NCBI GenBank assembly: GCA_030427505.1
Contig: JAUICH010000006.1
Location: 62,001-126,000 of the forward strand
Direction: 5' to 3'
Length of the DNA: 64,000 nt
From: Verrucomicrobiia bacterium
GTDB lineage: Bacteria > Verrucomicrobiota > Verrucomicrobiia > Verrucomicrobiales > DEV007
Shown: piece by piece, positions 1 to 64,000 of the stretch
Layout: each line of letters begins with the position of its first letter
Numbering within the stretch: position 1 is the stretch's first letter
Made by a program: the position numbers and the translations under genes
The notes under the pieces: generated by a model
Told to the model about the DNA's origin: nothing
The model's database searches: none
Seen by the model: only the letters and a program-made list of their open reading frames with translations

Positions 1-713
1 GCACCGGTTTTTAGCTGATAGCTGGAAGTGAGGATCTTTACCGATGACTTGGGATTCCGGGGATCGGAATAGCCGGTTAGGTGATAAATGGGAAAACCGT
101 CTGCCGCCCAGCCGATGAGGGGCGAGTGCTGCCGGGTGCTGGCCCCGGCTTGGCTAACGAACAAAGTGGGTATTCCGTGGTAGTGGTAGGCGCCGTTTGG
201 CTGCACATGGGCGAAGCTGGCATCCAAGCCCAGGTCGATGGCCCCGCCGAGCGGTTCGTAGCGCCAGCCCAGGCTGGGATCTCCCTGCCAGTACTCCGCA
301 GCGCCGGGGTCAAAGAACACGCCATTCAGGGCTATGCCGAAGGGGCCGTTCATCGGCGTGATGGAGGGCGCGGCCTGGGGATCTTCGGGCAGGATGATCT
401 GGTAGCCCTGGGGTTGAATGGTGTTGGGGTTATTCTCGTTGGGAAAGCGTCCCACCTTGTGCTCCGGGATGCCATTGGCGCTGACGGCCTGGCCGCGGGG
501 AGTGTCGCGAAACTCGTGCCGGCTGGCGGCGGGCGGGTTCTCCGTGGCGGGAACCAGGCGCAGGGGCTGGGCGCGGTAAGCGGTGTGTTTGCGGAAGTGC
601 TGACCCCCTCCAGGTCTGCCGCCAGGCGGGCCCTGGGCGATGACGAGGGCGGCCATGGAAAGGCCGCCAACTAACAGTACCACCAAAAAGGCGCCGGGTC
701 TGAGAGGGGTCAT
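1..713 (-). CDS. YHYH-domain secreted protein, 3' end outside window
   Basis: The frame opens at the ATG read from 713 to 711 and stays open to the window edge, so about 237 residues are visible and the C-terminus is missing. Residues 8-26 form a hydrophobic signal peptide or anchor, followed by a Gly/Pro-rich linker. The motif YHYH lies at residues 176-179 inside AYHYHGIP, followed by LIGWAADGFPIY, which is the pattern of the YHYH domain family. Members are exported bacterial proteins of unknown function. The 158-residue gene at 810-1286 is 96 bp upstream on the same strand and could share its transcript. The family call is firm; the role is unknown. Confidence 0.85.
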   Translation of the reverse strand, partial: MTPLRPGAFLVVLLVGGLSMAALVIAQGPPGGRPGGGQHFRKHTAYRAQPLRLVPATENPPAASRHEFRDTPRGQAVSANGIPEHKVGRFPNENNPNTIQPQGYQIILPEDPQAAPSITPMNGPFGIALNGVFFDPGAAEYWQGDPSLGWRYEPLGGAIDLGLDASFAHVQPNGAYHYHGIPTLFVSQAGASTRQHSPLIGWAADGFPIYHLTGYSDPRNPKSSVKILTSSYQLKTG

Positions 714-809
714 GCCGATGGAACCAAGGTCAGGGTAAGGGGTTGCGAATTTTCCACCATTTTGGAGAACAATACCAAGGCCGCTGACTTGGTGGGCAAG
801 TTCTTTTCT

Positions 810-1286
810 CTACCGGCAGTCTCTGGGGCAGGCGTTTTGATCGTTCCGTGTTCCACCAAAGTACAGGGCGCGCAGACTGATTTTGCCGTCCCGGATGAAA
901 GGGGAGCTTCTGCCCACGAATCCGCATTTGCACAAATCCCCGGTAGCGGGATCCCGGAAATGAAACCGGCCTGTTTCCCAGAGACTGTCGTTTTCGATCA
1001 AGACCTTTCCTTCCGGGCTGGCGGGTTCGATCCGGTAGTCTCTCCAGAACATTTCGGTAAATTCCCGATCCGAGAGATGGGCGACTAGCTTATCATCCAG
1101 GTAAACTTCAGCCGTAAATGGCTCGTCCAGTTCCTTGCCATACCATTTGGCGTGTAGCTTTTCGCGAATCCGGGGAATGACAGCCCAATCGATCACTACA
1201 TACAGGACACTCAATGCCACGATTGCGCTTTCTATCTTGTCCATGATGCGAGGGGGGATTGTCATGAACTCAGTCACCGCTGCCAT
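810..1286 (-). CDS. small membrane protein of unknown function
   Basis: This 158-residue product has one hydrophobic stretch near the N-terminus (about residues 19-36, IESAIVALSVLYVVIDWAVI). A charged soluble domain follows, rich in acidic residues and containing the Cys pair DLCKCGF near residue 120. I do not recognise the family. Codon use and GC pattern match the neighbours, and the protein looks ordered, which separates it from the shadow frames nearby. Met8 (MTIPPRIMDK) is a possible alternative start. It lies upstream of the YHYH gene on the same strand; no functional link is visible. Confidence 0.6.
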   Translation of the reverse strand: MAAVTEFMTIPPRIMDKIESAIVALSVLYVVIDWAVIPRIREKLHAKWYGKELDEPFTAEVYLDDKLVAHLSDREFTEMFWRDYRIEPASPEGKVLIENDSLWETGRFHFRDPATGDLCKCGFVGRSSPFIRDGKISLRALYFGGTRNDQNACPRDCR

Positions 1287-1644
1287 GTGGGAGGATGGAG
1301 GAAATGACGGATGGGGTTAGCCGTCTGGTTTCGGCAGCCAGGAGGCACCCGAAGAAAAAGGGGAGGGCGATGAGCGAATGGATCAATTGGGGGCGCACGT
1401 CACACGGATGGGCAAAGTTCCACATTTCAGGTGAACGCGGGAAGCGCGCCGGAACTTTCGTTTTTCGAGAATAGACAGAGGTGCGGAGGAAGCGAGAGAA
1501 AACGCGTCCCAACATGGAAGGGGGGACCTCTTGGGAGTCTTGGGAGAATACCGAGGGGAGAGGAGGGAGTGGTGCGCGGCTGAGATCTGAGCCATTCTCA
1601 CCGGGTCTTCCTGAATCTCGAAGCTAACGGGGACGCGTAGCAGT

Positions 1645-1680
1645 CCTTGGACTGCGGTGATAGGAATCACCGCTTTGTGG
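1645..1680 (+). repeat. REP-like 36-bp hairpin repeat, copy A
   Basis: The unit begins CCTTGGACTGCG and ends CGCTTTGTGG. Its centre is a perfect hairpin, CGGTGAT-aggA-ATCACCG (1655-1672). A second perfect hairpin, GCAGTCC-tt-GGACTGC (1640-1655), abuts it on the left. Copy B at 1882-1917 matches in inverted orientation at 28 of 36 positions, with compensatory differences in the stem. Confidence 0.65.
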
Positions 1681-1881
1681 TGGGAGCCGGAGGCGTGGTG
1701 GGACAGGTTTGGCGAACGCGGTCCCAATATACGTTCCTTCCTGCCTGTACGCTTCCGTGGATATTTAGGCCAAGTCTGAAGCTCATACCGTGTGTGACAA
1801 AGTCTTCTGACGAATGGGACTGAGAGACACGGATCAGAGAAAGCGAACGCTCCTTGCCCCTACCTCGCCTCCGGCTGCCTG

Positions 1882-1917
1882 CCGCAAAGCGCCGATTCAG
1901 ATCGGCGCACTCCAAGG
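1882..1917 (-). repeat. REP-like 36-bp hairpin repeat, copy B (inverted)
   Basis: Read on the minus strand it begins CCTTGGAGTGCG and ends CGCTTTGCGG. Its core is the hairpin GCGCCGAT...ATCGGCGC (1889-1908). It has the same length and flanks as copy A. The stem pairs at unit positions 13/26 and 14/25 differ between copies (G-C versus C-G, T-A versus C-G), so pairing is kept while the sequence changes. Confidence 0.65.
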
Positions 1918-2030
1918 AAGCTGCGCTTTCCCGGGCGGTGGAAGGTATTTGGGAAGGTTTGAAAACGGCGGCTGCGCTTTCAGATTTCTCAGTGAATTCC
2001 GGGTAAAGATCAGGCTGAATTGCCGCTGTC

Positions 2031-2819
2031 TCACGGATGTCCCGTGAAACTCTCCGGCAGCCAGCCGCCGGTGGCTTGAAGGGGAATTTCGCTACCGTGA
2101 GGGGTGACCCAGAGTGAGAGGGCGTAGCGTTCCGGAGTAGCCTGAATGGTGGAGGCGGGAAGCGTGGTCTTCCATTCGCCCGTGGAGGAGGTGGCTACGG
2201 TGTGAGTGGCGAGGGTGAAGTGGTTGGTCAGGGTGCGGCTGCGGTTTTCTCCGGCGGTGACGGCGGTGGTGAGGCCGGAGGCGGTGAGGGCGATGTGGAG
2301 GTCTGCGATTTTACCCTGGGTACTGGGAAATGTGGCAGTTAGCTGGCCGTCCGGGGTGAGTGAGGCGGCAAGCACTCCGGCATCGTCCGTGGGAAGTTTG
2401 AGGGATTCGCGCTGGAACCAGCCGCGCCATTCCTGGCCGTTCACGACGAAGCAGGGGGTGTAGGCATTCCGCAGGTGGCTGGAGTGGACGTGGGTGTACT
2501 GGCGGGCGGTGCTTTCGCTGGTGGCGAAGGGATCGCGCCAGCCGAGGCGGTTCCAGTAGTCCACGTGAAAGGCCACGGGGACAACGCGTTTCCAGAGGTC
2601 GCCGCTTTCCGTCAGCTTGCCGAGCCAGGCATCGGCGGGAGGGCAACTGCTGCAGCCCTGGGAGGTGAAGAGTTCGACCAGGGCGGCACGTTGGGCGGGG
2701 CTTTGGAAGGTCAGGGGGCCGGGTTCTTCGGAGAGGGAGGGAGTGGGGTGCGCCATGAGAGAGAGAATTGCTACGGTGGCGGCAGCCAGGGAGGCGAGGA
2801 GGGGGGATCGGGAGTTCAT
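2031..2819 (-). CDS. DUF1223 family exported protein
   Basis: The 262-residue product starts at the ATG at 2819, followed by a signal peptide (about residues 1-30). A CxxC motif lies in LFTSQGCSSCPPADAW (Cys56, Cys59) at the start of a thioredoxin-like region, then HVDYWNRLGWRDPFA, both typical of DUF1223 secreted proteins. The CxxC suggests a thiol or disulfide role in the periplasm, which is inference. The open frame extends upstream to 3467, but that part is the antisense shadow of the dehydrogenase at 3075, so I exclude it. It is divergent from the dehydrogenase cluster. Confidence 0.88.
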   Translation of the reverse strand: MNSRSPLLASLAAATVAILSLMAHPTPSLSEEPGPLTFQSPAQRAALVELFTSQGCSSCPPADAWLGKLTESGDLWKRVVPVAFHVDYWNRLGWRDPFATSESTARQYTHVHSSHLRNAYTPCFVVNGQEWRGWFQRESLKLPTDDAGVLAASLTPDGQLTATFPSTQGKIADLHIALTASGLTTAVTAGENRSRTLTNHFTLATHTVATSSTGEWKTTLPASTIQATPERYALSLWVTPHGSEIPLQATGGWLPESFTGHP

Positions 2820-3074
2820 GACGGGATAGAGGGAGGTGCCGGGTTGCTTTCCGAAAGCATAGACGGGAGGGCGTTTCGGTACCTTTCTGGTTTTTCGGGA
2901 GGAGATGGGGCGTGGGGGGTGTCTGTGTTGGTGACTTGAACAGGAGGAAAGGGAGGGAACGGAGAGGGGAGTGGAGGTCTTTGGTGGGAGTGGACAGGTT
3001 GGGGGTTTCGGCCTAACATCGGCTCTTCCGGTTTTTCCTGCCGGGTATCTCATTCCCTTATATCTTTTCTGTTT
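2820..3074. promoter_or_regulatory. divergent intergenic region, DUF1223 gene / dehydrogenase cluster
   Basis: This 255-bp spacer separates two divergent genes and must carry both promoters. The last 30 bp before the ATG at 3075 are AT-rich (CCCTTATATCTTTTCTG), unlike the surrounding GC-rich DNA, but I cannot define -35 and -10 boxes with confidence. Confidence 0.35.
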
Positions 3075-4106
3075 ATGAAAGCCCTGACCCTGACGGCCTA
3101 TAACGAGTTTCAGTATGGCGACGCACCGGATCCCCAGCCGGGGCCGAGCGATGTCCTGGTGCGGGTACAGGCCTGCGGCATTTGCGGGAGCGACATTCAC
3201 GGGATGGACGGCTCCAGCGGGCGGCGCATTCCGCCGATCATTATGGGGCACGAAGCGGCGGGCGAGATCGCATCCGTGGGCGCGGAGGTCAACGACTGGA
3301 AAGTGGGCGACCGGGTGACCTTCGACTCCACCGTTTACTGCGGCGAGTGCGAAGCCTGCAAGGCGGGTCAGGTGAACCTGTGCCCGAACCGCAATGTGCT
3401 GGGCGTGTCCTGCGGGGACTACCGGCGGCACGGGGCCTTCGCCGAATTCGTGGCGGTGCCGCAGCATATTTTGTATCGCGTGCCGGAGGGGCTACCCTTC
3501 GAACAGGCGGCGTTCGCGGAGCCGGTGTCGATTGCACTGCACGGGGTGAATCGTGTGCCGCTGAAGCCGGGCGACAGCGCGGTGGTGATCGGCGCGGGCC
3601 TGATCGGGCTGCTGGTGGTGCAGGCGCTGAGGGCGAAGGGCGCGGGCAAAGTCATCGCGGTGGATCTGGAGCAAAGCCGCCTGGACAAGGCGCTGGAGCT
3701 GGGCGCGGATCATGTGCTGATGTCTGGACCGGACGTGCCCGCGAAAGTGCGCGAACTGGTGGGGAATCCCGATGGCGCGGACGTGGCCATGGAAGTGGTG
3801 GGCTTTGGCCCCACCATGAAGCTCGCGGTGGAGTCCGTGCGCAAGGGCGGCAGCGTGGGCTGCGTGGGCAATCTCCAGGCGGAGGTGCCGTTTCCCTTGC
3901 AGGCGGTGGTAACGCGGGAGCTGTCCGTGTTTGGTTCCTGCGCGTCGGCGGGCGAATACGGCGCCGCCGTGGAAGCCGTGGCGAGCGGGGCGATCAAGGT
4001 GGAACCGCTCATCAGTGCCGTGGCTGGTCTGGACCAGGGCGGTGATTGGTTTCACAAGCTTCACGACGAAGGCGGTGAATATTTCAAGGTGATTCTCCAG
4101 CCCTAA
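3075..4106 (+). CDS. zinc-dependent alcohol/polyol dehydrogenase
   Basis: This 343-residue medium-chain dehydrogenase oxidises a secondary alcohol with NAD(P). Cys37 (in CGICGSD) and His59-Glu60 (GHEAAGE) form the catalytic zinc site. Cys89, Cys92, Cys95 and Cys103 (CGECEACK...C) form the structural zinc site. A Rossmann segment AVVIGAGLIGLLVVQA follows. Length and motifs fit the sorbitol, threonine and galactitol-phosphate dehydrogenase group; the substrate cannot be told. The SDR gene starts 35 bp downstream and a Gfo/Idh/MocA oxidoreductase and a symporter follow, which suggests sugar or polyol catabolism (inference). Confidence 0.93.
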   Translation: MKALTLTAYNEFQYGDAPDPQPGPSDVLVRVQACGICGSDIHGMDGSSGRRIPPIIMGHEAAGEIASVGAEVNDWKVGDRVTFDSTVYCGECEACKAGQVNLCPNRNVLGVSCGDYRRHGAFAEFVAVPQHILYRVPEGLPFEQAAFAEPVSIALHGVNRVPLKPGDSAVVIGAGLIGLLVVQALRAKGAGKVIAVDLEQSRLDKALELGADHVLMSGPDVPAKVRELVGNPDGADVAMEVVGFGPTMKLAVESVRKGGSVGCVGNLQAEVPFPLQAVVTRELSVFGSCASAGEYGAAVEAVASGAIKVEPLISAVAGLDQGGDWFHKLHDEGGEYFKVILQP

Positions 4107-4141
4107 CAAAGCGCCCAAGTTACTTGCCTCCTTTTTAGACG

Positions 4142-4942
4142 ATGTCTGACGCTTTACCTGAATTCGATCTCTCCGGCCGGGTGGCCTTTATTTCTGGCGC
4201 GAGCCGGGGACTGGGGCTGAAGTTTGCGCGGGCCCTGGCCCGGGCGGGGGCGGACCTGGTGGTGACGAGCCGCACCCTGGAATCCCTGGAAGGCACTTGC
4301 CAGGAAATCGAAGCGCTCGGACGGAAGTGTCTGCCCCTGGTGTTGGACGTGCTGGATTACGACAGCATCCAGCAGGCGGTGGATTCGGCGGTCGAGCATT
4401 ATGGGAAGATCGATATCCTGGTGAACAACGCGGGTTGCAATCGCCGCAAACCAGCGGTGGAGGTGACCTGGGAGGACTGGAACCTGATTCTGAATACCAA
4501 CCTGCGCGGCGTCTTTTTCCTGGCTCAGGCGGTGGCGAAAAAGGCCATGATTCCGGCGGGTTATGGGCGGATCATCAATATCGGTTCTGTGACGAGCGTG
4601 GCGGGCTACGCGGGGCTCGGTCCCTACGGCGCGAGCCGGGGCGGCACGAAACAGCTGACCATGAGCCTCGCTCACGACTGGGGCGGGCACGGCATTACCG
4701 TGAACTGCCTGGCTCCCGGCTGGTTCCGGACGGAGCAGAATAAGGTGATGTATGAGGACGAGGGCTGGGTGGAATACCTCAGCGAACGCATTCCCGTGGG
4801 CCGGCCGGGCGGCGAGACGGACCTGGACTCCGCAGTGATCTTCCTGGCGGCGGAAAGCAGCCGCTACGTCAGCGGCCAGACCCTGCTGGTGGACGGCGGC
4901 ATATCCGTCGGCGCGGTGCGGGCGGTACCGAAGAAGGCGTAG
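4142..4942 (+). CDS. short-chain dehydrogenase, gluconate 5-dehydrogenase-like
   Basis: The product is a 266-residue classical SDR. The cofactor motif SGASRGLG lies at residues 18-25, VNNAG near residues 95-99, and the Ser of IGSVTSVAGY precedes the catalytic Tyr162. The expected catalytic Lys, four residues after Tyr, is Arg166 here (YGASRGG). The sequence otherwise resembles IdnO/gluconate 5-dehydrogenase-like enzymes, ending SGQTLLVDGGIS. It probably works with the zinc dehydrogenase upstream in interconverting a sugar acid or keto sugar (inference). The Lys-to-Arg change may be a subfamily trait or may reduce activity. Confidence 0.9.
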   Translation: MSDALPEFDLSGRVAFISGASRGLGLKFARALARAGADLVVTSRTLESLEGTCQEIEALGRKCLPLVLDVLDYDSIQQAVDSAVEHYGKIDILVNNAGCNRRKPAVEVTWEDWNLILNTNLRGVFFLAQAVAKKAMIPAGYGRIINIGSVTSVAGYAGLGPYGASRGGTKQLTMSLAHDWGGHGITVNCLAPGWFRTEQNKVMYEDEGWVEYLSERIPVGRPGGETDLDSAVIFLAAESSRYVSGQTLLVDGGISVGAVRAVPKKA

Positions 4943-4955
4943 CTTTGGGCGGCGG

Positions 4956-5083
4956 GGTTGGCCGCGAAGAGGTAGGGGTTGGAATAGCCGCAAAAAGGCG
5001 CAAGAGGCGCAAAAAGAGTTGGTGGTTGGGGTTGGTTGCGAAGGGGTGGGGATTTGGAATGGCCGCAAAGAGGCGCAAAAAAG
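4956..5083. repeat. imperfect tandem repeat of about 55 bp in the intergenic region
   Basis: Two direct copies, 4956-5016 and 5030-5083, share the order GGTTGG, GCGAAG, GGGG, TTGGAAT, GCCGCAAA and GGCGCAAAAA. The CGCAAA-rich part resembles a dispersed repeat that I associate with intergenic regions of many environmental bacteria (from memory). Open frames across it are repetitive and I reject them as genes. Confidence 0.55.
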
Positions 5084-5192
5084 GGGTGGAGCGGAGCCTG
5101 ATGGCTTGAGGTGGGGAGGTTGTCTAGCGCAATCCGGGGTCGATTGCCCTTGAAACACCCGGCTGGTTCCTCAATCCTACGCGCCAAAACCT

Positions 5193-6188
5193 ATGAGCGA
5201 GAAGATGGGAACCGAGTCGTCGTTGAAATGGGGCATCCTGGGAACGGGGATGATCGCGGGCAAATTTGCCACGGATCTGCCGGGAGCGGAGCGGGGGACC
5301 CTGGTGGCGACGGCGTCCCGGGGGCAGGAAAGCGCGGATGCCTTTGCCGCGAAGCACGGCGGCCGGGGCGTGGCCGGTTACCAGGCCCTGCTGGACGATC
5401 CGGAGGTGGAGGCGGTTTACATTTCGCTGCCCAATGGCCTCCACAATGAGTGGGCCATCAAGGCGCTGCGGGCCGGAAAGCATGTGCTCTGCGAAAAGCC
5501 CGGCGCCCGGAACACGCGGGAAGCGGAGGAGATGTTTGCCGTGGCGGAGGAAACGGGGCAGGTGCTGATCGAGGCCTTTATGTATCGCGCCATGCCAGTG
5601 GTGAAGAAGGTCATCGAGGTGGTGCGAAGCGGGGAGATTGGCGACCTGCGGCTCATCCGGTCGAATTTTACCTTTTGCCGTGAAGCCAGTATGGAAGACG
5701 CGCGGTATCATCCCGATCAGGCGGGCGGTTCGCTAATGGACGTGGGCTGCTACTGTCTGAATTTCTGCCGGGCCCTGACCGGAATGGAGCCGACGGAATT
5801 GCAGGCCATTGCCCGGCTGCACCCGGCGGGCGTGGATGAATACGCCGCGGGCACGCTGCGCTTTGGCGAAGACATCTTGGCGACCTTTACCTGCGGGATG
5901 ACGGTGGTGAGCGATGACAAGACGTTCATCGCGGGCACGAAGGGGCGGATCGAGATTTCGTCTTTCTGGTTCGGCCAGCAGGGGTTCCGGCTGACGCGGG
6001 AGGATGGGCAGACGGAAGTCATTGAGGCCCCGGCGACGAAGCCGCTTTATGCGATGGAGGCGGATGCGTTTGCGGAAACAGTGTTGGATGGCGTGGCGCC
6101 CTGGATTACTAAAGAGGATACCCTGGGGAATATGGCGGCGCTGGATGCGTTGCGGTTGAGCGCGGGCGTGCCGGTGCCGGGGATTTGA
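5193..6188 (+). CDS. Gfo/Idh/MocA family oxidoreductase
   Basis: The 331-residue product has an N-terminal NAD(P)-binding Rossmann fold (WGILGTGMIAGKFA, residues 12-25). The family signature EKPGARN starts at Glu101, and the C-terminal half is the typical alpha/beta substrate domain. The start MSEKMGTES was chosen because it directly precedes the Rossmann strand. Such enzymes oxidise or reduce sugars, inositols or dihydrodiols. It sits between an SDR and a sodium:solute symporter on the same strand, fitting a carbohydrate utilisation cluster. The exact substrate is unknown. Confidence 0.92.
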   Translation: MSEKMGTESSLKWGILGTGMIAGKFATDLPGAERGTLVATASRGQESADAFAAKHGGRGVAGYQALLDDPEVEAVYISLPNGLHNEWAIKALRAGKHVLCEKPGARNTREAEEMFAVAEETGQVLIEAFMYRAMPVVKKVIEVVRSGEIGDLRLIRSNFTFCREASMEDARYHPDQAGGSLMDVGCYCLNFCRALTGMEPTELQAIARLHPAGVDEYAAGTLRFGEDILATFTCGMTVVSDDKTFIAGTKGRIEISSFWFGQQGFRLTREDGQTEVIEAPATKPLYAMEADAFAETVLDGVAPWITKEDTLGNMAALDALRLSAGVPVPGI

Positions 6189-6303
6189 GGGAGAGTGGAG
6201 GGCCGGATTCTTTTTTGGACAGGAGGGAATGGAGGAAAGGGATATTTCTTTGGTTACGATTTTTGGTAATGTGAATTTTTGAAACCCTGACAAAACACCC
6301 CCA

Positions 6304-8424
6304 ATGCAAGAACTGACAGCGATTGACCTTATCATTTTCTTCGGCTCCCTGGTGGCCGTCATGATTGTGGGCCTGTGGGCGGGCCGGAAGGAGGAGGACT
6401 CCAGCGATTTCTTCCTGGCGGGCAACAGCGCCCGCTGGTGGGGTGTGGCGGGTTCCATCTTTGGCTCAAACGTTTCGGCCAACCACATCGTGGGCATGAT
6501 GGCGATCGGGTTTTCCGTAGGCTTTGCCCAGAGCCACTTCGAGATCAGCGCCATCGCGGGGCTGCTGCTGATGTGCTTTGGCTTCCTGCCGGTTTACCGG
6601 AAGCTGAAGGTCTTCACCCTCAGTGAATACATGAGCCGCCGCTATGGTGACGAAAGCCGCGTGGCCTACGCCGTCATCATGCTGGTGGTCATCGTGGTCA
6701 TCCAGATGGTGCCCGGTTTTTACATCGGAAGCCGGTCGCTGAACATCCTCTTGAAAGGGGATACCGGGCACCGGGCCATTGCGTCAGCGCCCGTGAACGA
6801 ACAGGGACAGGTCACGGCTATTGAGATTTCTTTCGAAGGAGAGAAATACGGCACCGCGCCCACCGTCACGCTGGACCCGCCGCCGGCGAACGCGAATAGC
6901 CTGAACCTGACGGCGGTACTGGAAGGCGAAACCGTGACGCGGGTGGAACTGAGCGAACCCGCCACCGGTTACGATCCCGCGAAACCCGCGCCCGCCGTGG
7001 TGTTCAAGGGCGGCGACCAAAACGTGCCCGCCATCAGTCCCGGCGACGTGGACCCAAAATGGTTCGTCGTGGGCATTTTGGCGATGGCCATTATCACGGG
7101 GCTTTATACCATCTTCGGCGGGTTGAAGGCCGTCATCATGACGGACGTGTTGCAGTCCGCCCTCATGCTTATTGGGGCGCTGGTCGTGGGTTGGGCCACC
7201 TTTTCCCAGCCGGAGATCGGCGGCTGGACGGGGATGCGAGAGCTGGATGCCGCGGCGGAGAATGGAAAGATGCACCTCTACCTGCCCGCCAGTCACGGGC
7301 AACTTCCCTGGACGGGGGTTTTGTCAGGCTTGTTGATCCTGCACTTCTACTACTGGGGGACGAACCAGTTCATCGTGCAGCGGGCGCTGGCGGCCCGCAC
7401 CGCGCGGGAAGCACGCTTCGGCACCATTGTGGCGGGTTTTCTGAAGTTGCTCATTCCCTTCATGTCCATCGGCGGCGGTATCGCGGCCTATTACCTGTTC
7501 AAACAGCGGAACCTGGACGTGCCGCAGGACGCGGCCTTTACCGTGCTGCTGAAAACCGTGGTGGCCCCCATCTTCCCCGGCCTGGTGGGTCTGGTGGCGG
7601 CGGGCCTGATCGGCGCCATCCTGTCCAGCCTGGATTCCATGCTGAACTCCGGCGCCACCATCATGACGATCGACTTCTACAAGCGCTACGTGAACCCGAA
7701 AGCTTCCGAGCATCGCCTCGTCTTCATGGGGCGGCTCTGGATCGGCATCTTCCTGGTGGCGGCGGTCGCGCTGTGCATCCTGACGATGGACCCGAACTCT
7801 GAGAAGGGCTTTTTCCTGATGATCGCCACCCACCAGTCCAAGCTGATCGCCGGCGTGGTGGTGGCCTTTGCATTGGGGATGTTCTGGAAACGGGCCACCC
7901 GGGCGGGCGCCATCGTGGCCATCGTCGCGGGCGTGGTGTTTTCCTACGGCCTGCCGCCGCTCTACGCGGCCACCTTGGGCAGCGACGAGGCTTTCTTTGG
8001 CCCACAGTTGAACTTCATGCACGCCGTCTTCCTGGCGGCGATTTTCTCCACCATACTGCATGTGGTGGTGAGCCTGATGACGCAGCCGGACGAAGAGAAG
8101 AGCCAGCTCACCTGGACGGGCCTGGGCGGGCACGATCCCTCTGTGCTGAAGCGCCTCGGTCTGAAGCTCGCGCTGAGCCTGGCGATCTTCGCGGTGCTGG
8201 GCGTGCTACTCTACAAAGGCATTCTGCCGCCCCTGGTGGCAGGCTTGACCGGCGGCCTGTGGGCCTGGCTGATGTTCCTCATGACCGCCCTGGCCGCCGT
8301 GAAACGCGCCAAAGCCGGGGTGGGGGACCTGGAAGACTGCGCCACCGCCCTGTGGAAAGAAGACCGCTTCTGGGCCGGGGTGCTGGCCGGGACGGCGGTG
8401 TTCTTGATGTATTATTTTGTGTAA
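6304..8424 (+). CDS. sodium:solute symporter (SSS family) with inserted domain
   Basis: The 706-residue product is an inner-membrane SSS transporter, probably sodium-coupled sugar uptake. Family signatures include DFFLAGNSARWWGVAGS, GLYTIFGGLKAVIMTD, FYYWGTNQFIVQRALAA and LIGAILSSLDSMLNSG. About 100 residues, 153-252, interrupt the membrane core with a hydrophilic segment containing two similar halves, each with a V-T-x-[IV]-x-[IL] strand and a Gly-Tyr turn (KYGTAPTVTL, TGYDPAKPAPAVVF). This resembles short beta repeats of surface proteins and is absent from ordinary SSS members. It closes the dehydrogenase cluster and is the likely importer of its substrate. Confidence 0.93.
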   Translation: MQELTAIDLIIFFGSLVAVMIVGLWAGRKEEDSSDFFLAGNSARWWGVAGSIFGSNVSANHIVGMMAIGFSVGFAQSHFEISAIAGLLLMCFGFLPVYRKLKVFTLSEYMSRRYGDESRVAYAVIMLVVIVVIQMVPGFYIGSRSLNILLKGDTGHRAIASAPVNEQGQVTAIEISFEGEKYGTAPTVTLDPPPANANSLNLTAVLEGETVTRVELSEPATGYDPAKPAPAVVFKGGDQNVPAISPGDVDPKWFVVGILAMAIITGLYTIFGGLKAVIMTDVLQSALMLIGALVVGWATFSQPEIGGWTGMRELDAAAENGKMHLYLPASHGQLPWTGVLSGLLILHFYYWGTNQFIVQRALAARTAREARFGTIVAGFLKLLIPFMSIGGGIAAYYLFKQRNLDVPQDAAFTVLLKTVVAPIFPGLVGLVAAGLIGAILSSLDSMLNSGATIMTIDFYKRYVNPKASEHRLVFMGRLWIGIFLVAAVALCILTMDPNSEKGFFLMIATHQSKLIAGVVVAFALGMFWKRATRAGAIVAIVAGVVFSYGLPPLYAATLGSDEAFFGPQLNFMHAVFLAAIFSTILHVVVSLMTQPDEEKSQLTWTGLGGHDPSVLKRLGLKLALSLAIFAVLGVLLYKGILPPLVAGLTGGLWAWLMFLMTALAAVKRAKAGVGDLEDCATALWKEDRFWAGVLAGTAVFLMYYFV

Positions 8425-8896
8425 GCGGGCTCAATACGGCTGAGTGTTAACCAATTTGACTCCTGGTGCAATTTTTGCGAAAGAGTCTTAGAGATGGAGT
8501 TTGCCGAAGACTTGCCAGATAGATGTCCCCCAAGCCAAGCCTCTGAGCCAGAAAACCTTACCGTATTTAGATTGGTGGGATCGAGCCCTCCCGTTGAGCG
8601 TGATTTTCAATCCCAATGGGCACTATATCCTGCAAAAAGGGAGCGTTTCAGGAGAAGTCCAGGGGAGTGCAAAGCCAAAGCGGTTTCGGTCTTTACAATC
8701 ATGAAATCTGCAAGAGAATTGCTGAAACTTCCGTCTCATAAGGGAGAGAAGATCTTTGGCTTCCAATTGCAATCTGAGCACGGTCCGGTCCTGAGTAGTG
8801 CGCACACCATACGAGAAGGGCATTTATCCTGGTGGAGGACCAGAGCATTCAAAATATCGGAACTGTCTTCTGAGACCTCAAATATTTTTACTAAAG
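8425..8896. other. 472-bp AT-richer region, no confident gene
   Basis: Base composition drops sharply after the symporter gene. A frame at 8494-8904 and another at 8501-8704 are open, but neither gives a recognisable domain. The second contains the protein-like string LPYLDWWDRALPLSVIFN, so a decayed gene cannot be excluded. The stretch probably includes the promoter of the two-gene cassette that follows. Confidence 0.4.
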
Positions 8897-9556
8897 ATGA
8901 GTAGAAAGCTAATTTTACGAGAAGTTTGGGAGTTTTACGATTCTCCAGAGCTATTCATCGCGATAGACCAACTGAGAAATCGATTCCTCTGCTTGCTAAC
9001 TGAGCGTGGGGAAGTCGACTCTTACGTTTGTATTCAGATATCCCGCAGGCGCTATTTTGACTTGCTTCGTGGAGAAATGGATCTGAGAACAGCGCTCGAG
9101 AACCCGGAGATTCCAGAATATTTCGTTGTCTCGTATCAAGGTGAAATCGAATTTGAAGCAGAGCCCTTAGGAAAAAGCAAAATTCCAGAAGATTGGCTTC
9201 CTGAACCTGGTTACTTCGCCACCCATGTCTGGGAGTATTTTTTGGAACGCTATCAAGCGGCGGTCAAGGCAGTTCAAAAGGAACTGATCTCGTCGTGTTG
9301 GGGGAATTCTATTGTTTGTGCGCCAGGACTTGGGGTGAAAGCAATAACAGCAATCACGGCGCTCTGGAAAAAATGCCTGCCATCTCCCGAAACGAAGGCA
9401 ACTCCGTCATTCAGCAAGAATTTCTTGAGGCTACAAAGCCAACAAGAGAATTCCGAGAGCCGCAAGGGTTTCCAGAGCAAGGTTGAGCGATGGGTGCTTT
9501 CAGATTCAGATGAAACTAGGGCCTCAAGTGAGACAGAACTTGCGCTAGCGGCCTAA
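8897..9556 (+). CDS. uncharacterised protein (possibly DUF6575-like) in chaperone cassette
   Basis: The chosen start, MSRKLILREVWEFYDSPELF, gives 219 residues; an in-frame start at 8798 adds a low-quality leader. The first 120 residues look like a compact soluble domain (FYDSPELFIAIDQLRNRFL, SYVCIQISRRRYFDLLRGE) reminding me of DUF6575 proteins, a call from memory and of low certainty. The C-terminal 80 residues are Ser/Lys/Glu-rich and probably disordered. The stop codon overlaps the next gene's ATG by one base (TAATG), so the two are translationally coupled. No transmembrane segment or signal peptide is visible. It may be a client or toxin-like partner of the SecB-like protein (inference). 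Confidence 0.7.
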   Translation: MSRKLILREVWEFYDSPELFIAIDQLRNRFLCLLTERGEVDSYVCIQISRRRYFDLLRGEMDLRTALENPEIPEYFVVSYQGEIEFEAEPLGKSKIPEDWLPEPGYFATHVWEYFLERYQAAVKAVQKELISSCWGNSIVCAPGLGVKAITAITALWKKCLPSPETKATPSFSKNFLRLQSQQENSESRKGFQSKVERWVLSDSDETRASSETELALAA

Positions 9557-10032
9557 TGTCTTTGGCGGTACTGCAATTACTCACCAGCCACTTCAATTCA
9601 ATTGAAGTGCGTGCTTCGCTTGACGAACTTCCAGAAGACTTGGAGTCAATCAATCCAGGGATAGATGTTGCCCATACCATCGCTCAAAGGGAGGATTCTC
9701 AGGAACATTGGAGAGTCAGCCTAAAGGTAAGTGTATATAGCGGGGAGAACGGATTTTATCCTTACAGTGCTGAGTTCGATATTACGGGATTTTTTGAATT
9801 TGAGGAGGAATTTTGCAGCGATAAGACAGTACAGGACTTGGCGCGTATCATTTCTGTAAACGGGGCCGGGATGCTCTTTGCTTCGGTTCGAGAGTTGTTT
9901 ACGCTCTTAACCTCTCGGGGACCTTTCGGTCCAACTCCACCATTGCCGTCTATAGACTTCAGGGTAATCAAACCAGACCCTCCTGAATACGTTCGTAAGA
10001 CATTTCCTCAATCGGGTGTGAGCGAGGATTGA
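9556..10032 (+). CDS. SecB-like chaperone
   Basis: The 158-residue product follows the SecB pattern. A central beta region (WRVSLKVSVY, then YSAEFDITGFFEFEEEF) is followed by a helix and the C-terminal block GMLFASVRELFTLLTSRG and PLPSIDFRVI. These match SecB's LFPYARECITSMVSRG and LAPVNFDALF in position and character. Housekeeping secB normally sits with metabolic genes; this copy is in an AT-rich two-gene cassette, coupled through TAATG to the gene before it. SecB-like proteins outside the export pathway are known in toxin-antitoxin-chaperone systems such as the one with Rv1957, so a dedicated chaperone for the upstream protein is a reasonable inference. Confidence 0.78.
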   Translation: MSLAVLQLLTSHFNSIEVRASLDELPEDLESINPGIDVAHTIAQREDSQEHWRVSLKVSVYSGENGFYPYSAEFDITGFFEFEEEFCSDKTVQDLARIISVNGAGMLFASVRELFTLLTSRGPFGPTPPLPSIDFRVIKPDPPEYVRKTFPQSGVSED

Positions 10033-10101
10033 GTATCTAGATCCGACTTCGATTGGCCTAACATTAGGCCGGAAGGTATGGAAATTCGTGATCTTAGCTG
10101 A

Positions 10102-10145
10102 CAGATTCAGATTCTGAAATCTGAATAAGAGCTTCAGTAAGCTCT
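10102..10145. other. two consecutive hairpins between the SecB-like gene and clpB
   Basis: An imperfect palindrome at 10102-10123 (CAGATTCAGA / TCTGAAATCTG) is followed by a perfect 7-bp stem with a CAGT loop at 10128-10145 (AGAGCTT / AAGCTCT). No T-run follows directly. They may end the cassette transcript or act as binding sites upstream of clpB. Confidence 0.4.
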
Positions 10146-10318
10146 CTCGAAAAAGAGCAGAAAAAATTTGCACGAGTGTGCAGATTTGAAAGTGTTTTCA
10201 AGAAGGTAGCAAGATCAAAATTTTGGTGAACAAAAAGCTGCAATGATGGTCTAATTACGTTGAAACCATTACGCTTCCGAAAGCGTTCTCCAACTGACCC
10301 TTTTCTTTTTAACCCCAT

Positions 10319-12901
<2,583 letters not shown>

Positions 12902-13192
12902 TCAGGGAGACTGCTGAACTACCGGCGCGTATGTCCAGGGCGAACGCTCGCTAGCGGACCTTCACCCGCAATCCGCGGGGAGGAAGGTCCGCGGGAATGA
13001 ATCCCTCGGCTTTGCGCGGATAGGGCCTTCAGCCTTCGGGGGGCAGCCGGGTCTTGCGACCCGGCAGGGTGTGGACTGCTTCGAACCCTCGTAAGAAGTA
13101 GAGGATTCGGGATCCCAAGGAATTAAGCCCGCGGATATTCTTCAGGTGAAAATCAGAACGGGCTTCGAAACGATCCGTCCGGCCCCGGCGAT
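12902..13192. other. 291-bp convergent intergenic region with hairpins
   Basis: The region separates the end of clpB from the end of the minus-strand gene at 13193. A 10-bp inverted repeat, GCGGACCTTC / GAAGGTCCGC, spans 12954-12992 and could terminate either transcript, although no T-run follows. A second inverted repeat, GCCGGGT / ACCCGGC, lies near 13047-13066. No gene seen. Confidence 0.45.
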
Positions 13193-14002
13193 TTACTTCG
13201 CCGGGGTGGTGACGACTTGATTGATAATGCGGCCCGAGAGTTCTCCGTCGAGCGTGGCGCCATCGCTGACGAACTCGATGGCCCACACGTCCAGGCCCTT
13301 GGACAGAACGCAGTCTTTTTCCAGGCGCAGAGACCGGCCCCGGAAGTACACCTTCTCAGAGAAGTAACCGCTCAAGCTGGCGGTGTCCGCCGTGAAGGCG
13401 ACTTCCACCCCAGTCTGGGGGGCGGTGTACTGGAGGGTGCCGCCCACAAAAAGGGTGGGCGACTCGGGCGCGACTTCCTGCCGGGCTTCGGGGCCCAGGT
13501 ATTCCATGACAAAGCCCTTCGAAGTCAGGCTGTAGTAGCCCAGATAGAAAAACCAACCCGCGAGAGCCAGCACCAGCATGAACAGGAAGACCAGTGCGGT
13601 GAAGCATCCGCCGCAGCCCTTTTTCCTGTTACCGCCGCCGCCTTTTGTCTGGTGTGCTTTCCGGCCTTTGGATTTCGCGACCTGATCCGTTTCGTCGGGC
13701 CGCGCCGTGCCGGTGGGGCTGGGGAGAGAGATGGGAGGCGGCGGGGGAGGAGAAGCAGGAGCGCCCGGAGTGCCAAAGGGAGGGATCGGTTCGGTCGGGT
13801 CGTCGTCCGCGTCGAGCCGTTCGTAGGAATCCGCCGGAGCGGGGATGCTGTCGGCTTTGGTGGGAAGGGGTTCTTCGCCCATGGGACCACCGTGGCCGGG
13901 TGGAATCTGACCTGGATTCTGCTGGGGATATTGGGGCGGCCTTCCGCCGGCGTCCCCGTAGGGATCGACGAATCCGTGGCGTCGTTGGTCGGGATCACTC
14001 AT
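13193..14002 (-). CDS. membrane-anchored protein with proline-rich cytoplasmic tail
   Basis: The 269-residue product begins MSDPDQRRHGFVDPYGDAGG. About 120 residues rich in Pro, Gly and Asp follow, including a run of seven prolines, then a Lys/Gly segment (GGGGNRKKGCGGC) and one membrane helix (about 132-155). The remaining C-terminal domain of about 110 residues contains several beta-like strands and is probably outside the membrane. I do not recognise that domain. Proteins of this build are frequent in PVC genomes; the function is unknown. It is divergent from the cupin gene at 14142. Confidence 0.75.
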   Translation of the reverse strand: MSDPDQRRHGFVDPYGDAGGRPPQYPQQNPGQIPPGHGGPMGEEPLPTKADSIPAPADSYERLDADDDPTEPIPPFGTPGAPASPPPPPPISLPSPTGTARPDETDQVAKSKGRKAHQTKGGGGNRKKGCGGCFTALVFLFMLVLALAGWFFYLGYYSLTSKGFVMEYLGPEARQEVAPESPTLFVGGTLQYTAPQTGVEVAFTADTASLSGYFSEKVYFRGRSLRLEKDCVLSKGLDVWAIEFVSDGATLDGELSGRIINQVVTTPAK

Positions 14003-14141
14003 TTTGAAACAGTTCGGGGGATGACCTGTGGCAAATATGACGCAAGTCCCCGCCCGGGATCAAGTCACCAGCCTTAGGCAGCCCTTTCCTATGGGGCGAG
14101 AATAAAGTAAAGTAAAATTAAGGTTACGCTCGTTTCAAACC

Positions 14142-14699
14142 ATGGATTTGCCAGATATTGAAAGCAGAAAAGGTACCTTGATGGAAGTGAGGGGCGTGCT
14201 GCTGAGTTCGCGGGGTAACCTCCCCAACAACGACGGGCTGCGCTTGGTGATCTACGAGAAAGCGTTCGATCCGGATGCAGCCGGATTGGAGAATTTGATT
14301 GAGGGCCGTTTTAGTGAAAATGGTTGGGGTGGAAGTTGGAGAAACGGCGTGTTCTCCTACGTTCACTATCATAGTACCGCGCACGAAGTGCTGGCCTGTT
14401 ACGCGGGAAAGGCGACGGTCCAGTTTGGCGGGGAACAAGGGGTCGCCCGGGAATTCGTCCCGGGCATGGCGGTGGTCATTCCCGCCGGAGTCGCCCACCA
14501 GAATTTGGGGGCGAGCCAGGATTTCCGCGTGATAGGGGCTTATCCGCGGGGTCAGTCACCGGACATGTGTGACGAAGGAACTGATCTGGAATGGGCACGG
14601 GAAAGAATCGCCAGGGTTCCCATGCCGGAGAGCGATCCGGTTTTTGGCGGGTGGAGCGGCAGTCCGCTGGGATCGTTTTGGGAAGAGGCTGAGGAATAG
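14142..14699 (+). CDS. YjlB-like cupin protein
   Basis: The 185-residue single-domain cupin has metal-ligand motif 1, HYHSTAHEVLACYAGKATV (two His and Glu), and motif 2, GMAVVIPAGVAHQN (His). The opening LSSRGNLPNNDGLRLVIYE and the closing acidic segment match the YjlB group, whose biochemical role is not established. The protein is cytoplasmic, with no signal peptide. The region before it (14100-14130, AAAGTAAAGTAAAATTAAGG) is AT-rich and probably holds its promoter. A strong hairpin at 14752-14789 follows and may end its transcript. Confidence 0.85.
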   Translation: MDLPDIESRKGTLMEVRGVLLSSRGNLPNNDGLRLVIYEKAFDPDAAGLENLIEGRFSENGWGGSWRNGVFSYVHYHSTAHEVLACYAGKATVQFGGEQGVAREFVPGMAVVIPAGVAHQNLGASQDFRVIGAYPRGQSPDMCDEGTDLEWARERIARVPMPESDPVFGGWSGSPLGSFWEEAEE

Positions 14700-14751
14700 A
14701 AGGGGGGACATGGCGCCAAAACGCCGCGCCGGGTTCTTGCTCAATCGGGCA

Positions 14752-14789
14752 AATCGTGATTCTTTGGGGTCTCCCCAAAAATCACGATT
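14752..14789 (+). terminator. long stem-loop between cupin and cytochrome genes
   Basis: The left arm 14752-14769 (AATCGTGATTCTTTGGGG) pairs with the right arm 14773-14789 (CCCCAAAAATCACGATT) over about 17 bp around a three-base loop, with one mismatch or bulge. There is no long T-run. It lies about 11 bp before the probable start of the cytochrome gene, so it could be a terminator for the cupin gene or a translation-control hairpin for the next gene. Confidence 0.55.
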
Positions 14790-14800
14790 TCGAAAATTCC

Positions 14801-17797
14801 ATGATGCGCCTCCAAACCCTCTTGTTGTTGGGCTGTGCCCTTTTTGCTGGTTCTGTCAGTGCTTTCGCCCAGGAAGCCAAGGCTCCGCTGCCGCAGTGGA
14901 TCTGGCTGGATAAGAAAGCCGGCGACGACCAGGTCGTCTATTTCCGGAAAGAGTTTGAAGCGCCGGCGAACCTGACGAAGGCAACGCTGGTGACCACCTG
15001 CGATAACAAAGCCCAGGTGCTGTTGAATGGCCAGCGGTCGGCCGTGGTGGAAGACTGGAGCCAGCCGGTGATTGAAGTGGTGACCGATCAGGTGCAGGCG
15101 GGTAAGGCGAACGTCATTGCCGTGCGGGCCCAGAATGAAGGCGGTTCCGCGGGCTTTCTGCTGAACCTGAAGCTGGAGACCCAGGGCGGCGAGACGATGA
15201 CGGTGGTTAGCGACGAAACCTGGGGGGTCAGCCCGAAGGGAGAGAAAGGCTGGAACGAAGCGGGCTTTAAGCCCGCCAAGGAGTGGGCCACCGCCACGAA
15301 GCAAAAGGACTTGGGCCAGGCGCCGTATGAGAAGATCAACGAAGGCTTTCTCGCCGGCCTGGAGAACCTCCGCCAGCCGCGGGCCACGCCGGTGGACCGC
15401 CTGCACGTGAAGGACGGCTTCCAGGTGGAGCTACTGTATTCCGTGCCGAAGGAAGACCAGGGCTCTTGGGTGGCGATGTGCGCGGACGACAAGGGGCGGC
15501 TGATCGTGTCCGATCAGTATGGCTCCCTCTACCGCATGACGCCGCCGAAGCCGGGCGAGCAACTTTCGCCGGGGGATGTGGAGAAGATCGACGTGGAGAT
15601 TGGCAGCGCACAGGGACTGCTCTATGCCTTTGGCAGTCTCTACGCGGTGCTGAACACGAATGAGTTTGGCGGGCGCGGCCTCTACCGTGTGCGTGACACG
15701 GATGGCGACGACAAGTTCGACACCAAGGAACTGCTGAAGAAGTTTGAGGAATCGGGCGGCGAGCATGGCCCGCACGCGGTGCTCCTGGGACCGGACGGAG
15801 AGAGCCTGTATGTGGTGTGCGGGAACCAGACGGCGTTGCCGGAGTATGACCACTCACGCGTGCCGGAAGTCTGGCAGGAAGACAACTTGCTGCCCCGCAT
15901 CTATGGACGCGGGTTTATGAAAGGCGTGGAAGCGCCCCGCGGCTGGATTGCCAAGACGGACCCCGATGGCAAAGAGTGGGAGATCATCGTGACCGGTTTC
16001 CGCAACGAGTATGACGCGGCCTTTAACCGGGATGGCGAGCTGTTTGCCTACGACGCGGACATGGAGTGGGACATGAACACGCCCTGGTACCGGCCCACCC
16101 GGGTGAACCACGTCATCAGCGGCGCGGAATTTGGCTGGCGCAACGGTTCGGCCAAGTGGCCGGAGTACTACAGCGACAGCTTTGGCGCCGTGGTGAACAT
16201 CGGCCCCGGTTCGCCCACGGGGGTGAGCTTTGGCTACGGCGCGAAGTTCCCAGCCAAGTATCAGGACGCCCTGTATATCTGTGACTGGAGCTACGGCAAG
16301 CTTTACGCCGTGCACCTGGAACCGGAAGGAGCGAGCTACACAGGCACGAAGGAGGAGTTCATCTTTGCCCAGCCGCTTCCACTGACGGACGTGATCATTC
16401 ACCCCACGGATGGAGCGATGTACTTTTCCATCGGCGGCCGCCGGGTGCAGTCCGGTCTCTACCGCGTGACCTACGTGGGGGACGAAAGCACGGACCCGGT
16501 GAAGGGCGAGCATGAGAAGGACATCGCCAAACGCGGCGAACGGAAGACCCTGGAAAGCTATCACGATGGCAAGGACCCGAAGGGCATGGAGATCGCGTGG
16601 CCCTACCTGAGCAGTGAAGACCGGGCCCTGCGCTACGCGGCCCGCGTGGCGGTGGAGCACCAGCGTCCGGAAGAATGGCAGGAAAAAGCCTTGTCCGAGA
16701 GTGACGACCAAGCGGCTCTGGCCGCCCTGATCGCGCTGGCCCGCGTGGGGGACAAGAGCCTGCAACCGCGCGCGGTGGCCAAGCTGGCGGGCTTTGACTA
16801 CGGCAAGCTGAACCACCAGCAGCGTCTGGACCTGATCCGCGCCTACGGCCTGACCTTCATGCGCCTGGGCGAGCCGAACGACGCGCAGAAGTCCTTCGTG
16901 ACGGAGCAGCTGGACGCGCATTTCCCCGCCAAGACGATGGAGGAGAATATCGAAATCTCCCACCTCTACACCTACCTCCAGGCGCCGAACGCGGCGGAGA
17001 AGATTGTGGGCCTGTTAGAAAAAGCGCCGACCCAGGAAGAGCAGATTTCCTATGCCGCCGACCTGCGGCTGCTGGAGAAGGGCTGGACCATGGACCTGCG
17101 GCGGAAGTATTTTGAATGGTTCGTCCTGGCGCAGTCCTATCGGGGCGGCGCCAGCTTTGGGCTCTTCATGGAAGAGATCAAGAACGACGCCCTGTCGCGC
17201 CTCTCCGAAGAGGAAAAAGCCGCGTTGAAAGACGTGATCGAGAAGAAGGCGGAAAGCACCGGGCCGCGTTTCACCTTTGAGCCGCGCAGCTTCACGCAGG
17301 CGTGGAAGGTGGAAGACTTTGATGACGTCATTAACGTGGGCCTGGAAGGCGGGCGGAATTTTGAAAACGGCCGCAACATGTTTGGCGCGGCCACCTGTTT
17401 CGCCTGCCATCGCTTCAAGCAGCAGGGCGGCGCCATCGGCCCGGACCTGACCAGCGTGTCTGGCAAGTTCAGCCCGCGCGATTTGCTGGAGTCCGTCATC
17501 GAACCGAGCAAGGAGATCAGTGACCAATATGGATCCATGGTGTTCACGATGCTGGACGGGTCGGTCATCAATGGCCGCATCATGAACCTGAGCGGCGACA
17601 GCGTGCGGGTGATGGTGAACATGATGAACCCGGACGAGATTGTGTCCGTGGACCGCAAGATGCTCAAAGAGATGAAGCCGTCCGAAGTGTCCATGATGCC
17701 GCCGGGCTTGTTGAACACCCTGAGCAAGGACGACGTGCTCGATCTGTTAGCCTACCTGCTTTCCGCCGGGAATCCGGAGGACCCGATGTTTGAGTGA
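14801..17797 (+). CDS. PVC-type heme-binding c-type cytochrome
   Basis: From ATG 14801 (MMRLQTLLLLGCALFAGSVSAFAQ, a good signal peptide) the product has 998 residues. An N-terminal beta-sandwich region (about 30-190, VYFRKEFEAPANLTKATL) resembles a glycoside-binding fold. A beta-propeller segment (HVKDGFQVELLYSVPKEDQ onward) and helical repeats follow. The last 150 residues carry the single heme motif CFACH (866-870) with GAIGPDLTSVSGKFSPRDLLESVIEPSKEI. This order matches the PVC putative heme-binding proteins, periplasmic and probably linked to sugar oxidation. The open frame begins at 14756, but that leader lies in the hairpin. Confidence 0.92.
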   Translation: MMRLQTLLLLGCALFAGSVSAFAQEAKAPLPQWIWLDKKAGDDQVVYFRKEFEAPANLTKATLVTTCDNKAQVLLNGQRSAVVEDWSQPVIEVVTDQVQAGKANVIAVRAQNEGGSAGFLLNLKLETQGGETMTVVSDETWGVSPKGEKGWNEAGFKPAKEWATATKQKDLGQAPYEKINEGFLAGLENLRQPRATPVDRLHVKDGFQVELLYSVPKEDQGSWVAMCADDKGRLIVSDQYGSLYRMTPPKPGEQLSPGDVEKIDVEIGSAQGLLYAFGSLYAVLNTNEFGGRGLYRVRDTDGDDKFDTKELLKKFEESGGEHGPHAVLLGPDGESLYVVCGNQTALPEYDHSRVPEVWQEDNLLPRIYGRGFMKGVEAPRGWIAKTDPDGKEWEIIVTGFRNEYDAAFNRDGELFAYDADMEWDMNTPWYRPTRVNHVISGAEFGWRNGSAKWPEYYSDSFGAVVNIGPGSPTGVSFGYGAKFPAKYQDALYICDWSYGKLYAVHLEPEGASYTGTKEEFIFAQPLPLTDVIIHPTDGAMYFSIGGRRVQSGLYRVTYVGDESTDPVKGEHEKDIAKRGERKTLESYHDGKDPKGMEIAWPYLSSEDRALRYAARVAVEHQRPEEWQEKALSESDDQAALAALIALARVGDKSLQPRAVAKLAGFDYGKLNHQQRLDLIRAYGLTFMRLGEPNDAQKSFVTEQLDAHFPAKTMEENIEISHLYTYLQAPNAAEKIVGLLEKAPTQEEQISYAADLRLLEKGWTMDLRRKYFEWFVLAQSYRGGASFGLFMEEIKNDALSRLSEEEKAALKDVIEKKAESTGPRFTFEPRSFTQAWKVEDFDDVINVGLEGGRNFENGRNMFGAATCFACHRFKQQGGAIGPDLTSVSGKFSPRDLLESVIEPSKEISDQYGSMVFTMLDGSVINGRIMNLSGDSVRVMVNMMNPDEIVSVDRKMLKEMKPSEVSMMPPGLLNTLSKDDVLDLLAYLLSAGNPEDPMFE

Positions 17798-17938
17798 GGG
17801 GATGCGGTGGTGACGCGGCTGACGATTGAGGTCCAAGTTGGAGAAGGGAAGCAGCTTCAATCTGATTCCGCGAACGTGGTCCGAGCCGGACGAGCCGGAG
17901 AATCGCGTTCCACCTTTTGGGGTGGTTCACTCAGCGGA

Positions 17939-18307
17939 CTACTTCTCCTCTGACTGGTTGACGGGTTGTTTCTTGCCTGCTTCGTCCACGTTTACGAGGG
18001 AGATCCGGGTTTCGAAAACGGTGGCTTCGGGGGCGGGGCGCCAGCGGGTGCCGTAGACGGAGACGCGGTAGTGCACGGAGGTGGTTCCCTGGCGGTCCAG
18101 GGCAACCTGAAACTTAAGTATCTCTCCATTATTCACGCCCTGGCGGAACTCCACGTTGTCGAGGGCAATGGTGACGAAGCGGTTTCCGGGAAAATCGAGG
18201 TTCGCCGTGATGTAGGCGAGTTCGTCGATCCACTGGAGGAGAAACCCACCGAACAGGCTGCCGTGGTGATTGAGGTGTTCGGGCCGGACGAGCTTGTAGT
18301 GGTCCAT
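17939..18307 (-). CDS. hotdog-fold acyl-CoA thioesterase
   Basis: The 122-residue single hotdog domain begins MDHYKLVRPEHLNHHGSLFG. The motif NHHGSLFGGFLLQWIDELAY has the catalytic Asp on the central helix, the pattern of the YciA/BFIT acyl-CoA thioesterases, which hydrolyse acyl-CoA to free acid and CoA in the cytoplasm. The family call is secure; chain-length preference is not visible. It points toward the cytochrome gene, leaving 141 bp between their ends. Confidence 0.88.
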   Translation of the reverse strand: MDHYKLVRPEHLNHHGSLFGGFLLQWIDELAYITANLDFPGNRFVTIALDNVEFRQGVNNGEILKFQVALDRQGTTSVHYRVSVYGTRWRPAPEATVFETRISLVNVDEAGKKQPVNQSEEK

Positions 18308-18522
18308 GGGTGCTGGAGCGGAAGAGCGGAGAGGTCTTGTTCACCATCCGGCATTCCCCGGCGGGCGTAAACCGGAAACCGCCCTGGAAAGGGGGCGCGG
18401 TGGAGGTCGCCGGCCTCTCCCGCAATGAAGGCTTTTCAATTCGCGAGCAATTGCTCTACTCTCGCCGTTTTCCCCAATACCAAGACGACTCCTGTAACCC
18501 CCAAGGCTGTTCCCCGCCCGAC

Positions 18523-19032
18523 ATGAAAGAACTGTTCTTAATCCGGCATGCGAAATCCAGTTGGAACCATCCTTCGCTGCGCGACTTCGACCGCCCCCTG
18601 AACAAGCGAGGCGAGGCGGCGGCTCCCGCCATGGGTGAAGATTTGAAAGAGCGCGGTATTCTACCAGACGTCATCATTTCCAGTCCGGCGGTGCGGGCTC
18701 TGACCACGGCTAAGATTATCGCGCGGGAGTTGGGTTACCCGGAAGAGAATATCCAGGAAGAACCTGCCATCTATGAAGCCTCCAGCCAGGAACTGATCCG
18801 GGTGATCAACGGCATCGACGAAGCGCACCAAAGCGCCATGCTGTTTGGTCACAACCCGGGATTTCACGATGTGGCGAACGCGCTGCTGAGCGACGAGGAG
18901 TATGTGGAGGAAATGCCGACCTGCGCGGTGGTGATGATCCGGTTTCAGGACGAACACTGGGGAAGCATCGGCACGGGAGATGGCGAACTGGTGTTTCACA
19001 CCTTTCCCCGCGACGTGGTTCCCAATGAGTGA
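18523..19032 (+). CDS. SixA-like histidine phosphatase
   Basis: From ATG 18523 (MKELFLIRHAKSSWNHPSLR) the product has 169 residues, the usual SixA length. RHAKSSW gives the catalytic His. The Arg-containing strand DVIISSPAVRALTTAKI and the second His in LFGHNPGFHDVANAL complete the histidine-phosphatase active site. SixA enzymes remove phosphate from phosphohistidine in phosphorelay or PTS-Ntr proteins; the target here is unknown. The frame is open back to 18310, but the extension lacks the fold. The next gene follows 13 bp after the stop, so the two are probably cotranscribed. Confidence 0.9.
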   Translation: MKELFLIRHAKSSWNHPSLRDFDRPLNKRGEAAAPAMGEDLKERGILPDVIISSPAVRALTTAKIIARELGYPEENIQEEPAIYEASSQELIRVINGIDEAHQSAMLFGHNPGFHDVANALLSDEEYVEEMPTCAVVMIRFQDEHWGSIGTGDGELVFHTFPRDVVPNE

Positions 19033-19045
19033 AGGGAGGTCAGAA

Positions 19046-20053
19046 ATGAAGGCGAATCAACTTTCAGGCCGGTCGTTCTTGCGGAAACTGGAGTGCATGG
19101 TGCTCGTGGCGGCGGTGGTCTTCCCCTCGGGGCTGCGGGCCGGGGAAAAGGAATGGGCGGTAAAGATAGAAGGGGTGGTGGCCTTTACTGAGGGACCGGC
19201 CTGGCATCCGAGCAGGAACGTGTATTTCACCGACGTGGTGAACAACCGCATCATGCGGCGCGATCCCAGCGGAGCGATGCAGGTGTATCGCACGCCATCC
19301 GGGAAGGCGAACGGCTTGGTGTTCGATCACGAGGGCAGGCTGGTAGCCTGCGAGGGCGCGGGTGAAGGCGGAAACCGCCGGGTGACGCGGACGGAAGCGG
19401 ACGGGACGATAACCGTGCTGGCGGATCGCTTTGAAGGGAAGCGCTTAAATTCGCCGAACGACGTGGCGAATGATCCCCGAGGCCGCCTGTATTTTTCGGA
19501 CCCACGGTATGGGGACAAGGGCGACGTGGAACAGTTCGACGCGGAGGGGCGGCGGATCGAAGGCGTCTACCGGATCGATCCGAATGGATCGATAACACGG
19601 GTGCTCACCCATGAGGTGGACCGGCCCAACGGGTTGGCCGTTTCGGAAGACGGCCGGTTTCTCTTTGTGGCGGATAATGTGAACGATGGCGAAAACGGCG
19701 GCGTGGGTGGCGCGCGGAAGTTGTGGCGCTTTGATCTTAAGCCGGACGGAGGCGTGGATGCCGCGAGCCGGAAGCTACTGCATGACTGGGGCACTGACCG
19801 GGGGCCGGACGGGATGACCATCGGTCCGGACGGGTGGCTCTACGTGACGGCGGGCTTCAACTTCCCAAACCCGCCCGCCGAAACCGCGGGGGAGCACCGG
19901 GGCGGGGTGTACATCTTTACCCAGGAAGGCGAAGCGAAGGGGTTCATCCCCATTCTGGAAGACATGGTGACCAACTGCGTCTTTGGCGGACCGGAGGGGA
20001 AGACCCTGTTTGTGACCGCCGGACACACACTCTGGAGCGTGGAAGTGGAGTAA
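19046..20053 (+). CDS. SMP-30/gluconolactonase family protein, exported
   Basis: ATG 19046 is preceded by a good ribosome binding site (GGGAGG, 19034-19039) and gives 335 residues. Residues 1-32 form a signal peptide (FLRKLECMVLVAAVVFPSGLRAG). The rest is a six-bladed propeller typical of gluconolactonases: FTEGPAWHPSRNVYFTDV, NSPNDVANDPRGRLYFSDP and DRPNGLAVSEDGRFLFVAD supply the metal-ligand Glu, Asn and Asp. The likely reaction is hydrolysis of a sugar lactone in the periplasm. It closely follows the SixA-like gene. Confidence 0.9.
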   Translation: MKANQLSGRSFLRKLECMVLVAAVVFPSGLRAGEKEWAVKIEGVVAFTEGPAWHPSRNVYFTDVVNNRIMRRDPSGAMQVYRTPSGKANGLVFDHEGRLVACEGAGEGGNRRVTRTEADGTITVLADRFEGKRLNSPNDVANDPRGRLYFSDPRYGDKGDVEQFDAEGRRIEGVYRIDPNGSITRVLTHEVDRPNGLAVSEDGRFLFVADNVNDGENGGVGGARKLWRFDLKPDGGVDAASRKLLHDWGTDRGPDGMTIGPDGWLYVTAGFNFPNPPAETAGEHRGGVYIFTQEGEAKGFIPILEDMVTNCVFGGPEGKTLFVTAGHTLWSVEVE

Positions 20054-20100
20054 CGGGGGCGAAGGGTCACGAAAGATGGCCCATTCTTTTTTTGGCTGCT

Positions 20101-21147
20101 TCAGAGGTCGATGTTTTCCATCTCGATCAGCTTGGCGAGGCCTTTTTCGATGGTTTCGCGGGCCTGAGCGGTGATGGCGTGGAGGTGGGCATGCAGGTGA
20201 GCGTCGGCTTCGTGCTGGCTCTCGCACCCGGCGCTGTATTCTTCAAACGCGGTCAGGCTGAAGATCAGGCTGGCCAGGTGCTGGGGACACTCGCATTGCA
20301 CCGCGGCGGAGCTTTTGCAGACCTGGAGCAGTTGGTCGTCATTGAAGATTCGCGGGGGGATGGGGCCGGAGTCTGGCGGAGGCGTCTCCGTGCCGCGCGG
20401 CTCTGGGAGAGGGGGCCGTTCCGGCTCCTGGAAAGCTTGGGACTGGCGGAAGAGGGCGAGACAGGCACTCCGGAGCTGTCGAGCGTCCGCTGGAAGCTGT
20501 AGCAGGGCGATGCCGCCCCCTTCGGCCTGGACGTTTTCCAGGGTGCGTTGCTGACTGTAGCGGTAGAGAACGAGCACGCCGGAGATGTTGAGGCGCTCCA
20601 TCAGGCCCTGGGCCCGGACGAGGGTATGTTCGAAAAGGGAGGGGACTTCCACGATGGCCAAGTCGGCGGCCCCGGGAGGGAGCAGGCGCTCCAGTTCGCT
20701 GATATTGTCAAACACGGCGGAAAACTCCAGCGTTTCCAGGCCGCTTTCCCGGCGGTGCAGAAGGTTGCGGATGAAGTTGCCGGAGGCGGCGATGCGGAAG
20801 CGGTCGGTGGGGGAGTGAAGGCCTGGAATAGTCTGGTGGCGGCGCTCTGTCTCACGGACTTCCCGGACGCGGTCTTCCAGTTGGGAGAGTTCCAGGGAGG
20901 CGATGCCGCTGATGGACTGGCCGGCATCCACCAGAGTCTTCAGGAGGCTGAGGCGGCGAACGTCTTCCCGGCTGTAGAGCCGCCGGCGCGTGCCACTCCG
21001 CCGTGGGGTGACCGCGGCGTGGCGACGCTCCCAGACGCGGAGATTGTGCACGGAAAGGCCCGTCATTTGGGCCACGGCGCCGATCTGAAACCCGTCTTCT
21101 CCGGGATCTGGCGCGAAATTGACTAGGTTGTCTCCGGTGTCGGTCAT
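20101..21147 (-). CDS. MerR family transcriptional regulator, CarH/LitR-like build
   Basis: The 348-residue product has a MerR helix-turn-helix at about residues 20-88 (FQIGAVAQMTGLSVHNLRVWERRH, LYSREDVRRLSLLKTLVDAG). A helical bundle follows, then a region that looks like a Rossmann domain (ADLAIVEVPSLFEHTL, NISGVLVLYRYS). The layout recalls CarH/LitR light-dependent cobalamin regulators, but the cobalamin motif DxHxxG is not present, so B12 binding is doubtful. It is divergent from an ECF sigma gene, and the shared spacer carries repeated half sites that may be its operator. Confidence 0.88.
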   Translation of the reverse strand: MTDTGDNLVNFAPDPGEDGFQIGAVAQMTGLSVHNLRVWERRHAAVTPRRSGTRRRLYSREDVRRLSLLKTLVDAGQSISGIASLELSQLEDRVREVRETERRHQTIPGLHSPTDRFRIAASGNFIRNLLHRRESGLETLEFSAVFDNISELERLLPPGAADLAIVEVPSLFEHTLVRAQGLMERLNISGVLVLYRYSQQRTLENVQAEGGGIALLQLPADARQLRSACLALFRQSQAFQEPERPPLPEPRGTETPPPDSGPIPPRIFNDDQLLQVCKSSAAVQCECPQHLASLIFSLTAFEEYSAGCESQHEADAHLHAHLHAITAQARETIEKGLAKLIEMENIDL

Positions 21148-21310
21148 AGGTGATGTCCCCTATTTGTTAACTGGTTGGTAATATTCAGTGGTCAGGAGCG
21201 CTCAGCCTGCTTAGCTGTATTCAAAGATGAGAACAGCAACGTCACAGAAAGACACTGCGTTCGCCGCCGAGCCGCCGAAGGCCAGGCCATCTGAAAGAAG
21301 TTGATCGAAC

Positions 21311-21352
21311 GTCTAGTTATTGTCTAGATAAAACGATTGGACAAACTGGACA
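21311..21352. promoter_or_regulatory. candidate operator: four half sites between merR and sigma genes
   Basis: TGGACA occurs at 21338-21343 and 21347-21352. On the opposite strand TAGAC-type sites lie at 21311-21316 (GTCTAG) and 21321-21327 (TGTCTAG). All fit the form TnnAC[AG], close to the repeat I recall for CarH-type operators. They lie 37-78 bp before the ATG of the sigma factor, where a regulator could cover its promoter. CATAAT at 21351-21356 is a possible -10 box. Confidence 0.4.
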
Positions 21353-21388
21353 TAATTTAGTCGATTGACTCGAAACCAAGGAAAAACT

Positions 21389-22018
21389 ATGAAAAAGCTA
21401 AGTCAGGAACAGATCGAAGAACGAAAAGCCGACCACGAACTGATGCAGCAAGTCGCCCGGCGGGAGCCAGGCAGCCTCGAAATACTGTCTGAACGCTTCG
21501 GAGGCCTTATCTACACCACCATCTTCAAGGTGTTGAACAACGTTGAAGACACGAAAGACGTTGCGCAGGAAGTCCTCTTGCAGCTCTGGAAAAAGGCGGA
21601 CACCTACAAGCCGCAGAAGGGCAAGCTGATGACCTGGATTGCGACACTGGCACGAAATCGCGCCATCGACCGCTTTCGCAGTCACCAGCGCCGGAGCCGG
21701 TTGAACGACACGGTGGAAGAACAGTCCAAGGCCGAATTCGAGCCGCGCCGCTCGCAGTCCGGCCGGGAGAGCCTGTATCGCTCCGAAGCGCGCCAGATTC
21801 TCGAAGGCGCCGTGATGGAACTGAACACCGAACAGCGCGAAGTCATCGAGCTGGCCTACTTTGAAGGGCTGACTCAGTCACAGATCGCGCGGCGCCTGAA
21901 ACGCCCCCTGGGCACAGTGAAAGCCCGCATCCGCCGCGGCGTGCAAAACCTTCGTGGCGTGGTGAAGAACCGCCTGGATGAGGACATGGCGCTGGACCTT
22001 CCGTCTCCGGTCGCCTAA
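21389..22018 (+). CDS. ECF-type sigma-70 factor
   Basis: ATG 21389 is preceded by AAGGA and gives 209 residues. Region 2 spans about 25-95 (GGLIYTTIFKVLNNVEDTKD, DVAQEVLLQLWKKADTY, MTWIATLARNRAIDRFRSH). Region 4 spans about 140-190 (LNTEQREVIELAYFEGLTQS, IARRLKRPLGTVKARIRRG). There is no region 3 and no anti-sigma gene beside it. The sequence type is close to the SigK-like ECF subfamily. It is divergent from a MerR regulator, an arrangement that recalls LitR-LitS, so MerR control is plausible inference. A strong terminator follows at 22093. Confidence 0.93.
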   Translation: MKKLSQEQIEERKADHELMQQVARREPGSLEILSERFGGLIYTTIFKVLNNVEDTKDVAQEVLLQLWKKADTYKPQKGKLMTWIATLARNRAIDRFRSHQRRSRLNDTVEEQSKAEFEPRRSQSGRESLYRSEARQILEGAVMELNTEQREVIELAYFEGLTQSQIARRLKRPLGTVKARIRRGVQNLRGVVKNRLDEDMALDLPSPVA

Positions 22019-22092
22019 AGCCGCCGGGAAGGGAAGGCTTTCACCCCTTTAAAACCAAAGAAGACTCCCAATTCCCCCCTAACCGTCCCTTG

Positions 22093-22126
22093 CTGTCTAC
22101 CGCCGAAAGGCGGTAGACAGTTTTTT
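22093..22126 (+). terminator. rho-independent terminator after the sigma factor gene
   Basis: The perfect 12-bp stem CTGTCTACCGCC / GGCGGTAGACAG with a GAAA loop is followed by six T residues. It ends the sigma factor transcript 75 bp after the stop codon and separates it from the lipoprotein gene at 22136. Confidence 0.93.
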
Positions 22127-22135
22127 GTACCAGTC

Positions 22136-22714
22136 ATGCGCCAGCGTCCTATCCCTCCCCGGTTTCGCTTGTGGTGGTTCGCCACCATGGCGGCGGTCTG
22201 GCTGCTGGCTGGCCTGACGGGTTGTGAGAGGGGGCCTTATTCTTTTTGGCTGGCGCTTCCGGAGGGACTGGAATTGCCGCCCGGCGTGCTGCTGGAGTTC
22301 GAGGGGCGGCCCGTGGGGGAACTGGAGCCCGCCAACGGCGAGGAGGACAAGATTTCCGGCCGGGCGCGGGTGGTGATCACCTCCGAAACGTTTCAGCCGC
22401 TGGAAACCGACCAGTTCGAGATTGGGGCGGAGGGACTGATTGGAGGAGCCTTCTACGTGGCGGTGCGCCGCTTTCCGCCCGGGCAGGCTGGTGAAAAGGT
22501 TCTTCCGCGAGGGGCGGTGGTGAACGCCGCCGTGGCGCCGGGCCTGGAGTGGCGCGGTATGTTCGAGCGCGTGGTGCGATCGGTGGACGACAGCTTGGCC
22601 ATCCTGCAGGAGGTGTCCGATCTACCGGAGCCAGAGCGAAGCGAGGTACTGAAAAAGATCCGCCGGCTGGTGGAGGAGGCCAAGCGCGAGGCGGCGCGGC
22701 GGCCGCAACAGTAG
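22136..22714 (+). CDS. lipoprotein with MCE/MlaD-like segment
   Basis: The 192-residue product has a lipoprotein signal (FATMAAVWLLAGLTGCERG, lipid Cys at residue 30). The segment from PPGVLLEFEGRPVGELEPAN through GAEGLIGGAFYVAVRRF resembles the beta-barrel MCE domain of MlaD/PqiB proteins, which move lipids between the membranes. The C-terminus is helical and charged. No MlaE or MlaF gene is adjacent, so a lipid-transport role is inference from the domain only. The start codon is ten bases after the upstream terminator's T-run, so it needs its own promoter or rare read-through. Confidence 0.65.
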   Translation: MRQRPIPPRFRLWWFATMAAVWLLAGLTGCERGPYSFWLALPEGLELPPGVLLEFEGRPVGELEPANGEEDKISGRARVVITSETFQPLETDQFEIGAEGLIGGAFYVAVRRFPPGQAGEKVLPRGAVVNAAVAPGLEWRGMFERVVRSVDDSLAILQEVSDLPEPERSEVLKKIRRLVEEAKREAARRPQQ

Positions 22715-22879
22715 TGGTAGCAGCAACGGTAGCGAGAGGAAGGCGGACGGCAGCGAAAAATGAACAGCCCCGGAAAGCAGGCCTCTGGGGGCGCTGCTTC
22801 CAAGGCTGAGGGGGAGGGATGAAGATTGTAGTAGTGGGGAGAAGGCCAAGGCCGTGGGTCGGCCGGGGCGCTTCCTGGA

Positions 22880-23347
22880 TCAGGAGGCCTTTTGGTACTC
22901 CTTCAGAAAGCCGATGAATTCGCGGCGGTGCTGTTCCTCTTCGGACAGCAGCGCGATGGCCATGTCCTGGGTGACATAGTCGATGCCGTCGGTGATCTTG
23001 ATGATCTTGTTGTATTGGGCGATGGCGGCTTCCTCCGCGTCGATGACGCCCTGAATGACAGTAACAACATCGGTGGTGTCTTCCTGGGGTTGGAGGGATT
23101 TCTGGTTTCTTTCCAGGTCCATGGAGCCGGGGGTGAGACCGCCGATGGTCTTGATGCGGGTGGCGAGGGTCTGGGCGTGGCCGAGTTCGGTCGGAACGTC
23201 CGCGGCCAGCTCCTTTTTCACGACTTCGCAACGCACGCCATCAAGGTTCACGGAAGCCGCCAGGTAGTTCTGGACGGTTTCCAGTTCCATTGCGTAGGCG
23301 GTGCATAGTTCCTGGATAATGGTCTTGGTATTGGGATTTTCAGACAT
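22880..23347 (-). CDS. ferritin-like protein (Dps/bacterioferritin type)
   Basis: The 155-residue four-helix bundle carries iron-ligand patterns in the ferritin order: ELETVQNY in helix A, ELGHAQ in helix B, DAEEAAIAQYNKI in helix C and EEEQHRREF in helix D. It probably oxidises or stores iron in the cytoplasm or protects DNA. The sequence is nearer to small bacterioferritin-like proteins than to Dps sensu stricto. It lies downstream of lptD on the same strand, but a strong terminator between them makes it a separate unit. Confidence 0.85.
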   Translation of the reverse strand: MSENPNTKTIIQELCTAYAMELETVQNYLAASVNLDGVRCEVVKKELAADVPTELGHAQTLATRIKTIGGLTPGSMDLERNQKSLQPQEDTTDVVTVIQGVIDAEEAAIAQYNKIIKITDGIDYVTQDMAIALLSEEEQHRREFIGFLKEYQKAS

Positions 23348-23487
23348 CTTGTTTTCCGTTACGAACCGGGGAAGAGGATGGATTGAAGACGGGAAGTGAT
23401 GGGGAACCCTCCTGCCTGGCGTTTCGCCACGCGGGGGATGGAGGGGGGACGGCCGTTTGGACCCTCCTCCCGGGAGAGTTCCAGCGC

Positions 23488-23522
23488 AAAAAAAAGACCG
23501 GCAGCTTTACGCCGCCGGTCTT
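23488..23522 (-). terminator. rho-independent terminator after lptD
   Basis: Read on the minus strand, AAGACCGGC and GCCGGTCTT form a 9-bp stem around a loop of about 11 bases, followed by a run of eight T. It lies 37 bp beyond the lptD stop codon, the position expected for its terminator. Confidence 0.92.
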
Positions 23523-23558
23523 GAAAGGAAAGAAGTTCTCTTTCTCGGAGAAGGAGCC

Positions 23559-26015
23559 TTACTGAATCGCGCCGCCTGGTTGGAGGTCGATCGGGACGGA
23601 CAGTTTCGGGAAGGCCTTGAGCGTGAGGCTCATGACAATGCCGTATTCATCCGTGCCATTGCGGTTGTCCCGGACGATACCACCGATGGAAGCGGTCCAG
23701 CTGGAGAGGTCGCGGTGGATCTGGTACTGTTGCAGTTCCAAGGTGCTGTCATCCGCCTCAAACCGGTGCACCGTGCTGAAGCCCCAGTTGTCGCTCAGGC
23801 GGGTGTAGGTGGAGAGGGTGATCAGGTTGGAGTCGATGAAGAAGGGGTGATCCTGCAGGTAGTAGTTACCGATGGAGAACTCGAAGTTCCGGACCGGCAT
23901 AAAGGTCAGGCCGGTAGTGACTTCGGTGAAGTCATACTCTCCACCAAAGACGGGTAGCTGAGCCGTGACCCGGCCAGCGAGCCAGGGGAGGGGGTTCCAC
24001 AGGACTTCCTGGAAGAGGTTGGAGAAATTCCGGTCGAACTCCGGATCTTCGATGTAGGTATCGAAGTAGGTGTTCATGTCGAGCCAGTTGTGGGTGCCTC
24101 CGTTGCGGCGGGTCTGGAAGCGGTTGAACATCCCGGTCCGGACGATGTTCCAGTCCTGCAGGCTATCGACGGCGGTGTAGAGCGGCACGTCGATGGGGCG
24201 CAGGCGGGTGGAAGGCGTCAGGCGGTCGATTTTCGGGAAGTTCTCATCCGAGTCGGTGGCCAGGAAAGAGTAATTCACGTAGGGCTGGAAGATGTGGCGC
24301 AGGCCATCCAGACCGATCTTCGGGTTGTTGAAGCCGTCCAGAGTCTTGGAGAACTTGATGGACGTATCCAGGCCCAAGTGGAAGATGCCGCGGTCGAAGG
24401 AATCGGTTTCGCCCGGCCCCTCAACATCCGAATAGCTGGTGAAACCACCGCCGAGGCGGGGAACCACGCTCACCACGTTCCCCAGCGTCGTGGGGTAAAG
24501 AACTTCGTGGTAGGTATGGAAGCGGGTGAAGCCGGGCTCGTCGAGCTGGTTGATCAAGTCGTCCAGAATGGAGCGGGCGCCTTCGGGATCGAAGTCCGTG
24601 CGGACCACGGTTCCAAATTCGTTGACCAAGTTGCCGTCCATCAGGGTCAATTCGCCGGAGTCGAGGGCGGCAAAGATTTCTTCCAGCGATTCCTGCTGGC
24701 TGCGGAAACTGTCTCTTTCGGATTCGCCCAGGGATTCTTCAACGATGCCGATGGAGGTGTTTCCCTGGTAGAAGAAGCCGGAATCGAAGATGGGCTGACG
24801 GGTGAAGTCCACCGCCAGTTCGGGCAAGCGCTCGTCCGAGCGGAAGAATTCGTTCAGCTGGAAGCGGCCCAGCAGGCTGATGGTGCCGCGGGGGTCGTGC
24901 TTGACGAGATTCAGGATGTTGTCGGGATTGGGATCGACGGTGTATTCAGCCGGGAAGAAGTCATTGTAGAAGAACTCGTCGCTGAGTTTGTTGATGTCGA
25001 TGTCGAGATACAGCGTGCTTTCGTCGGGACCCGGCAGGTAAACGCGGTGCTGCATGTTGACGCGGTAGCGGTCGCCTGACGGCGGGTTGGCGCGCTCCAG
25101 GCCGTTGTAGCCCATCTCGGGCGTGGAGTCGTTGGCGTAGTAGAACTGAATCTCGCCGAAGTTTTCGTTTTTGCGGTGGCGCTGGGAGAAGAGGTTGATA
25201 CCGCCAGCCAGACCGCGCTCGCTGCGGATGTCCAAGTGAACCTGAGCCAAGGTGTGATCTCCGATGTTGAAACCATACTGGTTCAACAGGAAGGCGCCCC
25301 AGGGGGTGTTGTAACCCGGCGTGAAGTAGTAGCCCAATTCATCATCGAGGGGCTGGGAGAGGTAGGGGAGCCAGAGCACCGGCGTGTCGCCCACCATGAA
25401 TTTCACGTTGTGAAATTCGACGCGCTTGCCAGGGAAAATTTTGATCCGGTTGGCCTTGATGCGGTAGTTGGGATCTTTGGAGTCGTGGGTGGTGAACCAG
25501 GACTTCTCCATCTCGATCATGTCGGTGGCATTGGTCGGGATCTCGATCTCGCCAGCGTCGTAGTAGACCGGCTCCAGCGAACTGCGCAGGTTCGTGGCGG
25601 TCATCTCGTTGGTGTTGATGTTGTAGATGGCTTCCTGGGCGGTGAACATGCCGCCGTCCTTGAAGATCACCACGTTTTCGCGGGCGAACACATCGCCAGT
25701 GGACTGGTGGTATTCCGCTTTCTCCGCGCGAATGATGGTGTTCTTGTAAGTGATCTGGACGTTGCCAGAAGCGCGGGCGATGCCCATGGCCTCGTCGAAG
25801 GAAGTCTCCTGACTTTCGATCTGGATGCTTTCCATCGCGTTTTCCACTTCAGCGGCGATGGCGGCGGGATCTTCGACTTGATCGCGAAGCTCGCCAAGCT
25901 CTTCCAGCTTGCCTTTGATCTGTCCGGAAGCCGGAGCAGTGGTGATGAGAAATGCGATAGCAGCGACGATGCCGCTAGCTTTAATGGTGAGTAACTGCGG
26001 AGCGGTCATGTCCAA
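23559..26015 (-). CDS. lptD: LPS assembly outer membrane protein LptD
   Basis: The 818-residue product inserts lipopolysaccharide into the outer membrane with LptE. An N-terminal signal-like segment is followed by an OstA/LptA-like domain (about 75-190, ARASGNVQITYKNTIIRAEK, AEYHQSTGDVFARENVVIFK), the periplasmic slide. The C-terminal half is the LptD barrel (PVLWLPYLSQPLDDELGYYF, GGINLFSQRHRKNENFG, IGNYYLQDHPFFIDS). Met3 (MTAPQLL) is an alternative start. lpxA lies upstream on the same strand, so LPS genes cluster here. The 298-bp spacer before it is AT-rich near the start codon and likely carries its promoter. Confidence 0.93.
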   Translation of the reverse strand: MDMTAPQLLTIKASGIVAAIAFLITTAPASGQIKGKLEELGELRDQVEDPAAIAAEVENAMESIQIESQETSFDEAMGIARASGNVQITYKNTIIRAEKAEYHQSTGDVFARENVVIFKDGGMFTAQEAIYNINTNEMTATNLRSSLEPVYYDAGEIEIPTNATDMIEMEKSWFTTHDSKDPNYRIKANRIKIFPGKRVEFHNVKFMVGDTPVLWLPYLSQPLDDELGYYFTPGYNTPWGAFLLNQYGFNIGDHTLAQVHLDIRSERGLAGGINLFSQRHRKNENFGEIQFYYANDSTPEMGYNGLERANPPSGDRYRVNMQHRVYLPGPDESTLYLDIDINKLSDEFFYNDFFPAEYTVDPNPDNILNLVKHDPRGTISLLGRFQLNEFFRSDERLPELAVDFTRQPIFDSGFFYQGNTSIGIVEESLGESERDSFRSQQESLEEIFAALDSGELTLMDGNLVNEFGTVVRTDFDPEGARSILDDLINQLDEPGFTRFHTYHEVLYPTTLGNVVSVVPRLGGGFTSYSDVEGPGETDSFDRGIFHLGLDTSIKFSKTLDGFNNPKIGLDGLRHIFQPYVNYSFLATDSDENFPKIDRLTPSTRLRPIDVPLYTAVDSLQDWNIVRTGMFNRFQTRRNGGTHNWLDMNTYFDTYIEDPEFDRNFSNLFQEVLWNPLPWLAGRVTAQLPVFGGEYDFTEVTTGLTFMPVRNFEFSIGNYYLQDHPFFIDSNLITLSTYTRLSDNWGFSTVHRFEADDSTLELQQYQIHRDLSSWTASIGGIVRDNRNGTDEYGIVMSLTLKAFPKLSVPIDLQPGGAIQ

Positions 26016-26313
26016 CGTAAAAGGGCACGTTTAATTTATTATGGTTATAATGAATAGTAAATTAAAATGAGTCGCAGTATTGTTTTGCTCCACGGGAGGT
26101 GCGGTTGTTTATCAGCAAACGGCGGGCATTACCAATCAAAAATTTGCCTTTTTACAACTCTCAAATCTGAATTTCACCAGAAGTCATCCCCCGCAATCCG
26201 ACGGGCGCGTCTGGAGGATAACCGGCCAGTTGTGGAATTATGGCTTCGCTTTGCCCGGGAGAACGCGCCACGGACGGGTCCGTCCCGCTGGCGAGGGGAG
26301 TTCTTGAGGCTTC
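26016..26313. promoter_or_regulatory. 298-bp spacer between lpxA and lptD
   Basis: The 60 bp just upstream of lptD (26016-26075) are strongly AT-rich, with TATAAC- and CATAAT-like boxes on the minus strand, and probably contain the lptD promoter. I see no gene; a plus-strand frame at 26067-26363 overlaps lpxA and has no recognisable domain. Confidence 0.4.
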
Positions 26314-27102
26314 TCAGGAATTTTCAGTCCGGACGCAGTAGCCTTTCCGGCTGGGCTGCCTGAAAAATTCAAAAAAACGGTGGGCGGGCTCCAGCCACTC
26401 CTTTTCCGCTGCCCTCGCCAAGGCTTCTTCCAGCCGTAGCGGGCTGTTGTATATCATGCGGTAAGCTTCCTTCAGTTCCGTCCGTTCCGGGCCGCCGATG
26501 CCGGCCCGGCGCAGGCCCACCAGGTTCAGGCCGGAAATAAAATTTACTTTCTGGATGATGACGTAGTGGGGGATGTCCAGGCTGACGCCGCTGATACCCT
26601 GGGCCATGACCAGGTCTCCCAGGCGGACGAACTGGTGAAACACGGCGCCGCCACCCAGGAAACAGCGGTTTCCAATGGTGACGTGACCGCCGAGCAGGCA
26701 GTTATTGGCCAGGATGTTGTGGTTGCCCAGTTGGCAGTCGTGCCCCAGGTGAGCGCCGGTCATGAGGTAGTTGCTCTCTCCCAGGCGCGTCAGGGTGCCT
26801 TCCTTGCTGCCGCGATGAATGGTGACGTATTCGCGAAGGACGCACTTGGCGCCGATCTCCACCCCGCTGGGGCAGCCGGGATCGAAGCTCAGGTCTTGAG
26901 GATTTGCCCCCACGATGGCGCCCGGGCCGATGGTGACCTCTGGCCCCAAGGTCACCTGGTTGAGCAGGTGAACGTGTGAGGCGATGCGGCAACCGGGGGC
27001 GATCTTTACCCCGGCTTCGACGATGGAGTAGGGGCCGATCTCTACATCATCGGCGATCTGGGCGTCTGGATGGATGATGGCGGTGGGGTGGAGGAGGCTC
27101 AT
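26314..27102 (-). CDS. lpxA: UDP-N-acetylglucosamine acyltransferase LpxA
   Basis: The 262-residue enzyme catalyses the first acyl transfer of lipid A synthesis in the cytoplasm. It begins MSLLHPTAIIHPDAQIADDV at 27102 and consists of left-handed beta-helix hexapeptide repeats (IADDVEIGPYSIVEAGVKIA, VTLGPEVTIGPGAIVG). The catalytic His lies in MTGAHLGHDCQLGNHNILAN and the helical C-terminal domain is complete (RTELKEAYRMIYNSPLRLEE). Length is normal. The longer frame to 27438 is a shadow of radC. Together with lptD it shows an LPS-bearing outer membrane. Confidence 0.96.
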   Translation of the reverse strand: MSLLHPTAIIHPDAQIADDVEIGPYSIVEAGVKIAPGCRIASHVHLLNQVTLGPEVTIGPGAIVGANPQDLSFDPGCPSGVEIGAKCVLREYVTIHRGSKEGTLTRLGESNYLMTGAHLGHDCQLGNHNILANNCLLGGHVTIGNRCFLGGGAVFHQFVRLGDLVMAQGISGVSLDIPHYVIIQKVNFISGLNLVGLRRAGIGGPERTELKEAYRMIYNSPLRLEEALARAAEKEWLEPAHRFFEFFRQPSRKGYCVRTENS

Positions 27103-27208
27103 GGGCGAATACGTCTGCTTTGCTCTGTTTCCTCCCGGCGATAGCGTGGGTTCCCGCCGGGGTAAAGCGGGAAAAACGCGGGGACCCGTCAGCAGGGGCG
27201 CCACTGGT

Positions 27209-27907
27209 TCAGAGCATGCCTTCTTCGCGAAAGCTGAAGTAGGTCCGGGCATTGTCTCCCGCCGGCGCGCCCAGGATGACGTGGTCCAGCATGCGGATGT
27301 CCACAAACTCGCAGGCGCGGCGGATTTGATTGGTGGCCTCGCAGTCCGCCTGGCTGGGGCTGGGGTCTCCAGAGGGGTGATTGTGGACCAGGATGAAGGC
27401 GTAGGCGGCGTGGGAGATGACGGGCCGCAGGATCTCACGGGGGTGGGCGAGGGCTTCGTTCACGCTGCCGCGGGTGACTTCCACCACCTGGACAAGGCGG
27501 AGCCGGGTATTCAGGATCACGACGCGGAGCGACTCCTGGGAGAGGGCCCGCATCTCCGGTCCGAGGATCTCACTGACGGCCTCCGCGCTGTCGATGCGGA
27601 GGTCGATGGCCTGCTCCCGGGCCAAGCGCTTGCCGAATTCGAATACGGCGGCCAGTTGGGCAGCCTTGGCGGGGCCCACGCCGGAGATCTGGCAGAGTTC
27701 CTCCATCCCACAGCGGGAGATGGCGCGCAGGGATCCGTAGCGCTGGATGAGTTCCCGGCCCAAGTCGATGGCGCTGAGGCCCTGGCGACCGGTGCCGAAG
27801 CAGATGGCCAGCAGCTCCGCGTCCGTCAGAGCGCTGGCGCCCCGCAGGGCCATTTTTTCCCGAGGCCGGTCAGTTTCGGGAAGATCTCGAATCCGGGACG
27901 AAGACAT
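27209..27907 (-). CDS. radC: RadC family JAMM-domain protein
   Basis: From the ATG at 27907 (MSSSRIRDLPETDRPREKMA) the product has 232 residues. The N-terminal part holds a helix-hairpin-helix (LCQISGVGPAKAAQLAAVFE). The C-terminal JAB1/MPN domain keeps the metal motif HNHPSGDPSPSQAD. RadC was named for DNA repair but its activity is unresolved. The start overlaps the end of the SpoIIAA-like gene by 38 bp, indicating one transcript. An upstream extension to 27946 starts inside that gene and is less likely. Confidence 0.95.
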   Translation of the reverse strand: MSSSRIRDLPETDRPREKMALRGASALTDAELLAICFGTGRQGLSAIDLGRELIQRYGSLRAISRCGMEELCQISGVGPAKAAQLAAVFEFGKRLAREQAIDLRIDSAEAVSEILGPEMRALSQESLRVVILNTRLRLVQVVEVTRGSVNEALAHPREILRPVISHAAYAFILVHNHPSGDPSPSQADCEATNQIRRACEFVDIRMLDHVILGAPAGDNARTYFSFREEGML

Positions 27908-28334
27908 GGTCCCTAATCCAAGACTCCGCCTTGGCGGGATCGTCAAACACTTTCAACTCAGCCGAGACTTCTGCCTCGGAAATGAGCTGGAGGAACCGGC
28001 CCATGCTGTAGCTGAAGGTATTTCCCATGAGGAGGGCGATCCGGCCATCCCCCACATGAGCGTCCAAGCGGCGGTGGATGCGCGCGGCGATCCTCAGGTC
28101 CGTCATGCTGGTGAGACCGAAGTCCAAGTCGCGGTGGTCCGCGATGAGGTCCCGGCCCGGTCTCCATTGGGGATGAGCGATCAGTTCGTGAAGCATTTCA
28201 CGGATGCATTCGAGACTGAAGCTGCCGTGGGTGACGAGCCGGAAGACCCGCCCCGGCAGGAGTTCCACGGACCAAGCCATGGCGGAGATCGTGGCGTTGG
28301 AAATCGTTTCCGCTTCTATTGTTTCCGTTTCCAT
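27870..28334 (-). CDS. SpoIIAA/STAS-like protein
   Basis: The 154-residue soluble protein has the alternating strand and helix pattern of SpoIIAA-like (STAS-type) domains: SVELLPGRVFRLVTHGSFSL, RDLIADHRDLDFGLTSMTDL, IALLMGNTFSYSMGRFLQLI and ELKVFDDPAKAESWI. A phosphorylatable Ser may lie in TSMTD, but this is not certain. No anti-sigma kinase is adjacent. It overlaps radC by 38 bp. The family call is moderate; a lipid-binding or regulatory role is open. Confidence 0.65.
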   Translation of the reverse strand: METETIEAETISNATISAMAWSVELLPGRVFRLVTHGSFSLECIREMLHELIAHPQWRPGRDLIADHRDLDFGLTSMTDLRIAARIHRRLDAHVGDGRIALLMGNTFSYSMGRFLQLISEAEVSAELKVFDDPAKAESWIRDHVFVPDSRSSRN

Positions 28335-28553
28335 CTCTTGTAATTAGTCGTTACGATGGACTCGGCGGGCCGGGCTTAGACTGTGACTAGAGAAATATCT
28401 GATGGGGTCTAGGCGAATCCCGGCCGATTCCCCACGGAACTCGCGCAATGTTAGGAACAGGGCATCGGCGTGGTAATCCGCCTTTGACATCAAGGGACTG
28501 AAGGAATAACAGGTACGGGCTTGGTAGAGCGCTTTGCGTCGCGATTATCAGGG

Positions 28554-30725
28554 ATGAAGAGAATTTTAGTATTTCTGACTATTTGGGTCTTGGGGCAAGC
28601 GCTTCTGCCGAAAACGGCCGATGCTTATCCTCTGACGGAGGCACAGGAGGAGCGGTTACGCAGGTTTATTCCACGGTCGTTCGCGAAGCTGCAGAACCGG
28701 GAACCTGTGCACATCCTGGTTCTGGGAGACAGTATTTCCACGATGTATTCGCCGGACGACGCGAATGGAAACTGGCACCTGGCCTACCACCGGGAGTTTG
28801 CGTTTCAGCTTTCGCGGGAGTTTTTCTACCCGGGAGAAGTCCGGCTCATCAACCCTCCCAAAGGCTTGCCCGAGAAGAAGAACGACCTCCTGGGGGATGA
28901 GATCCTTCTGGAGAACCGGGCCATCGCGGGCCGTTGCGCCATCGACGCGCTGCAGCGGGTCTATACCGACGCCTTCGTCAACGACCCGGACCTGGTGATG
29001 ATCGAGTACGGGATCAACGACGCAATGACGGAGTTGACCCTGGATACGTATGCCGCTGCGCTGAACTCGACCATCGACGAATGCCAACGGTATGGGCTGG
29101 ACGTCATTGTGCTGGGCCCGAACATGGTGAAACAGGCGCCGGGACCTACGGAATGGGGATTGGTCCGGTCCCACGCCAGCGTGGCGCGGGAGGTAGCCCG
29201 GCAACAGGACGTGCTGTTTGTGGACTTGGGGGAGGCGCTCGCGCGGGTGGAGGGCGTGTCCGCGGGCCGGGATCCGCAGGAGGCCATTGAGGAGGTCGGG
29301 AAGAAGATGGAGTGGATCTTCGACTACGGTTCGTCCGTCACGGCTGAGGAGCGCATTCACCCGAACCGGAAGGCCCACGAGATGATGGGGCAGGTTATTT
29401 TTGAACAGTTGATGAATGGCGAGCCGCCTTATCCCTACGGCATCGTGGCGAAGGCCAGCTTCAAGGATGAATCCACCATGGAGACCACGGTGACGGTGAA
29501 GAATACCTCTGACGTGGTGCGGAAGGGGTACCTGGGGGCCCTCGCGGTCCGGCGCTGCCTGACTCCTGTCAATCCCTACCAGTCCTTTGAGCTGAAGCCC
29601 GGACAATCCACCTCGTTCGAGATTTCCTATCTGCACCGCGGACGGAGCGAGGACCGGGGGAACCTGGACTACTTTCCGCTGGAGCCGGCGGATTCGCGGA
29701 TTCGTTTTCCCTTCATCCTCGCGGACGAAAAGCAGTCCTGCGTCCTGACGGCCACGTCGCCGGTGCTGCCCGTCGGCGTCATCTGGCAGACGGGGCTGGA
29801 CATGACGGTGACGGACAAGATCCGGCTGACGTGGCGGTTTGTGAACCCAGGGAAAGAGCCGGTGGAGGGGACCTACCGGATTTCGTTGGGCGACTCGAAC
29901 GCGGGTGGCCGGTTCAGCATCGAACCGGGAGGCGACCGGAAGTTTTTCGCGGAGTTCAATTTCCGGCCTGAGCCGGGAATGGTGAGGCAAAGGATGCCGG
30001 TGGACCTGAACGTGGAGACGGCCGGCCGGAAGTTCGATTTTAACCGGGACATGGAAGTTACCAAGGACCTGGTTCTGGGTGAAGTGGTGGCGCTTTCCCA
30101 GTTTGAAGAGTATGTCAACGAAGGGGTGGGCCGCCAGGAGGTGGCGCCCGGAAAGCCGGGAGTGACATTGCGCGCCGACGTGGATGAAAAGTGGATGTAC
30201 TACATTTTCGATTTCCACAACGTGGACTTGGTGTCTTCACCGGACTCGTCATCGATCATCGCGGACATCAACATTGACGCCCGCGATTCGGCGGAGTGCC
30301 GGCAGTTCGGATTTGTAGACAAGATCCGCGTCGCGACCAACGCGGAAGACGGGCCGGGCCGGGTGGACAATCCGCAGATGGCGGTTTTTGGTAACAGCTA
30401 CAACTACCAGATTTCCGCGGATGGGATTGCCTGCGTCATGCAGACGATGACCGACGGCAACCGGCGTCTCAGCGTGCGGATTCCGCGGGCTTACTTTTAT
30501 CGTCACTCGTGGGTAACGGATCCTGCGGCTGGCTTGAACGGCATCATGGGGCTGAACGTAAATCTGTCTCTTTTGTCCGTGGACGCGGAGGGAGTTTCCA
30601 GCTATCCGCCGGACAAGCGCTTCACCCTGGCGGCGTCCGATCTGTATCTGCGGGATCCCCGGGGCTTCATCACGCTGCGCCTCAGCCGCACCCCGGTGGA
30701 GACGTGGTCGGCGCGGCTTTACTAG
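28554..30725 (+). CDS. exported SGNH/GDSL-type hydrolase with C-terminal beta domains
   Basis: ATG 28554 starts a 723-residue protein with a signal peptide (ILVFLTIWVLGQALLPKTAD). The SGNH domain spans about 45-275. VLGDSIS is block I with the nucleophile Ser; EYGINDAMTEL is block III. HPNRKAHEMM gives the catalytic His of block V. Such domains hydrolyse ester groups on polysaccharides or lipids. The remaining 440 residues form beta-rich modules resembling carbohydrate-binding regions, the last near LVLGEVVALSQFEEYV. A polysaccharide esterase is a likely guess, not proven. It is convergent with the DUF1592 gene. Confidence 0.85.
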   Translation: MKRILVFLTIWVLGQALLPKTADAYPLTEAQEERLRRFIPRSFAKLQNREPVHILVLGDSISTMYSPDDANGNWHLAYHREFAFQLSREFFYPGEVRLINPPKGLPEKKNDLLGDEILLENRAIAGRCAIDALQRVYTDAFVNDPDLVMIEYGINDAMTELTLDTYAAALNSTIDECQRYGLDVIVLGPNMVKQAPGPTEWGLVRSHASVAREVARQQDVLFVDLGEALARVEGVSAGRDPQEAIEEVGKKMEWIFDYGSSVTAEERIHPNRKAHEMMGQVIFEQLMNGEPPYPYGIVAKASFKDESTMETTVTVKNTSDVVRKGYLGALAVRRCLTPVNPYQSFELKPGQSTSFEISYLHRGRSEDRGNLDYFPLEPADSRIRFPFILADEKQSCVLTATSPVLPVGVIWQTGLDMTVTDKIRLTWRFVNPGKEPVEGTYRISLGDSNAGGRFSIEPGGDRKFFAEFNFRPEPGMVRQRMPVDLNVETAGRKFDFNRDMEVTKDLVLGEVVALSQFEEYVNEGVGRQEVAPGKPGVTLRADVDEKWMYYIFDFHNVDLVSSPDSSSIIADINIDARDSAECRQFGFVDKIRVATNAEDGPGRVDNPQMAVFGNSYNYQISADGIACVMQTMTDGNRRLSVRIPRAYFYRHSWVTDPAAGLNGIMGLNVNLSLLSVDAEGVSSYPPDKRFTLAASDLYLRDPRGFITLRLSRTPVETWSARLY

Positions 30726-30894
30726 GAGGTTAGGCGTGCGGAAGGCAGCTGCGCTTCAGTCTTAATTCTGGACGCGATCGCGATAAGGGACAGGGAAGAC
30801 TTTTGCCTTCTGAAGCAGCGACAGAGCCTTTGAAACTGAATGATAACGCCGCTTTCGCCATCCAGGACGGATTCCGTCACCGCTCTGTGACAGT

Positions 30895-33468
30895 CTACCG
30901 CGAACGAAACACCTCGCTCTGCACCACCTGGTGGATGAGGGTGCGCATGCCGTAGTCTTTGGCGGCGACGATGTTGACAATCTGGTCCACGTCCGGGCGG
31001 TCGAGGGCTTCGACGCGGCGGCCGGTGGCGTAGGTGAGGAGGCGTTCCGTGAGGCCCCGGGTGAAGAGCTCTTTTCTGTCCAGGAGTAGTTTCTTGAACT
31101 CGGTGATGTCCTGGAAGGTCTCGCCGTTGGGGAGTTCGCCGGAGGCGTCGATTTTCGGGCCTTGTTTCCGGCCTTTCGGGTAGTGGGTGCGCCAGCCACC
31201 GATGGGATCGAAGTTCTCCAAGGCGAAGCCAGGCGGATCGATCTTCTGGTGGCATTCGAAGCAGGTGGCGGACTCGCGGTGTTTGGTCAGGCGGTCGCGG
31301 ATGGTGGTGGCGCCCCGGACGTCGGGGTCGATGGGTGGCACGTCGTCCGGCGGCGGCTGGGGCGGGGTGCCCAACACATTCTCTAAGAGCCAGACCCCGC
31401 GAATGACGGGGGAGGTTTCGATGCCATTGGCGGACACGGTCAGGACGCTGCCCATGCCCAGCAGGCCGCCGCGGCGCGGATCTTCCAGGGTGACTTTGCG
31501 GAACTGGTGCGCTTCCTCTGGCTTGAAGTTCACGGGCAGGCCGTAGTGTTCCGCCAGCGGGCGGTTTACGAAGGTGTAGTCGGAGTCCAGGAAGTCCGTG
31601 ACCGGTCCGTCGGTCCTGATGAGGTTTTCGGTGAAGCGCTGGGTTTCCTGCTTCATGGCGTTTTGCAGGTCCTTCGCGTAATAGACGCCAAAGGTGTCGC
31701 GGTCCGGCGGCATGTCGCCCAGCGAGCGGAGGTTCAGCCAACTGTCCAGGAAGCCTTTCCGGAACGCCTCGGAACGCGGGCTGTCGAGCAGGCGATTCAC
31801 CTGAGCGGTGAGGACTTTCGGCTTCAGGATCTCGCCGGAGTCCGCCAGGGCGCGCAGTTCATCGTCCGGCATGGTGGACCAGAGGAAGTAGGAGAGGCGG
31901 GACGCCAGGTCGTGCGGGCCGAGAGCCAACTGAGTGCCGTCGCCGGTTTCCGGTTCCGCCAGGTAGAGGAAGGCGGGGGAGCAGAGGGCGGCCTTCAGCG
32001 CGTCTTTGGTAGCCTGACGCGGCGAGTGTCCGGCGGCCTGCCGGGCTTTCACCACGTTCATGAGGCGGTCCACCTCTTGCTTGGTGGCGGGACGGCGGTA
32101 GGCGCGGTCCGCGAAGTTCTTCAGAATCTCGCGAATGCTGTCTGGCTTGAAGCCCTCCTCACCAAACACGAGGCGCTGGCTGGCGGGCGGCCATTGTTCG
32201 TAGATGGGGCCGCGCACATCCACCTGGTGAATGCGGATGTGGGGCATCTGGCCGTGCTGCAGCACGATGCGCCGAGCCTCGACGATGCCGCCAGTGTAGG
32301 GATCGTCCTCCGGCCACTGGTCCTTGTATTGGGTGGCGATTTTCTGGAAGGCTCGCCGGCAGTTCGCCATGCCGTTCGGAAAGATGAAGCGCGGGGTCTG
32401 GCCTTGGTTCAGCCAAACTTTCATGGTGTACCACTCCGGCTCTTTGCCGTCACGGACCGTCACCTCGGCCAGTTGGGGTTCGATGGGCTGGGGGTGGTGC
32501 AGCAGGCCGGCGGTTTTGTCGCCGGGGACGATGCCCAGGCGGAAAGGCTCGTCCGGATTCATCTGGAAGATGTCCTGTTCGTAGGGATTCCGCCGGTTCA
32601 TGGCGTGGGCCAGCACCTTTACCTCGTAGAGACCGTCGGCGGGCACGCCTTTTCCGAACTGGGAGATCGCCGCGTAGCCGCCTTCGTGGTTCACCGTGTT
32701 GGGAACTTCGTAGACGCAGAGGTAGCGGAAGTTATAGACCTTACCGTGGGAATAGCTCAGTTCCTGTCCCTGGTCGAACTTGCCTTCGAAGTGCCAGGTT
32801 TTCTCCTTGGGTTTTTCCGTCATGCCCAAGGCCTTTTCCACCACGGCGTCGGCGGCTTCGAGATACTGGTCCAGGAGATAGCCGGAGGTGACAAGGGCGT
32901 CGCCCACGTTGTCCATGTGTTCCACGGTCTGGTCCTGGGGAAAGTTGGCCGTGGGATCGAAGGCGGTGAGGTCGATGGCCAGCAGGTCGCTGAGCGTGTT
33001 CACGTACTCCCGCTGGTTCAGACGCCGCAGCACGGTTTGCCGTCCGGTGCTGACGAGGGCCTGGCGCGCTTCGCCCACGGAATTGCTCAGGGCCGCGATG
33101 GCGGCGGTCATCTCTTCCGCGGAGGGGTGTTTCTCCGCCTTGCGCGGCGGCATGTCGCCCAGGTTCATCTGGTCGATCATTTCCTGGACGTCGATGATGC
33201 CCATCTCGTCCTTCGGGGGGAAAGCCAGGGTGTCGAAGCGGCGGTCGCCCTTCTGCTTGTCCGGACCGTGGCAGTCCACGCAGTAGGTGGCCACGAAAGA
33301 TCTGGCATTCGTCTTAGGTTCCGCGTCAGTCTGGGAGGGGCCCAGCGCAAAGGCCAGGAAAACAGCGCCCAGAGAGGAGATGCAAGGGGCGAACGGAAAC
33401 CCCGCGCGAGAGAACTTTCCCAATGGATTCACGGCTGGCAGGCAAAAAGAGAGGTAAGTGCTTAGCAC
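30895..33468 (-). CDS. DUF1592-type planctomycete cytochrome C domain protein
   Basis: The 857-residue exported protein has the domain order of this PVC family. First is a cytochrome-c-like module with YCVDCHGPDKQKGDRRFD, then the DUF1587/1595/1592 regions (RRLNQREYVNTLSDLLAIDL, LASRLSYFLWSTMPDDELRA, YTFVNRPLAEHYGLPV). The DUF1588 region has a second heme motif CFECH (RESATCFECHQKIDPPGFAL), and the DUF1585 end is LTYATGRRVEALDRPDVDQI. Two CxxCH motifs imply heme binding in the periplasm. The N-terminal 50 residues include a probable signal near GAVFLAFALGPSQTDAE, so the exact start is unsure. It is 18 bp downstream of the DUF1552 gene. Confidence 0.93.
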   Translation of the reverse strand: MLSTYLSFCLPAVNPLGKFSRAGFPFAPCISSLGAVFLAFALGPSQTDAEPKTNARSFVATYCVDCHGPDKQKGDRRFDTLAFPPKDEMGIIDVQEMIDQMNLGDMPPRKAEKHPSAEEMTAAIAALSNSVGEARQALVSTGRQTVLRRLNQREYVNTLSDLLAIDLTAFDPTANFPQDQTVEHMDNVGDALVTSGYLLDQYLEAADAVVEKALGMTEKPKEKTWHFEGKFDQGQELSYSHGKVYNFRYLCVYEVPNTVNHEGGYAAISQFGKGVPADGLYEVKVLAHAMNRRNPYEQDIFQMNPDEPFRLGIVPGDKTAGLLHHPQPIEPQLAEVTVRDGKEPEWYTMKVWLNQGQTPRFIFPNGMANCRRAFQKIATQYKDQWPEDDPYTGGIVEARRIVLQHGQMPHIRIHQVDVRGPIYEQWPPASQRLVFGEEGFKPDSIREILKNFADRAYRRPATKQEVDRLMNVVKARQAAGHSPRQATKDALKAALCSPAFLYLAEPETGDGTQLALGPHDLASRLSYFLWSTMPDDELRALADSGEILKPKVLTAQVNRLLDSPRSEAFRKGFLDSWLNLRSLGDMPPDRDTFGVYYAKDLQNAMKQETQRFTENLIRTDGPVTDFLDSDYTFVNRPLAEHYGLPVNFKPEEAHQFRKVTLEDPRRGGLLGMGSVLTVSANGIETSPVIRGVWLLENVLGTPPQPPPDDVPPIDPDVRGATTIRDRLTKHRESATCFECHQKIDPPGFALENFDPIGGWRTHYPKGRKQGPKIDASGELPNGETFQDITEFKKLLLDRKELFTRGLTERLLTYATGRRVEALDRPDVDQIVNIVAAKDYGMRTLIHQVVQSEVFRSR

Positions 33469-33486
33469 CTTGGAAACCGCTTGGCC

Positions 33487-34779
33487 TTATACGAAGGTGC
33501 CCGTGCTGGTGCCGAAGCGTTCCGTTTCCACGCCGAATTGCTGGAGCAGGGAGAGGTAAAGATTGCACAGTGGCACCTTCCCGGGGCCGTCTTTGGGCAG
33601 GGCGCGGTATTCGCCATGCTTGAAGCCGCCGCCAGCCAGGACGACGGGCAGGTTCACGTTGGTGTGCGCGTTGGCGTTGGCCATGCCACTGCCAAATAGA
33701 ACCATGGTGTTGTCCAGCAAGGTGCCCTCGCCGTCGGACACGGACTTCAGGCGGCTCAGGAAGCGGGCGAAGTGTTTCATCTGGTAGTCTTCCAGGGTCA
33801 GCAGTCCGTCGATGCTTTCCCGCACCTGGCCGTGGTGGGAGAGGGAGTGGTAGCCTTGGTTGATGCCGAAGTAGCGGGACTCGAAGTCGCCGCCGATCTC
33901 CAGGGTGGCAATGCGGGTGGAGTCTGTCTGCAGGGCCAGCACCATCAGGTCGTAGAGCAGGGGCAGGTCGTCCACCATGTTGGTGTTCTTCGGCTCGGGA
34001 ATGGGCGCGTCCGGCTTGGGCACGTCGGCCCACTGGCGCTTCAGTTCGAGCTGTTTTTCCACGTCCCGGACGGAGGTGAAATACTCGTCCAGCTTTTCGC
34101 GGTCCCCTTTGTTCAGGCGGCGGCCGAGAGACTTGGCGTCGCCATTCACGGCGTCCAGGATGGAACCCTTCAGGTCAAAACGGTCGCGCGTCTTGGCCAG
34201 GCCGTCGGAGGATTCATCAACGAAGAGCTTCTGGAAAAGTTCGCGGGCGCCGGGGATGGGTGGCACGCGGGTGCCGGAGCGGGTCCAGCACATCTGGCAA
34301 CCGCCGTGGATGCCGTCTTCCGAACCGATGGTCAGGGAGGGGAAACGCGTCTCGCCACCCACGGTTTCCGCGGCGCGCTGGTCCAGGCTGATGTTTCCCT
34401 CCGGCATGCCCTTGGCATTCATCTGGAGCACGCCACTGAGGAAGGAGTGTACCGCGAAGTGGCCGCCTTTCACGCCGTGGTCCAGACCGGAGTAGAGAGT
34501 GAAGTCTTTCCGGTGTTCCGCCAGGGGCTTCAGCAGGCGAGTCATTTCGTAGTCTTTCCCCGGCGTCTTGGGAAAGAGTTCCGGCTGGTAAAAGCCGAGC
34601 AGGTTGCCGATGGCCACCATTCGCCGCGTTCCGCTGACGGTGGTTTCCGTGACGCTCAGGGCGGAGCCCGCTCCAGCGGCGTAGCGGCCCAGGGATTCCA
34701 GGGCGGGCAGCGCCAGGGTGACGCCAACGGACCTCAGGAAAAAATGGCGGCGGGAAAGTGTTTTCGGTGCGGCGGACAT
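33487..34779 (-). CDS. DUF1552 family protein with Tat-like signal
   Basis: The 430-residue product begins with a twin-arginine style leader (SRRHFFLRSVGVTLALPALE). The body is a DUF1552 domain (LYSGLDHGVKGGHFAVHSFL, CWTRSGTRVPPIPGARELFQ, LPVVLAGGGFKHGEYRALPK), distantly related to sulfatase and phosphatase folds. DUF1552 and DUF1592 genes are found together throughout Planctomycetota and Verrucomicrobiota, and here the DUF1592 gene follows after 18 bp, so they form an operon. Their joint role is thought to be degradation of complex polymers but is not established. Confidence 0.93.
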   Translation of the reverse strand: MSAAPKTLSRRHFFLRSVGVTLALPALESLGRYAAGAGSALSVTETTVSGTRRMVAIGNLLGFYQPELFPKTPGKDYEMTRLLKPLAEHRKDFTLYSGLDHGVKGGHFAVHSFLSGVLQMNAKGMPEGNISLDQRAAETVGGETRFPSLTIGSEDGIHGGCQMCWTRSGTRVPPIPGARELFQKLFVDESSDGLAKTRDRFDLKGSILDAVNGDAKSLGRRLNKGDREKLDEYFTSVRDVEKQLELKRQWADVPKPDAPIPEPKNTNMVDDLPLLYDLMVLALQTDSTRIATLEIGGDFESRYFGINQGYHSLSHHGQVRESIDGLLTLEDYQMKHFARFLSRLKSVSDGEGTLLDNTMVLFGSGMANANAHTNVNLPVVLAGGGFKHGEYRALPKDGPGKVPLCNLYLSLLQQFGVETERFGTSTGTFV

Positions 34780-34954
34780 GGCGGAGAGAGTGCGGAAGAA
34801 TTCTCTATGGAAACAGCCCCGGAAATTTCTGGGATTTCCTTCCCCGGAACGTCCGGGAGAAACCGGTGACCGTCAAACTACCGGCCATACGGATCTACGT
34901 GAGGGACCGCAAGAACCCGGCCAAAAGCCGGAGAAGGTGGAGGGCGGAAGTTTT

Positions 34955-36076
34955 CTACTCGCCGCGAAGGTTTTCCCAAATCCGGTCGTAAGTTTCCTGG
35001 GCTGAACCGGGGAGCGATTGCAGCATCTCAAACGTTCCTTCCGGTCTTGCATGAAGCTGTTCCTGAATGGGGCCGGGCGGCATTGCTTCCATATCCTGGG
35101 CACTGACGACGCAGGTCTCGAATCCGGTAAATTCCGCGTTTCGCCTGGCGATGCCGGGCCGGAGGATGAAATTGATGAATCTTTCCGCCTCTTCCCGGTA
35201 AGGGGACCGCTTGAGGATGGCGAGATTGTCCACCGCCACGATCACATTGTCCGTGGGCACCACGTAGCGGATGGCTGGATTGGCTTTGATGGCGGAAAGA
35301 AAGTCCCCGCTGAACCCGTGCGCCAGCCAGACGGAACCGTCTTGGATCCGCAGGTCGAAGTCGTCGCTGTCGAAAGCTCTCACGCAGGGTTTGAAGGCTT
35401 GAAGCCGGCTTTCCGCCTCGGCGAGTTCCTGGGGGTTCTTGGTGTTCGCGGAGTAGCCCAGGCTCAAGAGCGCGGCGCCGATCGTTTCCCGGGAGTCGTC
35501 CAGCAGACTGATCTTGCCCTGGAGCGGTTCGTAGAAGGCGGGATCGAAAAATCCCGCCCAGGTGGCTGGAGGATTGGGAATGTGATCGCCATTGTAAGCG
35601 AAGCCCGTGGTTCCCCACTGATAGGGAACACAGAAGCGGAGGTTGGGATCGTAATAGACGTCGAAGAACCGCTGATCGATATTGACCAGGTTGGAAAGAT
35701 TTCCGGGATCCAGTTCGGCAAGCAGGTCCTTGGAGATCAAGATTTCAACAGCGTAGTCGGAAGGGCAAATCAAGTCGGCTTCCAGCTTTCCGCCCTCGAG
35801 GGCCTCAATCATCTCCTCATTGGTGTAGTAGTTGCCCACGGTAATCTTGATGCCGGTTTCGGCCTCGAACTCTTTGAGGAGCTCCGGGTCGACATACTCT
35901 TCCCAAATGTAGAGGTTCAGAACGACCGGTTCGGGAGGAGACGGATTGTCCGGTTTAGTGGGGTCCTCTTTCGAGCAGCCCAGACAGACAAGAAAGGGAA
36001 ACACCGCAAGTGAAAGGAGCCGCCCGCCCAGGAAAAAGCTAGCCAGTGACTGGCGGGGGCGAGCAGCTAGCTTCAT
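34955..36076 (-). CDS. PotD/PotF-like polyamine-binding lipoprotein
   Basis: ATG 36076 gives 373 residues with a lipoprotein signal (FPFLVCLGCSKEDPTKPDN). The periplasmic binding protein has the spermidine/putrescine pattern: NLYIWEEYVDPELLKEFEAE, GIKITVGNYYTNEEMIEALE, LICPSDYAVEILISKDLLAE, RFCVPYQWGTTGFAYNGD and AILKRSPYREEAERFINFIL. Length is normal for PotD. No permease or ATPase gene is near, so either the rest of the transporter is elsewhere or the protein has a sensing role. The 175-bp spacer to the DUF1552 gene has no clear terminator. Confidence 0.9.
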   Translation of the reverse strand: MKLAARPRQSLASFFLGGRLLSLAVFPFLVCLGCSKEDPTKPDNPSPPEPVVLNLYIWEEYVDPELLKEFEAETGIKITVGNYYTNEEMIEALEGGKLEADLICPSDYAVEILISKDLLAELDPGNLSNLVNIDQRFFDVYYDPNLRFCVPYQWGTTGFAYNGDHIPNPPATWAGFFDPAFYEPLQGKISLLDDSRETIGAALLSLGYSANTKNPQELAEAESRLQAFKPCVRAFDSDDFDLRIQDGSVWLAHGFSGDFLSAIKANPAIRYVVPTDNVIVAVDNLAILKRSPYREEAERFINFILRPGIARRNAEFTGFETCVVSAQDMEAMPPGPIQEQLHARPEGTFEMLQSLPGSAQETYDRIWENLRGE

Positions 36077-36159
36077 GATGGAAGCATAGATTAGGTGGCT
36101 ACTTTGCGCCACCGGCCTTTCGCTGATTTGGCCAGAATAGGGAAACCCCGTACGGGTGG

Positions 36160-36966
36160 TCAGGACGGCAGGAAGCGGCGGACGCTTTCGATGCCCCGCC
36201 GGGCCACGTTCTGGGGGCCGGTCGCCCAGAGTTCGGCGTTGAAGAGTTCCAGGCTTACCCAGCCCTCATAGCCTTTTTCCCGGAGGACTTGGAGTTCGGC
36301 GGCGATGCCGATCTGGCCCTCGCCGGGCAGGACGCGGTCGGTGTCCACCTGCTGGCTCTGGGGGACGTCCGGGCGGGCGTCGTCGATGTGGTAGTGGGCC
36401 ATCCATTCCAGAGGACAGGCCCGCAGATCGTCCAGGGAACTGCCGCCGTTCCAGTTGTGAAAGGCGTCCAGGCAAAGCCCGGCGTCCGGGTGATTGGTCT
36501 TGCGAAGCATCTCCATGGCCTGGGGCAGCGTGGTGATGGACTTGTAGAAGCCGATGAACTCGAAGATGGGGCGGCAACCGGTTTCGCGACCAATTTCCAG
36601 GAGGTCGCGGTAGCGGGTGTGGAGGCCGGCGGTATCCTCGCGGTACATGGGCGTGCTGCAAACCAAGAGCGGGGAGCCCAGGCGTCTTGCCAGCTGCATG
36701 CGGCGGCGGGCTTCACCAAGGACGAGCTGGTAGTCCCAGCCTTCCAGGTCGCCCCAGTTCCGCAGCCCGAGGCAGCAAGGAACCTCCAGGCCGGTCTCGG
36801 CCAGGGCGGCTTCCACCTCCGAAATCTCGCCGCCCAGGCCGACATGTTCGTAGAGTTCCTGGATGACCAGCTCGATGCCGTCGAACCCAGCCTCGGCAGT
36901 CGCGCGGATCTTGTCCAGCACGGACACCTTGGGTCCGAAGGTGAAGGCGTTCATCGCTAACTTCAT
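36160..36966 (-). CDS. sugar phosphate isomerase/epimerase-like TIM barrel protein
   Basis: The 268-residue product belongs to the xylose isomerase-like TIM barrel superfamily (AP endonuclease 2 type). The probable metal ligands lie in GFDGIELVIQE, RPIFEFIGFYKS, GLCLDAFHNWNGGSS, AHYHIDDARPDVPQS and GWVSLELFN, giving Glu, Asp, His and Glu in the expected order. The likely reaction is isomerisation or epimerisation of a sugar or inositol derivative. It lies between PotD and the VWA operon on the same strand; 91 bp separate it from the VWA gene, so cotranscription is possible but not supported by function. Confidence 0.88.
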   Translation of the reverse strand: MKLAMNAFTFGPKVSVLDKIRATAEAGFDGIELVIQELYEHVGLGGEISEVEAALAETGLEVPCCLGLRNWGDLEGWDYQLVLGEARRRMQLARRLGSPLLVCSTPMYREDTAGLHTRYRDLLEIGRETGCRPIFEFIGFYKSITTLPQAMEMLRKTNHPDAGLCLDAFHNWNGGSSLDDLRACPLEWMAHYHIDDARPDVPQSQQVDTDRVLPGEGQIGIAAELQVLREKGYEGWVSLELFNAELWATGPQNVARRGIESVRRFLPS

Positions 36967-37057
36967 AATTTTCAGGAGGCTTAATTAAGATTTTACGGAA
37001 AAAAGGATCGCTGATTTCCGGCGCGGCCGGGTGGCGATCTTCCGGGTTTCGGGCCCG

Positions 37058-39784
37058 TCACCGGCGCCGTTTGGCGCGCGCGAAGCGGGACTGACGTTCC
37101 TTGGCGGCTTTCTCGGCTTCCTTCTCCGCTGCTTCGGCAGACACTTTCGGGGGCGCTTTTTCCTGGGCGGCAGTCTTTTCGGCGGGAGCGTCCGCTTTGG
37201 TGGGGGATGGGGTTTCTCGCTGGACGGATTTCGCGGTGTTTTGTCGAGCCTGTCGCTTTTCCAGTTGGAGCACCGGCAGGCGCCAGCCCATGCGGGTCAC
37301 CAGGGCCTCGACCAGGATGACGGCCAGAAGGGCGGCGAAGAGCCAGTTTTCAATACCAGTGAAGTCCCGGACGGAGGGTTTCCGCCAGGCGCTGGCCAGA
37401 TCGAGCAACTCTTGCCCGCCGCTGGCGGCGGCGGTTTGGCGGAGTTCCTCCGCGCGTTCCAGGTCAAAGGCCCACTCCGCGCTGGTGCCGACGACCAGGG
37501 GGCCGAAGGTCAGGGCCGAACCGCCTACTTGGACGGCGCCGCGGACCATCTGGCCTTCTTTCAGGTCGGTAGTCAGGCGGTAGTGACCGGGGGCGAGGCG
37601 GGACCAGGTCAGTTCTTTCACCGCGGGGTTGTTCAGTCCTTCCGTCAGGGCCACCCGGGGTGGGCGGGAGGCGAATTTCTCCGTCCAGGTATCGTCGTAG
37701 AGGAGATCCACATTCAGTTCCGTGCCGGTGAGGTGGGAGCGCAGGCCGATGCCGGGGGGAACCGGCTCGCCCATGAGCCAGCGGTTCATTGTCTGGAGAA
37801 AATCGCCCAGCTTTTCCCATTGGCGCGCGGACTCTGAGAATTCGCCACCCAGGGGAAAAGAGATGGCCGCAGTGTGGCCGATGCCCCGGTGACCGTAAGC
37901 GATGAGAGGCGCAGCGTATTCGTCGGTGGTGATGAGGGCCTGGCTGTCGTCCGGGCGCAGGTAGCTGAGGTTGTAGCCGTCCGCTTGGGGCAGCCAGTCC
38001 AGGTCGCTGCCGGAGACTTCATACCAGCTTCCAGTGGCCTTGGTACCGACCGGTTCTTCGACGAAGGCGGAGCGGGCCACGGTGACGGTTTCTTGGGCGA
38101 ATATGTTGGGCAAGTTGCCGGGGTGCTGAGTGAAAAACATACGGCCGTTGCCGCGCGAGGCGATGTCCTCCAGGAAAGCGGAATCCACATCGGAGCGGGT
38201 GCCCAGGCCGATGACGCTGACGGATCCCGAATTTTCCGTAATATCTTTTACCAGTTTCTTATAGTCACCGGGTTCCTCGGAATCCATGGCATCGGAAAAG
38301 AGGATGATATGGCGCTGACCGACGGTGGCCTTCTGAAGGGATTTCCACGCCGCTTCCAGCCCGGTGTAGACGAAGATGCCGCCACCCATGCTCTCGATAC
38401 TCCGCACGCGGCGGAGCAGTTCGTTCCGGTGCTGGGCGACATTCAGAAGAGGGGCGATTTCGTGGGCCTCGCTGTCCACGGCGTAGACCGTGATGAGGTC
38501 CTGGTAGCCCAGCAGCTCGATGGCACGGGAGGCGCCTTCGTTCGCCAACTGGATCTTGGTCTGGCCGCCCGGCACGGTCATGCTCATGCTACCGGAGCGA
38601 TCCATGACGATGGCCATGGCGACGGCGAGTTTCCGGTGTTCCGCCTTCAGCTCCATGGAAACCGGCAGCAGCGGGTCCACGGGAGAATCGAAATATCCGC
38701 CCGAGCCAAAGCTTTTCTTTCCGCCGGCCATGAGGAAGCCGCCGCCCTGCTCGCTGACGAAGAAGTTCAGGGCCTCCAGGAATTCGCCCGGCACTTCGTA
38801 GGCGGGCACATTGTTGAAAAGCACGCTTTTCACTCCGGTGAGGCGTCCGGGCTGGAGGGAGAGGGGCTCGGTCACTACCTCAACGGTAAAGCCCTGGGCC
38901 CGGAGGACGCTGGCCACCGGGTCGTTGGTGTACTTGGTGACGAGCAGGACACGCGGTCCGCCGCTGATTTCGATCCAGGCCTCGTAGCGGTTATTGCCTG
39001 GGTAGGCGTCTGTCTCCGGCTGGATGCGGACTTCGTAGAGATGCGAGCCCGGCTCCACGATGCGGTCCGTGAGCCGGATGGCGCCGCTGCCCTGAGAAAC
39101 CTGGATGGAGGTTTCCAGCAATTGCTCGCCATTGCGGGTGATGATGGCGGGGACCTCTCCCTCCGCGTTTCCAGCCACCTGGATTTCCATGACGAAGGGC
39201 TCGCCGATCTGGCTGGTCTCCGGCATGGAGAAGGAGGAGAGCCGGAAGTCCTGTTCTTCCTCCTCGCGAAGCATCCGGTAGTCCAGGGGCACGCCGCGTT
39301 TCTGAAGCTTTTCCGCCAGGCCGGTGAGCGGTTCCGTGCTGAAGCCGTCGGTAAAGATGAGGAGCCGCGCCGGTTTTTCCGGATCGGTCATGGCCAGGGT
39401 GTTTTCCAGGGCCAGGCGGGTGCGGGTGAGGGAGCGGTTGCCGGGAAAGAGGGCGGACTCCGTGACGGGCTGGCTGACGACTTCGTCCGCGTATTCCACG
39501 TAGTGAAGCCGGTCCGCGCGCGAGGGCTTGGAATGCTCCAGGAGACGTTTCCATTCGTCGATGTTCTGGTCGACCACGTCCGCCGCGGATTCCGAGCGGT
39601 CCACCAGCACCCAGAGGTCGATGCCGTCCTTCAACAGGCGGAACTGCGGCTCCGCCAGGATGAGAACGACGAGCAGCAGGGCCAAGACGCGCAGGGGCTG
39701 CCAGAGACGCAGCCGCTTCCAGTACCACCCCGCGATGACGAGGATGGGCAGGAGGATGAACCATTCTGGAGCGGCGAATCTCAC
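37058..39784 (-). CDS. large VWA-domain membrane protein
   Basis: The 908-residue protein starts with two membrane helices (WFILLPILVIAGWYW, LRVLALLLVVLILAEPQFRL). A VWA-like region follows (DLWVLVDRSESAADVVDQNI), then a GATase-like region (PRVLLVTKYTNDPVASVL). A second VWA module keeps the MIDAS motif DRSGSMS (AVAMAIVMDRSGSM). A helix near residue 830 (WLFAALLAVILVEALV) and a Lys/Ala-rich tail end the protein. It is the last gene of the MoxR/DUF58 operon, which suggests a metal-dependent adhesion or chaperone role at the inner membrane (inference). Confidence 0.88.
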   Translation of the reverse strand: MRFAAPEWFILLPILVIAGWYWKRLRLWQPLRVLALLLVVLILAEPQFRLLKDGIDLWVLVDRSESAADVVDQNIDEWKRLLEHSKPSRADRLHYVEYADEVVSQPVTESALFPGNRSLTRTRLALENTLAMTDPEKPARLLIFTDGFSTEPLTGLAEKLQKRGVPLDYRMLREEEEQDFRLSSFSMPETSQIGEPFVMEIQVAGNAEGEVPAIITRNGEQLLETSIQVSQGSGAIRLTDRIVEPGSHLYEVRIQPETDAYPGNNRYEAWIEISGGPRVLLVTKYTNDPVASVLRAQGFTVEVVTEPLSLQPGRLTGVKSVLFNNVPAYEVPGEFLEALNFFVSEQGGGFLMAGGKKSFGSGGYFDSPVDPLLPVSMELKAEHRKLAVAMAIVMDRSGSMSMTVPGGQTKIQLANEGASRAIELLGYQDLITVYAVDSEAHEIAPLLNVAQHRNELLRRVRSIESMGGGIFVYTGLEAAWKSLQKATVGQRHIILFSDAMDSEEPGDYKKLVKDITENSGSVSVIGLGTRSDVDSAFLEDIASRGNGRMFFTQHPGNLPNIFAQETVTVARSAFVEEPVGTKATGSWYEVSGSDLDWLPQADGYNLSYLRPDDSQALITTDEYAAPLIAYGHRGIGHTAAISFPLGGEFSESARQWEKLGDFLQTMNRWLMGEPVPPGIGLRSHLTGTELNVDLLYDDTWTEKFASRPPRVALTEGLNNPAVKELTWSRLAPGHYRLTTDLKEGQMVRGAVQVGGSALTFGPLVVGTSAEWAFDLERAEELRQTAAASGGQELLDLASAWRKPSVRDFTGIENWLFAALLAVILVEALVTRMGWRLPVLQLEKRQARQNTAKSVQRETPSPTKADAPAEKTAAQEKAPPKVSAEAAEKEAEKAAKERQSRFARAKRRR

Positions 39785-39803
39785 GGGTGGGTCGAAAAAA
39801 GAA

Positions 39804-41600
39804 TCAGGCGGGTTGGGCGGTGGTGGAAGTGGTGGTGGGGCGATGAATAAAGAACCAACTGGCCAGCAGCGCCATTGCCACTAGCAGAGCCCAGAACTGC
39901 CAGTGGCTGTCCTTTTCCGCGTGTCTCATGGTGAGCTGGCTTTCCACTTCGCGGAGGTTGTTCATGGGAGCGGCGCTGGTCAGGTCCGCCTCCCGGGTGT
40001 CCGCGAAGTAAGCGGCGGCTTCTAACAGAACCACGCCGTCCTGACGGATGTCAAAAAAAGCCGGTTCCGCCGGGGCCCGGAGCGTGGCGGCCCGGTTCAG
40101 GGGGATTTCTTCCTCCGAGGTCAGGGGACCGCGGCGGGCCGTGAAGAGCAGCGGTCCGGCGTCTTCGCCGATGGCATGGGCGAGCTGGAAGGCCTGGCCG
40201 GTTTCAAAATTCCGGTGCTCGGGCGCGACTTTCCGGTCCCGGATGTCTTCCAGGAAGCGGCTGACCAGGATGACAAAGGCGGGCAGACGGGAGGCGTTGG
40301 AACGGGCCAGTTCGAAGTTGAGGATCAACTGGCGGGCCCCTTGGTCGATCCGCAGCAGGATGAGTGGCCGGCCGCCCTGCCAGAGCAGCACCTCGTCCTG
40401 TTCGGTGACGGGAATGCTGGGCGAGTTCTGGGTGATGAGGCCCTGCCAGTTCAGGCCCTCTGTCAGGGGATGGTTTTCGGCGGCGATCCGGCCGTCCAGG
40501 AAGCCGCCCGCGCTCCGCGCCTGGTCCACAAAGAGGATGAGGTTCCCGGCGGGAATCGCGGGCTGGAGCGGATCGTAGCTGGCCAGCGTGACGTCAGGCA
40601 CTTCGCCCGAGCCGGGCGGCGTGACGTTTTCCAGGCTGTTCATGAGCGGGTCCAGCAGACGGTCAAGTTTCCGCGGAGCGTTCTTTCCCAAGGCGAGGGG
40701 CTTGGGAATGGGGCGCACCAGGGGCAGCCGGTCGTCCAGGGCGAAGCTGTCGCCCTCCAGAATGAGCATGGCGGCGTCGCCACCGCCGGGAAAGGCGCCA
40801 CTCAGGGAGCGGAGCTGATTCGGCTCCAGCGAAACGGAACGGGGCGCGGACTTCTGGCCGCCGCTCTGGAGAAACCACTGCCGGGTCTGCGGTTGGTCGC
40901 TGTAGTTGCGAACCAGGGCTTTCCAGAGCCACTGACCGCTTTCGTCCTGCTCCACCGTCATGCCGGCGAAGCCGCAGTTCGCGGTGGGACGTCCGGTGGA
41001 AAGGACGCGGGCATCAAAGGCGGGGTTTTGTAGTTCGTGATCGGTGGCTAGGATAACGACACCTTCCTGACCGACCAGGCTACGGGCGACGCGCAGGGCG
41101 GGGGTGAAGTCGTGATCGCCGCCCAGGGGCTGCCAGTCCGGCAGGCTGGCGATCAGGTCGCTCCGGCTCGGGCCGTGGTAGAGGCTTTCCCCAAGGATCC
41201 GGGAGTCGAGCATGACGTACTCCGTCTGGCTGGCCACGGTCTCCAGGTGGCTGAGTTCGCGGTCGAGCGCTCCAGCCATGTCTTCCTTGAAGACCTGCAT
41301 GGAAGCGGAGCCGTCCATGACCACGGCGATGCGCTGGACCGAGTCCTCGCGAATCCAGCGCGGGTCCACCAGGAGCCAGGTGAGGAGGAGTACCATCAGA
41401 AGTTGAAGCCAGAGAGGAATGGAGGAGCGCAGGCGTTCGACCCGGCGGCCGGTCAGACTCTGCTTCTGCAACTGGTCCAGCAAAAAGAGTGTGCTGATGG
41501 TGACGGTGCGGGCCTGCCGCTGCAGGAAATGGATGGCCAAGACCGCGGGCAGGCCGAGCAGGGCCCAGAAACCGGCGGGGTTGGCGAAGATGACATCCAT
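39804..41600 (-). CDS. BatA-like membrane protein with degenerate VWA
   Basis: The 598-residue product starts with the BatA N-terminal pattern (NPAGFWALLGLPAVLAIHFL, helix 1; IPLWLQLLMVLLLTWLLVDP, helix 2). The VWA domain follows with MDGSASMQVFKED, which keeps DxSxS. A last helix near residue 578 (FWALLVAMALLASWFFIH) gives the usual topology. Its neighbours are DUF58 upstream and the larger VWA protein downstream, the classic MoxR-linked order. It is translated 19 bp upstream of the larger VWA gene. The role is inferred from family context. Confidence 0.88.
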   Translation of the reverse strand: MDVIFANPAGFWALLGLPAVLAIHFLQRQARTVTISTLFLLDQLQKQSLTGRRVERLRSSIPLWLQLLMVLLLTWLLVDPRWIREDSVQRIAVVMDGSASMQVFKEDMAGALDRELSHLETVASQTEYVMLDSRILGESLYHGPSRSDLIASLPDWQPLGGDHDFTPALRVARSLVGQEGVVILATDHELQNPAFDARVLSTGRPTANCGFAGMTVEQDESGQWLWKALVRNYSDQPQTRQWFLQSGGQKSAPRSVSLEPNQLRSLSGAFPGGGDAAMLILEGDSFALDDRLPLVRPIPKPLALGKNAPRKLDRLLDPLMNSLENVTPPGSGEVPDVTLASYDPLQPAIPAGNLILFVDQARSAGGFLDGRIAAENHPLTEGLNWQGLITQNSPSIPVTEQDEVLLWQGGRPLILLRIDQGARQLILNFELARSNASRLPAFVILVSRFLEDIRDRKVAPEHRNFETGQAFQLAHAIGEDAGPLLFTARRGPLTSEEEIPLNRAATLRAPAEPAFFDIRQDGVVLLEAAAYFADTREADLTSAAPMNNLREVESQLTMRHAEKDSHWQFWALLVAMALLASWFFIHRPTTTSTTAQPA

Positions 41601-41656
41601 TTCTTTTTTAGGGGGAATGTGAGGGGGGAGCGGCTGAGAGAACTACAGGAAAGGGC

Positions 41657-42538
41657 TCAGGTCCAGACTTCCAGGGCTCCCATGGACAGGGCTTCCAGTT
41701 GCAGGGCCTTTTGCAGAGGGGGGGCGGAGGGGATGCGGGCCAGGATGACGTCGTACTTGCGGCCCAGCGTTTTCCAGAGTTCGAAGTGGCGGCGGTAGGC
41801 TTCCAGGTAGCGTTTCAGGATGGAGCGTTCCACGCGGTGGTGGTGCCGGGTTCCGGCCTCGGCTTCTACGAACTCATAGTTGCCGTCCCATTCGGGCGCG
41901 GCTTCGCTTTGAAGGAAGGGACAGAGGATGATGCCGCGGCCCCGTCCGCGGGTGAGGGCGCCCAGGACAGGGTCCGGCGAGCCGGAGAAAAGGAGATCGC
42001 TGACAAAGAGGCGCATGGACTGAGCCCGGAAAGGGAGGGCGCGGAGATCCGCCGGGGCGGCGGGACCGGTGGCGGGCAGGTTGGCGGCCTCAGTCAGCCA
42101 GGCGTGGTGGTGGATGGCGTCTTCCTGGACCCGGAGATGGCTGGAGCCTTTAACCAGGTAAGTGTGAAGCGTCGCCCCGCTCTTGATGGCGGCGTGCACC
42201 GACAGGTAGAACAGCTCCAGGACACGGGCCCGCTTCGCCTCGTCGAAGTCCATGGAGTCCGAGACATCCAGAACGAGGTCCACCATGGGGCGCACCTCTT
42301 CCCGGTAGAGTTTCATGCTGTAGTTGCCTGTGCGCGCGTAGGCCTGCCAGTTGATGTGGCGGGGGTCGTCGCCGGGCAGGTAGGAGCGGTGGTCCTGGAA
42401 GTCGAGCGAGCTGCCGGCCCCACTGCCCTGCATGTCGCCCACCTGGCCGCGCCAGACGCGGTGCTGCAGGGGCAGCCGGTAGATGTCCGCCGCGGCCTGG
42501 GCTCGCGAGGCGATGCCAGCCACCGCCTTGGCATCCAT
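41657..42538 (-). CDS. DUF58 domain protein
   Basis: ATG 42538 gives 293 residues (MDAKAVAGIASRAQAAADIY). The DUF58 signature is present: SLDFQDHRSYLPGDDPRHIN, then WQAYARTGNYSMKLYREEV, followed by the VWA-like LVLDVSDSMDF. The protein has no membrane helices, so it is the soluble type. DUF58 proteins occur next to MoxR ATPases and VWA proteins, as here. The open frame continues upstream to 43690 only as an antisense-free shadow of the permease gene and is excluded. A GTG a few codons upstream is a possible start. Confidence 0.9.
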   Translation of the reverse strand: MDAKAVAGIASRAQAAADIYRLPLQHRVWRGQVGDMQGSGAGSSLDFQDHRSYLPGDDPRHINWQAYARTGNYSMKLYREEVRPMVDLVLDVSDSMDFDEAKRARVLELFYLSVHAAIKSGATLHTYLVKGSSHLRVQEDAIHHHAWLTEAANLPATGPAAPADLRALPFRAQSMRLFVSDLLFSGSPDPVLGALTRGRGRGIILCPFLQSEAAPEWDGNYEFVEAEAGTRHHHRVERSILKRYLEAYRRHFELWKTLGRKYDVILARIPSAPPLQKALQLEALSMGALEVWT

Positions 42539-42555
42539 GCTATCTCCGGCCTGCT

Positions 42556-44010
42556 TCACGACTCGTCCCGGGAAATGATTTTGTTCATGATCTGGCCCTC
42601 GGGGACGGAAGCGTCTCCGTGCCGGATCTGATTCGAAACCTGTGACATGCTCCGGAAGAGGGGAAGGGCCCGGAGGAGGGGAAGGAAGAGAGAGCCCGCC
42701 AGCATGACGGCGGTGAGGAAGACGGCCAGTGCTGGGACATCGTCGGGGTTCTCCATCAGGTGAACGAAGTACACGAAGGGCAGAGGAATGTAGAAAAACA
42801 CATCGTTTCCGTAGCCGGCGATCTCCCCGATCACCGAGCTGAGGAAGAAGCCGGTGACGATGATGATGCACTGCACCAGCACATACATTCCGAAGAGATT
42901 GGTGGTGCGGGGGAGGAAGGTCTGGATGAAGAGCAGGGGAAAGATGATCGCGGTGCCCAGGTTGATGCAAGCCATCAGCAGCTCGGAATCGGTGCCCCGG
43001 TAGAAAGGTTTGTGAACCATCAGGAAAACTCCGAGGATGACCCAACTGAGCAGAAAATAGAGGAGTCCGGTGTGCCAGCCCGGGGTCAGGAAAAAACGGG
43101 AAAAGGAAACGGGCTTGAACCGGAGAAAGGGCGCCAGGATGGAGGGGAGAATGACGGGCTGTTCGGTCAGGGCGTCCACCCACACCACGGCCATGACCAC
43201 AAAGGCCATGACGAACATGGGCTCGGAATCTGCGGAGCTGAAGACGGGGATGAGCAGTGCCACGATAACGAACGCCCAGGCGATGAGACGCTTCCGCGTG
43301 GAATGGTTTTCCGCCGCCGGCGCGATGCGGCTGGCGCCCATGTCGAGAAAGAAGTAGATCGCGTAGACGGAGGTGATGAGCATGGCCAGGGTGCCCCACC
43401 AGAAGTCTGGGTCGGTAAAATCCAGATCCACGCCCCAGCCATTCGACGCGCCCGTGATCAGGCTGAAGGTCGTGATCATGAGCACGACGGCCACCGCGCC
43501 ACGAATGAGGATGCCTCTGAAGGCGGACATGCCCACGGTCACGGCGGTCAGGACCGCCGACAGAACGAACAGGGAAAAGATGAGGAAGATCTCCTCCAGC
43601 AGGTTCACGCCGCCGAAGAAGTACCGCATGACCACATAGGGCAGTATGGCGGTGAAGAACAGCAGCGTCTGCACTAACAACGCCGCCCATTTTCCCAGGG
43701 CAATGCGCCAGGCGCTGAGACGGGTGAGCATGATGAGGTCCATGGTATTGAGGCGGACCTCATTGGCCAGCGCGGAGAAACCGCGGATGGGCATGACGAT
43801 GAGCATGGTGGTGGAAACAAAGAACCAGAACACCCCATGAAGACTGTCCGAACCATGCTCCGCCGCCGTGCCGAGGAGGACGGTCAGGACCATGACGCCC
43901 TGGAGCAGGATGAACGACACCGAAAAGAGGTGCGTCCGCATGCCCTGCCGGAGTTCTTTCACCAGCATGGGGCTGAGCCTGTCGGAGAAATCTGTAATGC
44001 TTTCGCTCAC
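42556..44010 (-). CDS. ABC-2 type transporter permease
   Basis: From a GTG at 44010 (VSESITDFSDRLSPMLVKEL) the product has 484 residues and about 12 hydrophobic segments, among them FSVSFILLQGVMVLTVLLGT, AVLTAVTVGMSAFRGILIRG and FFLSSVIGEIAGYG. An ATG at 44052 would add 14 residues overlapping the ATPase gene; I prefer the GTG because it lies directly after the ATPase stop codon. The pair with the ATPase upstream forms an exporter of the ABC-2 class. Its substrate is unknown, but it sits inside the MoxR operon. Confidence 0.85.
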   Translation of the reverse strand: MSESITDFSDRLSPMLVKELRQGMRTHLFSVSFILLQGVMVLTVLLGTAAEHGSDSLHGVFWFFVSTTMLIVMPIRGFSALANEVRLNTMDLIMLTRLSAWRIALGKWAALLVQTLLFFTAILPYVVMRYFFGGVNLLEEIFLIFSLFVLSAVLTAVTVGMSAFRGILIRGAVAVVLMITTFSLITGASNGWGVDLDFTDPDFWWGTLAMLITSVYAIYFFLDMGASRIAPAAENHSTRKRLIAWAFVIVALLIPVFSSADSEPMFVMAFVVMAVVWVDALTEQPVILPSILAPFLRFKPVSFSRFFLTPGWHTGLLYFLLSWVILGVFLMVHKPFYRGTDSELLMACINLGTAIIFPLLFIQTFLPRTTNLFGMYVLVQCIIIVTGFFLSSVIGEIAGYGNDVFFYIPLPFVYFVHLMENPDDVPALAVFLTAVMLAGSLFLPLLRALPLFRSMSQVSNQIRHGDASVPEGQIMNKIISRDES

Positions 44011-44014
44011 GGAT

Positions 44015-45007
44015 TCAGTTCTTTTGCGTCTGGGCCAGTTCCTCGGCTTCAATCCGGTTGAGAATGTCGATAAAGGCGTCTTCCAGTTTTCGTTCCACGC
44101 GGTGGAACTCGATGATGGGCAGCCCGTCCGCGATCATCCGCTTCAGCACCCCGGCCAGGACGTCGTCTTCCACGGAGTCCACCTCGATCCGCGCGCCCTG
44201 TTTGTAGGTTTCTTTGAAGGTGACGTGAGGATTCATTTCGATCCACTCCGTCAGCCTGGCGGGATCGCCACTGATCTGAACATCCACGATGGTGATGCCG
44301 GAGTCTCCGCGTTTCAGGCTTTCCGCGCTGCCGTGGTGAACGATGCGGCCCTTGTCGATGAAGAGCAGGGTGTCGCACATTTCGCCCAGTTCGGAAAGAA
44401 TGTGGGAGCTGATGAAAACGGTCTTGCCGTCTTCCGCCAGGATGCGGATAAGGTGCTTCAACTCCACGCGAGCCTTCGGGTCCAGGCCGGCGGCGGGTTC
44501 GTCCAGGATGAGGACGTCGGGATCGTGGATGAGGGCGCGGCCCAGGCAGAGGCGCTGGCCCATGCCCTTGGACAGCTTATTGATCAGGCGGGCCGAGAGC
44601 GGGGTCAGGTCGGTGAAGTCCATGACGTCCTTCACCCGTTCCGCCCGTTCTTTGCCCTTGAAGCCGAGGGCGCGGGCAAAGAAGTCCAGGTACTCCACGA
44701 CCGTCATGTGGTCGTAGGTGCCGAAATTGTCCGGCATCCAGCCGATGCGGCCGCGGACCTGGGCGGGATACTGGATGACGTCGATGCCGCAGACTTTTAC
44801 GTAGCCCCGGGTGGGGTAGTCCAGGGTGGCCAGGATGCGCATGGTGGTGGTCTTACCCGCGCCATTGGCGCCCACGAAGCCGACCACCTGGCCGCGGTCC
44901 ACATGAAAGGTCACGCCGTTCACGGCCTTGAGCGGGCCGAAGTAGCGGTGCAGGCCCACCACTTCGATGCTGGGCGGCAAGCCTTCTGATGTCTTCTGTT
45001 CGCTCAT
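44015..45007 (-). CDS. ABC transporter ATP-binding protein
   Basis: The 330-residue ATPase starts at ATG 45007, which overlaps the stop of the upstream gene as ATGA, so translation is coupled. Walker A is GANGAGKTT, the signature LSKGMGQRL and Walker B LILDEPAAGLDP. The switch His lies in VFISSHILSELGEMCDTLLF. The C-terminal 100 residues form the extra domain seen in ABC-2 exporter ATPases (gliding/NatA type). It partners the permease gene that starts a few bases downstream. Confidence 0.95.
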   Translation of the reverse strand: MSEQKTSEGLPPSIEVVGLHRYFGPLKAVNGVTFHVDRGQVVGFVGANGAGKTTTMRILATLDYPTRGYVKVCGIDVIQYPAQVRGRIGWMPDNFGTYDHMTVVEYLDFFARALGFKGKERAERVKDVMDFTDLTPLSARLINKLSKGMGQRLCLGRALIHDPDVLILDEPAAGLDPKARVELKHLIRILAEDGKTVFISSHILSELGEMCDTLLFIDKGRIVHHGSAESLKRGDSGITIVDVQISGDPARLTEWIEMNPHVTFKETYKQGARIEVDSVEDDVLAGVLKRMIADGLPIIEFHRVERKLEDAFIDILNRIEAEELAQTQKN

Positions 45008-46965
45008 TCCGTGGTGGGTGGGGAAGGAGGGGCGTCCGGGCTGCCGAGCACCGGACCGTTCATCACGGGCCCGTAAATGACGATGCGATCTTTTTCCCAC
45101 TTGATGGCGCCCAGGGTTTCTACCGCCAGCCCGCCGGACTTCGCGGCGGTGGCGAAGAAGTAGTCCCGGGGCGTTTCAGGATAGTTCCTCAGCACCGATT
45201 GCAGGGAGTTGGAGGCGACTTCGGTCTGGTCTTCCCACCAGTCCCGGAAGGCTTTGCGGGAGGATGCCGCCAAGGGAATGCGGTTCCCGCTGGCGACGGA
45301 ATTTTCGCACCGCCAGACTTTGCCTTCCTCGTCGAAGTAAAACAGTTGGTCCACCGCGAACTCCAGACTGGAGAAAAGCTCCGGCGCGTTGGCGCCGTCC
45401 CCCGCGCCGGCGGAGGCGGACTGTACCTTTTCGATGCGGGAGCGGGTGGGGCGGATGGCTTCCAGGTAGTGGGCCTGCTCGCTGCGGCTTTGAAACCAGT
45501 CACCGGCAAACTGGTTTCCGTTCAGCGTGTAGCGGACTTCCGTGTTGTCCGAGCCGCCGAACTTCGTCCAGCGGGAAGCCGCCAGGACGGTGGGCGAAAT
45601 GAAGGGAATGTCCTCGGTGGTGAAGGTGTTGGAGAGCAACATGCCCGTGCGGGAGATCTGCTCCTGGAAGACATAGGCTCGGCGTTCGTCCTGATCTGCT
45701 TCCAGGTTGATGGCGGCGAAACGCATGCCGCGGCCGCCCAAGCCGTCGCTGAAGAGGATCAGCAGCACGATCAACAGGCTGGCGGCCAGAGAGATGAGGG
45801 GGGTGGTGAGGAACATGCGGTGGCGCTGGCCCGGCTTGGCCAGGACGAACAGGTTTACCGGGCCGACCACCACGCCGAAGGCGATGAGGAGGATGATGAC
45901 CAGGGCCGCGTTGAAGGGCGCCTCGCCGAAGTCCGACTGCAGCTTCCAGTAGCTGGAATAGTCCGTGGCGAAGTGTTCGGCGCTGTTCCCGGCCACCCGG
46001 GCGTAGAGCTGGTAGGTCTGGTTCACATTCAGGTTGGAACCATCCCACTTCCGCAGGGACACGCGGCCCAGGGAGATGCTGGCGGCTTGGAGGAAATCTT
46101 TGACGGAGGACTCCACCTCAGGGTCCCGGGCGGAGGCGTGGCCCAGTCCCAGGGACTCCAGACTGGTGTTTTCCCGGGTCGTATATACGGCCAGGTAGCC
46201 GCCCATGCGCAGCCATTCCATGATGGCCCGGCGGCTCTCCGGAGAGAGGGAAGTCCACTCGCCGTCCGTGATCATGATGGCATCCGTTCCCACCCAGCCG
46301 CGCCAGTCTTGGGGCAGCATGCTGGCCTTGAAGGTGGAGCCGAAACGGTCCGAACCGCCGGTGGACCCGCGGTTGACGGTCTGAAGGTGGTTGCTCAGGC
46401 CGAGCAGGTTTTTCTGCGCGATCTTGTCGCTGATGGCGATGTGCGCCCAGCCGGGATTGAACGACTGGGAATAGTAGTCGCGGTAGAGTTCCATCCCTGG
46501 CGAAGTGATCTGAATCTGCATCGACAGGCCGCGGTAGCCGCTCCGGGTCAGTTCCGTGGGTAGGGGGATGAGGATGTCGTGCTCCGTGACCGCGTTCGCT
46601 TCTCCGGGAAGGGAGAAGTCCGAACTGTAGGAGATGTTTCCCCGGCCGGCCGCGGAGGCGTTGAAACGGAGGTTCCAGTTCTGGGTCTGGCCGAGCGCGC
46701 TGCGGATGGTGACCCGCACCGGCAGGTAGCCGTAGGGGGCTGCTTCGCTGAAGTGAGCCGTCAGGGTAATGCGGGTGCGGTTTCCCTGGCCGTAGCTGTA
46801 TTCCGTCAGGTTGGTCTGGGCGGCTAGAGGATGGGCCAGGAGGAAGAGACAGGCCAGCAGCAGGACGAGCCCAGACACGAACCGCGGCCGGTGGCGAGGG
46901 GTCGCGAGGGGACGGAGGGCTAAGGGAGCGGGGGATGCCATGACTTCCAGGGCCGGGTGCGCCAT
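45004..46965 (-). CDS. large membrane protein with DUF4350/GATase-like region
   Basis: From ATG 46965 the product has 653 residues. A signal peptide or anchor (RFVSGLVLLLACLFLLAHPL) is followed by an exported beta-rich domain. A GATase-like segment (TDAIMITDGEWTSLSPESRR, AIMEWLRMGGYLAVYTTREN) resembles DUF4350, and two membrane helices lie around residues 330-400 (NAALVIILLIAFGVVVGPVN, FLTTPLISLAASLLIVLLIL). The start is 7 bp after the MoxR stop, and an ATG at 46941 is an alternative. It probably links the ATPase modules to the envelope (inference). Confidence 0.8.
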   Translation of the reverse strand: MAHPALEVMASPAPLALRPLATPRHRPRFVSGLVLLLACLFLLAHPLAAQTNLTEYSYGQGNRTRITLTAHFSEAAPYGYLPVRVTIRSALGQTQNWNLRFNASAAGRGNISYSSDFSLPGEANAVTEHDILIPLPTELTRSGYRGLSMQIQITSPGMELYRDYYSQSFNPGWAHIAISDKIAQKNLLGLSNHLQTVNRGSTGGSDRFGSTFKASMLPQDWRGWVGTDAIMITDGEWTSLSPESRRAIMEWLRMGGYLAVYTTRENTSLESLGLGHASARDPEVESSVKDFLQAASISLGRVSLRKWDGSNLNVNQTYQLYARVAGNSAEHFATDYSSYWKLQSDFGEAPFNAALVIILLIAFGVVVGPVNLFVLAKPGQRHRMFLTTPLISLAASLLIVLLILFSDGLGGRGMRFAAINLEADQDERRAYVFQEQISRTGMLLSNTFTTEDIPFISPTVLAASRWTKFGGSDNTEVRYTLNGNQFAGDWFQSRSEQAHYLEAIRPTRSRIEKVQSASAGAGDGANAPELFSSLEFAVDQLFYFDEEGKVWRCENSVASGNRIPLAASSRKAFRDWWEDQTEVASNSLQSVLRNYPETPRDYFFATAAKSGGLAVETLGAIKWEKDRIVIYGPVMNGPVLGSPDAPPSPPTTE

Positions 46966-46972
46966 GGCGGGG

Positions 46973-47986
46973 TTAAACCTCAGCGGTTTCCTTGATGGTG
47001 GGGGGTGTTTCCAGCGCCTGGGAGGGAACTTCCGCGAGCAGAGCTTCCACGATGCCCCGGTTGGTGTGGCCGTCGATGCGGGCGTTGTAGTCCAGGATGA
47101 TGCGGTGCTGCAGGACGGGAACGGCCACGGCCTTGACGTCTTCGAAGCTGGCGTTGGGCCGCGCCTGCATGAGGGCGCGGGACTTCGCGGCGGAGGCCAG
47201 GCTGAGCGCGGCGCGAGGGCTGGCCCCGAACTTGATGCCTTCCGCCGTCTTCGACTGGCCGGGGTGGGAGGCATCCACGAGACGGGCAATGTAGTTGGCC
47301 ACCACTTCGGGCAGGTAAATTTCCCGGGCGGCGTTCATGATGGCCGCCAGTTCGGAGGACTCCATAACAGGCTCCAGGGTGGGTTCCACGCCCAGTTCGC
47401 GGCCGGTCACGATTTTCTGCAGGGTGGCGGCGTCGTTGCGGAGCACTTCCAGCTTGAACAGAAAGCGGTCGAGCTGGGCCTCGGGCAGGGGGTAGGTGCC
47501 CTCCAACTCAATGGGGTTTTGCGTGGCCAGCACGAAGAAGGGCGCGGGTAGCTCATGGGCCTCACCGAGGACGGTGACGCGGCGCTCCTGCATGGCTTCC
47601 AGCAGGGCGGACTGTGTTTTGGGTGAGGCGCGGTTGATTTCGTCCGCCAGCACCAGGTTGGCAAAGAGGGGTCCGGGTTGAAAGACGAACTCCCGGCCCT
47701 GGGGCGTTTCCTGGAGCACGGGGTTCCCGGTGATGTCGCCGGGCAGCAGGTCCGGGGTGAACTGGATGCGCTTGTTTTCCAGTTTAAGCGCTTTGGAGAG
47801 ACCTTTGACCAGTTCTGTTTTGCCAAGTCCGGGCAGGCCTTCCAGGAGGATGTGTCCCCGCGCGATGAGGCCGGTGACGACCATTTCGATCAGGTGTTCC
47901 TGACCAAAGAGGATCTGCTGCAGCGCGTCTTTGAGGCGTGTGATTTCGGAGGCGTACTTTCGCAGATCGTCGTCGGAGAGAGGCAT
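46973..47986 (-). CDS. MoxR family AAA+ ATPase
   Basis: The 337-residue AAA+ ATPase has Walker A GLPGLGKTE, Walker B in LADEINRASPKTQSALLEAM, sensor 1 in FFVLATQNPIELEGTYPLPE and the C-terminal AAA lid. MoxR ATPases act as chaperones for metal or cofactor insertion or complex assembly together with VWA proteins. Here the gene is followed by a DUF4350-like protein, an ABC exporter, DUF58 and two VWA proteins, which is the expected context. The start MPLSDDDLRKYASEITRLKD gives normal length. Confidence 0.95.
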   Translation of the reverse strand: MPLSDDDLRKYASEITRLKDALQQILFGQEHLIEMVVTGLIARGHILLEGLPGLGKTELVKGLSKALKLENKRIQFTPDLLPGDITGNPVLQETPQGREFVFQPGPLFANLVLADEINRASPKTQSALLEAMQERRVTVLGEAHELPAPFFVLATQNPIELEGTYPLPEAQLDRFLFKLEVLRNDAATLQKIVTGRELGVEPTLEPVMESSELAAIMNAAREIYLPEVVANYIARLVDASHPGQSKTAEGIKFGASPRAALSLASAAKSRALMQARPNASFEDVKAVAVPVLQHRIILDYNARIDGHTNRGIVEALLAEVPSQALETPPTIKETAEV

Positions 47987-48103
47987 GAGGGAGGAAAGGG
48001 TTGGTCTTAGGACAGAGTTAGTCGATACCAGCCCCGTTCTTTCAAAAAAAGCCCAAATTCGCGAAGATTCCCCGAACCGGCCGTTTCGAGGCGCCGATGG
48101 GGC

Positions 48104-49465
48104 CTATTTGAAGTAGCGCTTGAGCACCGCCTTGTCTTCCGGCAGGAGAGAATCCCGCCAGATGGCCTCGCCGCCCTGACCGTTGGAATTCAACGCGCCA
48201 GCGGCAGTGGGACCGGTAAGAGTCTCGTCGATCTCGTGCTCCGTAACGCCGAGGCCCATGAGGTCGGCGGGCAGCGCGTTGGAAAAGTCGGGATTCTGCA
48301 CGCCTTCCAGGTTGTCCGTGTTCAGGCGTTGTTCTTCTCCCATGGTGATGGGGGCCGTGCCGGGACCGCGGGTGATGCCGCTTTGGCCCGGCTTGTTGCA
48401 ATTTCCCGCGCCGGGTTTGTTGCAACTGCCGAGAATCTTCTTCATCAGCGCGGTCTCGTCTTCGGAAAAACCTTTGCCCAAACCTGGCTGATTTCCCGAG
48501 CACTGCTTGCAGGCGTCGGAGAGTTTCTTGAGCGCTTCCTGAAGCTGTTTCATCTGCTCGGACGAAAGGGAATCCAACTGGCCCAGTTTGGAGGGATCGA
48601 TGGAATTGAGGGCCTGCATGAGGTCCTGGTTCAGGCTCAGCTCATTCATTTGCAGGTTGCGCAGCGCTTCGCTGAACTCGGCTCCGAGCTGGGCTTTCAC
48701 CGCCTCGCTCATTTGCGCGGAGTAAGCTTGCAGCGCGCTCAGGTTCCGCTGGGCGACGCTGGTTTCCGTGGCGAGTTGGCGGATCTCGTGGTTCAGGGAA
48801 TCCCGCAGGGTATCCGTGGCTTCCATGCTAGAGTGAGCGAACCACTCCTGCTCGGGCCGTTCGCGGAGTGCTTCGATGCTGTCGCGGAACTTCTTGGTCG
48901 CGTCCTCTTCCAGGACGGCTTCTTCTTCCAGGGTTTCCAGCCAGGACTCCATTTGCTCCCAGGCCAGGGGCTCGCTGGGCGGCAGCTCGGAAGTGCCCTC
49001 CACGCGGGTGACGGGAACCGCCAGGCTGATGGTGACGACGAGGAGCGCGATGCCGAAGGGGGCCAGGAGCCGGGGCCAGTGCCAGGCGAATCCGTCCTGA
49101 ACGCGGTGTTCTGCCGGCGGGGACGGCCAGGGAGCGATGCCGTTTTCGGCGGCGGTCAGCGCGTTCTTCAAATGCAGACGGGACTCCAGCCGCACCAGGG
49201 CCTGGCTGGTGCTGATAAAGCGGCGCCGGGCCAGGAAGAACGCGCCAATGGCGCAGAGAAGGAGGAGTCCGCCAGCGCTGGCTGAGACCGGGACCCAGTC
49301 CAGAGCTTCCACCCGCGCGCGGAGAAAGATGATGGCGATGGCGGCCGTCAGACCTGCCGCCACCAGAAGGGGGGCAAGTCTTTCAAACCACCAGCCCGTG
49401 TTGAAACGTAGAACCGTAAGGCGCGCGAGGCGTTTCCAGGCGGTGGCTTTGTCAGATTCGGACAT
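48104..49465 (-). CDS. membrane protein with long coiled coil, first gene of MoxR operon
   Basis: The 453-residue product has two or three membrane helices near the N-terminus (LAPLLVAAGLTAAIAIIFLR, GGLLLLCAIGAFFLARRRF, APFGIALLVVTISLAVPVTR). About 170 residues predicted as helical and coiled follow (WLETLEEEAVLEEDATKKFR, MEATDTLRDSLNHEIRQL). A Cys/Asn/Gly-rich linker (ACKQCSGNQPGLGKGFSEDE, GSCNKPGAGNCNKPGQSG) precedes a short C-terminal domain. I do not recognise the family by name. Proteins of this kind often open MoxR operons in PVC bacteria. It starts 112 bp from the divergent DUF3592 gene. Confidence 0.72.
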   Translation of the reverse strand: MSESDKATAWKRLARLTVLRFNTGWWFERLAPLLVAAGLTAAIAIIFLRARVEALDWVPVSASAGGLLLLCAIGAFFLARRRFISTSQALVRLESRLHLKNALTAAENGIAPWPSPPAEHRVQDGFAWHWPRLLAPFGIALLVVTISLAVPVTRVEGTSELPPSEPLAWEQMESWLETLEEEAVLEEDATKKFRDSIEALRERPEQEWFAHSSMEATDTLRDSLNHEIRQLATETSVAQRNLSALQAYSAQMSEAVKAQLGAEFSEALRNLQMNELSLNQDLMQALNSIDPSKLGQLDSLSSEQMKQLQEALKKLSDACKQCSGNQPGLGKGFSEDETALMKKILGSCNKPGAGNCNKPGQSGITRGPGTAPITMGEEQRLNTDNLEGVQNPDFSNALPADLMGLGVTEHEIDETLTGPTAAGALNSNGQGGEAIWRDSLLPEDKAVLKRYFK

Positions 49466-49524
49466 CGCAAAAAAGTGGAGTTCTTTGTTTAGACTAGATT
49501 ACGCGTCAGATATTAGCAAACTTA

Positions 49525-49546
49525 TCCGGAAACTTGGTTTTCCGGA
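49525..49546. promoter_or_regulatory. palindrome in divergent promoter region
   Basis: TCCGGAAA (49525-49532) and TTTCCGGA (49539-49546) are perfect inverted arms around a 6-bp centre. They lie in the 111-bp spacer between the MoxR operon (minus) and the DUF3592 operon (plus), where a dimeric regulator could control either side. No regulator gene is adjacent. Confidence 0.4.
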
Positions 49547-49576
49547 CTGGAAACGACTGGCTCAGCCCCCATTCCC

Positions 49577-51400
49577 GTGAGACTCCGCCTTCGCAAACGC
49601 AACCGGTCCGGCGCGCAAGACTCCAAAGCGAGCGGCGGCTGCCTGATCCTCTTCGGGCTGGTCTTTGGGGGAATGGGCACGCTGTTCCTGGTCCTGATGG
49701 TGCAGGATTTTTTGCGCAACGCGGAGAGCCAGTCCTGGCCGGAGGTGCCCTGCATGATCGAGTCGGCAACGATCTCCGACGACGCGAATTCGGACACGCC
49801 CTTCGAACTGCATGTGCGCTTCCGCTATGAGTGGGAGGGGAAGGAACGGGTCTCCGAACGCTACGGCCTGGACGCGGAGACGAGCGATGACTACGGCGAA
49901 CTGGCCGCTAAACGGCAGGCTCTGCTCTCTGGTCCGGGCCAGGTCTGTTACGTGGATCCGGAGAATCCCGAAGCCGGCGCGGTTCTGGAGCAGGGCTCGC
50001 TCCTGGTGGGACTGCTGGTGTTCTTCCCGCTGATCTTTGTCGCCATCGGAGTCTTTGTCATCATTCACGGATTCAAGACGCTGTTTCAAAAGAAGAAGGC
50101 CGGAATGGAGGCCGGAGACGATAGCGATCGCGAAAAGGCGCCTTTTTCGATCTCTTCGGCGGCAGTGAAGGAGAAGAGCTGGGTCGCTCCGGCCATGATC
50201 GTTCTCTTCTCCGTTTTCACTCTGGTGGGCAGCGGCATCCTGTTTCCCCTGGTGATCAATCCGGGGCTGGAATGGATGGACGCGCGGGACTGGGAGGAAA
50301 CGCCCTGCGAGGTCATCTGGAGCCGGGTGCGCACCCATACGGGGGACGACAGCACCACCTACAGCGCGGACATCTTTTTCAAATACCAGTTCCAGGGGCA
50401 GGAGTACCGCTCCAATCGCGTGGGCTTCTTTTCGGGATCGTCCAGCGGCTACCAGGGAAAGGCGGACAAGGTGGAGCAGTATTCCGCCGGCACGCGTCAT
50501 AGTTGCTACGTTGATCCGGGCAACCCATACCGGGCCGTGCTGGAACGGAAGCTGAGCGCGGCGATGCTCTTTGGGCTCATTCCGCTGATCTTTCTGATCA
50601 TTGGGGTGGGCGGGCTGGTGGGTTGCCTGATGGGAGTCTTTAAGGCGAAAGCCGCGGGAGGCGCGGGCATGCGGGGGAGTTCCGTCGTTAGTCGCGCGGC
50701 GCCGGCGTCCACGGGCTTTGGCCGCAGGGGTGGAGCGGTGTTCCACCAGCCCGAGTTGGAGGAGGTGGAAGGGGAAAAGGCCATGAAGCCGGGAGGCAGC
50801 CGGGTGACCACGGTGCTGGTGATGCTCTTCATTGGCCTGTTCTGGAACGGGATTGTTTCAGTGTTCGTCTGGCAACTCGTGGAGGGGTTTCAGCATGGGC
50901 GCGCGGACTGGTTCCTGATGCTGTTCCTGATACCCTTTGTGTTGATCGGCTTGCTGGTGATTTTCGGTTTCTTTTATTTCCTGCTGGCCATGTTCAATCC
51001 CCAGCCGGAACTGCGCCTGAAACCTGGCACCCTGAAGCTGGGGGAACCGGCCGCGCTGGCCTGGGTGATTCACGGCAACGCCGGACGGATTCAGAAATTG
51101 AGGATATTACTGAAGGGCACGGAGTCCGCCTCCTACCAGCGCGGCACCAGCCGCCACACGGACAGCGAGATCTTTTACGCGGCGGTGCTGTTCGAGGGGA
51201 ACCTGTCCCTGGAGTTTCGCAGCGGCATGGCCACGGTGACGGTTCCGGCGGACCTGATGCATACCCTGAACCTTTCGAATAACAAAGTGAAGTGGGAGAT
51301 TGAGGTGGAAGGACACATCCCCCTCTGGCCGGACGTCCGGGACACTCATGAAGTGAACGTCCTGCCCGCCCCGGTCCGGCACAGGACGAAAGGAATGTAA
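49577..51400 (+). CDS. double DUF3592 membrane protein with C-terminal beta domain
   Basis: A GTG start at 49577 gives 607 residues. Two DUF3592 modules follow each other (about 20-170 and 200-360). Each has helix, extracytoplasmic beta domain and helix, with paired motifs WPEVPCMIESATISDD / WEETPCEVIWSRVRTH and CYVDPENPEAGAVLEQG / CYVDPGNPYRAVLERK, so the gene arose by internal duplication. Two further helices and a C-terminal domain (PQPELRLKPGTLKLGEPAAL) of arrestin-like look complete it. DUF3592 has no known function. The arrestin-like gene follows after 16 bp. Confidence 0.8.
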   Translation: MRLRLRKRNRSGAQDSKASGGCLILFGLVFGGMGTLFLVLMVQDFLRNAESQSWPEVPCMIESATISDDANSDTPFELHVRFRYEWEGKERVSERYGLDAETSDDYGELAAKRQALLSGPGQVCYVDPENPEAGAVLEQGSLLVGLLVFFPLIFVAIGVFVIIHGFKTLFQKKKAGMEAGDDSDREKAPFSISSAAVKEKSWVAPAMIVLFSVFTLVGSGILFPLVINPGLEWMDARDWEETPCEVIWSRVRTHTGDDSTTYSADIFFKYQFQGQEYRSNRVGFFSGSSSGYQGKADKVEQYSAGTRHSCYVDPGNPYRAVLERKLSAAMLFGLIPLIFLIIGVGGLVGCLMGVFKAKAAGGAGMRGSSVVSRAAPASTGFGRRGGAVFHQPELEEVEGEKAMKPGGSRVTTVLVMLFIGLFWNGIVSVFVWQLVEGFQHGRADWFLMLFLIPFVLIGLLVIFGFFYFLLAMFNPQPELRLKPGTLKLGEPAALAWVIHGNAGRIQKLRILLKGTESASYQRGTSRHTDSEIFYAAVLFEGNLSLEFRSGMATVTVPADLMHTLNLSNNKVKWEIEVEGHIPLWPDVRDTHEVNVLPAPVRHRTKGM

Positions 51401-51416
51401 GAACCACGGATCGCTC

Positions 51417-51848
51417 ATGGCTGAGATCAAGATAACCACGGAGCTGGACAATCGGGTTTTTGTCCCCGGAGAGACCATCCGGGGAACCGTCGCCTGGGAA
51501 GCGGCGGCGGGAGATTCGTTGCACCCGGAAGTCCGGCTTTTCTATTTCACCCATGGTAAGGGCACCATGGACGTGGAAGTGGTAAAGACCGTGCCCTTTC
51601 CCCAAGCGGCATCGCGGGACACGCGGGCCTTCGAGTTCGCGGCGCCGGAGAGTCCGTACAGCTTTTCCGGGCGCCTGGTGTCGCTGGTGTGGGCCGTGGA
51701 AGCGGAACTGTGGTCCGGCGGGCCGGTGGACCGGGTGGAGTTGACAGTTTCTCCCAGCGGCAAGGAAGTCGAGCTGTATGCTCACGCGGAGGAGGAGCTC
51801 ATCCAGGCGCAGAAAAAGAAGCTATGGTTCAAGGTGGGAGGACGGTAG
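51417..51848 (+). CDS. arrestin-like (Spo0M-type) protein
   Basis: The 143-residue protein looks like a single arrestin-type beta sandwich. KITTELDNRVFVPGETIRGT is the opening strand pair, and FEFAAPESPYSFSGRLVSLV with WAVEAEL is the typical closing block. No signal peptide or membrane segment is present. The C-terminal domain of the preceding 607-residue protein has a similar build, so the two may interact or share ancestry. The family call is moderate. It starts 16 bp after that gene and is followed after 3 bp by the ATPase gene. Confidence 0.6.
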   Translation: MAEIKITTELDNRVFVPGETIRGTVAWEAAAGDSLHPEVRLFYFTHGKGTMDVEVVKTVPFPQAASRDTRAFEFAAPESPYSFSGRLVSLVWAVEAELWSGGPVDRVELTVSPSGKEVELYAHAEEELIQAQKKKLWFKVGGR

Positions 51849-51851
51849 CGG

Positions 51852-52463
51852 ATGACCATGCGTGGCGGCGGGCTGAGCGCCCGGGAAAATCCCTTTGCCG
51901 TGCAGCGGGTGGAACGCCTGCTGGTGTTCGAGCCCGCGTGGCTGGGTCTGAGCTGGGAAGAGATTCTGGCCCGGTTAGGGAAGCTGAACTACCGGGCTGC
52001 CGTGGTAGGCCCGCACGGCAGCGGCAAGACCACCTTTCTGGATGGGCTGGAGGAGAGGCTTAGTAAAGAGGGAATGAGCGTGACGCGTCTGCGGCTGAAT
52101 GACGAAAGCGGCGCCGAGTCAAAACGCCAGGCCGTCGAACGAGCCGGGGCGGCGGGTCCGAAAGATCTGCTGTTCTTCGACGGCGCGGAACAGCTGGGGC
52201 CCTGGGGCTGGTGGCGGCTGAACCGCGCGGCCCGCCTCGCGAAGGGCCTGATCCTAACCCAGCACCGGCCCGGCCGCCTGCCGACGCTTTTCAGAACGCG
52301 GGCCACGCCGGCCATGCTGGAAGCTTTTGCGAACACTCTCCTGGAAGGGCGGGACGCTGGAGCACGGCCATCTCCCGAGGAACTCCTGACACTCTTCCAA
52401 CACCACCGCGGAAATCTGCGGGAGGCTTTGTTGGGCTGCTACGATTTGATGGGGCGGCGGTAG
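51852..52463 (+). CDS. small P-loop ATPase
   Basis: The 203-residue protein has Walker A GPHGSGKTT (about 55-63), a plausible Walker B LLFFDGAEQLGPWGWW, and a C-terminal helical part (PSPEELLTLFQHHRGNLREA) resembling an AAA+ lid. The ATG is 3 bp after the previous stop, so it is certainly cotranscribed with the DUF3592 and arrestin-like genes. I cannot name a family with confidence. It could energise or switch a membrane complex made of its two partners (inference). Confidence 0.7.
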   Translation: MTMRGGGLSARENPFAVQRVERLLVFEPAWLGLSWEEILARLGKLNYRAAVVGPHGSGKTTFLDGLEERLSKEGMSVTRLRLNDESGAESKRQAVERAGAAGPKDLLFFDGAEQLGPWGWWRLNRAARLAKGLILTQHRPGRLPTLFRTRATPAMLEAFANTLLEGRDAGARPSPEELLTLFQHHRGNLREALLGCYDLMGRR

Positions 52464-52540
52464 TTGAGGGGGACTGGAGGTCCGCATACGAGCATCCCTT
52501 TCCTCCAGTATCCTGGATTTACTACGCCCGTCTTCGTTGG

Positions 52541-53335
52541 TTACAACAGCCCGATGGGCTTCAGGACGTATTGGTCCAGAGCGAATTCCAGGGAATGGGG
52601 TTTTAGGCTTTCGATGCCGGCGAGGGCGCCCAGGATGAGTCCGGCGGAGAGGAGCATCCAAAGCACCGTCAGCGAAAGGCCACGGAACATGCCAATCCGA
52701 TACACCAGAGCGCTGATCGAGGAGAACAGGAGCAGGAAAATCGTGATCTGGAGCACGGAATGCCAAGTCAGGTAGCCGGTGTAAAAGTTGGCCCAAAGAT
52801 TCCGGCTGATGGCGATGGTGATTCCGGCATACACAAACCCGGCCAGCAGCGTGCCGAGGATCCAGAAAAAGACGCACCGGATGGCCCGGGGCAGGGACGT
52901 GCCGCGGCTGGGTGTCAGGACGATGGCGGTGATCCACAATGCGAGCAGCATGATTACCAGACTCCCGGCGAAGAGGGCGCCCATGGCGAACCCCAGGGGC
53001 CGCAGACGCTCTCCGGAGAAGTGTTCTCTGGCGGGCTCGTACCAGAACCGGATGGCGTTGAGGAGTTGCAGCTTGCTCTGAAAGTTCAGGTCCTGGGTGG
53101 GGAAGCCGTAATTCTTGTCGTCCGTGCCCCGGAGAATGAGCAATTTGTTTTCGTAGTCAAAGTCTTCCACCCAGCCCGCGAAGGTGGTGCCGTCGTGCTT
53201 CGTCCAGTCCGTGACAAAGTTGGAACTGGACACCAGGCGGCTTTCGGGACCCGCCTGCCGGACATTCTCTTCAGCCCGCAAGGACGGCGTGAAGAGGCAG
53301 AGGAGCAGGACCAGGAGCCTGGAGGAGAATTTCAT
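52541..53335 (-). CDS. membrane protein of three-paralog family, member 1
   Basis: ATG 53335 gives 264 residues (MKFSSRLLVLLLCLFTPSLR, signal peptide). Residues about 42-105 form an SHD1-like beta module (DWTKHDGTTFAGWVEDFDYE, LRGTDDKNYGFPTQDLNF). Three or four membrane helices follow (ALFAGSVIM region, AIRCVFFWILGTLLAG, ITIFLLLFSSISALVYRIGM, LTVLWMLLSAGLILGAL). The chain ends DQYVLKPIGLL. Members 2 (56356) and 3 (57259) share the module, the RIG motif and this tail. No named family is recognised. It is convergent with the P-loop ATPase gene. Confidence 0.8.
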   Translation of the reverse strand: MKFSSRLLVLLLCLFTPSLRAEENVRQAGPESRLVSSSNFVTDWTKHDGTTFAGWVEDFDYENKLLILRGTDDKNYGFPTQDLNFQSKLQLLNAIRFWYEPAREHFSGERLRPLGFAMGALFAGSLVIMLLALWITAIVLTPSRGTSLPRAIRCVFFWILGTLLAGFVYAGITIAISRNLWANFYTGYLTWHSVLQITIFLLLFSSISALVYRIGMFRGLSLTVLWMLLSAGLILGALAGIESLKPHSLEFALDQYVLKPIGLL

Positions 53336-53521
53336 CTGGCGAACGCTTGGCATATTCCGCTCCGGCTGGCAAGAGAGCATTGGGCAGAAGGGGAGGGAGG
53401 CAGAGAAGAACGGGGGAGAGGCCTTGATCGGTTAGGGGTTTTGTTAGCGTATCGAAGCTTGGGACGCCGGAAGGGGGGGGCAGCAGTTGACTCCTGAGCG
53501 GTGGTGTGAGGTGCCCTCCGG

Positions 53522-54079
53522 TTATCTCTGAGAAAGGTTACGCGGCTCGGTGGCCGAATCGGCGCTTTTTCGGGAGGCGAAAAAATGCCAGAGCATCAAC
53601 GCTCCCACCAAGGCGGCAAAGATGGCCGTCAGGCGATCCAGCTTGTTATAGTGCGGTTGAAGGTTGGCTCTCAGTTCCGGCAGGATTTCGGCTGGCCAGC
53701 CAAACACCCAACTGAAGATCCAGATGGAGGCGTAGCCCGCCAGGCAGGGGCCGAGCATGAAGAGCGGTATCCAGAAATAGACGGCCCGGTTTCGCTGACG
53801 CCGCAGGCGTTCCTCGTTCTCCCGCCAGCGCTCGGGAAACCGCTCTCGCCAGAGTCCGGACGCAAGGCGGTGGAACTCGCGGGCTCGGTCCAACGTCAAA
53901 CGGATCTTGATCCGGGAGCCGGAGAGGTCCCGGACTTCACCGGTTTCCAGGCGCCTCACCTCTTCCCAGGGAATCGACGCGATGGTATTCCCCTGGCGGC
54001 ATTCGGAGATGCCACCGCCGTCCAGGGTAAATTCGCTTTTTCGCGGGAGACACGAAGGAGAATGGAAGGTCTGGGTCAT
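53522..54079 (-). CDS. small membrane protein with PH-like N-terminal part
   Basis: The 185-residue product has about 85 beta-rich residues (SEFTLDGGGISECRQGNTIA, SIPWEEVRRLETGEVRDLSG) that suggest a PH-like or YcxB-like domain. An Arg-rich helix (RERFPERWRENEERLRRQRN) and two membrane helices follow (AVYFWIPLFMLGPCLAGYAS, LTAIFAALVGALMLWHFFA). I have no family name for it. Between it and the caspase remnant at 54275 lie 195 bp with no gene. Confidence 0.6.
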   Translation of the reverse strand: MTQTFHSPSCLPRKSEFTLDGGGISECRQGNTIASIPWEEVRRLETGEVRDLSGSRIKIRLTLDRAREFHRLASGLWRERFPERWRENEERLRRQRNRAVYFWIPLFMLGPCLAGYASIWIFSWVFGWPAEILPELRANLQPHYNKLDRLTAIFAALVGALMLWHFFASRKSADSATEPRNLSQR

Positions 54080-54274
54080 GATCTGGCGCCGGGCCCGGTT
54101 CCCTGTTTTTTAGCAACATAAGATCGTTCGCCCCGCGCGAGGATCAAGGTAAGCCGCCCGCGCTTTCTGAGTAAAGAGCGAAGAACCGGACGCGGTGTTA
54201 GCCGCCGGAGCCCAGTTGGAAACATAGGGTACCACAGCGGCGGGAGGGGAGATCGTAGTCCCGAACCGCGGAGG

Positions 54275-54601
54275 TCAGTAATCGGCGGCCAACTCCAGGA
54301 CGCAGCGGAAACCACGGGCTTTCGATTTGTAGGAATCCGCCAGGCTCCAGCGGTGCGAGGACCACAATTGCTCGGGGTCCCTTGTGGTCCAGTCGCTCCC
54401 TCTTGCCACGCTATGTGAATCCGATGTATCACGCTCACGCTGCGTCCTAACATCAGCCGCCTTCGCAGTAGTCTTGGCATCCACGGGTATCAGGTAGTTT
54501 TCTCCTTTTATCTCCACGCCATGACCGGCGAAGAAGAACAGGGCCGCTTCCTGGTCATTCGCTATCTTCCATGCTTGGGAAGTCTGGGTGAAGAAATGCC
54601 G
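54275..54601 (-). pseudogene. remnant of a second caspase-FGE gene
   Basis: The frame follows the stop codon of the intact caspase-FGE gene directly and in frame (TGA then CGG CAT TTC). It reads a caspase segment with the catalytic His (LFFFAGHGVEIKGENYLIPV), then jumps within 15 residues to an FGE-type C-terminus (DWTTRDPEQLWSSHR, SKARGFRCVLEL) before TGA at 54275. The caspase Cys half and nearly the whole FGE domain are missing. The sequence is divergent from the intact copy, so it is an old tandem duplicate that lost its 5' end and an internal block, rather than an assembly artefact. Confidence 0.8.
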
Positions 54602-56299
54602 TCAGTTGCCAGATTTTATCACCAAAGCCACCCGGAATCCGTAGGTGTCGTAGCGAAAGTCGGGTGCATACCTGTTGCGGAAGGAGGACCGGAGACCTTC
54701 CTCCGAGCTGTTGCCCCAAGAACCGCCCCGCAATACGCGGCGTTTCTTTTCCACGGACTCGTACCAGTCTTCACACCACTCGTAAACATTTCCCCCCAAG
54801 TCGAAGATGCCTCGTTCATTGGGCTCGTAGCTGCCCACCGGCGCCGTGTAAGGGTACAGGTCTCGATAGCCGGCAATCTTATACGAATTCGAACTCTCCT
54901 GACCGCTAAAATTACCTGCCCCTTCAGTTGGTGGCCAGGCGGTTCCCCACGGGTATACCCCTCCAATTCTGCCGTCCTTTCTCTCCGGTGAAGCGTCGGC
55001 CATTTCGCGTTCCCCAATGCCCACCGCGTAGCTCCACTCGAGATCCGTCGGCAGCCGATACTCGTCCTCTGGTCCGATCTGTCCCGCCGCCCGTTCCGTT
55101 TTCGTCAGCCAGGCGGAAAAGGCCTTTGCGTCGTCCCAATTCACATAGATCACCGGGTGGTCGGGCCCTGGGCACTTCTGCGCCTGGTCATTCCATTTCA
55201 TGTCGATTCCCGGGTTCTTGGCCGCGTAGGCCGCGTAATCCTTCAGGCGTGTTTCCCAGATAGAAAACAGCACCCGGCTTCCGTCCGTGTAGTCCAGCAC
55301 CGGCACGAACTTCATCCCCAGACCATTCTCGAAAGGCTTGTCGCTGGTGGCCTGGCGGGGCGTGTCTGTCTTTGAAGCTGAGGCCGCGGGCGCCGGAGCA
55401 GGGGACAGTGTGGGTACCATGGCACTTTCGCCATCACTGAGATTCGTGTTGGTATTCGTGCCAGGTAGAAAGGCAAAGTTTCCGTAGAAGCTGGAGTTCA
55501 TCCAGGGCTCCTGGCTGCCGGTGGACTGCCACACTTCGGTTCCCACGTTCTTGAATACTTTCTCGATCTCCAAGCCGGGCTTGAGCAGTTCGGTTTTCAA
55601 TACGCCACTGAAGGGGCTGTTGTGGCCTTTCCCATCTTTGGCGACTTGGCCGGGAGCGGCGGAAAACAGGAGAATGGTCCCGCGCGGAGTGGACCGCGGG
55701 GCGCTCAATCCGGCGGTCAGATTCCGGCCCCAGCCCCGGCCCAGGGGATTGTCCCGGCAGCAGTCCAGGATGACGATTTTCAGCCGGTCTTTTTCGGCCA
55801 TGGTGCCCATGACCTCATCCAGGGACACGGTGCGGTGCTTGACGAGGTGTTCCGCCTCGATCTCCGCGTCCACGGGCACCAGGTAGTTTTCTCCTCCCAG
55901 TTCCAGCCCATGTCCCGCGAAAAAGAACAGCGTCACTTTCGCATTGGCCGAGGCTTTCCGAAACGCGGTTAGTGCGCCTGACATGTCTTCGTGGCTCAGG
56001 TCGGTTCGCGCCGCGCCGCCCACGAGCTCGAAGCCGCATTGCTTCAGCGAAGCGGCCACGTCTCTGGCGTCCGCCGTGGGATTCTTCAGTGGATTGCCGT
56101 GCTGATAAGCCCCGTTCCCGATGACGAGCGCGACGCGTTCGGCGGCGTGAAGTCCGGTGGGCAAGGTGCCCAGCAGGAGGAGTAGCCACAATGATGGCAG
56201 GAGCCTCCGCGGAGGCCGCCGTCCGGCTATCCCGGCGGTAGTGATGGTTCCCATGAGCGCTTTGATTTCCCGGTTCAGGGGGGTATCGGCGTCCAGCAT
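54602..56299 (-). CDS. caspase (C14) - formylglycine-generating-enzyme-like fusion protein
   Basis: The 565-residue exported protein has a signal sequence near residues 30-52 (LLPSLWLLLLLGTLPTGLHA). The caspase-like domain (about 53-280) keeps the catalytic His in FFFAGHGLELGGENYLVPVD and the Cys in KIVILDCCRDNP. A Pro/Ala/Thr-rich linker leads to an FGE/SUMF1-type domain (about 335-565; YRLPTDLEWSYAVGIGEREM, GGNVYEWCEDWYE, RRVLRGGSWGNS). ATG 56254 is an alternative start. It is a likely periplasmic protease or adaptor; FGE-like domains in such fusions may act as binding modules. Paralogous membrane proteins flank it. Confidence 0.9.
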   Translation of the reverse strand: MLDADTPLNREIKALMGTITTAGIAGRRPPRRLLPSLWLLLLLGTLPTGLHAAERVALVIGNGAYQHGNPLKNPTADARDVAASLKQCGFELVGGAARTDLSHEDMSGALTAFRKASANAKVTLFFFAGHGLELGGENYLVPVDAEIEAEHLVKHRTVSLDEVMGTMAEKDRLKIVILDCCRDNPLGRGWGRNLTAGLSAPRSTPRGTILLFSAAPGQVAKDGKGHNSPFSGVLKTELLKPGLEIEKVFKNVGTEVWQSTGSQEPWMNSSFYGNFAFLPGTNTNTNLSDGESAMVPTLSPAPAPAASASKTDTPRQATSDKPFENGLGMKFVPVLDYTDGSRVLFSIWETRLKDYAAYAAKNPGIDMKWNDQAQKCPGPDHPVIYVNWDDAKAFSAWLTKTERAAGQIGPEDEYRLPTDLEWSYAVGIGEREMADASPERKDGRIGGVYPWGTAWPPTEGAGNFSGQESSNSYKIAGYRDLYPYTAPVGSYEPNERGIFDLGGNVYEWCEDWYESVEKKRRVLRGGSWGNSSEEGLRSSFRNRYAPDFRYDTYGFRVALVIKSGN

Positions 56300-56355
56300 G
56301 CCTTTTTATGCACGCTTGTTCAAGTTTCTCCTGGCCGCGTGGGCTGAGCGTGTTT

Positions 56356-57147
56356 TCAGAGCAGGCCCAGGGGCTTCAGGATGTAGCCATCCAGGGTGGT
56401 TTCCACCAGCTCGGTGCCGAAGACCAGGACGAAGAAGCCCAGGCCGAAGATGATGGCCAGGCTGATGACGAGCCACAGCGCAGTGAAGGCGACGGAACGG
56501 AGCAGCCCGATCCTGAAGGACAGGGCGGAAATACCGATGAAATAGAACAGGGGCAGGATATTGATGACGAAGGAATCCAGGCGATGCAGGGTGGGATCTG
56601 CATCCGGTGGCGGCCTGGCGAGGCCTCCGTAGGCGATCATGCGATAGGTCACGGATATCACCATGGACACGACCAGCCACAGGAACATGCAGAGGACGGT
56701 GCGCCCAAAGACTTTCTCTTTCACGGGTACCAGGATGAGGGCCACGACCCAGGTGGCGAAGGTCAACACCAGGAGATAAAGGCCGATGAAGACGAGCGCT
56801 ATCCGCAACAGGGCCATGAGCGAGCCTTCCGGCCAGTTGAGTTCCCGGCGCATCTGAAATAGTCCGCTGTCGGTCAGGAGCTGGATCTTGCTCCCGAAGC
56901 TGAGCCGTTCGGTGGCGACGCCGTAGTTTCGGCCATCGGCGCCCCGGAATTCCAGGGTGTGGCGGTCGAAATTGACCCCCACGAGCCAGCCTTCGAAGGA
57001 GTTGCCTTCCCGGTCGGTCCACTCCAGCAGGGGACGGTGTTCGGTGGCGGCCGCGAGGCCGGGGCCTGGCTCGGGCCCGGCTTGCGCGAACAGAGCCGGG
57101 GCTATGAGGCTCATGAATGCCGTTAGCCATCTGAAGACGGATCTCAT
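56356..57147 (-). CDS. membrane protein of three-paralog family, member 2
   Basis: The 263-residue protein starts with a signal peptide (FRWLTAFMSLIAPALFAQAG). An SHD1-like module spans about 35-95 (LEWTDREGNSFEGWLVGVNF, LEFRGADGRNYGVATERLSF). Helices follow (LRIALVFIGLYLLVLTFATW, TVLCMFLWLVVSMVISVTY, IGISALSFRIGLLRSVAFTA), and the chain ends DGYILKPLGLL. It aligns with members 1 and 3 over its full length. The caspase-FGE gene lies 56 bp beyond its stop on the same strand, so the two may be cotranscribed. Confidence 0.8.
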   Translation of the reverse strand: MRSVFRWLTAFMSLIAPALFAQAGPEPGPGLAAATEHRPLLEWTDREGNSFEGWLVGVNFDRHTLEFRGADGRNYGVATERLSFGSKIQLLTDSGLFQMRRELNWPEGSLMALLRIALVFIGLYLLVLTFATWVVALILVPVKEKVFGRTVLCMFLWLVVSMVISVTYRMIAYGGLARPPPDADPTLHRLDSFVINILPLFYFIGISALSFRIGLLRSVAFTALWLVISLAIIFGLGFFVLVFGTELVETTLDGYILKPLGLL

Positions 57148-57258
57148 TGGCTCAAGCTAGAAATATCCAAACATGCTGGCAAGGGGAATAAACGCCGTTG
57201 TGGGCGGAGGAAGGCTGGCGGATGCGTCCCCTTCCCGCGGGTGATTTGCCTGGAAGCT

Positions 57259-58050
57259 CTACAAGATTCCGAGAGGCTTCAGGATGTACTCGCTCAGGAC
57301 CTGGTCTCCCAGGTCGGGATTGACGTATTCTTGAAGCGCGTAGCCGATGCCGAAGTTCACCCCGGCGGTGACGATCACATAGACCACGAACAGGACGAGG
57401 GTCCTGCCGATGCCGATGCGGTACATGTGGGACAGGGTCCAAAGAAAGACCAGCAGGGCCAGGACGATCATGCCCAGGGAACCGTAACGGGTCATGTTCG
57501 CGCCCAGCTCGGAATCCGGGTCGGAGCCAGCGACCATGGCGATGGTGATGGCCGCGTAGACAAAGACAACCACGAGCATTCCGAGGAAGGTCCACAGCAG
57601 ACACAGAAAGGCGCGAAGGATGGACCGGCCACGCGGCTGGGCGGCGATGAGGGCGGAGAGCCACAGGGTGATGGTCTTCAAGATCAGCCCGCCCAGGAAG
57701 ACGATGGCGAGGTAGATGCCCAGCTGTTGCAGCCCTTGCTGGGGCCATTCTTCGTTTTCGTGGTCTTTCCAGAAGCCTTCGGTATCCAGCATCTGGAGCT
57801 TGCTCGCGGCGGACAGATCTTCCGCGGGCACGGCGATGGAGGTGCCGTCCGTGCCCTGGATGAGGACCTGCTTGCTGTCAAAGTCATAGCCCTTGACGTG
57901 TCCTTCGACGACTGACCCGTCTTTCTTGGTCCATTCCTGGGGTTCCGGCTGGCCCGAGAACACGCCGGTGTCGCCGCCATTGTCCCGCGCGAACAGCGGG
58001 GTGGCGAAAAAGCCGAAGGAGATGGCGAGCAGTAGGGGGGCAGTTTTCAT
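57259..58050 (-). CDS. membrane protein of three-paralog family, member 3
   Basis: From ATG 58050 the product has 263 residues; a GTG at 58080 would add ten. The signal peptide is MKTAPLLLAISFGFFATPLF. The SHD1-like module spans about 40-95 (EWTKKDGSVVEGHVKGYDFD, IQGTDGTSIAVPAEDLSAA). Helices include YLAIVFLGGLILKTITLWLS, LLWTFLGMLVVVFVYAAITI and MIVLALLVFLWTLSHMYRIG. The end is SEYILKPLGIL. It shares order and tail with members 1 and 2 but differs in the middle, so the family is old. Its function is unknown. Confidence 0.8.
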   Translation of the reverse strand: MKTAPLLLAISFGFFATPLFARDNGGDTGVFSGQPEPQEWTKKDGSVVEGHVKGYDFDSKQVLIQGTDGTSIAVPAEDLSAASKLQMLDTEGFWKDHENEEWPQQGLQQLGIYLAIVFLGGLILKTITLWLSALIAAQPRGRSILRAFLCLLWTFLGMLVVVFVYAAITIAMVAGSDPDSELGANMTRYGSLGMIVLALLVFLWTLSHMYRIGIGRTLVLFVVYVIVTAGVNFGIGYALQEYVNPDLGDQVLSEYILKPLGIL

Positions 58051-58175
58051 GGGAGTCAGGCTAGAGAGGTTGCGGTTCACTTTGCAAGGAAGGAAAAAAG
58101 TGACGAAACAGGGAAGTGTTGGCGGAAAGCAGACACAATTTGCGAAATCGGCGCCGCTTCTGTATCGTTAAAAAA

Positions 58176-58574
58176 GTGTTTCAGAAAGCCACAGGACTGA
58201 TTCTGGCGCTGCTGGTGGGTTTCCCGCTCTGCTGTTGTCTCCCCGTGGCCAAGGCTGAAGCCAAGGTGCCGCCAGCCGAACACGCCTGCTGTGCCGATCA
58301 TTCAGACTCTGAACAGCCGGAAAAAACGCCGCCGGTGGATCACCCCTGCTCCTGCGAGGTGAAAGCGCCGGAATCTTCCCTGGTGAAGGCGGAAGTCCTT
58401 CCTGCTCCGGTCTGGCTTTTGCTGAACGGTTTTCTTCGGCCAGACCTTTTCGGTGGCGAGGTGATTCCGCTCACTCCGGGCGAGGACAGCGCCGAGACGG
58501 CTGGCGTTTTCACCGACCGGTCGCCGCCCCCGGGCGGGACGTTGGTATTGCTCTACCGCTCGCTGCGGTTGTGA
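58176..58574 (+). CDS. Cys/His-rich exported protein ahead of metal efflux genes
   Basis: A GTG at 58176 gives 132 residues; a GTG at 58116 would add 20 upstream residues. The signal-like stretch ATGLILALLVGFPLCCCLPV is followed by HACCADHSDSEQPEKT and DHPCSCEVKA, a Cys/His-rich segment suited to binding a thiophilic metal. The last part, KAEVLPAPVWLLLNGFL, is partly hydrophobic. The CusC/CusB/CusA-like genes follow on the same strand after 174 bp, so a periplasmic metal-binding role is plausible inference. Confidence 0.6.
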   Translation: MFQKATGLILALLVGFPLCCCLPVAKAEAKVPPAEHACCADHSDSEQPEKTPPVDHPCSCEVKAPESSLVKAEVLPAPVWLLLNGFLRPDLFGGEVIPLTPGEDSAETAGVFTDRSPPPGGTLVLLYRSLRL

Positions 58575-58667
58575 GGTTGATGGTTACCGCCGGGCTGCCG
58601 GTGTCGCGAAGCCATTTGGTGCTTCCGTCATCCGGGTGCCTTGGCGTTTAGTCTTTTTGTGGGCCCT

Positions 58668-58696
58668 TTCCGGCGTCGTCACGACGCGTGCCGGAA
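58668..58696 (+). other. hairpin in the leader of the efflux operon
   Basis: TTCCGGC (58668-58674) pairs with GCCGGAA (58690-58696), and the inner GTCGT / ACGAC also pairs, giving a long imperfect stem. It lies about 52 bp upstream of the TolC-like gene and could be a weak terminator of the small gene or a leader structure. Confidence 0.35.
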
Positions 58697-58748
58697 GCGT
58701 TCCCGGGCTCACGAACCGTTCTGACTGACTTCAACCATCGCAACCGCC

Positions 58749-60002
58749 ATGAAATGGCTAACTTTTATCCTAATACCTCCACTGCTTTCCCTTTCGCCGG
58801 TTCCTGCCGGGGCGGGGGAGAGTGAATCACCCTCCTTTACGCTGGAGGCCGCGCTGGCTCGCGGGCTGGAAAACAGTCCCGCGCTGCGCGCCGCCTACGA
58901 GCGTTACCAGGCCGCGCTCCAGAAGGAACCGCAGGCCCGGTCTTTGCCGGACCCACAAGTGTCCTTCACGCACTTCGTCTGCCAGGTGCAGACCCGGACA
59001 GGACCCAGCGAGAACGTTTACATGGTTTCCCAGACCCTCCCGTGGTTTGGTAAGCTGAAGCTGAAGGCGGAGGCCGCGAGCCATGAAGCGCGGGCGGCCC
59101 ACTTCGCCTATGAGGCGGCGCGGCTGAAGCTGTTCCGCGAGATTGGCCGGAACTACTGGGAGTATGCCTACCTGGCGGAACGCACCCGGCTGGTGGACGA
59201 ATCGCTGGACCTGCTGGACCGCTTGAAAGAAGTGGTGAACGAACGGGTTCGCACCGGGGGCAGTGCCCAGGAACGGCTCCGGCTGGAACTGGAAACGGGG
59301 CGGCTGGACAATGTGAAAACCGGCCTGGCGGCGGAGCGGGTGAAGCTGAACGCGGCGCTGCTGGCTTCCATGGGCAAGGCCGGCGCCGGTGCGGATCTAC
59401 TCCCCTGGCCGAAGCTGAACGATGCGGTGCCCGCCGGGAAAGATGCGTCCGTCCTGGCTGGAGAGGTCAGCGAGAGGCACCCTGCGCTGAAGGCCCTGGA
59501 CCTGCAAAGGCAGGCGGCGGAGGCGCGGCTCCGGCTGGCGAAGAAGAGCGCCATCCCGGACCCCACGATTGGCGCGACGGTGAACGAAATTGGCGACAAT
59601 GGCGAAAACGCTGTTGGCTTCACGGTGGGTTTCAAGATTCCCCTCTGGGGTAAAAAATACCGCGCCGAACGCGCCGAGGCCGAGGCCATGGAGCGCGCCG
59701 TCCTTGCCGAAAGGGAGGAGACGGCCCTGCGGCTGGAGGAGGAACTGGCCGCCGCCGTGAAGATGCTGGAGTCCGCCTCCGAACGCGCGACGCGCTACCG
59801 GGATGAACTCCTGCCTACCGCACGGGAACTCATCGAGGTGAGTGAGACTTCCTACGCGGGCGGCAAGTTGAGCCTGCTGGACCTGATTGATGCCGAGCGG
59901 GCGCTTCTGGAAACCGAACAAAGCTACTGGCGCGCGATGGCGGACGCCCAGCAGGCGCTGGTGATACTGGACACGCTGTCGGTCAATTTACCGGAGAGCT
60001 AA
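58749..60002 (+). CDS. TolC-like outer membrane efflux protein (CusC-like)
   Basis: The 417-residue product begins with a signal peptide (LTFILIPPLLSLSPVPAGAG). Two TolC repeats follow: the first around 28-200 (LEAALARGLENSPALRAAYE, VSQTLPWFGKLKLKAEAASH), the second around 240-415 (RHPALKALDLQRQAAEARLR, FTVGFKIPLWGKKYRAERAE). The last helix ends LLDLIDAERALLETEQSYWR. It forms the outer channel of a tripartite pump. The adaptor gene starts 2 bp after the stop and the pump gene follows. Confidence 0.93.
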   Translation: MKWLTFILIPPLLSLSPVPAGAGESESPSFTLEAALARGLENSPALRAAYERYQAALQKEPQARSLPDPQVSFTHFVCQVQTRTGPSENVYMVSQTLPWFGKLKLKAEAASHEARAAHFAYEAARLKLFREIGRNYWEYAYLAERTRLVDESLDLLDRLKEVVNERVRTGGSAQERLRLELETGRLDNVKTGLAAERVKLNAALLASMGKAGAGADLLPWPKLNDAVPAGKDASVLAGEVSERHPALKALDLQRQAAEARLRLAKKSAIPDPTIGATVNEIGDNGENAVGFTVGFKIPLWGKKYRAERAEAEAMERAVLAEREETALRLEEELAAAVKMLESASERATRYRDELLPTARELIEVSETSYAGGKLSLLDLIDAERALLETEQSYWRAMADAQQALVILDTLSVNLPES

Positions 60003-60004
60003 GC

Positions 60005-61945
60005 ATGAAAGATTTCTTTATGAAACCCTGGGTCCTCGCCGGTGGCGGGGTGCTGGTGGGTCTGGTGCTGGCGCTCGTCCTTTTCCGGGGCGGCGGCAAC
60101 GGCGGCCACGAGCACTCCCACGCGGATGGAGGAGCGGCCACGGCTGCCAAAGGCGAAGTTTGGACCTGTGCCATGCACCCGCAGATCCGCCAGAACGAAC
60201 CGGGGAACTGCCCCATCTGCGGCATGGCGCTGACGCCCGCCAGCCAGACCCATACGGAAACCCTGACAAGCACCCAGTATGGCTTGTCGGAAGCGGCCAA
60301 GGCGCTGGCGGAGATCGAGACCGAACCCGTCGAACGGCGGCTGCCGGAGGCCCACGTCCGCCTGTTTGGAAAAGCGGCCTATGACGAGACGCGGCTGCGG
60401 ACGCTGTCGGCGCGCTTCCCGGGCCGGATCGACCGGCTGTATATCGACTTCACGGGCATCGAAGTCAGCCAGGGCGATCACCTGGCGAACATCTACAGCC
60501 CGGAACTGCTGAGCGCCCAGAGCGAACTGCTCGCCGCGCTGCGCTTTGAATCCCGGAGCCAGGGAGCGGACCTGGCGCGGGAGAAACTGCGCCTGTGGGG
60601 GCTGAGCGACGAGCGCATTTCCTCTATCGAGAAGTCCGGCAAGGCCTCCGATAACCTGGACATCGACGCGCCCATCGGCGGCGTGGTGATCCAGAAACAC
60701 ATCAACGAAGGCGACTATGTAAACACCGGCACGAAGATGTTTCAGATTGCCGATCTGGACCGCGTCTGGGTCATGCTGGATGCCTATGAATCCGACCTGC
60801 CGTGGGTGCGCTTCGGGCAGCATGTGAAGTTCACCGTGGCCGGTCTGCCCGGGAAAACCTTTGAAGGGCAAGTGGCCTTCATCGATCCGCAGCTCGATCC
60901 CCAGACGCGTACCGTGAAAGTGCGGGTGAACGCGGAGAACGAACGCGGCATGCTGAAGCCCGGCATGTTTGTGACGGCCGAAGTCGTCGCCAACATCGCG
61001 CGCGACGGACGGGTCCTGGCGCCCGAGTTGGCTGGGAAATGGATCAGCCCCATGCACCCGGAGATCGTGAAAGACGCGCCCGGCACCTGCGACATCTGCG
61101 GGATGAAACTCGTCCGGGCTGAGGAGCTGGGGTATGTCGTTCCTGACAAAAACACCCAGCTTCCCCTGATGGTCCCGGAAAGCGCCGTACTCCAGACCGG
61201 GAAGCGGGCGCTGGTCTATGTGGAGACCCAGACCGACCCGCACCCCATCTATGAAGCGCGGGAGATCGTGCTGGGCCCGAAGGCCCAGGGCTACTTCATG
61301 GTGAAGGAAGAGGGGAGCGACTTGAAGGAGGGCGAAAAGGTTGTCAGCCAGGGCGCGTTTAAGATCGACAGCGCCATGCAGATCGCCGGGAAAGACAGCA
61401 TGATGAACCGGAAGGATGAAGCCGACCCGCGTCTCCAACTGCCGGAAGCCATGAGGCCGGCCTACACTCGCCTCTTCGAGACCTATGAAGCCCTTCACGC
61501 CGCGCTGGCGGCGGACGATGAGACTGAGTCGAAAAAAGCAGCCACGGCCTTTGCCGAAGCCTGGAAAGCGGTGGACACGGCGGCGCTGGACGAAGCCGCG
61601 AAGGCTGCCTGGGACGAACTGGCCGCCGCGCTGACCAAGGCCGCGCCGGAAGCCGCCGGGGCGGGAGACATGGAGGCGCTGCGGCAAGCCTTCGATGTTG
61701 TGAGCCAGGGTATGATCCAACTGGCGCGCCGCTTTGGCCCGCCCGGAGAAGGAGACGCTTACGTGGTGCACTGCCCCATGGCCTTTGGCAGCCAGGCGGC
61801 GGAGTGGCTGCAAAACGTGCCCGCGATTTCCAATCCCTATCTGGGCGCGAAGATGCCCCGCTGTGGAGAGGTGACGGAGACGCTAAGCGTGGTGGCTCCC
61901 GAAGCGAGGCTGAAAGGTGTTCACCAGGAAAAGCACGTTCACTGA
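60005..61945 (+). CDS. CusB-like efflux adaptor with heavy-metal binding domains
   Basis: The 646-residue periplasmic adaptor starts 2 bp after the TolC-like stop. A membrane anchor (PWVLAGGGVLVGLVLALVLF) is followed by a heavy-metal binding domain, WTCAMHPQIRQNEPGNCPIC (residues 53-72). The membrane-fusion core runs from AEIETEPVERRLPEAHVRLF to LAPELAGK, with the lipoyl-like segment VVIQKHINEGDYVNTGTKMF. A second metal domain, WISPMHPEIVKDAPGTCDIC, begins at residue 346. A C-terminal region from about 588 (HCPMAFGSQAAEWL) looks like a third, DUF3347-like metal domain. It bridges pump and channel in Cu/Ag-type efflux. Confidence 0.93.
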   Translation: MKDFFMKPWVLAGGGVLVGLVLALVLFRGGGNGGHEHSHADGGAATAAKGEVWTCAMHPQIRQNEPGNCPICGMALTPASQTHTETLTSTQYGLSEAAKALAEIETEPVERRLPEAHVRLFGKAAYDETRLRTLSARFPGRIDRLYIDFTGIEVSQGDHLANIYSPELLSAQSELLAALRFESRSQGADLAREKLRLWGLSDERISSIEKSGKASDNLDIDAPIGGVVIQKHINEGDYVNTGTKMFQIADLDRVWVMLDAYESDLPWVRFGQHVKFTVAGLPGKTFEGQVAFIDPQLDPQTRTVKVRVNAENERGMLKPGMFVTAEVVANIARDGRVLAPELAGKWISPMHPEIVKDAPGTCDICGMKLVRAEELGYVVPDKNTQLPLMVPESAVLQTGKRALVYVETQTDPHPIYEAREIVLGPKAQGYFMVKEEGSDLKEGEKVVSQGAFKIDSAMQIAGKDSMMNRKDEADPRLQLPEAMRPAYTRLFETYEALHAALAADDETESKKAATAFAEAWKAVDTAALDEAAKAAWDELAAALTKAAPEAAGAGDMEALRQAFDVVSQGMIQLARRFGPPGEGDAYVVHCPMAFGSQAAEWLQNVPAISNPYLGAKMPRCGEVTETLSVVAPEARLKGVHQEKHVH

Positions 61946-61954
61946 TCCCTGAAA

Positions 61955-64000
61955 ATGGACTCGGAAAGATTATCGGCGGTGGACCGCCTGATTCGCTTTT
62001 GCCTGGAGAACCGCCTGGTGGTGATCCTGGTAACGCTGCTTCTGATTTTCCAGGGGCTGCGGAACGCGCCCTTTGATTGGGACATCCCCGGCATCAAGTC
62101 CGACCCGGTGGCGGTGGACGCCATTCCAGACATTGGAGAGAACCAGCAGATTGTCTTCACGGAATGGATGGGGCGCTCTCCGCAGGACGTGGACGACCAG
62201 ATTACCTATCCGCTGACGGCGGCCCTGCTGGGCATTCCGAAGGTCAAGACGGTGCGGAGTTATTCCATGTTCGGCTTCTCCTCCATCTACGTGATCTTCG
62301 AGGAAGACGCGGAGTTTTACTGGAGCCGCAGCCGCATCCTGGAGAAGCTCAATTCCCTGCCCATGGGCACGCTACCCCAGGACGTGACGCCCATGTTGGG
62401 ACCGGATGCCACGGCGCTGGGCCAGGTCTTCTGGTACACGCTGGAAGGCCGGGACGAGCAGGGGAAACCAGCGCCCGGCTGGACGCCGCAGGAGTTGCGC
62501 AGCATTCAGGATTACTATGTGCGCTATGGTCTGCAATCCGCGAAGGGCGTCTCGGAGGTGGCTTCCGTGGGTGGGTATGTGAAGGAATACCAGATAGACG
62601 TGGACCCGGACGCGATGCGGGCCTACGGCGTGACGCTGGACCAGGTGTATAAGGCGGTGCAGGCCTCCAACGTGGAGGTCGGCGCCCGGACTATCGAGAT
62701 CAACCGCGTGGAATACGTGGTGCGGGGAGAGGGGTTCCTGGAAAGCCTGGATGACCTGCGTAAGACTGTGGTGGCGGTGAATGACAACGTGCCCATCACA
62801 CTGGAGCGGATCGCTTCCGTCCAGATGGGGCCGGCTCTGCGCCGGGGCGCATTGGACAAGGCGGGCGCGGAAGCCGTGGGCGGCGTGGTGGTGGCGCGCT
62901 ATGGCGCGAACCCCATGAGCACCATCCAGGCGGTGAAGAAAAAGATCGAAGGCATCGCGCCAGGGCTGCCGAAGAAGGAGCTGGCGGATGGCCGCGTCAG
63001 CCAGGTGACCATTGTGCCGTTTTACGACCGGACGGGCCTGATCGACGAGACGTTGCAAACTCTGCGGGATGCCCTGGAGGAGGAGATCCTGGTGACCATC
63101 GTGGTGGTGCTGTTGTTAGTGTGGCACCTGCGCAGCGGCGCTTTGATTTCGCTGATGCTGCCGCTGGCGGTCTTGCTGACATTTATCGGCATGAAGCTTT
63201 TTGGCGTGGACGCGAATATTGTGGCTTTGTCAGGCATCGCCATTGCCATTGGGACCATTGTGGACATGGGCATCGTGGTGGTGGAGAACGTGCTGAAACG
63301 CATCGACGGCGCGCCACCGGGGGAAAGCCGGATGGAGTCCGTCTTTGTGGCCTGCCGGGAGGTGGGGGGGGCCGTACTGACCGCGGTGATGACCACCATT
63401 ATCGGATTCCTGCCGGTCTTCGCCATGGTGGGCGCGGAGGGCAAGCTGTTCCGGCCCCTGGCTTATACCAAGACCTTCGCCCTGGCGGCCGCCATTATTA
63501 TTACCCTGACCATCCTGCCGTCACTGGCCTTGAGCGTGGTTGGCAGAGGGAAAAAGCCCTCCGAGGAGAACACCAGGCAGAAGCGAGTGCGGCTGGGGAT
63601 TTGCGCGCTGCTGGCCCTGCTCATGATGTGGCTCCTTTCGGGCCGCTGGGAACCGCTCGGCCCTGGGCATCCTTTTCTGAATGGGCTGTTCGTGTTCCTG
63701 ATCCTGGGAGGTATGATGCTGGCCGTGTGGGCGTTCATGCACTTTTACGAGTTCATGCTGCGCTTTTTCCTGAGGTTCAAAATTCTGCTCATCGGCCTGG
63801 CCGCGTCGGTGGTCTGTTTTGGAATGCTCATCTGGACTCACCTGGGCCGGGAATTCATGCCCGCGCTGGATGAGGGCTCCTTTCTCTGGATGCCGTCCAT
63901 CATGCCACACGGTTCCATCGGAGAAGCCCTGGATGTCTTGCGGCAGCAGGATCAAGCGATCAACGCGATTCCTGAAGTCGAGTCCGTGGTGGGCAAAATC
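61955..64000 (+). CDS. CusA-like heavy-metal RND efflux pump, 3' end outside window
   Basis: ATG 61955 starts 7 bp after the adaptor's stop, and 682 codons are open to the window edge, so the C-terminal third is missing. The N-terminus has helix 1 (LIRFCLENRLVVILVTLLLI) and the porter motif IPDIGENQQIVFTEW. The membrane core shows IAIAIGTIVDMGIVVVENVL, in which the Asp of the proton relay is kept, and AVMTTIIGFLPVFAMVGAEG. CusA-type pumps export Cu(I) or Ag(I) with the adaptor and channel encoded just upstream. The exact metal cannot be told. Confidence 0.94.
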   Translation, partial: MDSERLSAVDRLIRFCLENRLVVILVTLLLIFQGLRNAPFDWDIPGIKSDPVAVDAIPDIGENQQIVFTEWMGRSPQDVDDQITYPLTAALLGIPKVKTVRSYSMFGFSSIYVIFEEDAEFYWSRSRILEKLNSLPMGTLPQDVTPMLGPDATALGQVFWYTLEGRDEQGKPAPGWTPQELRSIQDYYVRYGLQSAKGVSEVASVGGYVKEYQIDVDPDAMRAYGVTLDQVYKAVQASNVEVGARTIEINRVEYVVRGEGFLESLDDLRKTVVAVNDNVPITLERIASVQMGPALRRGALDKAGAEAVGGVVVARYGANPMSTIQAVKKKIEGIAPGLPKKELADGRVSQVTIVPFYDRTGLIDETLQTLRDALEEEILVTIVVVLLLVWHLRSGALISLMLPLAVLLTFIGMKLFGVDANIVALSGIAIAIGTIVDMGIVVVENVLKRIDGAPPGESRMESVFVACREVGGAVLTAVMTTIIGFLPVFAMVGAEGKLFRPLAYTKTFALAAAIIITLTILPSLALSVVGRGKKPSEENTRQKRVRLGICALLALLMMWLLSGRWEPLGPGHPFLNGLFVFLILGGMMLAVWAFMHFYEFMLRFFLRFKILLIGLAASVVCFGMLIWTHLGREFMPALDEGSFLWMPSIMPHGSIGEALDVLRQQDQAINAIPEVESVVGKI

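Follow-up and report, generated by a model that had tools for sequence, protein, structure and literature searches.

The window (the whole 64,000-nucleotide stretch of Verrucomicrobiia bacterium contig JAUICH010000006.1 that we analysed) carries three related genes for small membrane proteins, listed here with their parts and with the sequences between them; the basis of each assignment is given in brackets.

52541..53335, minus strand: family member 1 (P0001), 264 amino acids, with signal peptide, SHD1-like module, four transmembrane (TM) helices and tail (ORF list, alignment)
53057..53212, minus strand: SHD1-like module of member 1 (alignment to member 3, AlphaFold2)
52544..52564, minus strand: tail LKPIGLL of member 1 (sequence)
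53522..54079, minus strand: 185-amino-acid protein located between the caspase gene and member 1, with hydrophobic segments but without a family match (Pfam/NCBIfam)
54461..54568, minus strand: remnant of another caspase gene, sharing 56% identity over 36 amino acids with the caspase-FGE protein alongside (sequence comparison)
54602..56299, minus strand: caspase (PF00656) and FGE-sulfatase (PF03781) protein, between members 2 and 1 (Pfam)
56356..57147, minus strand: family member 2 (P0002), 263 amino acids (ORF list, alignment)
56872..57027, minus strand: SHD1-like module of member 2 (alignment to member 3, AlphaFold2)
56359..56379, minus strand: tail LKPLGLL of member 2 (sequence)
57259..58050, minus strand: family member 3 (P0003), 263 amino acids (ORF list, alignment)
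57784..57939, minus strand: SHD1-like module of member 3, model strands 48-85 and helix 91-99 (AlphaFold2, fold searches)
57262..57282, minus strand: tail LKPLGIL of member 3 (sequence)

The three open reading frames of 264, 263 and 263 codons are present as first reported, all on the minus strand, and their ends (DQYVLKPIGLL in member 1, DGYILKPLGLL in member 2 and SEYILKPLGIL in member 3) are exactly as read before. Member 1 is counted here from the methionine used in the preliminary description, its open reading frame opening at 53380; that of member 3 opens upstream, at a GTG at 58080. The architecture proposed for them, a signal peptide, an EWT..DG module and several membrane helices, is backed by alignment, by hydrophobic-segment counts (four membrane helices) and by two AlphaFold2 models. 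P0002 and P0003 are 29% and 34% identical to P0001, respectively, in pairwise alignment; the three are genuine paralogues. Promoter and terminator scans gave no signal above shuffled sequence. On the plus strand just beyond member 1 (49577-52463) lie genes for a DUF3592 protein, a 143-amino-acid protein without clear family and a P-loop protein, and at 58749-61945, also on the plus strand, the sequences of the open reading frames suggest an outer-membrane efflux protein and a metal efflux adaptor that bears heavy-metal-binding motifs.

Judged by sequence, the three proteins define a hitherto undescribed family. Each has a signal peptide followed by an SHD1-like barrel, four hydrophobic helices and a P-x-G tail. 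Pfam and NCBIfam contain no model that matches the three convincingly, PHROGs gives no match, and of the 22 aligned members at most 2 are matched by any one Pfam model, so the earlier statement that no described family has such a build stands. Scattered weak Pfam matches of single members (MFS, LSM12 and others) were not convincing as a family assignment. Solved structures searched by sequence yielded no relative at E values up to 1, and the plasmid search found no copies of the family.

A profile of the three window proteins, the search that had been suggested for them, recovered a fourth copy in their own genome (G000:C45). This copy (L009) carries a short repeat, KLDSDRKLDSRQLDSDRKLDSS, between the signal peptide and the module. 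Within the same GTDB family, the first profile search gave a match in 26 of 75 genomes, one of them an unrelated SHD1 protein, and further genomes were matched with a profile of genus g2. Profile scans of genome contigs returned no relative for A1 and nine loci for A3. In samples of 388 genomes from the phylum and 387 from the order, full-length matches were confined to the same GTDB family; outside it the matches were partial, mostly to the SHD1-like module alone. Because the own-genome and family-level matches run end to end, we count these proteins as members of the undescribed family. The member set comprises 43 sequences, all from one family-level group of Verrucomicrobiales, and the named relatives come from metagenome-assembled genomes labelled Verrucomicrobiales, Verrucomicrobia or Akkermansiaceae. 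In the tree, one clade (support 98/97) holds the members linked to plsY-gpsA; a second group holds the window copies, the second and third copies of g11 and the copies of g18. The three window copies and the fourth own-genome copy form one clade (100/99), and on this tree the window copies are part of a genome-specific, four-copy expansion of the second subfamily.

Both AlphaFold2 models (input alignments of 12 sequences; mean pLDDT 75.6 and 80.3) show a small barrel, four membrane helices and a tail that forms an ordered helix. With VIA-align, the best PDB match of both was the SHD1 domain of Sla1, 2HBP, at Z 6.6 and rmsd 2.5 with 58 of 66 residues aligned for one model and Z 6.8 and rmsd 2.9 with 63 of 66 aligned for the other; a Z under 8 is modest, and these values therefore indicate fold likeness and are not proof of descent. 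Foldseek also placed 2HBP first for one model; for the other, it was absent from the best 50 matches listed. These results bear out the description of the module as SHD1-like. At E values up to 1, PF03983 itself matched neither the three proteins nor any of the 22 aligned members, and the three are absent from the own-genome matches to PF03983 at E 0.01 or below. A sequence link runs through intermediates: the family profile finds signal-peptide-linked modules in other Verrucomicrobiota (E 1e-9 to 1e-4), and 3 of 8 such modules tested pass the Pfam SHD1 cut-off. The family thus shares the SHD1 fold in its N-terminal module but differs from SHD1 (PF03983) in being unmatched by that model and in joining the module to a membrane domain of four helices and to a conserved tail. 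For the four-helix part no clear match of fold emerged, and the fold searches gave no hint of an enzyme or transporter. Matches of the helical part to DgkA-like structures were weak (Z 4.4-5.8, rmsd 4.4-6.8) and were discounted, because helical bundles give such scores by chance.

Next, we consider the protein tail, which had been described as invariant. Across the three window proteins, 42 of 250 ungapped alignment columns are invariant, against 7 among the final 12 (hypergeometric p = 0.001) and 5 among the final 8 (p = 0.004), the latter being the maximum of all 8-column windows; the terminal eight residues are indeed nearly fixed in the trio. The tail codons of the three genes differ by synonymous changes, so that the likeness is kept at the protein level and not by recent copying; selection on the protein is the likely cause. 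The tail is also conserved in orthologues: across the 43 members it takes the form hydrophobic-x-P-x-G-hydrophobic, with P in 93% and G in 91%. LKPxGxL as a fixed motif holds for its proline and glycine but not for its lysine, which is retained only in the window copies and a few other members and lacks conservation family-wide. Similarly, the motif forms the C terminus of the three window proteins, but in 28 of the 43 members 2 to about 45 residues follow the motif. The expectation that the last eight residues would be the most conserved block is partly borne out: at 2.40 bits per column the tail block ties with TM1 (2.41) for the best 8-residue window of the 43-member alignment. In three members of one subclade (L022, L026 and L069; PVGLIENPNPFQ, PVGLIDDPNPFH) an NPF tripeptide follows the tail motif, which may be chance; NPFxD peptides are the ligand of yeast Sla1 SHD1.

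The tail had been taken for a functional signal or binding peptide. A short linear signal of this kind, with a partner protein recognising the C terminus as a sorting or docking peptide, would explain why the motif ranks among the most conserved blocks of 43 divergent proteins and why nearly all copies of the window's own subfamily end at it. We nevertheless regard it as unlikely: most members run past the motif, which also disfavours a C-terminal sorting signal in particular, the motif only equals TM1 in conservation, its lysine varies, and AlphaFold2 predicts the tail as the end of an ordered helix (pLDDT about 77-90). Because the tail is modelled as part of that helix, it more probably serves as a structural cap than in sorting, and for a P-x-G motif on the periplasmic side a capping role fits better than that of a free peptide. 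In the second model the VIA-align alignment to 2HBP runs to the protein's last residue, and the modelling gives a weak hint that the tail may lie near the SHD1 barrel or insert into the module.

The mean number of lysines and arginines is 2.09 in the TM1-TM2 loop, 1.07 in the TM3-TM4 loop and 0.19 in the TM2-TM3 loop, and acidic residues outnumber basic ones in the tail. By the positive-inside rule, these loop charges place both module and tail in the periplasm, and the SHD1 barrel and tail are accordingly predicted to face that compartment. Across the 43 members, the most conserved columns are a tryptophan in TM1, a tryptophan in the module, two tyrosines in the membrane part and the tail proline and glycine; conservation is strong for W, Y, F, P and G, for basic K70 and K/R94 and for acidic D/E259. 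The family alignment contains no conserved histidine or cysteine and no catalytic-looking column. As conserved polar positions are few and conserved histidine and cysteine are absent, an enzyme is unlikely.

A functional lead came from the neighbours of relatives of the window proteins. PlsY acylates glycerol-3-phosphate and GpsA makes it. Of the 34 member-bearing genomes counted in genera g2, g8, g9 and g11, 27 have plsY, gpsA and the family gene in succession on one strand (extra copies are excluded from this count, as is G058 of g9, whose only copy lies elsewhere); in the remaining 7, all of g2, the gene is elsewhere or gpsA was not seen adjoining. The genes flanking this unit change from genus to genus; in the nine g2 loci that were read, waaA (Kdo transferase) and rsmD lie upstream of it (plsY, gpsA, waaA and rsmD identified by NCBIfam). 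In four g11 loci (L098, L100, L101 and L102) a second copy stands in tandem directly behind the operon copy and falls, in the tree, on the side of the window copies. The window copies themselves do not adjoin plsY-gpsA; in their genome plsY-gpsA lies at a contig end, with no family gene visible in the remaining 187 bases. The position of the sister-subfamily gene behind plsY-gpsA is what points to phosphatidic acid and envelope assembly.

Lying in one operon may mean no more than being expressed together. The family gene could be only a passenger behind plsY and gpsA, with a task in the envelope unrelated to theirs, such as anchoring a periplasmic protein to the membrane; this would suit a fold without enzyme or transporter hint and the location of several members, all window copies included, away from the operon. 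We consider this unlikely, though worth keeping in mind, as the linkage holds across four genera even though the other neighbours change.

The window itself suggests a different partner. Every gene between 58050 and 52541 is on the same strand; the caspase-FGE gene and the caspase remnant stand between family copies, and the copies might act with the interposed caspase-FGE protein in an envelope stress or proteolysis module. In a published account, SHD1 occurs in exported bacterial proteins with varied partner domains, as in the present family, and bacterial extracellular SH3-fold domains occur in caspase-containing architectures and together with SHD1 (PMC5906684). The partners named in the passage concerned are caspase, zincin, beta-lactamase, WD40, EF-hand and TPR, unlike the multi-helix membrane domain of the family, which is not named there (PMC5906684). 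Among the neighbours annotated at other member loci, however, no caspase-like cluster recurs, whereas plsY and gpsA do, and we judge a caspase partnership improbable.

Returning to the link with lipid synthesis, E. coli PlsY has been reported to interact with YejM (PbgA), an inner-membrane protein that regulates LPS synthesis (PMC11633183). Such a tie between PlsY and an inner-membrane protein that has a periplasmic domain offers a possible working analogy, with no kinship claimed. The family and its architecture have good support; from gene order and this E. coli interaction we infer a role in lipid synthesis, one that would reach the window copies through kinship alone. The periplasmic domain of YejM is much larger than that of the family.

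Taken together, the family proteins probably help to build or monitor the cell envelope, and we infer that they are likely non-enzymatic membrane accessories or sensors of envelope lipid synthesis. Our overall reading, non-enzymatic inner-membrane accessory proteins of envelope lipid assembly whose P-x-G tail is a structural cap, is put forward tentatively, with somewhat less than even confidence. Under this accessory-protein reading, the sister-subfamily protein would be made together with PlsY and GpsA, and its helices would probably bind PlsY or another membrane enzyme. The SHD1 barrel, positioned by the tail helix, would bind or sense a ligand on the outer side of the inner membrane; the tail would cap the periplasmic face structurally and would be no free signal. 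The window trio and the fourth copy would represent a local expansion, probably at work in the same envelope process but alongside different partners. A more specific version, speculative and improbable as it stands, makes the protein a sensor: a periplasmic SHD1 barrel on a four-helix bundle, with its own P-x-G tail as latch, would, in Verrucomicrobiales, couple phosphatidic-acid synthesis by PlsY/GpsA to the condition of the outer leaflet, and would have been duplicated and re-deployed in the window's genome.

A family without a model in Pfam, NCBIfam or PHROGs therefore gains a first functional lead in its recurrent place behind plsY-gpsA. If this lead is right, the family would provide a small candidate protein for studying the coupling of phospholipid supply to envelope assembly in Verrucomicrobia, bacteria far from the well-studied enteric species.
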